From a virus: a stretch of 25,060 bases of DNA. The stretch lies in the IMG/VR virus record IMGVR_UViG_3300050821_003246, positions 1 to 25,060 of that record; one strand, written 5' to 3'. A model generated the notes under the pieces. The model saw only the letters and a program-made list of their open reading frames with translations, was not told the origin of the DNA and ran no database searches. Positions 1 through 25,060 of this stretch are shown piece after piece. The first letter of the stretch is position 1; each line of letters begins with the position of its first letter. The position numbers were made by a program, and so were the translations under genes.

Positions 1-216
1 AGCAGCGGTTACTCCTCCAAGGCAGCGAGCAGCGGGAACTACTCCACGGCAGCGAGCAGCGGGAACTACTCCAAGGCAGCGAGCAGCGGGGACTACTCCA
101 AGGCAGCGAGCAGCGGGGACTACTCCAAGGCAGCGAGCAGCGGGGACTACTCCAAGGCAGCGAGCAGCGGGGACTACTCCACGGCAGCGAGCAGCGGTTA
201 CTCCTCCACGGCGGAA
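1..216 (+). repeat. Eight tandem copies of a 27-bp coding repeat
   Basis: Eight contiguous 27-bp units begin at 1, 28, 55, 82, 109, 136, 163 and 190. Each starts AGCAGCGG and ends near CGGCAGCG; the last ends CGGCGGAA. They keep the reading frame and encode nine-residue units of the type SSGDYSKAA. Units differ mainly at GGT TAC/GGG AAC/GGG GAC and AAG/ACG. There are no spacers, so this is an internal protein repeat. The array starts before the window. Confidence 0.95.
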
Positions 217-411
217 GTAAAAGGCAAAGACGGAATTGCCATGGTCGCCGGAATCGGTGGTCAGGCAAGGGCTGGCGAAAACGGGTGTTTCGCATTGGCT
301 TATCTAAACAAAAAGAATCACCCGCGAATTTTGGTCGGGCACATTGGCGAAAAGGGCATCAAGGCTGACGTTTGGTACTGCGTGAAAAACGGGCGACTCG
401 CGAAAGCGTAA
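1..411 (+). CDS. C-terminal part of a repeat-containing phage protein
   Basis: The frame is open from base 1 and stops with TAA at 409-411, so the start lies outside the window. About 72 residues are nine-residue repeats of type SSG(D/N)YS(K/T)AA. The regular Gly, Ser and Ala spacing suggests a beta-roll or solenoid, which is an inference. A non-repeated tail of about 64 residues follows and includes GEKGIKADVWYCVKNG. From memory, phage and bacterial proteins of the DUF7666 type have the same layout: an N-terminal domain, Ser/Ala/Gly/Tyr repeats, then an EKGIKPDTWY-like end. The function of that family is not established. The next gene starts 12 bases downstream behind its own Shine-Dalgarno site. 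Confidence 0.7.
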   Translation, partial: SSGYSSKAASSGNYSTAASSGNYSKAASSGDYSKAASSGDYSKAASSGDYSKAASSGDYSTAASSGYSSTAEVKGKDGIAMVAGIGGQARAGENGCFALAYLNKKNHPRILVGHIGEKGIKADVWYCVKNGRLAKA

Positions 412-423
412 AGGAGAGCAGTT

Positions 424-1668
424 ATGGGCGAAGTGACAGAAGGAAAGGTGAACGGGCATGGGCCGGAACCGCAAGCAGTTATCGCCGCGGCGCCGCAGGC
501 AACGCTTCTGGTGGCTGATCAGACCGTCGACCAGATGCTCGCAGCAGCAGAGAAGCAGATTGCGTTCCGGAAGGGAATCGTAAAGTTAATCGCCGTGCAC
601 TTGGATCCTTCGGACGTCGCGCTGTATGGCGAAGGCGACAAACAAACCATTCACCTTACTAAGCATGCCTGTAAGCAGGTTCTCTCCTGGGCTGGAATTA
701 CGGTGCAGCCGGATAGCGGAATTCAGGAGAAGAAATACGATGGAGTGGATGGCCCCTACATTGATTTCGAGGTTTGGGCTACGTGGATTCGAGGGATGCA
801 AGCCTTTCGAGCGATGGGTAACCGGTCGACGTATGACGATTTTTACGCGAAACGTAGCAAGTACGCTTGCGAGCACTGCGGGGCTGACATTGAGTGGCGT
901 AAGGTTGAGAACCAAGATAAAAACGCACCTTTCTGCAAAGCCGCGTGTCAAGGCAATAAGCGCACGCGTTGGACGAAGACTGACTACTATCTCCCACTTT
1001 CCGAGGTGGATATCCCCTCGATCAAACAGGCTGCGATCACAAACCTCTGGAACCACGTTGTCGAGGACGCTGGCCTAAAGCCGTCAAAGAAAGAGCTTGA
1101 GGCAGTCGGATTCAAATTTGAGAATGCTGGCGCAACTGTAAAATTCAACGACAACAAACCCTCGCAAGGCGCCAGCCAAAAGCCCGCACCACAACCCGCC
1201 GGCGCGGCAGCGCGGCCCCAGGAAACTAGCGCTGCCGCGTCTTCCCCCTCCGGACCGCCCAAAGCAAATATCCCCTCTGGTGCGCCAATGCCCGCAAGCG
1301 CGCAATCTCCAAGTCTTCCCATAGGCAAAGGCATCGTTTCCGAAGTTCGCGAGAAATCTACCAAGGCAAAGAATGGCAAGGGAGGCGGCACGCCATTCCT
1401 CGAAGTCGTCCAGAACGGACATTTTCTCTACTGTTTCGCGAATCACGATATTGAGACAGCCGAAGGTCCAGAAAAAACCTTTTGGTTGATTAAAGAGGCC
1501 AAGGGGCAGTTTTGCGAATTCACAATTCAGACGAAGCCAGGAGATCGACCACTGCATTCGATAGTGGGCGCCCTACGCATCGGGCGATGGGAATGGGAGG
1601 CAACAGGCGAGCCCATAAGGCGACCCGGTTCCGGTTACCAAGCCACGGATGAAGATATTCCATATTGA
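424..1668 (+). CDS. Putative single-strand annealing recombination protein with zinc motif and SSB-like tail
   Basis: 414 residues, starting at ATG 424 behind AAGGAGAG. The N-terminal half (about 35-225) resembles phage annealing-type recombination proteins: a GEGDKQTIHLTKHACKQV segment, and DIPSIKQAAITNLWNHVVE near residue 197, like the conserved 'K-A-x-TN' helix of such proteins. Within it lies a Cys4 candidate zinc site, C149-x2-C152 and C171-x3-C175. A Pro/Ala-rich linker spans about 250-310. A compact C-terminal region of about 100 residues ends in DEDIPY, very like the acidic tip of bacterial SSB. The next gene is a PD-(D/E)XK nuclease, which fits the annealing protein/exonuclease pairs of phage recombination. 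The family assignment comes from remembered similarity, so the function is inferred. An ssDNA-binding replication protein is the main alternative. Confidence 0.6.
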   Translation: MGEVTEGKVNGHGPEPQAVIAAAPQATLLVADQTVDQMLAAAEKQIAFRKGIVKLIAVHLDPSDVALYGEGDKQTIHLTKHACKQVLSWAGITVQPDSGIQEKKYDGVDGPYIDFEVWATWIRGMQAFRAMGNRSTYDDFYAKRSKYACEHCGADIEWRKVENQDKNAPFCKAACQGNKRTRWTKTDYYLPLSEVDIPSIKQAAITNLWNHVVEDAGLKPSKKELEAVGFKFENAGATVKFNDNKPSQGASQKPAPQPAGAAARPQETSAAASSPSGPPKANIPSGAPMPASAQSPSLPIGKGIVSEVREKSTKAKNGKGGGTPFLEVVQNGHFLYCFANHDIETAEGPEKTFWLIKEAKGQFCEFTIQTKPGDRPLHSIVGALRIGRWEWEATGEPIRRPGSGYQATDEDIPY

Positions 1669-1681
1669 AAGGAGAAAAGAC

Positions 1682-2710
1682 ATGGAAACCTTAATTGAGG
1701 AACAACTGAGTCCGGGCAGGCTCGTTGAAGAGTACAAAGCGCTCAAGAAGGGTCGCGAGCGAACATCAATGGCGACGTCGAATTGGGTGACGACGTTGGG
1801 ACACGAGTGTGAGGCGTATGCAGTCTACAACCGTACGGTCGCTCCAAGGGATCGTCGTGCGCTCAAAGAATCGCTTGGGATGATTTTCGCCGAGGGCGAC
1901 GACCAGGCGCGGGCCATCAAGCGCGACCTATTCGCCATGGGCTACGACGTGGAGGGCGCAGAAGGGCAGATGGCGTGGCCGAAGTACCAGATTACCGGGC
2001 GGCAGGATTTGACGATCAAAAAGAACGGCGTGCGTCATGGGGTACATGCCGAAATCAAGTCCTGCTCGCCGTTCACTTACGACAGTATCAATTCCGTCGA
2101 TGACCTGAAAACTCACAAATGGTCATTCGTCCAAAAGTGGTACGCGCAGGTTTCTCTATACATGGTCCTGCAAGGCGTCGGGCGCTACTGGATGATCCTC
2201 AAAAACAAATCAACTGGCCAAGTGAAGATTCTGGAATTCACTTTAGGCGATGACGAGCTGCAGCGCGCCGAAGTGATGCTGAAGAAAGCTGAGAAGGTTA
2301 ACCGGCTCGTGCAAATCGGCCAGATGCCCGACGAGGACATGAAGATCAGCGCTCCGGATCTGTGTGGCGAGTGCGAATTTTTCAACGTATGCCTGCCTGA
2401 ATTGAATTTCGGTATCGCGGCGCACATTTTGACGGACGAGATGGCTGCGGAATTGGCGCAGAAGACGGATCGCCTGACGGAATTGAAGCCACTGGCAAAA
2501 GAGTTCGAGGACCTGGACGACGAGGTGAAGGCTGAAGTGAAGGCCCTTTGCGCAGATGGTGGAACGAATGTTGTGTACGGCGAATGGGTGGCGGCCATCA
2601 AGCGGATTCCGATTAAGGAATCCACCGTAACCCGAAAGGCGTACACGCAAGAACGGGTGACGTTTATCAAGGCAGTCGGGCCAGCGGTGCAAGAGGTAGC
2701 AAAGGCGTAA
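1682..2710 (+). CDS. Cas4/RecB-like PD-(D/E)XK exonuclease with Fe-S cysteines
   Basis: 342 residues. The frame opens upstream, but ATG 1682 sits just after GAAAGGAGAAAAG and is the likely start. The nuclease core is visible: D109 in TGRQDL, E124-x-K126 in HAEIKS, and a motif with Q156 in YAQVSLYM. One cysteine lies early (C43 in GHECEAY) and three late (C228, C231, C237 in LCGECEFFNVC). That is the one-plus-three arrangement that holds a 4Fe-4S cluster in Cas4 and AddB-type nucleases. Phage members of this group resect DNA ends to expose single strands. The position directly after a putative annealing protein supports a two-gene recombination module. No cas genes are nearby, so a CRISPR adaptation role is not suggested. 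Confidence 0.8.
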   Translation: METLIEEQLSPGRLVEEYKALKKGRERTSMATSNWVTTLGHECEAYAVYNRTVAPRDRRALKESLGMIFAEGDDQARAIKRDLFAMGYDVEGAEGQMAWPKYQITGRQDLTIKKNGVRHGVHAEIKSCSPFTYDSINSVDDLKTHKWSFVQKWYAQVSLYMVLQGVGRYWMILKNKSTGQVKILEFTLGDDELQRAEVMLKKAEKVNRLVQIGQMPDEDMKISAPDLCGECEFFNVCLPELNFGIAAHILTDEMAAELAQKTDRLTELKPLAKEFEDLDDEVKAEVKALCADGGTNVVYGEWVAAIKRIPIKESTVTRKAYTQERVTFIKAVGPAVQEVAKA

Positions 2711-2890
2711 GTGGAGATTCGGAAGCAAACCGAGGTTGAGCGGGCGGCCGCCAAAGCAAGGAACGGGCAGCCGCCCGAGATCACGGAACAAGAGTTTGTC
2801 GAGTATCTCGTCGAGAAGATCGGATGGTCGGAACGGGAAGCTCGGCAGTGGTGGAACGAAAGGCAGTCGGGCGAAAAATCTAAAGTTTAG
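2711..2890 (+). CDS. Small hypothetical protein (59 aa), GTG start
   Basis: GTG follows the TAA of the nuclease gene without a gap (TAAGTG), and the frame runs 59 codons to TAG at 2888-2890. The product is highly charged, with a helical N-terminal half (VEIRKQTEVERAAAKARNGQ) and a central EFVEYLVEKIGWSEREARQW segment. I do not recognise it. Its last codons and stop, TCT AAA GTT TAG, are the stop-spanning palindrome, here read through to its terminal TAG rather than stopping at the internal TAA as in the other copies. The Shine-Dalgarno is weak, so translation is probably coupled to the upstream gene. Confidence 0.55.
   Translation: MEIRKQTEVERAAAKARNGQPPEITEQEFVEYLVEKIGWSEREARQWWNERQSGEKSKV
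2880..2890. repeat. Stop-spanning palindrome CTAAAGTTTAG, copy 1
   Basis: An exact CTAAAGTTTAG, palindromic about its central base. It overlaps the end of the 59-aa gene, whose stop is the terminal TAG. It lies 10 bases upstream of the next ATG, just before that gene's Shine-Dalgarno site. Confidence 0.85.
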
Positions 2891-2900
2891 AAAGGGGAAA

Positions 2901-3308
2901 ATGGCAGATCACATAGTTACGAAATATGGGCGTGAACGCGCTGTCCGAGGGGCGGCAGACATCACGAATCATCAACTTTACCGCATTTGGGACGCAGTGC
3001 GATCGGCACAGGAACTTCTTGGCGAAAAGAAATCAGACCTTGTACTCGTCGAGATCAACAAAATTTGCAGTTTGGCAGGTTCAGCGAAGAGCGCTTGCCA
3101 CCAGCTAATCAGCCTAGAACGAGACAACCAAAGAGCGGCAGAAGTCGAGAAATTTGCGAAAGCCGAAAATGATGCCGCAGTTCGCGCCATTACAGAAGCT
3201 CCATTCGCGGATCAAGTGCAGCCGGCGGAGAACGTGCCGTTCGTGCCTGGATTGAAGACGGAGCCCGAAGTTGTGCCCGCCACAGCGGCCGACGATATTC
3301 CGTTCTGA
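2901..3308 (+). CDS. Small replication-block protein with canonical SSB-type C-terminal tip (DDIPF)
   Basis: 135 residues from ATG 2901, behind AAAGGGGAAA. The body is mostly helical: ADHIVTKYGRERAVRGAADI, then a charged stretch ISLERDNQRAAEVEKFAKAE. The tail is low in complexity, rich in Pro, Val and Glu, and ends in AADDIPF. That ending matches the acidic-hydrophobic tip by which bacterial SSB recruits partners such as PriA, RecO, RecQ and exonuclease I. No OB-fold is evident in the body, so this is probably not an SSB. It may be a mimic or adaptor that docks on SSB partners. It sits between the nuclease and the replication initiator and helicase genes, which supports a DNA-metabolism role. 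I do not recognise the family. Confidence 0.75.
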   Translation: MADHIVTKYGRERAVRGAADITNHQLYRIWDAVRSAQELLGEKKSDLVLVEINKICSLAGSAKSACHQLISLERDNQRAAEVEKFAKAENDAAVRAITEAPFADQVQPAENVPFVPGLKTEPEVVPATAADDIPF

Positions 3309-3425
3309 TGCATTCGCGCTGTTTCATTCACTCCAACTGCCGAATCCGGTATGGGTGGGACCGGTCTGCACGGCATGTTTTCACAGTTCACGAGCCCACC
3401 CTTTTTAATACTGAGGAGGTAAGCG

Positions 3426-3623
3426 ATGCCCAGCCCGCTCGCTGCACCAGCAAAGAAGAGTGTAAGCGACAAGATTTACGATTCCCTCATCCGGCGTCTA
3501 CAGCCGATATCTCAGAAACTTCCGATTGAAGTCCAGACCGAAATAGACGGCATTGCCGCGGAGTTTGCTAGCGACGTTGCGGAAGCTTTTCGTGTGGTCG
3601 CACATTTCGGGAAGTTGAAGTAG
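3426..3623 (+). CDS. Hypothetical protein (65 aa)
   Basis: ATG 3426 has a strong Shine-Dalgarno site (GAGGAGGT, 3413-3420). The 65-residue product has a Pro/Ala/Lys-rich start followed by an amphipathic helical body (SDKIYDSLIRRLQPISQKL and a later GIAAEFASDVAEAFRVVAHF). There are no cysteines and no recognised motif. A 117-bp gap precedes it, containing an AT-rich patch (TTTTTAATACT) but no promoter I would defend. The function is unknown. The strong ribosome site and its place before the initiator gene support a real gene. Confidence 0.65.
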   Translation: MPSPLAAPAKKSVSDKIYDSLIRRLQPISQKLPIEVQTEIDGIAAEFASDVAEAFRVVAHFGKLK

Positions 3624-3645
3624 TAGGGGAACTGAGGGGGCCGCT

Positions 3646-4497
3646 GTGGCGGGAAAACGCATGATCCACGACCGTGTATGCGAATCGCAGAAGTTGAACA
3701 AGGTGTCATTCGAAGCCGGTGAGCTTTGGTTTCGGCTGATTACCAGGGTGGATGATAACGGAAACTATTACAGGGACGCACTCCGAGTTTACGCGAACTG
3801 CGTTTCCGAAAAGGAAGGATCAACTCAGCAGTCGACCGAAAAGGCGCTCAAGGACCTTACCAAGGTTGGTTTGATTTCGGTCTATGAGGCCGATGGGCGC
3901 CAATATCTTCATCTGACCGATTTCGATAAACACCAAAGTTTGAGGAAGGATTTGGCCGCCGATGTGGCTTATCCAGTGCACCCGTCCGAACTTGGACCGG
4001 CATTTACCGAGAACGGAGAGAGACGCGACAAATGCGTACGAGAACGGACCGAGCCGGAACGAGCTGTTCCGATGCGGTACGAAGAGGAAACGAAACGTCC
4101 CTTAGAAGTTGAAGTTAAAGGAGAAGGAGAAGGAGAAGTAGGAAGCCACGTACATCATGACGGACGATTCTCAAACTTCCAAACCTGTTTTCGTGATGCG
4201 CTTGGAAGGGCCACCAAACCTAAACCTTTTGATACCGCAGTTCAAAAATACACGGAACTCTGCCGCAAATTCAGCGAGACCGAGGTACTAGACGCAATCA
4301 ATGCATATGTGAGCCTCCACGGAAAGGGAAGCCTTTACAAGAACAAATTTGCTGACCGGAATTTTCTTTTCGACGAAGCCGAGGATCTGATTTTGGCCAA
4401 AAAGAACGGGACACTTAACCCTCCGACGGATGAATCCGAGGACCCAGCCGGTCGTATCGGCGGCGCGTGCGGGATACCCGAGGAGTTGATGCGATGA
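3646..4497 (+). CDS. Putative phage replication initiator / winged-helix protein
   Basis: 283 residues from GTG 3646, behind GAGGGGG (3634-3640). The N-terminal half (about 1-115) reads like the winged-helix domain of phage replisome organisers: GELWFRLITRVDDNGNYY, then a helix with LKDLTKVGLISVYE, then a beta-hairpin DGRQYLHLTDF and KHQSLRK. A charged linker follows, with a Glu/Gly run around residues 145-165 encoded by short GAAGGA repeats. The C-terminal third (FQTCFRDALGRATKP onward to FLFDEAEDLI) resembles the small helical C-terminal domain found in DnaD/DnaT-like and phage O-type proteins. The stop overlaps the DnaB start (ATGA). An initiator or helicase loader is the natural role, but this is inferred from fold pattern and position. 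Confidence 0.65.
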   Translation: MAGKRMIHDRVCESQKLNKVSFEAGELWFRLITRVDDNGNYYRDALRVYANCVSEKEGSTQQSTEKALKDLTKVGLISVYEADGRQYLHLTDFDKHQSLRKDLAADVAYPVHPSELGPAFTENGERRDKCVRERTEPERAVPMRYEEETKRPLEVEVKGEGEGEVGSHVHHDGRFSNFQTCFRDALGRATKPKPFDTAVQKYTELCRKFSETEVLDAINAYVSLHGKGSLYKNKFADRNFLFDEAEDLILAKKNGTLNPPTDESEDPAGRIGGACGIPEELMR

Positions 4498-5915
4498 CGA
4501 AGGCGATTTCGGAACGGCCGATGCCGTACAGCTCGGATGCCGAGCGGGCGATATTGGCTGCGGGGTTGCTCGACAAGAAAGCCGTATTGGAGGCGGCCAA
4601 TTATGTGACTCGCGAAGATTTTTACCTCTACCAGAATCGACTAATTTTTGCAGCTAGCCAGGCGCTTGTCGCTGAGGGGAAGCCGGTGGACATGGTTTCC
4701 CTTCTCGATTTTTTGGGGCGGCAGGGGAAGCTCGAGGATGCTGGCGGGGGCCCGTACATCGCATCCCTTTCCGAAGGCGTGGCGAAGATCGGCAATCTTC
4801 CGCATCATGCGCGAATTGTGAAGGAACACACCCGCCGCAGAGCAGTAATTACAGCATGCGCAACGCTGGAGGAAGCGGCTTTTGAGGGGAAGGAAGACGC
4901 TGGGAAGCTCCTGCAGGACGGTGCTGGCGCGTTCCTCTCGCTGATGAGCCAAGACGGCACTGCATCGATGCCAAGCACATGGGAGGAGTCAATCAATTCC
5001 GCGATGAACGAAGTCGTGGAGGCCATCCGATTTCCCGGTAGTGTGATGCGTTGGAAATTTGGAATTCAGAAAATCGACGATTTGACGGGAGGGTGGCGGC
5101 GCCAGGATTTGAATTTACTCGTGGGAATGACTTCCCATGGAAAGAGTTTGCTCGCGATGCAAGGCGCAATTAACGCCGACAACGCGGGTTACAAGGGGTT
5201 GGTTTTTAGCGCGGAAATGAGCAAGGAGGCTCTGGCGAAACGCGAGCTGGCGCACACGGCAAACCTACCCCTTTATCTTCTTCGGCGTCCTGAGATTATC
5301 AGGCACCCAGACAGCGTAATCAGTGATCTTACGAGTGCCGCGTTGAAAGAGCGCACGCGCCGAATTCTTGTTGTGGACAGAGACGTTAGGCCGGCCCGGG
5401 TGTGGTCGATGTGCGAATTGACGCACCGATCCACCGGGCTGGATTACGTGATTGTGGATTATGACCAGTTGGTGATTCGGGCGGGACTCAAGATGCGCGA
5501 TGACGAGTTCCGGGCCCAGGCAGAGTTTATGGCCGAAGCACTGGCGCTGTGCAAACGCCTGAATATCTGCTTCGTATTGCTTTGTCAGCCGCGAAAAGTG
5601 GACGAGGACGTGGCGCGTGGACGCCGGCCGCCGCGAGTCGAGCAGATTTTCGGGTCAAGCTCAGTAGCCAATACGGCTCACAACATCCTCTGGGTGATGC
5701 GCGAGTATTTCCTGCACGGGATGGAGCCGGAATACAAGCAGTTAGCGCTAGCGTACGTGCTGAAGGCGAGGAACGACAAAACAGGAGCAGAGAAAATCGG
5801 GTTCGACGAACACAGCGTGCTGTTCACGAACGAAAGGATGGAAGCATCCCCGGCGCCGGGTCGGGAGCGAGCGGACAGAAAGAAGAAGGCAAAAGACGAA
5901 AGGGAAGAAACCTAA
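4494..5915 (+). CDS. dnaB: Replicative DNA helicase, DnaB family
   Basis: 473 residues from ATG 4494, overlapping the previous stop (ATGATG context) behind GAGGAG. A GTG 27 bases upstream is less likely. The N-terminal helical domain is clear (SSDAERAILAAGLLDKKAV, then DFYLYQNRLIFAASQALVAEG). The RecA-like core has Walker A GMTSHGKS (211-218), the catalytic Glu in FSAEMS (E241), Walker B DYVIVDYDQL (317-326), and a late IFGSSSVANTAHNILWVMRE segment matching the DnaB 'GS..IEQDAD' region. The Walker A is slightly unusual, with His before GK. The C-terminus is a lysine- and arginine-rich tail. DnaB hexamers unwind DNA at the fork. The stop lies in a copy of the palindrome. Confidence 0.93.
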   Translation: MTKAISERPMPYSSDAERAILAAGLLDKKAVLEAANYVTREDFYLYQNRLIFAASQALVAEGKPVDMVSLLDFLGRQGKLEDAGGGPYIASLSEGVAKIGNLPHHARIVKEHTRRRAVITACATLEEAAFEGKEDAGKLLQDGAGAFLSLMSQDGTASMPSTWEESINSAMNEVVEAIRFPGSVMRWKFGIQKIDDLTGGWRRQDLNLLVGMTSHGKSLLAMQGAINADNAGYKGLVFSAEMSKEALAKRELAHTANLPLYLLRRPEIIRHPDSVISDLTSAALKERTRRILVVDRDVRPARVWSMCELTHRSTGLDYVIVDYDQLVIRAGLKMRDDEFRAQAEFMAEALALCKRLNICFVLLCQPRKVDEDVARGRRPPRVEQIFGSSSVANTAHNILWVMREYFLHGMEPEYKQLALAYVLKARNDKTGAEKIGFDEHSVLFTNERMEASPAPGRERADRKKKAKDEREET

Positions 5916-5922
5916 AGTTTAG
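5912..5922. repeat. Stop-spanning palindrome CTAAAGTTTAG, copy 2
   Basis: An exact copy. Its TAA (5913-5915) is the DnaB stop, and the next ATG begins two bases after it ends. Confidence 0.85.
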
Positions 5923-5924
5923 AC

Positions 5925-6437
5925 ATGCCACCTTTTGAAACCATTCTCGTCGAGGCACAACGCGCAGCGCGGGGCACCGCCATGAAAGTGCTCCGGAGTC
6001 GGCATCCGGATGATGTGGAAGATGTGTTGCAGAACGCGGCGATCAAGGCGTGGCGCTTTCGTGAAAATTTTCGTGGCGATGCGCAATTCAAAACATACTT
6101 CTGCCGCATCGTAATCAATGAGGCACTGATGCATTTGCGCCACGAGAATTGCCGAGCCCACGAAAGCCTGGACGAGCGACTGACAGTGGAAGACAACGAA
6201 ATGATGGTGGAACCCGCAGCGGAGCAGCCAACGCCAGAGCAAATGGCGTATGCAGCGGAAATCAACGCTGCGATGAAGCATGCAATCAGTCAAATGCCTC
6301 CCTTGGTGCGCGAAGAAGGGCTTCTCTTTCTGAATGGAGATACGGGCAGTTCAGAGAATGCGCGGAAAGCGCGGCGGTTTCGGGCTAGGTTGACGTTCAA
6401 GAAAGTTTTGAGAGAAAGGGGCATCTATGCCGCGTAA
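5925..6437 (+). CDS. Sigma-70 family (ECF-like) factor with a shortened region 4
   Basis: 170 residues. Region 2 is clear at about 29-72: DDVEDVLQNAAIKAWRFREN, then FRGDAQFKTYFCRIVINEAL, matching the core-binding and -10 recognition helices of ECF sigma factors. A linker rich in Glu and Pro follows. The expected region 4 (about 114-163) starts normally with ISQMPPLVREEGLLFLNGDTG. However, the helix-turn-helix part reads SSENARKARRFRARLTFKK, so about 8-10 residues of the usual 'EIA..LG.s.gTVksR' seem missing. It may bind -35 DNA weakly or not at all. The gene starts two bases after a stop-spanning palindrome and overlaps the next gene by 11 bases. It may redirect host RNA polymerase to phage genes, which is inference. 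Confidence 0.7.
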   Translation: MPPFETILVEAQRAARGTAMKVLRSRHPDDVEDVLQNAAIKAWRFRENFRGDAQFKTYFCRIVINEALMHLRHENCRAHESLDERLTVEDNEMMVEPAAEQPTPEQMAYAAEINAAMKHAISQMPPLVREEGLLFLNGDTGSSENARKARRFRARLTFKKVLRERGIYAA

Positions 6438-7134
6438 GAAGAAAACGGAGTTAGTGACCTCGCCAGAACGGGCCGTGTCTGCGCAGACAGAGGCGATGGT
6501 AGAGCCGAAAGTCGAGCGGATAACCACAGCGACCGAGCGGGAGGCTAAAGAGGCCACACTGGCGATTCGCGTTGCGTTTCGGAAGATCACAGCGGATTGG
6601 TGGGAGATCGGGAGGCTTACGCGCGAAGCACTAGACAGGCAAGTGCCAACGGCGATGGGAATAAACCCCCAGGAATGGATGAAGTCAGTTTTTGGGGATA
6701 CAGCCAGCATTGCCAAAATTCAGCGCAGCCTACGGATTGTGCGGGCGCTCAAGGGCATACCGGAAGAGCAGATTCACCTGCTTACGGAAGGGAAAGCCTA
6801 TTTGCTGACCCAGGTGAAGGAAAAAGACCGTGCCGAGCTTCTTGACCAAGCGATCGTTGTTACAAACGAGCAGTTCGAACAGATCGTTGAGGAGAAGCGG
6901 GCTGAGTACGGCATCCCGCCATCCGAAGAACGAGTGCACGTCACGTTTACGGTGGCGAAGACCGTGGCAGAGCAATGGTACGAGGCCGAGAAAAAGATAG
7001 CCCGGTTGGCAGAAATCGACATTGAACTCAAGCCAGCGCGCCGCGGGGAGGTTCTGGAAATAGTTGCCGCCATGATCAACACGACGCCCGACGAAGTGCT
7101 CACCGCCGAGGCGATAGGAGGGGAGACGGCGTGA
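6427..7134 (+). CDS. Conserved phage-type hypothetical protein (235 aa), possibly ParB/KorB-like helical
   Basis: ATG 6427 lies inside the end of the sigma-like gene, behind AGAGAAAGGGGC. The start is Lys-rich (PRKKKTE), then comes a mostly helical protein. The middle (about 90-140) has SIAKIQRSLRIVRALKGIPE and a LLTEGKAYLLTQVKEKDRAE segment, which resembles the helical DNA-binding part of ParB/KorB-like phage proteins. No ParB box (GERRxRA) is visible. A later part, about 165-215, has HVTFTVAKTVAEQWYEAEKK. The downstream start overlaps the stop (GTGA), so the two genes are probably co-translated. I cannot assign a function; a DNA-binding regulatory or partition-like role is a guess. Confidence 0.6.
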   Translation: MPRKKKTELVTSPERAVSAQTEAMVEPKVERITTATEREAKEATLAIRVAFRKITADWWEIGRLTREALDRQVPTAMGINPQEWMKSVFGDTASIAKIQRSLRIVRALKGIPEEQIHLLTEGKAYLLTQVKEKDRAELLDQAIVVTNEQFEQIVEEKRAEYGIPPSEERVHVTFTVAKTVAEQWYEAEKKIARLAEIDIELKPARRGEVLEIVAAMINTTPDEVLTAEAIGGETA

Positions 7135-7394
7135 AAACGGCAATCTACATCCAGGAAGGGCTGACGCAGTTTGTGCTTACCCCTGAAACGGAGATCGACC
7201 GCAAGGTTTTGCAACAACTCGAAAGCGGTCAAGAACTACAAACGTTTCGGGGAGCCTTTTACAACTGCCAAGGCGGTTGGATGAGGCAAGAAGATGGCGA
7301 CGGCTATGAGCAATTTTCTTATGGCCGTGAGCCTAAAAGAGATTCGAGCCTGATTTTCGTGATGCGTCCGAAGTCGGCCGTGAAGGAAGTCTAA
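7131..7394 (+). CDS. Hypothetical protein (87 aa)
   Basis: GTG 7131 overlaps the upstream TGA and has a good Shine-Dalgarno site (GGAGGGGAG). The product looks like a small beta-rich protein: MKTAIYIQEGLTQFVLTPE at the start, then FRGAFYNCQGGWMRQEDGDG and SSLIFVMRP. There is one cysteine and no signal peptide or membrane segment. I do not recognise it. The stop TAA lies in a 12-bp variant of the stop-spanning palindrome. Confidence 0.65.
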   Translation: MKTAIYIQEGLTQFVLTPETEIDRKVLQQLESGQELQTFRGAFYNCQGGWMRQEDGDGYEQFSYGREPKRDSSLIFVMRPKSAVKEV

Positions 7395-7402
7395 AGGTTT
7401 AG
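7391..7402. repeat. Stop-spanning palindrome, 12-bp variant CTAAAGGTTTAG
   Basis: Same arms as the 11-bp form (CTAAA and TTTAG) with two central bases, GG. The TAA (7392-7394) is the stop of the 87-aa gene. Confidence 0.8.
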
Positions 7403-7419
7403 GTTTTTGGAGATCGAGC

Positions 7420-7761
7420 GTGAAGGCAGCTAGACAAGCGACCGAGGCGCGGAATTTCAAAGACCCGCGCAGTTACGTCGCCAAAGATGGCCGGGAACTG
7501 CTCCTAGGCTCCGGAAACAAAGACTGGGAAGACCGCAAACGAGAACTGTGGAAGCGCTGCGGAGGCCGGTGCGAATACACGCTAGGAAACTGGCGGTGCG
7601 TGCATGCATGCCAGATCCCTGCGCACGTCATTCCCCGGAAGGACATAACGCAGCGCGATGACCGCATGAGCAACCTCAAGGGTTACTGTGTTGAGCACGA
7701 CCGACTGACAGAACGGCAAAACTGGCGCCGAACAAGGTTCGGAGAAAGGGCAATCGCGTAA
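7420..7761 (+). CDS. HNH-like endonuclease (113 aa)
   Basis: GTG 7420 follows TTGGAG by a short spacer. The product has the paired-cysteine HNH arrangement: C47-G-G-R-C51, C60 and C64, then AHVIPRKD with H69, a DDRMSNLKGY stretch with N85, and C90-V-E-H93 at the end. In HNH nucleases the His of the AH motif and the later Asn and His line the metal site, and the cysteines bind structural zinc. Phages often carry such small HNH proteins, some needed for packaging-linked DNA cutting and others as free-standing mobile nucleases. Here it lies in the accessory block, far from terminase. Its stop touches the next ATG (TAATGG). Confidence 0.75.
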   Translation: MKAARQATEARNFKDPRSYVAKDGRELLLGSGNKDWEDRKRELWKRCGGRCEYTLGNWRCVHACQIPAHVIPRKDITQRDDRMSNLKGYCVEHDRLTERQNWRRTRFGERAIA

Positions 7762-8378
7762 TGGGGAAGAGCGACCACCGAGCATGGGCAAAGGCTGGCT
7801 GCGCAGCCAGCTTCGATGAGATCGGCAGGGCTATCGGTGCGAGCCCGCAGCGGACGTGGCAGATTTTCAAGCGGGCTATGCGGAAGCTTCGGGTGGAACT
7901 TGAAAGGAGACAATGGAATGAACACGGACCAACTCGACATTCGGGACTTGGGCGACGGGAACTTCCGGCTGGAGTTTCCGTACAATCCGGACTTCATCGA
8001 ATTTCTGAAAATGAAAGTGCCACCAAGTTGCCGCACGTACGACCCGGACACGCACATTTGGACGGTGCGGGGATCGAATTTCATAGGGCACCTCGAGGGA
8101 ATCGGTCTCCAAAAGTTCGGATTCGTAGCGCGAACGTTTCAGCGCGGAAACGACTTAGTGATTCGAAACTGTCGGACGGGGGCCGAAAGCGTCCAGAAGG
8201 GACTTTTCTAAAGACGAGGATTTTTAGGGATCCGCGATTGCCGGAAACATTCCCGGGATGCTGGAAGGATAAAGCTTGGCGGCGTCAGTACACGAAAGCG
8301 TATATGCGACTACTGCGAGAGACGGATTATGCGGAGATTGAGCGCGGAAGGGCCGCGTCCGCGGCACTGAAGCCATAA
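7761..8378 (+). CDS. Stand-alone sigma region 4-like HTH protein whose frame spans a nested gene
   Basis: ATG 7761 overlaps the HNH stop. Residues about 17-46 (SFDEIGRAIGASPQRTWQIF, then KRAMRKLR) match the sigma-70 region 4.2 helix-turn-helix pattern that reads -35 DNA. After about residue 50 the frame stays open to TAA 8378 (205 residues), but 7918-8211 also carries a very convincing gene in another frame. In that stretch the 205-aa frame looks like a shadow. The end, WKDKAWRRQYTKAYMRLLRE, looks coding again. Because there is no earlier stop, any ribosome starting at 7761 must read through the nested gene. Either the protein is truly dual-coded, or a frameshift or lost stop has joined two small genes. 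Confidence 0.5.
   Translation: MGKSDHRAWAKAGCAASFDEIGRAIGASPQRTWQIFKRAMRKLRVELERRQWNEHGPTRHSGLGRRELPAGVSVQSGLHRISENESATKLPHVRPGHAHLDGAGIEFHRAPRGNRSPKVRIRSANVSARKRLSDSKLSDGGRKRPEGTFLKTRIFRDPRLPETFPGCWKDKAWRRQYTKAYMRLLRETDYAEIERGRAASAALKP
7918..8211 (+). CDS. Small protein resembling a HARP-type fold (97 aa)
   Basis: ATG 7918 sits behind GAAAGGAGAC. The product is 97 residues: FRLEFPYNPDFIEFLKMKVP, then YDPDTHIWTV, then a polar C-terminus. The pattern 'F.f.Y...fi..lK..p...r.yd...k.W.v' recalls the HARP domain of SMARCAL1-type annealing helicases and small phage proteins that carry it alone. That is remembered similarity only. The gene is nested out of frame inside the longer HTH-containing frame. 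Its codon choice and composition look more natural than the overlapping frame. TAA 8209-8211 is part of CTAAAG, with TTTTAG following nine bases later, a possible degenerate relative of the stop palindrome. Confidence 0.7.
   Translation: MNTDQLDIRDLGDGNFRLEFPYNPDFIEFLKMKVPPSCRTYDPDTHIWTVRGSNFIGHLEGIGLQKFGFVARTFQRGNDLVIRNCRTGAESVQKGLF
8238..8378 (+). CDS. Possible separate small gene formed by the end of the 7761 frame
   Basis: If the nested gene breaks the longer frame, the last stretch could be translated alone. TTG 8238 has AGGGA 7 bases upstream, and ATG 8304 is an internal alternative. The product from TTG would be 46 residues, LPETFPGCWKDKAWRRQYTK followed by a charged helix, and looks coding. 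Confidence is low because the start is non-ATG and the frame is shared with the HTH gene. Confidence 0.3.
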   Translation: MPETFPGCWKDKAWRRQYTKAYMRLLRETDYAEIERGRAASAALKP

Positions 8379-8519
8379 GGAAACCCATCCGCCGTGATCG
8401 AGGCAAACTCGCAGGGATGCTGGAGATTCTAGCAGGTCAGGTTTCACAACGACTGTCCGGGGTTTAGTTCGATGGCATTTCGCGTCAAAAGTTTGGGAGT
8501 TAAATTGAAAGGAGAAAAA

Positions 8520-8582
8520 ATGCATTACAAAAATGGACGTGAAGCAAAGAACGGGGACAAGGTTGTTCTCATCCCAAGCTAA
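8520..8582 (+). pseudogene. 20-codon N-terminal remnant of a small conserved phage protein
   Basis: ATG 8520 has a strong ribosome site (AAAGGAG) and starts MHYKNGREAKNGDKVVLIPS, then stops with TAA that overlaps the next ATG (TAATG). The first dozen residues match a remembered family of small phage proteins beginning (M)xYKNGREAKxGDxV, which are normally several times longer. The frame is also open from ATG 8472, but without a comparable ribosome site. It looks like the 5' end of such a gene joined to the 3' part of a radical SAM gene. It may now act only to couple translation into the next frame. The gap 8379-8519 has no other gene I can support. Confidence 0.55.
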
Positions 8583-9091
8583 TGGCACTTCCCGATTGGC
8601 CCGATTTCCCTGTAATCGCGGATAACAATTTGCTTGCCAATAGCGTTGCGCATTTCGACCGCGTGTGCGATCGCTTAGAAAAGCACGAATGGTCCGACTT
8701 CAATCAGGGGACGGACGCACGGCTCCTGACGGAGCATCATGCAGAACGGTTCGCGCGACTCAAAAACCCGACGATCCGCCTCGCGCTTGATTCGATGAGT
8801 TATGTCGAGGCGTGGGATCGCGCGCTAGAAAGACTTCTTCAGGCTGGCGTAGCCAAGCGGCATATTCGCACCTATGCGCTCATGGGATTCGGTACTTCGC
8901 CAGAGGAAAGCTGGAAAGTCTGCGAATACATTGAGTCAAAGAAAATCAAAGTGTTGCCGATGTGGTTCCATGAACTCACTGCTCTTGAGCGGAACATTGT
9001 GACCGATCGACAAAAGGAATTGGGCTGGAATGACTATGAGCGCCGGAAGTTGATGCAGTGGTTCTATCAACACAAAAAGGCGGTTGAATGA
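8582..9091 (+). CDS. C-terminal half of a radical SAM-like protein, lacking the CxxxCxxC motif
   Basis: 169 residues. FPVIADNNLLANSVAHFDRV followed by DFNQGTDARLL, then RLALDSMSYVEAW, and AGVAKRHIRTYALMGFGTSP reproduce the order of the second half of phage-type radical SAM proteins: 'DNNlLA..HFD', 'DFNQGlDaRLl', then 'YvLiGf.dtpee'. The first half, with the CxxxCxxC cluster that binds 4Fe-4S and SAM, is absent, and nothing upstream supplies it. Alone it should not do radical chemistry. The junction with the 20-codon remnant suggests a deletion. The frame itself is intact and has a normal end, so it may still be made, perhaps keeping a substrate-binding role. Confidence 0.7.
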   Translation: MALPDWPDFPVIADNNLLANSVAHFDRVCDRLEKHEWSDFNQGTDARLLTEHHAERFARLKNPTIRLALDSMSYVEAWDRALERLLQAGVAKRHIRTYALMGFGTSPEESWKVCEYIESKKIKVLPMWFHELTALERNIVTDRQKELGWNDYERRKLMQWFYQHKKAVE

Positions 9092-9196
9092 TGCGGTCGC
9101 CGAAAGCTGCTCAAGGTCCGAGGTGGGTGAGCCAGCAGTGGGCCAATAAAGAGAATTTTGGGAGGCTAGGGCAGCATTCCTCAAAGGAGCGGAGAA

Positions 9197-9548
9197 GTGA
9201 ACTTAAACGATTACGCAAAAGAGGTTCATGCGGCAAACGAGCGATGGTGGGTAGACATTCATACGGGCGAGCCGCTGAAGCGCAACTTCGGAGAATTGAT
9301 AGCTCTCTGCCATTCTGAGTTATCTGAAGCGTTAGAGGGCCATAGAAAAAATCTGCAAGACGACAAACTGCCTCACAGGAAGATGGGCCGAGGTCGAGCT
9401 TGCTGATTGCGTCATCCGCATTTTGGATATTTGCGAAGGGTTGGGCTATGACCTGGAAGGTGCCTACCGCGAGAAAATGGCATTTAACGCGCAGCGCGAG
9501 GACCACAAGAGAGAGCACAGATTACAACCTGGAGGGAAGGCGTATTGA
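9197..9548 (+). pseudogene. MazG-like nucleotide pyrophosphohydrolase, frameshifted
   Basis: GTG 9197 follows AAGGAGCGGAG. The first frame encodes VNLNDYAKEVHAANERWW and ELIALCHSELSEALEG, the first acidic helix of MazG-type enzymes, and then stops at 9406 shortly after HRKM. Skipping one G near 9386 (ATGGGCC read as ATGGCC) restores EVELADCVIRILDICEGLGY, the second metal-binding helix (ExxD), and an ending GGKAY with TGA 9546-9548. The joined protein would be 116 residues, a normal size for phage MazG-like proteins, which hydrolyse NTPs or dNTPs. The unshifted product lacks the second metal motif and should be inactive. A single-base error in the sequence is also possible. Confidence 0.7.
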
Positions 9549-9569
9549 TCGGCGCAAAGGAGCCAAGGC

Positions 9570-9810
9570 ATGACGACGAGTGAGAGGGGAGATTTAGGCG
9601 CGAGACTTGGACAACGACGCAATGGGCGATGACCGCGATTACCCCGATGAAGGCGACATTTTTGACGAGCCAGAGGAGAAGCCGTTCTGCTGCTCGCGTT
9701 GCGGTTGCATCATAGGTGAAGAAGTTGGCTACTCGGACAATTTTGGAGACGGGCCAATCTGCGATCTATGCTTACCAAAGTAGTGGAGGGCGCGATGACG
9801 ACGAGTGAGA
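9570..9810 (+). repeat. Pair of 16-bp direct repeats at start codons
   Basis: ATGACGACGAGTGAGA occurs at 9570-9585 and again at 9795-9810, each beginning with an ATG. The first opens a 20-codon frame (stop 9630-9632); the second is the start of a 36-residue membrane peptide. The first looks like a duplicated, decayed start region. Confidence 0.6.
9622..9783 (+). CDS. Small acidic zinc-ribbon-like protein (53 aa)
   Basis: ATG 9622 opens a frame to TAG 9781-9783; TTG 9607 is an in-frame alternative. The N-terminal third is very acidic (GDDRDYPDEGDIFDEPEE). It is followed by two cysteine pairs, one in CCSRCGC and one in ICDLC, about 20 residues apart, the layout of a small zinc ribbon. No strong Shine-Dalgarno is visible. 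Phages carry many such mini zinc proteins with unknown roles. The cysteine spacing makes a chance frame unlikely. Confidence 0.55.
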   Translation: MGDDRDYPDEGDIFDEPEEKPFCCSRCGCIIGEEVGYSDNFGDGPICDLCLPK

Positions 9811-9905
9811 TGCGGGCGGGCGATAAGTTGGCGCGTGGCAAGGCGCTTCTGGTTATCTTGGGAACGATTGGCGCGATTGCGGTTCTGATAACGCTGTTTT
9901 GGTGA
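9795..9905 (+). CDS. 36-aa single-span membrane peptide
   Basis: ATG 9795 has GGAGG five bases upstream. The product is 36 residues: a short polar N-terminus (MTTSEMRAGDKLARGK), then one hydrophobic span of about 20 residues (LLVILGTIGAIAVLITLF) ending in Trp. Positive charges before the span suggest an N-in orientation. The function is unknown; small phage membrane peptides can affect the host envelope or superinfection. Confidence 0.6.
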   Translation: MTTSEMRAGDKLARGKALLVILGTIGAIAVLITLFW

Positions 9906-9918
9906 GAGGAGTCGAGCC

Positions 9919-11373
9919 ATGACGGAGAATGAGATTTGGGCGAAAGCGGTAGCTGAACTTTACAAGCGGCACGGTAACGTTCTAAGCGCACGGTCGATTG
10001 ATGAATTTGCTAGTTATGTGGCGGCGCTCGCTACTCCGTCTGTCGCGTCGCCGCAGGAGCCGTGCCCGTATAAGCTGATGCACGTTGCCGGATTTCGCTG
10101 CCCTAATTGCGGAGTGATTGAGCCGCACGAGCCCGCCCCTGTCGCGTCGCCGCAGCGGTTCGATGAGTTGCAGGACCTAGTGGCAGCGATACAGGATTGC
10201 GCTTGCAAATTTCTAGAAGGGACGACCAAAGACGAACGAAGTATCGCGCTAACAACGCTTGGCGCTCACGCTTTGGTGCTGCGAGAGGACTTTCTTACCG
10301 CTGCCCCTGTCGCGTCGCCACAGGCTGAGATGTCACAGCAGGAAGAAATTTCATGGTCGGCTTTCTGCGCTGAAAAGGCAGCAAAGTGCTTTGACACATT
10401 GCAAGCGGATGGCATGCTCACAGATCGAGAATATTTCACGGGTTACATTGGTGGAATCATCGAAGACGGTTTCAATATTTGGAAAGCAAAACGCGCCGCT
10501 CCTATTGAGGTGTTGAGCGCAGAAGGAGGTGCCATTTTGAAGGACTTACAGATACCTAGTCCATCTCAGCAAGTGTCCGGGGAGCACCGAGCGGACAGCA
10601 AGCAAACGAGTGCTGCCCCTGTCGGGGAGCCGGGGCGCACGCCGCATCGCTACTCCATGACGGCAATTTTCTCAGACGATTTTTCGCGGTTGTTGCTTCT
10701 TCGCAAACCCGACACGCATCCCAACCCTTTGTTTCGCGGCAAGTGGACGTTCCCTGGTGGACTTGTAGAAAACGGTGAGAGTGTCCAGAAGAGCGCTGAG
10801 CGTGAACTCTTCGAAGAAACACAACTGACCGCTTCTGTCCGGCCCATTCTTAGATTCTTCTGCGATTGCGATCCGACCGAAGCGGAGCACGAAATTTTCC
10901 TGTATGCGGGGACGTTGCCGATAGATGCGATGAATGGCGCTGTTGGCAGTTCCATTGAGCCGGTTCAGGTGTTCGCGGACCTGCCAGTGGATTTGATGTG
11001 GTACCTGCCGCAACTGCGAGACTTGGCGATAATGCGATTACGCCAACCCGCTGCCCCTCCCGCCCAAGGAGCGCCCACGCCACGCCTGCCAGTGAGCGAA
11101 GTGCAAAACATTCTGATGGAGGTCTGTCAGATTTTAGGCGTCAAGTTGGGGCCTGGATTAGCAACTTACGCGCCTTTGATTGCGAGGGTTCGCGCGCTGG
11201 CCGCCCAAGGAGCGCCGGGGACGCGGGAGACGCTGACAATAGACCAAGTTCGAGCGTGCCTTGCCCGAGCAGCGAATAAGAATTGGAATGTTGGGTTGGC
11301 TGTTAACGCAGAGGCACTGACGAAACTTTTGAACGCGCTGGCTCAACCGGGAGCGCCAACGAAGGAGGGGTGA
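9919..11373 (+). CDS. Modular protein with a central Nudix hydrolase domain (484 aa)
   Basis: ATG 9919 follows GAGAGGAG. The Nudix box is intact at about 281-303: GLVENGE, seven residues, then REL-F-EE (R295, E296, E299, E300) ending TQL, where Q replaces the usual Gly. GKWTFPG just before it is typical. Nudix enzymes cleave nucleoside diphosphates linked to other groups. The domain is embedded in a much larger protein. Upstream are three short blocks of about 35-60 residues, one with CPNC (61-64), joined by near-identical linkers (SVASPQ at 41, PVASPQ at 74 and 130, APVGEP at 233). Downstream are two more blocks joined by AQGAP-type linkers at 382 and 429. It looks like several small phage proteins fused in one chain. 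The Nudix call is firm; the substrate is unknown. Confidence 0.85.
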   Translation: MTENEIWAKAVAELYKRHGNVLSARSIDEFASYVAALATPSVASPQEPCPYKLMHVAGFRCPNCGVIEPHEPAPVASPQRFDELQDLVAAIQDCACKFLEGTTKDERSIALTTLGAHALVLREDFLTAAPVASPQAEMSQQEEISWSAFCAEKAAKCFDTLQADGMLTDREYFTGYIGGIIEDGFNIWKAKRAAPIEVLSAEGGAILKDLQIPSPSQQVSGEHRADSKQTSAAPVGEPGRTPHRYSMTAIFSDDFSRLLLLRKPDTHPNPLFRGKWTFPGGLVENGESVQKSAERELFEETQLTASVRPILRFFCDCDPTEAEHEIFLYAGTLPIDAMNGAVGSSIEPVQVFADLPVDLMWYLPQLRDLAIMRLRQPAAPPAQGAPTPRLPVSEVQNILMEVCQILGVKLGPGLATYAPLIARVRALAAQGAPGTRETLTIDQVRACLARAANKNWNVGLAVNAEALTKLLNALAQPGAPTKEG

Positions 11374-11423
11374 GCAAACAGTCGGGGCGGGCAGCATTAT
11401 AGCTATCGCATGATAAATAGTCC

Positions 11424-11452
11424 TTGACAAACCTAGCGTTAGGTTATAGAGT
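11424..11452 (+). promoter_or_regulatory. Sigma-70-type promoter
   Basis: TTGACA (11424-11429) is a perfect -35. TAGAGT (11447-11452) is a -10 candidate at 17-bp spacing; TATAGA (11445-11450) is an alternative at 15 bp. It lies in the 97-base gap after the Nudix gene and just upstream of the start at 11471, in an AT-rich patch. It probably starts a second transcription unit using host RNA polymerase. Confidence 0.65.
11430..11445. promoter_or_regulatory. Palindromic operator candidate between -35 and -10
   Basis: AACCTA-GCGT-TAGGTT is a perfect 6-bp inverted repeat with a 4-base centre. It fills almost the whole promoter spacer, so a bound dimer would block RNA polymerase. The regulator is not identifiable. 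Confidence 0.55.
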
Positions 11453-11470
11453 GGTGGGCATGGAGGCAAT

Positions 11471-11719
11471 ATGGACTATCAAAATCACATCCCAAGTCAA
11501 ACAGTCGAAATGGAAGGCAGCTCGATTCACTGCCAGAAGCATGGGAGAGTGTGCAGTAAACGTTTCATGATGCCGAAGCCAGGACCGCAACGTGTTCCAG
11601 AAAACGCCCATGCAATAGCTTATTACGAGTGCGAGCGATGTTTTCAGGAAAATCGCGGGGACCGGCTTACTGGATTGGCCGGTATCGTGGCGGGTCTTGA
11701 AGAGTCCCGCAATGCGTAA
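11471..11719 (+). CDS. Small zinc-binding-like protein (82 aa)
   Basis: ATG 11471 has GGAGG (11461-11465) and lies just downstream of the promoter, so it is the first gene of the unit. Cysteines and a histidine are placed as C21-x2-H24-x3-C28 and C54-E-R-C57, which would suit one zinc ion. The rest is polar, with a basic stretch SKRFMMPKPGPQ and a C-terminal helix LTGLAGIVAGLEES. I do not recognise the family. A small DNA- or protein-binding zinc protein is plausible. Confidence 0.65.
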   Translation: MDYQNHIPSQTVEMEGSSIHCQKHGRVCSKRFMMPKPGPQRVPENAHAIAYYECERCFQENRGDRLTGLAGIVAGLEESRNA

Positions 11720-11855
11720 GAATCCTGCCGCTGTTGCTCTCGGCAAGCGCAAATCCAAGAAGAAAGCCGCCGCTTCGCGCAAGAACGGCAAGTTGGGTGG
11801 CCGGCCTCCGCGTGAGCGCCACCCTCAGCAGGAGAGAAGCGGGCAGATAAAATGA
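11712..11855 (+). CDS. Small basic protein with AT-hook-like GRPP (47 aa)
   Basis: ATG 11712 overlaps the end of the previous gene. The product is very basic: RKNPAAVALGKRKSKKKAAA followed by SRKNGKLGGRPPRER. The 'NPAAVALG.k' start is common in small phage and bacterial proteins of unknown function, and GGRPPR recalls an AT-hook. Non-specific nucleic acid binding is likely from charge alone. No independent Shine-Dalgarno is evident, so it is probably translated by coupling. Confidence 0.55.
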   Translation: MRKNPAAVALGKRKSKKKAAASRKNGKLGGRPPRERHPQQERSGQIK

Positions 11856-11920
11856 GTGACAAAACTGAGAGACTGGCGAGAAAACACAGTATCTCGTTGC
11901 GGAACGCAAATTCGATGTGA
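11852..11920 (+). CDS. Possible 22-aa peptide
   Basis: ATG 11852 overlaps the upstream TGA (ATGA) and opens 22 codons (MSDKTERLARKHSISLRNAN...). Another tiny frame from GTG 11917 then runs to TGA 11965-11967, overlapping the ATG at 11964. The chain of overlaps could carry ribosomes to the next gene. Coding evidence is weak. Confidence 0.25.
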   Translation: MSDKTERLARKHSISLRNANSM

Positions 11921-11963
11921 CTGATCAAATTAAAGCAATCCTAACCAAGGAGGGCACGAGCCG

Positions 11964-12338
11964 ATGAGCGAGTTGCGGGAAGCGTTACGAGTAGCCAAAG
12001 AAACGGTAGACGGCTGGACAGTGGATAGCGATGGTCGCGTACATGTCCACAAGGATGTAATCTCAAAAGCAATTAATGCCGCATGGCTCGCAGTCCAAGA
12101 CCCTGTAGGCTGCGAGTGCGACGAGTTTCCCCAATGCACGCATGTACTTTATTTCTACATGGGTGTGAGGCACGCAAAGACGCTGAACCCCTCGCTGCGC
12201 CCGCCACTCACCCCACGCTGCCAGGAACGCCATCCAGAGAGCGGGCAGTGCGAGCTACGTCTTGGCCACGACAAGATCCACTTGGCAGGGGAGTATTGCT
12301 GGCCGGTCACGACAGCAGAGGCAGAGGAGAAGCGATGA
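11964..12338 (+). CDS. Cys/His-containing hypothetical protein (124 aa)
   Basis: ATG 11964 follows AAGGAGGG (11948-11955). The N-terminal half starts with a helix (SELREALRVAKETVDGW) and a short beta segment (SDGRVHVHKDVI). The C-terminal half holds cysteines and histidines (GCECDEFPQC, then PRCQERHPESGQCEL and LGHDKIHLAGEYCW) that could bind zinc. The 'C...H......C.L..GHd..H' pattern is often seen in small actinobacterial and phage proteins with no known function. The stop overlaps the next ATG (ATGA). Confidence 0.65.
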   Translation: MSELREALRVAKETVDGWTVDSDGRVHVHKDVISKAINAAWLAVQDPVGCECDEFPQCTHVLYFYMGVRHAKTLNPSLRPPLTPRCQERHPESGQCELRLGHDKIHLAGEYCWPVTTAEAEEKR

Positions 12339-12895
12339 GGATTTTAGCTTTGGACCTTGCAACAAAGACCGGTTGGGCTCTCTGGGATGGGGCACGTATG
12401 GAGAGTGGGGTTCAGGATTTCTCGAAGAGTCGCGGGGAGTCGAACGGGATGCTGTTTCTAAAGTTTAATCGCTGGCTGGAGGCCGACCTTGCGCTAAATC
12501 AGAGGCCGACACATCCGGCGCGCTGCATGGACTTATTGGTGTTCGAACAAGCGCACCACCGCGGCGGAGCGGCGACCGAGATCGCCGTCGGGCTGATGAC
12601 GAGAGTTTTGGAGTACGGTGCACTTTATAAAATTGAACACACTTCCGTACATTCAATGACGCTAAAGAAGTGGGCGACGGGTTCAGGCAAAAGCGACAAA
12701 GCGGTGATGCGTGCGGCTGCGTGCAAGTTTACCAAGCCCGAGCGCAGTGTTGCGCTTATGGGAGACGACGAAGCGGACGCGATTTTGTTGTTGCAATACG
12801 CATTGGAGAAGTTTGGGGGAACGAATCCATGCAATGTCCAGCCTGTAGCAGCAAGAAAAATCGAGTCGTTAGGACCAAGCACGCCGGCGGATTAG
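12335..12895 (+). CDS. RuvC-like Holliday junction resolvase (phage type)
   Basis: 186 residues from ATG 12335, overlapping the previous stop, with AGGAGA upstream. The frame is open further 5' but only as a shadow. The RNase H-like fold is indicated by an N-terminal strand ILALDLATKTGWAL with D7, then LLVFEQAHH with E71, and a C-terminal DDEADAILLL with D145 and D148. These are the four acidic positions of RuvC enzymes. A lysine-containing KKWATGSGKSDKAVM segment precedes the last motif, as usual. Such enzymes cut branched DNA arising in recombination and replication, and clear concatemer branches before packaging. The next gene starts 67 bases before this one ends. Confidence 0.85.
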   Translation: MRILALDLATKTGWALWDGARMESGVQDFSKSRGESNGMLFLKFNRWLEADLALNQRPTHPARCMDLLVFEQAHHRGGAATEIAVGLMTRVLEYGALYKIEHTSVHSMTLKKWATGSGKSDKAVMRAAACKFTKPERSVALMGDDEADAILLLQYALEKFGGTNPCNVQPVAARKIESLGPSTPAD

Positions 12896-13005
12896 TGATC
12901 CGCTATCGGAAATGCGAGTCCTGTGGGGATATTTTTCGCACGCACGAACAATCTCTCAAAAAATCCGTCACTAATAGAATCGCAAACCAAAAAGCCCTTG
13001 CGTGA
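12829..13005 (+). CDS. NrdR-type zinc ribbon protein (58 aa)
   Basis: ATG 12829 lies inside the 3' end of the resolvase gene, behind GGGGGA. The sequence MQCPACSSKKNRVV followed by IRYRKCESCGDIFRTHE gives C3-x2-C6 and C29-x2-C32. It matches the N-terminal zinc ribbon of the ribonucleotide reductase repressor NrdR ('MxCPxC...rv...rRReCesCg.rFtT.E'). The ATP-cone domain of NrdR is absent, so this is a stand-alone ribbon, as often seen in phages. It may bind DNA but cannot sense dATP as NrdR does. No ribonucleotide reductase gene is in the window. The following gap (13006-13112) has no clear feature. Confidence 0.75.
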   Translation: MQCPACSSKKNRVVRTKHAGGLVIRYRKCESCGDIFRTHEQSLKKSVTNRIANQKALA

Positions 13006-13112
13006 TTTCTTCTCCGCGCATCAAAATAAGTGCGTGACGAAAATTAATTCCACCACGCTGTAACGCGCGCCGCGGCGATCCAAGACGGCCATCTCACCAG
13101 CCCGAGGTGTCA

Positions 13113-13493
13113 GTGAAGCAAAAACGGCATATTTGTGTCGTTGCGAAAGCGGTTACTTTAGAAACGCTTGCCAAGCATCCCTGCTGTTTTCACCACCACA
13201 TCAACTGGCGTGAATTGAACGAATACCACGTCGAAGGCACCCTGCAGCCAGTCGACGGCGTGCGCGAGCACGCGAAAGACGACGAGGGGCGCGAGCCGGA
13301 CTATTTGCTTGAGTGGTTGGTGCCCGGGCGAGTCTTGCGGTTCAAGCGAGAGATACCGCACCGCGGACTATCTTCGAAGTACGGGACGTATTTGGCCGAG
13401 GAGTTGAAGAGGCGACGACCGTGGGCGAAGGCAATGATCGCCGATATGCAAGCAGGTCGCGGCGGTCGGATGCAGTTGGTGGAACAAATCTAA
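13113..13493 (+). CDS. Hypothetical protein (about 126 aa)
   Basis: Two in-frame GTG codons are possible, 13107 and 13113. GAGG at 13104-13107 overlaps the first and is placed for the second, so 13113 is preferred. The product has an early CCFHHHINW cluster that could bind metal, then a charged middle (VREHAKDDEGREPDYLLEWL) and a basic end (LAEELKRRRPWAKAMIADMQ). No family is recognised. TAA (13491-13493) lies in a 12-bp stop-spanning palindrome. Confidence 0.6.
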   Translation: MKQKRHICVVAKAVTLETLAKHPCCFHHHINWRELNEYHVEGTLQPVDGVREHAKDDEGREPDYLLEWLVPGRVLRFKREIPHRGLSSKYGTYLAEELKRRRPWAKAMIADMQAGRGGRMQLVEQI

Positions 13494-13501
13494 ACCTTTA
13501 G
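13490..13501. repeat. Stop-spanning palindrome, 12-bp variant CTAAACCTTTAG
   Basis: Same CTAAA and TTTAG arms with central CC. TAA 13491-13493 is a gene stop. The following bases extend a second small dyad, AAACC-TTTA-GGTTT (13493-13506). Confidence 0.8.
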
Positions 13502-13541
13502 GTTTCGGGCAGTTTGTGTTCAAAGAATACACGGAGGCGAT

Positions 13542-14258
13542 ATGAAGAGAATTGGATTGTATGCGGGCTGCACAATCTTGGCAGTGGCGTTGGTGGGGTG
13601 CAGTGTCTTGGGCGCGATCAGTGCGTGGATGCCGTTTGGCATTAGCGTCTTGGATGGCATCGTGGCCGTAGTGGCGCCGGCGAATACGAAAGTGGCGACG
13701 GATGCGGCAGCCGGCCAGAAGGTTTTCAACGACCTCGACGCCGCAATAGCCAGTGCGCAGGCGGCTGGCGCTGGTAAGACCGGGCTTCCAAAAGTGATTG
13801 CTGAAATTTCGAGTGGGATTAGCAGCCAACAGCAGATTCTAACGGACATGGGCTCGTTGGGGCTGAACCTGAACGCGAAAGATTTAGGGTACGCCGAATC
13901 CGGCGAAGGGCTTTTGATTGCGGCGTTGCAAGGATTCGAGACGGAATTGCAAGCGCAGGCGGGAAGCGCGGTCGCCGCGCCGGCGGTTAAGGCTATGGCA
14001 ATCAAGGGAGATTGCTTTGGTTATGAACCCGTGGGTCAAAAGGGCGGCCCGCACGTCTGGGCGAATTGTGATGCCTCAGACCCGATTGATGTGAGCTGGG
14101 AAGCCGATCCGCAGACTGGCAAGGTTACGCCGAGCCCTGCGGTCAAGACGCTCAAGCTTGGGACGTTCAAGCGCCAATACAACGCGTTGTGCCGGAAGTA
14201 CGGTCATCCGGAAAAGCAGCTGCACTTGACGCTAGCTGAGCACCTGCGGCTGAAGTAG
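13542..14258 (+). CDS. Phage lipoprotein (238 aa)
   Basis: ATG 13542 has GGAGG upstream. The N-terminus is a lipoprotein signal: MKRIG, a hydrophobic stretch, then the lipobox LVGC with C20 as the lipidated residue. The mature part is rich in Ala and Gly to about residue 150 (for example GSAVAAPAVKAMAIKGDCFG). It is followed by a polar domain with GGPHVWANCDASDPIDVSW and a basic C-terminus. It should be anchored in the cell envelope. It is followed by small hydrophobic genes, so a lysis or superinfection role is possible. It is much longer than an Rz1-type spanin and no Rz partner is visible, so that label is not applied. Confidence 0.7.
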   Translation: MKRIGLYAGCTILAVALVGCSVLGAISAWMPFGISVLDGIVAVVAPANTKVATDAAAGQKVFNDLDAAIASAQAAGAGKTGLPKVIAEISSGISSQQQILTDMGSLGLNLNAKDLGYAESGEGLLIAALQGFETELQAQAGSAVAAPAVKAMAIKGDCFGYEPVGQKGGPHVWANCDASDPIDVSWEADPQTGKVTPSPAVKTLKLGTFKRQYNALCRKYGHPEKQLHLTLAEHLRLK

Positions 14259-14260
14259 CC

Positions 14261-14446
14261 ATGTCGCGCTTTGTTCACATCCTGTTTCACGGCGCGATGA
14301 TCGTTAGCCAGGTGGCGCTTGCTACCGGAAAGTTCATTCCACCGCCGTACAACATTGCCGCGATTGGCGGTGGCGCGGCATTTCAGGGGATTGTGGCAGT
14401 AGTCCAGGAAAAGAGAGCGGCCAAGAAGGCTGCAGGGGGAAAGTGA
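14261..14446 (+). CDS. Small membrane-associated protein, holin-like (61 aa)
   Basis: ATG 14261 begins two bases after the lipoprotein stop. The product has a hydrophobic first half (FVHILFHGAMIVSQVALATG), a Pro-rich turn (KFIPPPYN), a weaker second apolar segment (IAAIGGGAAFQGIVAVV) and a strongly basic tail (EKRAAKKAAGGK). Two short membrane segments and a basic C-terminus recall small holins, but there is no family match. The stop overlaps the next ATG (TGATG). Confidence 0.55.
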   Translation: MSRFVHILFHGAMIVSQVALATGKFIPPPYNIAAIGGGAAFQGIVAVVQEKRAAKKAAGGK

Positions 14447-14616
14447 TGGGAGAAATCAAAAAAGTTACGCATGTGCTTGCACTGGTCGGTGTGGCGATCG
14501 TGACGTTCGTCGCGAGTCCGGCGGGGCAAGCTGTCGTGCATCAGTATCCATGGCTGTCAGGCATTGTGGGGGCTATTGGCACGTTGGTGTTGGTGTATCA
14601 CAAGCCGACGGCCTAG
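14446..14616 (+). CDS. Two-span membrane peptide, holin candidate (56 aa)
   Basis: ATG 14446 overlaps the preceding TGA and has AGGGGGAAAG upstream. The product has a basic start (MGEIKKVTH), a first membrane span (VLALVGVAIVTFVASPAG), a short polar turn (QAVVHQYPW) and a second span (LSGIVGAIGTLVLVYH) with a lysine near the end. Two spans in 56 residues fit small holin-type or other phage membrane proteins. No endolysin gene is seen in the window, so a lysis role is only suggested. Confidence 0.6.
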   Translation: MGEIKKVTHVLALVGVAIVTFVASPAGQAVVHQYPWLSGIVGAIGTLVLVYHKPTA

Positions 14617-14617
14617 C

Positions 14618-14908
14618 ATGTTTGGCTGGCTCAAAAAGGTTCGTAGTTATCTCCACCGCGATGCGGTTGCGGTCGATGACGCAGCGAATGTGTTTACTGG
14701 CGGGAATCTCGACGAAACAATCAGTTCTCGAGCGCAGCGCGCCGCCGATCGCGGGAACGAGCTCGGTAAAGTGATTAGCGGTGGCTTGGACGTAATCCAG
14801 CCGAATCATGGTCACTTGGCTGAGGGTGGTGACTTGCAGCGCGCTGAGACGGTTGCAGCGATCGAAGAGAAGGCCCCGGGAATGGTGCCCGAGGATGAGC
14901 AAAAGTGA
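14618..14908 (+). CDS. Conserved small phage protein (96 aa)
   Basis: ATG 14618 begins one base after the previous TAG, without a clear ribosome site. The segment NVFTGGNLDETISSRAQRAADRG matches a remembered motif ('lLGG.pdETiSSRagka...G') seen in small proteins of many phages, often near the lysis genes. The family has no assigned function that I know. The start is basic (FGWLKKVRSYLH) and the end is acidic (EEKAPGMVPEDEQ). Confidence 0.65.
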   Translation: MFGWLKKVRSYLHRDAVAVDDAANVFTGGNLDETISSRAQRAADRGNELGKVISGGLDVIQPNHGHLAEGGDLQRAETVAAIEEKAPGMVPEDEQK

Positions 14909-14911
14909 CGC

Positions 14912-15103
14912 ATGCCATGGGATCAGGTAATGAAAAAATGGAAGGCCGGAAAGCTTCACGGCGGCAGTAAATCCGGCCCTGAGGTTGGCAGGCAGAAGCA
15001 AGCCGTGGCTATTATGCTTTCGGAGAAGCGAGCAGCCGAGGGCGGGAAGAAAGAGTATCGGGCCAAGAAAAAGTACCGTAAGGCCGCCAAAGCGATGAAA
15101 TGA
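14912..15103 (+). CDS. DUF6496-like small basic phage protein (63 aa)
   Basis: ATG 14912 follows the previous stop by three bases. MPWDQVMKKWKAGKLHGGSK, then RQKQAVAIMLSEKRAAEGGK, matches the pattern of small phage proteins with 'm..fk.G.L.sg.gk.v...kQAiAIalSEark'. The remaining residues are nearly all Lys, Arg and Ala (EYRAKKKYRKAAKAMK), suggesting nucleic acid or membrane-surface binding. The role is unknown. The stop overlaps the next ATG (ATGA). Its KYRKAAKA ending recurs in the 15335 gene. Confidence 0.65.
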   Translation: MPWDQVMKKWKAGKLHGGSKSGPEVGRQKQAVAIMLSEKRAAEGGKKEYRAKKKYRKAAKAMK

Positions 15104-15492
15104 AACAGAAGGCACCATTATCGGCGTTTGAGAAGGGGCTAGCCGACACCGTGTCGGTGGCTGTATTCCCGGTTGGCTCCGGCGCGAAGCGGTTTATTCG
15201 CGACATTTACAGCGGGTACATTACCCAGTTAACCGAGAACGGTCGCTGGTATTTGGCGTTCGTGGCAAAGAGGTTCCGGCGCCAATACCGATTGACCGAA
15301 GAGCAACTGGCGTGGATAGACGAGAGGCTGAGTCATGGCGATCGACATCAAGCCGTCCCACAAGGGACTCCTGCACAAGGACTTGGGAGTAGCGCAGGGG
15401 AAGAAGCTCTCAGTGAAGTCGGAAGAGGAAGCGAAGCACAGCAGCAATCCAGCGGAGCGACGCAGGGCAACCTTTGCTTTGAACGCGCGTAA
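15100..15492 (+). CDS. Hypothetical protein (130 aa) with long 3' overlap
   Basis: ATG 15100 overlaps the previous stop. Residues 1 to about 78 look genuine: SAFEKGLADTVSVAVFPVGS, RFIRDIYSGYITQLTENGRW and RRQYRLTEEQLAWIDERL. From 15335 onward the frame overlaps another gene for 158 bases, and there the product turns into low-complexity Gln, Gly and Ser sequence typical of a shadow frame. The original stop may have been lost, adding a junk tail, or the tail is tolerated. The function is unknown. Confidence 0.55.
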   Translation: MKQKAPLSAFEKGLADTVSVAVFPVGSGAKRFIRDIYSGYITQLTENGRWYLAFVAKRFRRQYRLTEEQLAWIDERLSHGDRHQAVPQGTPAQGLGSSAGEEALSEVGRGSEAQQQSSGATQGNLCFERA

Positions 15493-15547
15493 GTGGCATC
15501 ACGGCAAGGGGGCGAAGTATCGGAAGGCAGCAAAGGCGATCAGATAA
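15335..15547 (+). CDS. Conserved small phage protein (70 aa)
   Basis: ATG 15335 has GAGAGG seven bases before. MAIDIKPSHKGLLHKDLGVA, then KHSSNPAERRRATFALNARK, matches a common small phage protein ('m.I.IkpsHkGllHkdlg...g..i......ka.hs.dp..rkrA.FA.NAr.w'). No function is established. The C-terminus is very basic. It overlaps the upstream gene by 158 bases in another frame. This frame is the better supported of the two in the overlap. Confidence 0.75.
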   Translation: MAIDIKPSHKGLLHKDLGVAQGKKLSVKSEEEAKHSSNPAERRRATFALNARKWHHGKGAKYRKAAKAIR

Positions 15548-15556
15548 AGGAGGTAT

Positions 15557-16024
15557 ATGGGCAAGAGCGAGAAGTTTCTGGAAGGGATGAAGTTTCCGTG
15601 TTTCATTGAGTCTGCAAAGTTCTACATCGATAAGGACGAGCACCGTAAGGTTCGCGTAGATATGGTGCTTACGGTGACGGAAGAAGTTCGAGCGTTTCTT
15701 CCCGTGAATATCGCGACCGTAGCGAAGTTGATGGCTGCGGACAAAGCGGAAAAGGTTGTCTTCGCCGATGCCTGGGAAGAACGACTGATTGAGATTTATG
15801 CTGGCAAGCCCAAGAAGGGCGAGTCAGAAACGCGACCGGCGGTAACAGCCGAGGATGTGGCAATCAAGAAGGTTCGTCTCGAGTGTGATGTGGATACTAA
15901 CCAAGTGAGCTTGCATTTCTCCTTCGTTGGGGATGACAAGACGATTGGGACATGGGTGCATGACAACTATGGGCGTGATGCGTTCATTATCGTGTTGGCG
16001 ATGCAGGGAGAGTTGGCGGTCTAA
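15557..16024 (+). CDS. Hypothetical protein (155 aa) before the structured intergenic region
   Basis: ATG 15557 has a near-perfect Shine-Dalgarno site (AAAGGAGGT), the best in the window, so it may be strongly made. The product is a mixed alpha/beta protein: KFPCFIESAKFYIDKDEHRK, then VRVDMVLTVTEEVRAFLP, and later VRLECDVDTNQVSLHFSFVG. There are no catalytic motifs that I can identify. It resembles small phage proteins of unknown function in shape only. TAA 16022-16024 lies in a copy of the palindrome, followed by a 300-base gap before terminase. Confidence 0.7.
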   Translation: MGKSEKFLEGMKFPCFIESAKFYIDKDEHRKVRVDMVLTVTEEVRAFLPVNIATVAKLMAADKAEKVVFADAWEERLIEIYAGKPKKGESETRPAVTAEDVAIKKVRLECDVDTNQVSLHFSFVGDDKTIGTWVHDNYGRDAFIIVLAMQGELAV

Positions 16025-16031
16025 AGTTTAG
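16021..16031. repeat. Stop-spanning palindrome CTAAAGTTTAG, copy 3
   Basis: An exact copy. TAA 16022-16024 is the stop of the 155-aa gene. Unlike the other copies, no start codon of a full gene follows; a hairpin begins nine bases later. Confidence 0.85.
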
Positions 16032-16039
16032 ATTGGAAA

Positions 16040-16077
16040 CCCTCCAGGAAAGTGCCAGCCCGACATTTCCCGGAGGG
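16040..16077 (+). promoter_or_regulatory. Long stem-loop that includes a Shine-Dalgarno sequence
   Basis: CCCTCC (16040-16045) pairs with GGAGGG (16072-16077) and GGAAA (16047-16051) with TTTCC (16066-16070), giving 11 base pairs with a single A/C mismatch and a 14-base loop. The 3' arm GGAGGG is a perfect ribosome site placed four bases before ATG 16082. There is no T-tract, so an intrinsic terminator is unlikely. Confidence 0.6.
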
Positions 16078-16132
16078 GACGATGCATTACCAAGAGTAAT
16101 GCTGAGGCCTGAGTTTAGGGAGCGCTGTTCAA

Positions 16133-16161
16133 TATTGTACATCGGGTAAAAACTGTATTAT
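16133..16161 (+). promoter_or_regulatory. Weak promoter candidate for the packaging genes
   Basis: TATTAT (16156-16161) resembles a -10. Possible -35 elements are TATTGT (16133-16138, 17-bp spacing) or TTGTAC (16135-16140, 15 bp). Neither -35 is good. The support is mainly AT-richness and position before the late genes. Confidence 0.3.
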
Positions 16162-16173
16162 GGGATTTGAGTT

Positions 16174-16195
16174 CCCGGTGATCCTTTCCACCGGG
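16174..16195 (+). other. Perfect 7-bp inverted repeat
   Basis: CCCGGTG (16174-16180) and CACCGGG (16189-16195) flank an 8-base loop. The stem is GC-rich and would be stable as RNA. It lies just after the promoter-like patch and has no following T-tract. Confidence 0.6.
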
Positions 16196-16212
16196 TGTTG
16201 CGCGCGCATGTG

Positions 16213-16248
16213 GCCAGGCCGGCCCGATACGCCCATCGGGCCACTGGC
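16213..16248 (+). other. Two-part GC-rich stem-loop
   Basis: GGCCCGAT (16221-16228) pairs perfectly with ATCGGGCC (16235-16242) across a 6-base loop. An outer stem GCCAG (16213-16217) with CTGGC (16244-16248) extends it past a small internal loop. This is the strongest hairpin in the window. It is followed by GAGAACTTATAG, not a T-tract. Confidence 0.65.
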
Positions 16249-16327
16249 TGAGAACTTATAGATGTACGTTGGGCTGGGCCAAGTTCATGTTTGGAAGTAC
16301 AACCGCTGACGAGGCGGGAGGGTGAAA

Positions 16328-16852
16328 ATGTCCGATGAGCAGAAACCGCTTGGCGACGAGCCAAAGCGGAAGAAGCTGACCTTGAAACAGAGCAGGTTGG
16401 TAGCGGCGCTTCCCAAGGCAAAGACGGCCGCAGCGGCAGCAATCGAAGCGGGATATAGCCCAAAAAATCCAGATCAATCCGCCTATCAGGCATTGAAGGC
16501 AATCGAGAAAACAATGCCTGAAATGATGATAGAGCTTGGACTGACGAATAAATCTCTAATTGAGAACCATTTAGTGCCACTGCTCAGAGCAGAAAGGGTT
16601 GGATTGTATGGAACCGTTCCGGATGGTCCCACGAGGCTAGGAGCCCTCAAGCTAGCCGGTGAGTGGAAGGGCGTAAATGCGCAGAGGGACGAAGAGGCTG
16701 AACGAGATCGAGTTCGATCCAAAACGTTTACCGTACGTTTGGTCGTCGCTGACGAAAGAAGAGCAATCCGACTTTCTAAGCTGCTCTCCCATAGTGGCCC
16801 CTCTGGTGTCGTCATTGACGTGGATGCGGGAGTGGACGGAAACGTGGGATGA
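16328..16852 (+). CDS. terS: Terminase small subunit
   Basis: 174 residues from ATG 16328, about 7 bases after GGGAGG; GTG 16322 is in frame but overlaps the ribosome site. The N-terminal half has the expected HTH: LTLKQSRLVAALPKAKTAAA, then AAIEAGYSPKNPDQSAYQAL and TMPEMMIELGLTNKSLIENH, the pattern of phage small terminases that bind the packaging site ('k...F...l....n...AaiaAGYs...A...a...l.np.v'). The large-subunit gene follows. The last 176 bases overlap it out of frame, and the product tail there (SKTFTVRLVVADERRAIRLS...) is unlike the family and may be run-on. The structured segment just upstream could be its binding site. Confidence 0.75.
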   Translation: MSDEQKPLGDEPKRKKLTLKQSRLVAALPKAKTAAAAAIEAGYSPKNPDQSAYQALKAIEKTMPEMMIELGLTNKSLIENHLVPLLRAERVGLYGTVPDGPTRLGALKLAGEWKGVNAQRDEEAERDRVRSKTFTVRLVVADERRAIRLSKLLSHSGPSGVVIDVDAGVDGNVG

Positions 16853-17408
16853 GCACGATGTCGTTCATCCCTACAAGCCATTCCCGGATTACGCGTACTT
16901 CGATGTGCTGCACACGGCGTTTCACCGAGAAGCGAAGCTCTTTGTAGAGAAGAGCAGGACGGTGATGGCAACGTGGTGGGCGTGCGGTGAGACGTTCCAT
17001 TACGTGATGACTCATCAGCCAGCCAGCTGCATCTACTGGTGCCCTGACCAGGACCGCGCCGAGAAGTGCATTGAATACGTCAAGGTGCTTTATAAGCGCC
17101 AGGATCCGAGACTACTCAGCTTATATCCGCTGCCACGGAAGAAGAAGACGGTCGAAGATCAATCGGTCTTCCGGTTCGAGCTTGGCGGTGGCGGGTGGTT
17201 CGAAGCACTGCCGGGCAAGAATCCAGACAAGATCAGGTCAGAGCATCCAACCATCGTGATGATGGATGAAGCGGCCTTTAACGAGAATGGCGCCGAAGCG
17301 TATGCAAACGCGATTTCGACTAGGCCAAAGAAGTTGCTGGCGATCAGTTCGGCCTGCCCGGGCTGGTTCTTTGACCTGATAGAGCCTGCGGTAGCGTGTG
17401 ACTTATGA
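16677..17408 (+). CDS. terL: Terminase large subunit, ATPase part (split gene)
   Basis: 243 residues from ATG 16677. The packaging ATPase is recognisable: a deviant Walker A, KSRTVMATWW (92-101), Walker B IVMMDEAA (193-200) with the catalytic Glu, and the coupling motif LLAISSACPGWF (220-231). These power DNA translocation into the capsid. The frame then ends with VACDL and TGA at 17406-17408, right where the linker to the nuclease domain should begin. The nuclease part follows as a separate gene in the same frame 114 bases later. It overlaps the small-subunit gene by 176 bases, longer than usual, and the protein starts plausibly with MRRGTKRLNEIEFDPKRL. Confidence 0.85.
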   Translation: MRRGTKRLNEIEFDPKRLPYVWSSLTKEEQSDFLSCSPIVAPLVSSLTWMREWTETWDEHDVVHPYKPFPDYAYFDVLHTAFHREAKLFVEKSRTVMATWWACGETFHYVMTHQPASCIYWCPDQDRAEKCIEYVKVLYKRQDPRLLSLYPLPRKKKTVEDQSVFRFELGGGGWFEALPGKNPDKIRSEHPTIVMMDEAAFNENGAEAYANAISTRPKKLLAISSACPGWFFDLIEPAVACDL

Positions 17409-17560
17409 ATTGCCAAGAGTGCGGCCATGTCCACAAAGAAGAGGATTTCTGTGGTTTCGTGTCCCCATGCGAATGTGGTTACGGCGACGATGTTTGTTGT
17501 TGCTGCGAAGAAAGCCGAATAAGTGAAAGGCCTATCAGCGAGAAGGATCCCGATCGGTAA
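17405..17560 (+). CDS. Cysteine-rich mini-protein inserted between the two terL parts
   Basis: ATG 17405 overlaps the TGA of the ATPase part (ATGA), and the frame runs 51 codons to TAA 17558-17560, overlapping the nuclease part by 38 bases. It begins MNCQECGHVHKEEDFCGF and continues SPCECGYGDDVCCCCEES. Nine cysteines in the first 34 residues (C3, C6, C16, C22, C24, C31-34), with two histidines, point to one or two bound metal ions. The reading frame is clearly coding-like and different from that of terL. It resembles small phage zinc-finger-like proteins in style only. Either it is a small selfish or accessory gene lodged in terL, or it has a role with the split enzyme. Confidence 0.65.
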   Translation: MNCQECGHVHKEEDFCGFVSPCECGYGDDVCCCCEESRISERPISEKDPDR

Positions 17561-18437
17561 GCCTGCCGCCGGAATTCAGGTGATTCGGCTGCATTACTCG
17601 GCTGACCCGCTGATGACACCCGACCGGGTGGCTGACCTAAAGAGCGCTTATCCCGACGTCACGATGTGGGACCGGGAGATGGAGATTGACCCCCACGCGA
17701 GGGGCGGTCAGAAGTGGTTCCCGGAGTTCGACGAAAGCATCCATTTTGTAAACGTTTCGATGGATAGCTGGAGTCCGGACATTTGGACTACGTGGTTGAT
17801 GTGTGATCCGCATCCCAGGCGGGCACATGCTTTTGTGTGGTTGATGGTCAACAAGTACGGCGATTTATTGGTGCCGTGGTCGTGGTGGCCGGAAGCAGTT
17901 AACAAAGAGCGCGAGCAAAAGAGACTCGGGCGCCTTGGATGTCAGGATTACGTCGATCGATTGCGGCTGGTTGAGAATGCGAGGCTGTTCCCGAAATCGT
18001 ACATCGATTTGATGGATCCCGCTGGCGCGAACTTTGACGCCGAAGAGGACGTCAATTATTTCGAGAAGTACCGCAAAGCAGGAATTATCTTTCGGCCAGC
18101 AAAGAAGAACAGGGAATACGCCGGTTACGACAAGATCAGCGATGCGTTGCGGCTAACTGATTGCGAGGGCGTGAAACGTCCCAGGCTGCGGATTGTACGC
18201 GGGAATGGCGACAACGACATTCTAGTGTCGCAGATCAAGGGACTGCGATTCAAGGAGCTGAAAGGCGTTGCCGCTCAGGAGAAAGATGCCCCTGGCGACC
18301 CCCGAGAGAAAGAACGGCACTTGGTCGATTGCTTGAGTTACGGGCTTTTGGATGGTCCGCGATTTATTGAACCGAAGCGCCGCGGTGAATCGTTTGAGAA
18401 CCATAACGTAGTGCGGGCCCATGGAGATAGACCCTAA
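17523..18437 (+). CDS. terL: Terminase large subunit, nuclease part (split gene)
   Basis: 304 residues from GTG 17523, immediately after an in-frame TAA. It begins KGLSARRIPIGKPAAGIQVI, then RLHYSADPLMTPDRVADLK and REMEIDPHARGGQKWFPEF, the normal TerL continuation. The RNase H-like nuclease that cuts the concatemer has its acidic residues in LMCDPHP (D95), DLMDPAG (D165) and KERHLVDCLSYGLL (D269). The ribosome site is weak (AAGAAAG), so expression may depend on translation from the overlapping Cys-rich ORF. The stop lies in ACCCTAAAGGGT, a relative of the stop palindrome. Confidence 0.85.
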   Translation: MKGLSARRIPIGKPAAGIQVIRLHYSADPLMTPDRVADLKSAYPDVTMWDREMEIDPHARGGQKWFPEFDESIHFVNVSMDSWSPDIWTTWLMCDPHPRRAHAFVWLMVNKYGDLLVPWSWWPEAVNKEREQKRLGRLGCQDYVDRLRLVENARLFPKSYIDLMDPAGANFDAEEDVNYFEKYRKAGIIFRPAKKNREYAGYDKISDALRLTDCEGVKRPRLRIVRGNGDNDILVSQIKGLRFKELKGVAAQEKDAPGDPREKERHLVDCLSYGLLDGPRFIEPKRRGESFENHNVVRAHGDRP

Positions 18438-18442
18438 AGGGT
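18431..18442. repeat. Stop-spanning inverted repeat ACCCTAAAGGGT, related form
   Basis: ACCCT and AGGGT are perfect arms about a central AA. TAA 18435-18437 is the stop of the terminase nuclease part. It shares the CTAAAG core and the placement of the other elements but not their TTTAG arm. Confidence 0.45.
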
Positions 18443-18514
18443 ATTGCGATCGTGGCTGTAATAGCTTGCCTGCAAGAGTTTTTCGAGCGTTTTGGTCAAA
18501 AGAGGCCAATATGC

Positions 18515-18766
18515 ATGAAAAAGCGCTGGCGAGTGATAGCAGTCTATACGCCACAGCCGAAGCGAACAGCGTTCTACGATGCCAAGGGACGCTATAGCGG
18601 ATTCACAATTCAAGAGATCCCTTCCTCGGCTGCCGGGCTCGAGTTTAAGTTTACTGTAGCGGAGGCCGCGGATGAAGTAGAAGCCGTTGCGGTCGTAATG
18701 CAATCAGGTTGGTTTCCTGCCGAGATTTCCAAAGAATTCGGATTTGTAGCTGAGGCAATCGAGTGA
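18515..18766 (+). CDS. Hypothetical protein (83 aa)
   Basis: ATG 18515 is preceded by AAGAGG; the frame is also open from GTG 18452, which would add 21 residues. The product is a small alpha/beta protein: KKRWRVIAVYTPQPKRTAFY, GRYSGFTIQEIPSSAAGLEF, and a C-terminal half with EAADEVEAVAVVMQSGWFPA. There are no cysteines in the short form and no recognised motif. It lies between terminase and portal, where small head- or accessory-protein genes are common. The stop overlaps the next GTG (GTGA). Confidence 0.55.
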   Translation: MKKRWRVIAVYTPQPKRTAFYDAKGRYSGFTIQEIPSSAAGLEFKFTVAEAADEVEAVAVVMQSGWFPAEISKEFGFVAEAIE

Positions 18767-19086
18767 AGCGAGCAGCATGCGCCGGCGGATTATTGTTGCT
18801 CTGTGGCTGGCTGCAGGTGCGTGCTGGTACGCATGGCGCTGCGTTTTCTTACCGTGGTATCGAAAACGGTGAGGCCATCCTAATCCCGATGACGCCGCCG
18901 CGGGTTGGCGTGCAGTTGGCAAAAGGCGTTCGCGAGATCAACAAAGCAGAAACGTTGGTCTGTACGCAGGACACGGTAAAGCATAAGAGCATCGTGGATG
19001 GACTCGAGTCCGAGGTAACCGAGCTCAGGCTGAAGTGCGGCGATCGCGAGTTTATCGTAAAAGGCTTGTATTTCGAGGAGTTCTAA
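18763..19086 (+). CDS. Exported hypothetical protein (107 aa)
   Basis: GTG 18763 overlaps the previous TGA. The first 22 residues form a signal peptide: KRAACAGG, LLLLCGWLQ, then a VRA-G cleavage-like site. A cysteine within the hydrophobic core is not in a standard lipobox. The mature part is beta-rich, with AAFSYRGIENGEAILIPMTP and a C-terminal CGDREFIVKGLYFEEF. Two cysteines in the mature part could form a disulfide. It should be made for the periplasm or envelope. The function is unknown. Confidence 0.6.
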   Translation: MKRAACAGGLLLLCGWLQVRAGTHGAAFSYRGIENGEAILIPMTPPRVGVQLAKGVREINKAETLVCTQDTVKHKSIVDGLESEVTELRLKCGDREFIVKGLYFEEF

Positions 19087-19089
19087 TGC

Positions 19090-19350
19090 ATGGCTCAAAC
19101 GTTGCTAGTGGATGTGGAATTCCAGTTGGTTAAAGCCGCGAGCGCGCCAGCAATTGGCAGTGGTGGTGCTGCTTGGCAGGTTCGCTTGCCGCCCCGCCGG
19201 ACGCTTGTTGTGCCGACAGCGCTAACACAGCAAGCGGTAGCGACGGTGCTGGCAAGCGATATCACGGTGCCGAACGGATATTCCATTGAGATCCTTGGCT
19301 TTCGATCAGCGGTGCAGCCCGGTACTGAGGGCGGCATAGCACTGTCGTGA
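19090..19350 (+). CDS. Hypothetical structural-type protein (86 aa)
   Basis: ATG 19090 has GAGGAG nine bases upstream. The product is small and rich in Ala, Val and Ser: AQTLLVDVEFQLVKAASAPA, then QVRLPPRRTLVVPTALTQQ and ASDITVPNGYSIEILGFRSA. The pattern suggests short beta strands. There are no cysteines. It lies in the run of small genes between terminase and portal. No family is recognised. Confidence 0.6.
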   Translation: MAQTLLVDVEFQLVKAASAPAIGSGGAAWQVRLPPRRTLVVPTALTQQAVATVLASDITVPNGYSIEILGFRSAVQPGTEGGIALS

Positions 19351-19353
19351 TAC

Positions 19354-19611
19354 ATGCTTCCGCCGAAGGCCATCAACGCTTTGGTGGATATTAAGAAGAG
19401 TTTACTGGCGAGGGGCTCGGAAAACGGTCCGGGTTCGCGGTCCAATGAAATCGTGACAGGGGCACGAGCTGAAGTCGCGACTTCAGGCCCGGGGATCGCC
19501 TCGCCAGTAAAAGAAAAGAAGCAACCTCAAACCTTTCGCGGTCGCCGAGCAAAAGTTTCGGCGGTGCAGCGCAGTTTCCACCGAAGAGATTGGTGGGTTC
19601 CAAGCTATTAG
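19354..19611 (+). CDS. Hypothetical basic protein (85 aa)
   Basis: ATG 19354 follows the previous stop by three bases (TGATACATG). It starts with an amphipathic helix (PPKAINALVDIKKSLLARG), continues with a Gly/Ser-rich stretch, and ends with many basic and aromatic residues (QTFRGRRAKVSAVQRSFHRR then DWWVPSY). No family is recognised. The basic, disordered-looking C-terminus could bind nucleic acid or an acidic capsid protein. Confidence 0.55.
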   Translation: MLPPKAINALVDIKKSLLARGSENGPGSRSNEIVTGARAEVATSGPGIASPVKEKKQPQTFRGRRAKVSAVQRSFHRRDWWVPSY

Positions 19612-19620
19612 GGAGAATTC

Positions 19621-19833
19621 ATGGAAGAGCGCCGGACAACGGAAGAGGGCTACGAGGCGAAAGAGGGAAGCGATTGCTGCGAGCAAGAACCGGGCGGCCC
19701 GAAGAATGAGATTCGTACCGAGTCGTTGAATCGAGCGCACATTGTCGGGACGTGCCCAGCAGACGCTGATCGATACGATGACCTTCGCCGATCGCTGAAA
19801 AAGCCTTACGGCGCGCGGCCGTGCAAGAAATGA
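19621..19833 (+). CDS. Possible small hypothetical protein (70 aa)
   Basis: ATG 19621 has GGGAG five bases upstream. The product is strongly acidic at the start (MEERRTTEEGYEAKEGSDCC) and basic at the end (RRSLKKPYGARPCKK). Another frame here (from about 19622 on) would encode a very basic peptide without a start codon. The frame choice rests on the start signal alone, so confidence is modest. Confidence 0.45.
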   Translation: MEERRTTEEGYEAKEGSDCCEQEPGGPKNEIRTESLNRAHIVGTCPADADRYDDLRRSLKKPYGARPCKK

Positions 19834-19839
19834 GGTTGT

Positions 19840-20313
19840 ATGCCGACAGCTTTGCGAGTAGTTCAGAAGTTTTTCCCAAACGTTAAGATTATCCACGATG
19901 CGACGGAATGCGTGGACGTTGAAGTGGCAATGCGGGACGTCGATAGCGCCAATCGAAAAGATCACAAGACATGCGCGATGGCTGTGGCTTGCAAGCGAAA
20001 GCTTGGGTTGGATGGCGTTCTGATCAGTGTCAAGACGGCGTATTTGGTGCGCGGCAAAGTCGCCCAGCGATATCTGTTGCCGGAAAGCGTGTCGCGGGAA
20101 GTGGTGTCGTTCGACCGCGGAGCGGGCTTCGCGCCCGGGAAGTACAAGTTGTCGAAAATGCCCAAGTCTCTAAGGCTCGGAGCTGCAAGGCCGCGACGAA
20201 AGCTTGGCCGTGGCAAGACCGGGGGCAAAGACAAAGAATTTATTCACCACACAGCCGGCATTCGAGTGGTTCTTGGCTCGAAGCAAGAGCTTGTAGAGTT
20301 TCCAGAAACCTAA
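19840..20313 (+). CDS. Hypothetical protein (157 aa)
   Basis: ATG 19840 has GAGG a few bases upstream. The first two thirds read as a compact alpha/beta domain: LRVVQKFFPNVKIIHDATEC, VDVEVAMRDVDSANRKDHKT, and CAMAVACKRKLGLDGVLISV. The last third is basic and probably disordered (LGAARPRRKLGRGKTGGKDK) before a short hydrophobic end. I do not recognise the family. TAA 20311-20313 lies in a copy of the palindrome. Confidence 0.7.
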   Translation: MPTALRVVQKFFPNVKIIHDATECVDVEVAMRDVDSANRKDHKTCAMAVACKRKLGLDGVLISVKTAYLVRGKVAQRYLLPESVSREVVSFDRGAGFAPGKYKLSKMPKSLRLGAARPRRKLGRGKTGGKDKEFIHHTAGIRVVLGSKQELVEFPET

Positions 20314-20320
20314 AGTTTAG
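20310..20320. repeat. Stop-spanning palindrome CTAAAGTTTAG, copy 4
   Basis: An exact copy. TAA 20311-20313 is the stop of the 157-aa gene, and the next gene's ribosome site (AAGGGGGA) follows six bases later. Confidence 0.85.
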
Positions 20321-20336
20321 AGTCCAAGGGGGATTC

Positions 20337-20546
20337 ATGGCAGGCGCAAAGAAAAAGACGTATCAGACATTTCACACCTCGGGTCGTGGCCAAACTGGCC
20401 ATTTGAGTGAAACTCCTGGCGACATTGGTCCAGAAGAGCTGAACCAAGCCGCGCCCGGGCTACACATGGTCGATCGCGTGCCGAGCACAGCGGGGAATTA
20501 CGACGAGAATTTCGCCCATAAGACGAACGAAAGCGAAAAAGACTAA
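20337..20546 (+). CDS. Hypothetical protein (69 aa)
   Basis: ATG 20337 follows AAGGGGGA. The frame is open further 5', but that part is a shadow of the upstream gene. The product is polar and probably unstructured: AGAKKKTYQTFHTSGRGQTG, then GDIGPEELNQAAPGLHMVDR, ending in acidic and lysine residues. There are no cysteines and no recognised motif. It lies two genes before the portal. Confidence 0.6.
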   Translation: MAGAKKKTYQTFHTSGRGQTGHLSETPGDIGPEELNQAAPGLHMVDRVPSTAGNYDENFAHKTNESEKD

Positions 20547-20584
20547 GTTCGCAGTTCGCGAATAGCAATTGAGAGCGAGGATGC

Positions 20585-20872
20585 ATGGCGAAGCAGAAAA
20601 AGCGCGTAAGAAGTTTTGAAGTGAACAAGGCACACGGCGGCTATAAGGTGCGGGTCGAGCATCATCCCCAGCCACGTAAAGAAGGCAAAGGCGCGAAAGA
20701 GGCCTTTATGAGCCACTACGAGCCGCCCGAGGAGCACGTTCACACTTCGCCAGCATCGCTGCATAAACACATGAAGGAATTGGTAAGCAGCATGAGCGTG
20801 TCTCCTGAAGGCGATGGAGAGTCCCCGAACCCCGATTCGCCTGCCGGTCAGTCTTCCGCATTGAACGAATAA
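20585..20872 (+). CDS. Hypothetical protein (95 aa)
   Basis: ATG 20585 has GCGAGG upstream. The N-terminal half is basic with a His-containing strand (KKRVRSFEVNKAHGGYKVRV, then EHHPQPRKEGKGAKEAFM). The C-terminal half is acidic and Ser/Pro-rich (EGDGESPNPDSPAGQSS). It looks like a small accessory or scaffold-type protein, but there is no evidence beyond composition and its position four bases before the portal start. Confidence 0.6.
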   Translation: MAKQKKRVRSFEVNKAHGGYKVRVEHHPQPRKEGKGAKEAFMSHYEPPEEHVHTSPASLHKHMKELVSSMSVSPEGDGESPNPDSPAGQSSALNE

Positions 20873-20876
20873 GTTC

Positions 20877-23072
20877 ATGCCGGGAACCAATGTCGCTACT
20901 GATACCGTCACAACGACGGCCGGAACGACTCGCGCAGTAGACGACAATGCCTCGGAGATTCTAGAGCAGCGCCGCGCAAGCGAGCGCTACTTCATGAACA
21001 ATTTTTACGAGGAGTGGACCGAAGTTTATCGCAATATGAAGTGCCGGGTCGAGCCGCTGGTGCGGAAAAACGACCAAGGCCAAGAGGTTGAGGATCACGA
21101 TCGGTCAAATGTTTGCCTTCCCGACCATCACATGATGGTGCGGCGAGGGACGGCGCGGCTAACGCGGAACATGCCGAATTTAAGGCTCCGCGGCAAAGAT
21201 CAGCAAAAAGCCAATCTAACAGCTGCTCAGTTGATGTACCAGTGGGACCGTAGCGAGTCGCAACGGTCATTCCGCCGAATTGTGCGCTGCACGAAAGCCC
21301 TTGGAATCGGCTGGGGCAAGAGCTATTACGATAAGGTGCAGGTTACGCGGCGTTTTCGCCGGGTTACGCAGCGATTGACGCGCGAAGAGTTGATGCAGCA
21401 TCAGGGCGCGCCGCAAGACGAGATCGATGATGCGGTGGGGCAAAACGGGAATCAGTTAAGCGAAGCCGAGATCAGTCAAGCCGTTTCCGAGTACGGCGAT
21501 GCGGTTACGCTTGGTGTGAATGTCCTGAAGTACAACGGGCCGATGCTGGATTACGTATTCTCAGGGGACATTTTCCCGGAGCCGGGCTTTTACTCTGGAG
21601 CGCAAAGCGCGTATCTGATTGAAAACAGTATTCGAGATGAACAGTGGCTCGATTACTGGACGAAGCAGATGAGCGAGGATCCAGACACTGGTGAAGAGAC
21701 GCCAGTCGTCGATCCTAAAAAAGCGCAAGAGCTCATGGAGATGGCAGGGGACAGAAACTACCTCGACCAGAAGTCGATCAGCTTGCGCCGAATGATGCGC
21801 GAAGCGATTTCGGTCGCCGATCCGCTGAGTGCTGGCAAGCCAGTAAAGCCGCCGCGAAAGCGTTTCATGATCGATGAACGCCACTCGATTGTGAATGGGC
21901 GTTTGTGCATTGAGTATGTCGGAGAAGAGAGCCTTTACCTCGGCAAGCAATGGTATCCATGGGATACATACGGTCGGTACATTCACACGGACATGGTGCT
22001 GATGCCGGACCTGTTCGAAGGCGTTGGCGATTCGACGCCGCGGGTTACGCGCTTCGTGATGCAGTTGCGCAATGTCCGAATGAATCAGACAACGGACTTC
22101 ATCAACAATAAGTTGGTGCCGCTACTGAAGATGCTCGAAGGGTCGGATTACACCGATCAGGACATTGTGCGAACCGGTTTCGCTCGCCTACTCAAAGTTA
22201 AGAGTTTGGCAGAGTTGGAGTTTTTGCAAGATCCGATGATGCCGCCGGAAGCGTTTCAGGATACGGCGCAGCTCATTCGAGAGATGCAGCAAGCGGACCC
22301 AGCGCTGGCAGATTTCAATCCTGGCGATGAAGCGGTTCCGCAAGCTGGTAAGTTGGCTACAAGCCTGATTCTGCAGAAGAAGGCTGGCGACGACATTCTC
22401 GCCGACGAATTGAACGAACTCGGTCAATTCATTCGCACAGTGATGGAGAACTGGCTGGCGTTCAATCAGCAGGCCATGGAAGAGGCGCTCGAGATAAGTT
22501 CGGAAGGCGCGCCGAATCGATTGAAACAGGTGATTGAGGCGCTGAGTACTCGGACGCAGGGCGGGAATCCGAGAACGATCAAAATCGATCCGCAAGACAT
22601 TCAGGAAGAGTACGAGATTCTGCCCGAAGAGGGCTCAACGCTGGCGGATGATGACGAGTACCGCTTACAGAAGATTCAGCAGGGTTTCATGCTGTCACTT
22701 CAATGCCCAACGATATTGAATCCGAGGGCGTTTGCTGCGGCGCTCGTGCAGGCGATACCGGGGATTTCGCCCGAAGAGGCGATTATGCCGCCTCCGCCTC
22801 CGCCTCCGCCAACGCAGCCGCCGAAGGTAAGTTTCAACATTGCGGCGAAGTTCGAAGACCTAGCGCCTGATGTTCAGGAAGCGATTCTGAGCGGGGTTAA
22901 TCTGCCGAGTCATGGCACTGCGACGCTTGGTCTTGTGCATCATGGAGCAAAAGCGATTGAGAGCGTAGCAAGGGCCGCGAACGCCGCATCAGAACTAGAG
23001 AAGCCGGCGCAAGAGCCACCAGATGCGGAGTCACCTGGAATGAAAGCAGTTGAGACAAAGGTAGGGCAATGA
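20877..23072 (+). CDS. Portal protein (P22-like)
   Basis: 731 residues from ATG 20877, four bases after the previous stop and without a clear Shine-Dalgarno, so probably coupled. The length and order fit podovirus portals of the P22 type: RRASERYFMNNFYEEWTEVY near the start, SNVCLPDHHMMVRRGTARLT, and YVFSGDIFPEPGFYSG. A long central helical region follows (RFVMQLRNVRMNQTTDFINN). GDEAVPQAGKLATSLILQKK and FIRTVMENWLAFNQQAMEEA are further helices. Near the C-terminus is a run of eight prolines (638-645), then a helical tail. Portal dodecamers form the DNA entry channel and dock terminase, which is encoded upstream. Confidence 0.85.
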   Translation: MPGTNVATDTVTTTAGTTRAVDDNASEILEQRRASERYFMNNFYEEWTEVYRNMKCRVEPLVRKNDQGQEVEDHDRSNVCLPDHHMMVRRGTARLTRNMPNLRLRGKDQQKANLTAAQLMYQWDRSESQRSFRRIVRCTKALGIGWGKSYYDKVQVTRRFRRVTQRLTREELMQHQGAPQDEIDDAVGQNGNQLSEAEISQAVSEYGDAVTLGVNVLKYNGPMLDYVFSGDIFPEPGFYSGAQSAYLIENSIRDEQWLDYWTKQMSEDPDTGEETPVVDPKKAQELMEMAGDRNYLDQKSISLRRMMREAISVADPLSAGKPVKPPRKRFMIDERHSIVNGRLCIEYVGEESLYLGKQWYPWDTYGRYIHTDMVLMPDLFEGVGDSTPRVTRFVMQLRNVRMNQTTDFINNKLVPLLKMLEGSDYTDQDIVRTGFARLLKVKSLAELEFLQDPMMPPEAFQDTAQLIREMQQADPALADFNPGDEAVPQAGKLATSLILQKKAGDDILADELNELGQFIRTVMENWLAFNQQAMEEALEISSEGAPNRLKQVIEALSTRTQGGNPRTIKIDPQDIQEEYEILPEEGSTLADDDEYRLQKIQQGFMLSLQCPTILNPRAFAAALVQAIPGISPEEAIMPPPPPPPPTQPPKVSFNIAAKFEDLAPDVQEAILSGVNLPSHGTATLGLVHHGAKAIESVARAANAASELEKPAQEPPDAESPGMKAVETKVGQ

Positions 23073-23308
23073 GGCAGTCGAATCTCACGCTAACGGAAAA
23101 ACAGGAATTAAGCGGAGCGCTCGGCAATCAAGTGCTGATGGGAGCCATCCGCAAGGTATTCGAGACCGAAGCTACATTCTGGCACAACTTGTTGAGCAGT
23201 GAGGCGCAAAAGCCAGATCCTAACCCGACAGTACTTGTGCAGCATGCAATTCGAGAGGCTTCGGCATTGAGAGTTGAGAAGGTGTTGACGAGGGCAGCGG
23301 GCGTATGA
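23069..23308 (+). CDS. Hypothetical protein (79 aa) after the portal
   Basis: ATG 23069 overlaps the portal stop (ATGA). The product is helical throughout: LTLTEKQELSGALGNQVLMG, AIRKVFETEATFWHNLLSSE and VQHAIREASALRVEKVLTRA. There are no cysteines or membrane segments. Its size and place suggest a small head-completion or scaffold-associated protein, but there is no motif to prove it. The stop overlaps the next ATG (ATGA). Confidence 0.6.
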   Translation: MRQSNLTLTEKQELSGALGNQVLMGAIRKVFETEATFWHNLLSSEAQKPDPNPTVLVQHAIREASALRVEKVLTRAAGV

Positions 23309-24348
23309 AGATCGCGGTCTTCTACCCCGACGCACCTCGGACGGCGTGGAGCGCGACGCACGGCATCGAAAGCACGCTGCGCCGAATGGGACATCAAGTT
23401 GTCCCCGGCCGCGTGCCGGTCGACGTGGCAAATCCAGCTCCACACGTTTTCGAAGCGATTAAAGCGACCTTCCCGTCACTAGAGACACTTCGCGGCACGG
23501 ATGCGGTGATTCTGAGCGGCCCAGAACATATCGTTCCGTGGCTTGATCCGATTTATGGGCTATATGAGTGGAAGACGATCGCCGCGCCGAAGCTGGCGTG
23601 GTACCACGAATCGTTTTTCCGCGAAGACTACACGATTGATTTCGACACTCTTCAAGCGTGGTCGGACGAGCACTTCTTTCCGGCGATTCAGGATGCGGAG
23701 TTCCACGACCAAGAGTCGTTTGCGAAGGACCGGTCGCATTGGCTGCCGCTGGGCGTAGATACGAAGATTTTCCGAGCGATTCCATGGTTTGAAGGTGATT
23801 TAGTTATCACGAAGTATGGAACCGTTAGGAAGACATGGGACATTGGTTTCATCGGCTGGATGTATGAGAAGCGAGCCCGCTTTCTGAAAGCTCTGAGCCA
23901 GCACAATCATCCGCGCGTGCGTATCGGCGGGTGTTCCGTGACGGATTTGGGCGGTTTTCAGGCCGAGGATACGGCACGACGATTGGCGGACAATTATCGG
24001 CGAGTCGGCGTGTTCTTCAATCTGCCGGCGCTTAGCCAGTTGCTCGTATCTAAAGTTTATGAGGTGATGTCTTGCGGAACGTTTTTGCTAACGCCGATGT
24101 TGTCTGCGGACCGTGGTATCTCGAAGAACATGGACCCGTTCGAGTCTGGCCGCCATCTCGTCTATTACAGATCGAGCAACGTGCCGTTCGTAGCGCAACT
24201 GTTACGCGAATGGTCAAGCGAAGAAAAGGCCGAGGAGCGCGAGAAGATCGCAGCGACTGGATCAGCCGAGGTCCACAAGAATCATTCGCTCGAGAAGCGG
24301 CTTGAGGTTTTGCTCGCGAAGTGTGGAGTAAAGGAATTAGTGCAATGA
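23305..24348 (+). CDS. Glycosyltransferase, CgeB-like GT-B fold
   Basis: 347 residues from ATG 23305. MKIAVFYPDAPRTAW opens a Rossmann-like N-terminal domain. LPLGVDTKIFRAI (147-159) and WDIGFIGWMYEKRARFLKAL (178-197) lead into the second domain, where KVYEVMSCGTFLLTP (250-264) is the sugar-nucleotide binding segment with E253. FESGRHLVYYRS and a final helix with a 'g..ev...hs..kRle.ll' ending complete the pattern of CgeB-type family 1 glycosyltransferases. The enzyme would transfer a sugar to an unknown acceptor, possibly a virion protein, host surface glycan or modified DNA base. The position between portal and radical SAM genes is unusual. The gene contains a 10/11 match to the stop palindrome at 24049-24059. 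Confidence 0.8.
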   Translation: MKIAVFYPDAPRTAWSATHGIESTLRRMGHQVVPGRVPVDVANPAPHVFEAIKATFPSLETLRGTDAVILSGPEHIVPWLDPIYGLYEWKTIAAPKLAWYHESFFREDYTIDFDTLQAWSDEHFFPAIQDAEFHDQESFAKDRSHWLPLGVDTKIFRAIPWFEGDLVITKYGTVRKTWDIGFIGWMYEKRARFLKALSQHNHPRVRIGGCSVTDLGGFQAEDTARRLADNYRRVGVFFNLPALSQLLVSKVYEVMSCGTFLLTPMLSADRGISKNMDPFESGRHLVYYRSSNVPFVAQLLREWSSEEKAEEREKIAATGSAEVHKNHSLEKRLEVLLAKCGVKELVQ

Positions 24349-24518
24349 GGTATTCGCGCGTTTCGATAGCCTTCGCAGTATTCTGGGCACTTTTTCTAGG
24401 TGGATTGATTTTGATTTCCGTGAAGTGTTTTGGTTTCTGTGGTACGCGCGCTTCAATGTCTGGCTGGTGCGAGCAGATGTGTCTCAAGCGGAATTATTGC
24501 CCGCACGGTGGCGAATGA
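24345..24518 (+). CDS. Cysteine-rich single-span membrane peptide (57 aa)
   Basis: ATG 24345 overlaps the glycosyltransferase stop (ATGA). A basic start (MRYSR) leads to one membrane span (about 6-26: VSIAFAVFWALFLGGLILIS). After it comes a short tail with five cysteines (C28, C32, C42, C46, C52). The orientation would put the cysteine tail outside the membrane if the basic end stays in. The stop overlaps the radical SAM start (ATGA), so the three genes are probably translated together. The function is unknown. Confidence 0.6.
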   Translation: MRYSRVSIAFAVFWALFLGGLILISVKCFGFCGTRASMSGWCEQMCLKRNYCPHGGE

Positions 24519-25060
24519 GCGAGCGCCATTCGGAGCTTCGCGTCTTGCGGTGGAGCGACCGCATCCAAGACATTCTGGCCGGAAAGCAGCTGGGACCGAT
24601 TCGGGCCAACATCGACCTAACGAACCTTTGCAACCACCATTGCCCTTGGTGCGAACCGCTAGACTTCCGCAAAGCCACGATCGCAGAGAAAAGTCACACA
24701 CTGAGCCCCGAGACAGTCGCTGAGGTTATGTACGACCTGAAAGAAATGGATTGCCGAGCGATTCAGTTCTCGGGCGGTGGCGAGCCGACGGTTCATCCTG
24801 AGTTTGGCGCCATGCTCGTAATGGCGAAAATCCATGAATTCCGGACACTGGTTGTCACTAACGGCGGCATGCTTGATCGCTGGATTGGTCAGCTCGGGGA
24901 TTGCGCGGATCACGTTCGCATATCTCTTGATGCCTCGAACGAAGAAGAGCACCGGAAAATGCACGGCTCCAAGGAAAAGGAGTTCGAGCATGTTTGTGAA
25001 AATGTTCGGTGGCTGGTAAAGGAAAAAGTTGGAGAGAAGTGGCCCGAGGTCGGACTGACG
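24515..25060 (+). CDS. Radical SAM enzyme, 3' end beyond the window
   Basis: ATG 24515 overlaps the previous TGA, and the frame is open for 182 codons to the window edge. RANIDLTNLCNHHCPWCEPL holds the CxxxCxxC cluster motif (C39, C43, C46) that binds the 4Fe-4S cluster used with S-adenosylmethionine. QFSGGGEPTVHPEFG (84-98) is the GGE-type SAM-binding motif, and LVVTNGGML and VRISLDASNEEEHRKMHG follow as in this superfamily. The first half resembles MoaA/SPASM-type enzymes that modify peptides or small molecules. The substrate is unknown. It follows a glycosyltransferase and a cysteine-rich membrane peptide. A second, truncated radical SAM-like gene lies at 8582. Confidence 0.85.
   Translation, partial: MSERHSELRVLRWSDRIQDILAGKQLGPIRANIDLTNLCNHHCPWCEPLDFRKATIAEKSHTLSPETVAEVMYDLKEMDCRAIQFSGGGEPTVHPEFGAMLVMAKIHEFRTLVVTNGGMLDRWIGQLGDCADHVRISLDASNEEEHRKMHGSKEKEFEHVCENVRWLVKEKVGEKWPEVGLT

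Follow-up and report, generated by a model that had tools for sequence, protein, structure and literature searches.

The window analysed here, the whole stretch of 25,060 bases from a single uncultivated virus record, encodes its large terminase (TerL) as two separate genes, one carrying the ATPase motifs and one the RNase H-type nuclease, and the same old split is shared by most members of the TerL lineage examined, with changing cargo at the junction. A two-gene TerL of long standing in its lineage, carrying a passenger gene at a cargo-accepting junction, is very probably the correct explanation of the locus, whose features are as follows:

16322 to 16852, forward strand: terS, the small terminase gene, starting at GTG 16322 or ATG 16328 (Pfam Terminase_2, E 5e-5, below gathering; PHROG terminase small subunit, 2e-6).
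16677 to 17408, forward strand: terL-N, the ATPase chain of 243 aa, from ATG 16677 to TGA 17406-17408 (PHROG terminase large subunit, 1.1e-6).
17405 to 17408, forward strand: ATGA, the overlap of ATPase-chain stop and mini-ORF start, read from the sequence.
17405 to 17560, forward strand: Cys-rich mini-ORF of 51 aa from ATG 17405, a probable passenger gene (CxxCGHxH...C...CxC...CCCC).
17427 to 17522, forward strand: competing 31-aa ORF in the ATPase frame, with its TAA directly before the nuclease GTG (codon score 6.3 bits).
17523 to 18437, forward strand: terL-C, the nuclease chain of 304 aa, starting at GTG, with the RNase H-type acidic residues D95, D165 and D269 at conserved positions.

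The coordinates given by an earlier sequence-only reading hold at this locus: the ATPase ORF (16677-17408) ends about 14 residues after SSACPGW, the nuclease ORF runs with TerL sequence from GTG 17523 to 18437, and the gap of 114 bases between them, with the in-frame stops TGA 17406-17408 and TAA 17520-17522, carries the mini-ORF, which is out of frame with the ATPase, starts in the ATGA overlap and contains nine cysteines within its first 34 residues. The terS gene was also found upstream of terL in the relatives L001, L003, L007 and L009, and in all five genomes the two genes overlap by 164-197 nt in different frames (window 16677-16852; L001 4285-4448; L003 3782-3978; L007 2277-2452; L009 3797-3960). 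Conservation within this overlap is recognisable in both frames (terS end IDVDA.VD..LG; terL RLPYVWSSLT...WTxTWDEHD), and it looks like a long, conserved case of dual coding. Elsewhere in the window, all three forward frames are open at positions 1-220, where a tandem protein repeat (AASSGDYSKAASSGDYS...) lies at the window edge, a Cas4/PD-(D/E)XK-like exonuclease lies at 1649-2710 (PHROGs 1.3e-12), and a 484-aa ORF at 9919-11373 has a Nudix-box-like stretch (GGLVENGESVQKSAERELFEETQL) within Pro/Ala-rich repeats (PVASPQ, for example). A glycosyltransferase-like gene at 23305-24348 (Pfam 3.3e-11), located downstream of the structural genes, is followed at 24425-25060 by an ORF that contains the motif CNHHCPWC and resembles a radical SAM enzyme.

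Both chains exhibit the features expected of TerL. The separate ATPase ORF retains a Walker-A-like EKSRTVMATW, the Walker B motif IVMMDEAAF and the coupling region SSACPGWFFD, it matched T4 gp17 (3ezk) in a profile search with E 0.007, and its fold is represented by the homologous part of the model of the single-chain TerL of L007 (pLDDT 87), whose best match was T4 gp17 (E 2.5e-13). The nuclease half gave no match in a Pfam search; its AlphaFold2 model (pLDDT 80) matched the nuclease part of D6E TerL with Z 19.0 over 178 residues and the P22 TerL nuclease domain with Z 16.9, and D95, H266 and D269 are invariant in an alignment of 21 sequences, so that this separate ORF has the RNase H-type fold together with its acidic residues. 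Mapped on the L007 model, the split point falls after helix 230-236, at the strands of residues 239-252. Compared with the split relative L001, the ATPase half is 81% identical (pN 0.15, pS 0.80) and the nuclease half 72% identical (pN 0.19, pS 0.72); judged from these substitutions, both halves are under purifying selection and neither is decaying in the lineage of the window.

Close relatives were found on four viral contigs, and they display different states of the same locus. L001, with 75-83% identity to the window in the best segments, is split without any insert: its ATPase ORF ends in ...IEPAVACKL*, and the nuclease ORF (MKGLSARRIP...) begins in an ATGA overlap. In L003/L006 the halves are separated at the same point by a gene of 175 aa of the HNH_3/NUMOD4 type, whose ATG overlaps the ATPase stop, and in L007/L008, where the ATPase half is 68% identical to that of the window, terL is intact as one gene of 547 aa. 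The breadth of the split was assessed by a scan of uncultivated viruses with an alignment of the ATPase half as the query, which has no bias to split genes and returned 33 loci, and the junctions were surveyed by placing profiles of both halves on all open frames in 28 distinct lineages. In 25 of these 28 lineages TerL is split at the same linker, and the remaining three (L007, L033 and L038) have a single gene. The junction is direct in 17 of the 25 split lineages (-19 to about +23 nt, i.e., within about 25 nt), often as NTGA or TAATG, and a gap of 114-1457 nt was observed in the other eight. A start codon placed on the ATPase stop, as in the window, was found in L001, L003, L023, L024, L025, L026, L034, L043, L044, L046, L048 and others. 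In an unrooted tree of the ATPase half, the window groups with L001 and L003 with support of 96/89, and the single-gene rows lie in separate places, requiring three changes; the tree does not polarise the order of split and fusion within the family, and the single genes may be re-fusions. All of the relatives are metagenome contigs. Two scans of genome contigs with the ATPase half found no relatives in cells or prophages, and searches for annotated cultured phages of this TerL lineage yielded only remote matches to single-chain TerL, or nothing.

The separation in 25 of 28 lineages, the purifying selection on both halves and the retention of motifs and folds support a two-chain TerL, as the sequence-only reading had suggested. 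The lineage encodes its large terminase as two adjacent genes, an ATPase chain and an RNase H-type nuclease chain, cut at the linker that follows the last ATPase helix and usually joined through a four-base overlap or an abutting stop and start. Ribosomes that end the ATPase chain could start the nuclease chain, and one packaging motor would presumably form from the two chains with no peptide bond between them. The repeated uptake of small genes at the junction could be accounted for by a boundary that takes added DNA without breaking either chain. In the window, this cargo would be a 118-nt segment, the window looking like the insert-free L001 with that length added, and its 51-aa Cys-rich ORF would start at the ATGA that ends the ATPase ORF.

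Extra DNA at the eight gapped junctions differs in content between the lineages. The cargo observed in the relatives is as follows:

L046, 4896 to 5468: gene of the Mom DNA modification family (Pfam 1.5e-19, PHROG 5.5e-24).
L023, 5697 to 5873: short ORF started at ATGA, with a truncated DNA methyltransferase (PHROG 1.6e-5).
L003: HNH_3 plus NUMOD4 endonuclease gene.
L024: short hydrophobic protein.
L026, L030 and L034/L035: proteins of unknown function.

The Mom gene of L046 overlaps both terL halves by four bases, starting at GTGA and ending at ATGA. The ORF of L023 retains no more of a DNA methyltransferase than its start, SPPYWGLR, and is apparently a decayed cargo gene. In L034 (1007-2464) and L035 (1328-2713), about 1.4 kb with several unknown ORFs lies between the terL halves, the last of these ORFs having 66-69 aa, a WCQWCGF motif and a four-base overlap with the nuclease start. 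The changing cargo favours a passenger over a subunit for the Cys-rich ORF of the window, which is most likely one more case among the many different passenger genes at this junction.

Whether the mini-ORF is a gene was assessed from its composition and frame. Dinucleotide shuffling of the insert, repeated 20,000 times, gave an open frame of at least 34 codons with at least nine cysteines at a fraction of 5e-5, codon shuffles in the ATPase frame gave the same open, Cys-rich outcome at 5.5e-4, and at least nine cysteines per 34 residues occurred in four of about 6,560 stop-free stretches, the mini-ORF included, in 381 kb of the window and the fetched loci. Its codon use is atypical: it scored -4.5 bits, and true coding stretches of equal length averaged +7.7 (sd 4.9), a normal range into which the 31-aa ORF in the ATPase frame falls. 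When codons of the Cys frame are shuffled, the ATPase frame stays open in 92% of cases, and the Cys frame is open in only 2% of the shuffles if the ATPase frame is the coding one; coding in the Cys frame thus explains the open ATPase frame and not the reverse, and for this reason the Cys frame is judged likelier to be real, the 31-aa ORF being probably its by-product. In favour of the mini-ORF, it begins on the ATPase stop in exactly the manner of cargo genes in the relatives; against it stand the codon use and a 38-nt overlap with the nuclease start, longer than the about 4 to 22 nt of the cargo genes measured in relatives, which complicates the access of ribosomes to GTG 17523. Taking these patterns together, we lean towards the Cys-rich frame being the translated frame of the insert. 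A homologue search for the Cys-rich protein, as had been suggested, came back empty in the related contigs and collections searched: an 8-mer scan of viral contigs found none, the pattern CGYGDDxCxC had 0 matches, inspection of the eight matches of CxCGYGDxxC revealed no similar small protein, tblastn against phages and plasmids and blastn with the insert returned nothing, and no described family, including any endonuclease family, was matched in Pfam, PHROGs, NCBIfam or PDB sequences, where short proteins are easily missed. The protein is possibly zinc-binding, and most likely it is a passenger.

Several other explanations of the split were weighed. The sequence-only reading took the mini-ORF as the cause, and an insertion into an intact terL does agree with the precise position at the linker and with the intact gene of L007/L008, 68% identical in its ATPase half; however, the nearest relative L001 is split without the insert, L003 is split with a different gene, 17 of the 25 split relatives have no cargo and the window groups with the split L001 and L003 on the tree, so that this origin is highly improbable. 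That a homing endonuclease entered terL first and was later lost, as in L001, or replaced, as in the window, is compatible with the preferred explanation and remains unlikely rather than remote. It is favoured by the HNH_3/NUMOD4 gene exactly at the L003 junction, by documented functional two-chain splits such as mobE in Aeh1 nrdA and mobA in T4 gene 60 (PMC2988022) and by the clustering of homing endonucleases near terminase genes (PMC10448857), but an endonuclease gene between the parts was observed in only one of the 25 split lineages, L003, where its arrival may have followed the split; cargo elsewhere is unrelated, and the insert of the window has no trace of an endonuclease. The earlier view that the insert is too small for a mobile element is right for the window, though not for the site, which hosts a homing-type endonuclease in L003. 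A functional role of the Cys-rich protein as a third subunit that binds zinc and bridges or regulates the two chains would suit its position between the halves, its start on the ATPase stop and its zinc-finger-like cysteine spacing, unlikely by chance. It is nevertheless very improbable, as the protein has no match in the related contigs examined or collections searched, is absent from the closest split relative and is replaced at that spot by unrelated cargo in others; a three-chain motor in which the 51-aa zinc-binding protein would bridge or regulate the chains in place of the covalent linker is very unlikely.

Rejoining of the halves after transcription, by intron or intein splicing, stop read-through or programmed frameshifting, may be suggested by the shared frame of the window halves and by the introns and inteins in terminases of other phages (PMC10448857; PMC7156551). 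The common frame noted in the sequence-only reading is indeed present, but carries no meaning: relative to L001, whose nuclease lies in the -1 frame through the ATGA overlap, the nuclease start of the window has moved by 118 nt, a shift of 1 mod 3 that puts the halves in one frame by coincidence. Frameshifting or read-through needs a fixed frame relation, and the 25 split lineages are spread over all three phases (14/6/5), which argues against recoding. Searches for introns, RNA structure and inverted repeats gave nothing convincing: the intervening sequence had no Rfam match, an intron ribozyme core included, and no unusual RNA fold (z 0.07), and a weak inverted repeat of 13 nt (77%) flanks the insert. 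The Rfam result, the fold z-score and the length speak against a group I or II intron, 114 bases being too short for a group I intron, and the stops at both ends exclude an intein; with nothing to splice out in L001 either, rejoining is scarcely credible. An assembly or sequencing artefact, which might be considered for a single uncultivated virus record of 25 kb, has a close to negligible probability, since 25 lineages drawn from many separate metagenome records have the split, their start codons lie at the stop, and selection constrains both halves.

The two-gene TerL of the window shares its two folds and motifs with T4 gp17, D6E, Sf6 gp2 and the P22 and SPP1 nuclease domains, all of which, unlike the window, belong to a TerL made as one polypeptide. 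According to the general view (review PMC7617512), the domain movements driving packaging are transmitted by the ATPase-nuclease linker; a lineage without that peptide bond would allow a direct test of whether translocation depends on covalent coupling or whether this coupling just keeps cutting and pumping together. The junction also represents a clear cargo site in an essential gene that is usually undivided, and its cargo includes genes for DNA modification and homing. An interrupted terL is shared with ICP1, which splices its terminase (PMC10448857), Jug phages (PMC12363816), Bastillevirinae (PMC11878797) and Mic1 (PMC7156551), but in those cases terL is rejoined by RNA or protein splicing, whereas no intron or intein was found in the window. 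Homing endonucleases are known to have split essential phage genes whose two-chain products still work, and the start/stop overlap of T4 nrdA/mobE has been discussed as a coupling arrangement (PMC2988022). As in Aeh1 nrdA (mobE), T4 gene 60 (mobA) and gene 43 of phages 25 and 44RR, an essential enzyme would be made as two chains from neighbouring genes, with a homing endonuclease or other sequence between the parts in some relatives (PMC2988022); the present split differs in the gene concerned, in a window cargo that is no endonuclease and in being the rule across a broad lineage. Similar in arrangement are the Arthrobacter cluster AY phages, for which a two-ORF TerL with adjacent separate genes for the ATPase and nuclease domains was reported (BlueShadow genes 2 and 3; PMC12820723); compared by description, no cargo is mentioned between their terL genes, unlike the window, and tblastn with the window halves matched no AY-cluster record, so that AY is probably a different TerL lineage. 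In the open-licence literature searched, no description of the present lineage, or of a cargo site between terL halves, was found. The two-ORF TerL itself is thus already reported, and what is new is a broad lineage in which the split is the rule and the junction serves as a cargo site.

Follow-up and report, generated by a model that had tools for sequence, protein, structure and literature searches.

What would lead a phage to place a glycosyltransferase (GT), a cysteine-rich membrane peptide and a radical SAM enzyme (rSAM) among its structural genes? The question is raised by the IMG/VR virus record IMGVR_UViG_3300050821_003246, all 25,060 bases of which make up the window analysed here. 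An earlier note had described the three genes as a coupled cassette after the portal, and had proposed for them a capsid or surface modification pathway or, alternatively, a phage-made modified peptide, with the cysteine-rich (Cys) peptide as a possible partner or substrate of the enzymes. The following features of the window bear on the question.

16677..17408, + strand: terminase large subunit, N-terminal part (phrog_2, E 1.1e-6), the anchor of the head/packaging module
17523-18437: terminase large subunit, C-terminal part, which together with 16677-17408 aligns to one 547-aa terminase in the relative L020
20877..23072, + strand: portal-position gene, 731 aa, upstream of the cassette, with 48-72% identity across relatives
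23069..23308, + strand: small ORF of 79 aa, which in every case separates the portal-position gene from the GT
23305..24348, + strand: GT, 347 aa (PF13524, E 3.3e-11, 43.8 bits against a curated cut-off of 25)
24345..24518, + strand: membrane peptide of 57 aa with 5 Cys, single-pass (hydrophobic segment from residue 8), a coupled ORF
24515..25060, + strand: rSAM, first 182 codons, with the motif CNHHCPWC (PF04055, E 1.6e-20, over cut-off)

The GT-rSAM pair in the head-gene region

The five ORFs from position 20877 onwards (portal-position gene, 79-aa ORF, GT, Cys peptide and rSAM) all lie on the + strand and are chained by 4-bp ATGA overlaps. The record ends inside the rSAM gene, which is still open at position 25060, and nothing lies beyond. 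We verified the coordinates of the overlaps that had been described between the GT, peptide and rSAM genes, and their location among structural genes is supported by the terminase and by the SU10-type capsid gene identified in L020 (PF17236, E 5e-37). The two enzyme types named earlier were likewise upheld by PF13524 and PF04055 matches over their cut-offs. The description "after the portal" stands as far as gene order is concerned, which is kept across the related records presented below, but the name "portal" for 20877..23072 reflects position and size only. The gene is without a match in PHROGs or Pfam, its protein has no match among phage records, and the portal model PF23899 was found in none of the eight clade records, whereas the same model does match the portal of the phage record L011. 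A profile comparison of the clade's portal-position gene with that L011 portal also gave no match.

Searches of viral contigs with the GT, rSAM and portal-position genes yielded seven related records (L002, L003, L004, L020, L021, L037 and L041), which form the clade together with the window record; an eighth relative, L025, breaks off near residue 90 of the GT. The gene order is the same in all seven relatives: portal-position gene, small ORF, GT and rSAM, then a scaffold-position gene and an SU10-type capsid gene. The GT-rSAM pair is thus kept in 7/7 other clade records, beyond what chance would give, and all eight records, including the window, have exactly one PF13524 gene (over cut-off in each) and exactly one PF04055 gene, adjacent to one another. 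GT homologs share 50-63% identity with the window GT in six distinct relatives, the cassette DNA of L021 being the same as that of L020 (identical over 2,042 bp). Weak homologs of the 79-aa ORF (30-40% identity) occupy the same place in L020, L003 and L041.

The search by the portal-position gene is independent of the cassette and returned nine records. Six of these continue past the portal-position gene, and in all six (L002, L003, L004, L020, L021 and L025) the GT comes next after the small ORF, with the rSAM next in turn in the five that are long enough. The other three (L022, L024 and L027) end at or inside the portal-position gene. L037 and L041 were added by the rSAM-led search, in which 80 of 460 relatives were kept.

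A direct 4-bp overlap joins the GT and rSAM genes in four of the seven relatives (L002, L020, L021 and L037), while 26 nt separate them in L041 and unrelated small ORFs lie between them in L003 and L004. Judged by these gene arrangements, the GT and rSAM form a conserved and, by prediction, translationally coupled unit within the head-gene region. Clade members share one ancestor, and their synteny therefore counts as one event plus retention. The rSAM frame is interrupted in two of the eight clade records, in both cases between the second and third Cys codons of the CxxxCxxC motif and with an open frame in the part of the gene that follows: L002 has an in-frame TAA (~9195-9235) and L041 has a stop with a frame change (~7355-7385). 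The rSAM is therefore not indispensable. The 42% identity obtained for the L041 rSAM is an underestimate, one frame having been read through the interruption. That both breaks fall at the same place is an unexplained coincidence; the other clade copies are intact.

Using tblastn over the clade loci and reading of the slot between GT and rSAM, we found no copy of the Cys peptide in any of the seven relatives, all of which retain an rSAM gene. The slot is empty, spans 26 nt or holds unrelated small ORFs, and the peptide is present in the window record only. Its absence while the pair stays argues that it is not a partner or substrate of the GT and rSAM, and we reject it in that role; the Cys peptide is an accidental passenger ORF outside the conserved unit. 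The earlier note would have been refuted by genes that occur independently in relatives with no conserved order; this is what is seen for the peptide, whereas the order of GT and rSAM is conserved.

Two further genes commonly follow the pair. A class I methyltransferase is encoded behind the rSAM in L002, L004, L020, L021, L037 and L041, and a methyltransferase-like ORF sits elsewhere in L003. A small helical protein of 136-195 aa lies behind the rSAM in L002, L003, L004, L020, L021 and L041, and is not at that place in L037; its family was not found outside these six clade records and has no library match over cut-off. L020 also carries two short proteins with hydrophobic N-termini between the methyltransferase and the scaffold, and one might guess that they are acceptors.

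Enzyme relatives and a possible virion glycan pathway

By its profile match, the GT is a member of the PF13524 family for which sugar transfer is predicted, and hydropathy gives it no membrane segment (max KD19 1.24). The window GT has no relative among the phage records or genome contigs searched, and PDB sequences returned one irrelevant weak match only. The predicted GT model, with a mean pLDDT of 44, is too poor for structure search.

The CxxxCxxC motif and PF04055 assign the window rSAM to the radical SAM superfamily. The full-length rSAM of L020 matches both PF04055 (E 1e-12) and the SPASM domain PF13186 (E 1.4e-10), and the clade enzyme is probably a radical SAM/SPASM enzyme, the SPASM domain being seen in relatives and the window record ending before it. 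No hydrophobic segment occurs in the rSAM, the methyltransferase or the helical protein. A single-sequence scan of viral contigs with the rSAM gave no match, and a search of genome contigs gave four weak loci (23-31% identity).

The nearest solved structures by sequence are DesII (E 2e-10) and SkfB (4e-8), followed by viperin-like enzymes and BlsE, while Foldseek ranks BlsE and DesII first for the rSAM model. VIA-align of that model (mean pLDDT 60) gave Z 19.5 for DesII (rmsd 3.9, 272 aligned), 18.8 for SkfB (rmsd 4.4, 258 aligned), 18.8 for SuiB (rmsd 4.6, 264 aligned) and 18.3 for BlsE (rmsd 3.8, 250 aligned). These values are practically tied, so the rSAM fold is compatible with sugar or peptide chemistry; we rejected the VIA-align ranking as a way to tell the two kinds of enzyme apart, as it does not separate them. 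DesII is a TDP-sugar deaminase and BlsE a cytosylglucuronate decarboxylase, and these two and BtrN act on sugar-like rings. In sequence and/or fold, few solved radical SAM enzymes come closer to the clade rSAM than these three, but the peptide enzymes SkfB and SuiB are nearly as close, and a sugar is a putative substrate of the clade enzyme.

The explanation that we prefer, a tentative one that we place just short of probable, is that the pair works as consecutive enzymes made with the head proteins, the GT attaching a sugar to a virion protein and the rSAM then remodelling this sugar together with the methyltransferase. A nucleotide sugar supplied by the host would serve the soluble GT as donor, with a head or decoration protein as acceptor. 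Hydrogen abstraction by the radical SAM/SPASM enzyme, from the sugar or from the carrier that bears it, would then lead to oxidation, deamination, decarboxylation or rearrangement of the sugar in the style of DesII, BlsE or BtrN, after which the methyltransferase would cap the product. The modified glycan could potentially shield the particle or alter its surface, and the Cys peptide would have no role. The clade shows one feature of virion glycosylation systems, a GT gene within or beside the genes for the virion; the cassette has no known sugar-nucleotide gene. The capsid or surface modification pathway proposed earlier is accordingly consistent with the conservation and coupling of the pair in the head region, while the part given in it to the peptide is not borne out. 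If the virion-glycan model is right, a head protein should carry a specific mass.

A passage of PMC12619734 citing Freeman et al. (2023) describes phage-encoded virion glycosylation in mycobacteriophages, on head and tail proteins. The clade would share with that system a glycosylation of virion proteins encoded by the phage; unlike the mycobacteriophage system, the clade has a radical SAM/SPASM enzyme fixed beside the GT. The open-access literature yielded no account of cassettes that combine rSAM/SPASM and GT genes within the head modules of phages, which is weak evidence, as subscription papers are mostly outside it. Virion glycosylation itself is already known, in few phages, and the rSAM fixed to a GT in the head module may tentatively be regarded as the new part.

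Recurrence in unrelated phages

Judging from gene order, unrelated phages have placed rSAM/SPASM and GT genes independently in head or tail modules. MW202801 (Podoviridae sp. ctQWt234) has the order MCP-hyp-rSAM-GT-PhyH-MTase-NodB-GT, followed by further virion genes. It resembles the clade in having an rSAM, a GT and a methyltransferase between head genes, and differs in its unrelated GTs, in an rSAM that lies ahead of the GT and in the extra PhyH and NodB-like genes. In L011, the portal is followed by an SU10-type MCP, a hyp gene, the rSAM, an ORF and two GT2 genes. Profile comparisons of the clade GT with candidates from L011, L028 and L030 gave no alignment, so that those GTs are to be taken as analogous, homology not being shown.

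Further arrangements occur in L097 (MCP, small ORF, GT2, an ORF without a Pfam match, a transketolase-like ORF and rSAM, with each end overlapping the next start), in L042 (a baseplate gene separated by two ORFs from GT2 and rSAM) and in L062 (a head protein separated by three ORFs from an rSAM, which a methyltransferase-like ORF follows), where GT matches were not confirmed. In the L097 and L073 groups, an ORF for a transketolase-type thiamine enzyme directly before the rSAM, together with a partner-like ORF nearby, makes up a recurring three-gene unit.

Wolbachia phage WO combines GT and rSAM activities in one 778-aa protein, the GT-radical SAM fusion UC3/WD0613 of the Undecim cluster, as described in a passage of PMC9203015. 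The rSAM half is homologous to the clade rSAM (hhalign probability 98.6), whereas the GT half is not alignable to the clade GT (probability 0.2), and the fusion lies in a sugar/transport island, unlike the clade pair in its head module.

Among the 80 viral rSAM relatives that were kept out of 460, seven belong to the clade and the other 73 fall into 23 groups at 60% identity. PF00535, the profile for family-2 GTs, occurs within 1 kb of the rSAM in 8 of the 23 dereplicated distant records, where random placement would give 2.5. Within 3 kb it occurs in 10 of 23 against 4.8 expected, and 0.2% of 2,000 simulations reach the observed count (p 0.002). This test placed the rSAM at random on the same record and counted over-cut-off matches only, with five weaker ones left out. 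A Pfam tally (PF00535 in 6/45 immediate neighbours of the distant rSAM genes vs 1/37 far genes) is suggestive only. By eye, many of the distant relatives among the 80 kept lie in large-phage sugar-gene clusters rather than in head modules. It is possible, if on the doubtful side, that head-module rSAM/SPASM-GT cassettes are a general and repeatedly invented phage strategy, in which radical chemistry would rewrite capsid-attached sugars to give glycans that nothing around recognises. Should the rSAM be fixed to a GT in the head modules of several lineages, phages would be altering the sugars of their virions chemically.

Other readings of the pair and neighbouring genes

Modification of the host surface and hypermodification of DNA are weaker rivals to the virion-glycan reading. 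In the former, which we consider unlikely, the enzymes would act late in infection and remodel a glycan on the host surface, as a form of superinfection exclusion. Distant viral rSAM relatives are often found beside sugar genes (by eye, in the set of 80 kept from 460), and in Synechococcus phage SynMITS9220M01 the rSAM, a methyltransferase and a GT adjoin heptose genes. The host surface is also where published opinion points in comparable cases: passages of PMC7029224, on the GTs of pelagimyophages, favour modification of the host O-chain/LPS or exopolysaccharide, and those of PMC9203015 favour exopolysaccharide or LPS for the UC3/WD0613 fusion. The clade pair, however, lies within the head operon, with the portal-position gene on one side and the scaffold on the other; its GT, rSAM and methyltransferase are without a membrane segment; and the GtrA flippase (PF04138) was found in 0/8 clade records compared with 7/14 control genomes. 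Serotype conversion of the Gtr type was rejected for the same lack of GtrA and of a hydrophobic segment in the GT.

An improbable alternative is that the target of the rSAM/SPASM enzyme is the side chain of an amino acid in a head protein, by peptide chemistry of the SuiB, SkfB and anSME kind, and that the GT glycosylates the product. It would agree with the SPASM domain of L020 and with a fold as close to SkfB and SuiB as to DesII and BlsE. The first cluster Cys, however, lies at about residue 39 and so leaves no room for an N-terminal RRE-like domain, and the PqqD/RRE family (PF05402) was found in 0/8 clade records against 3/14 control genomes, with the reservation that records may be incomplete.

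Quite improbable, in our view, is DNA hypermodification, in which the GT and rSAM would decorate an already modified base ahead of packaging. DNA can be a target of phage GTs according to a passage of PMC12619734 citing Pyle et al. (2024), and the TET-associated GT family PF20691 matches 2/45 immediate neighbours of distant viral rSAM genes. Against this, a thymidylate-synthase homolog was detected in none of six clade records searched compared with 9/14 control genomes (records may be incomplete), and a C5-methylase in one of eight, as a partial match. PF12851 (TET/JBP) matched none of the eight clade records and no control genome either, and is therefore uninformative.

The pair could also be made up of moron-like metabolic genes that came by chance into an insertion-tolerant gap of the head module and have no function in the virion, which we judge distinctly improbable. 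The gap does carry other cargo, including an HNH-like gene (L002) and a cold-shock-like ORF (L041), both named by eye, as well as deoxyhypusine-synthase-like genes (L002-L004), and the interruption of the rSAM in 2/8 clade records would fit; yet this other cargo varies while the GT and rSAM are kept everywhere, coupled by a 4-bp overlap in 4/7 relatives. The phage-made modified peptide of the earlier note, a RiPP with the 57-aa Cys peptide as its precursor, is strongly disfavoured and barely credible: a coupled Cys-peptide ORF does lie directly ahead of the rSAM, but the precursor is conserved in 0/7 relatives that keep the rSAM, their slot holds unrelated ORFs or nothing, and PqqD/RRE is found in 0/8 clade records.

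The deoxyhypusine-synthase-family genes (PF01916, SpeY-like) of the gap have the following coordinates.

L002, 11762-12847
L003, 11240-12325
L004, 13600-14670

Such genes occur in eight IMG/VR records, namely these three, where they stand beside the GT-rSAM cassette, and L015-L019. Their best NCBIfam profile is "homospermidine biosynthesis protein", below cut-off, and the protein has no match among phage records. The lysine motif SGAVPNEKITWxK is kept in 7/8 of them, at what we take to be the catalytic place of the family.

Several observations concern the wider region. The terminase large subunit is encoded by two ORFs in the window record, L003, L004 and L041, and by one 547-aa ORF in L020/L021, and the portal-position gene of L037 (4210-6461) is split into two ORFs with a 4-bp overlap. 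A 169-aa ORF in the window (8582-9091) resembles the latter half of a TIM barrel of the radical SAM type, with a weak PF01261 match, and no CxxxCxxC half was seen upstream of it. At the start of the window (1-230), the N-terminal part of the first, open ORF is a tandem series of almost identical SSG(D/N)YSKAA-like repeats.
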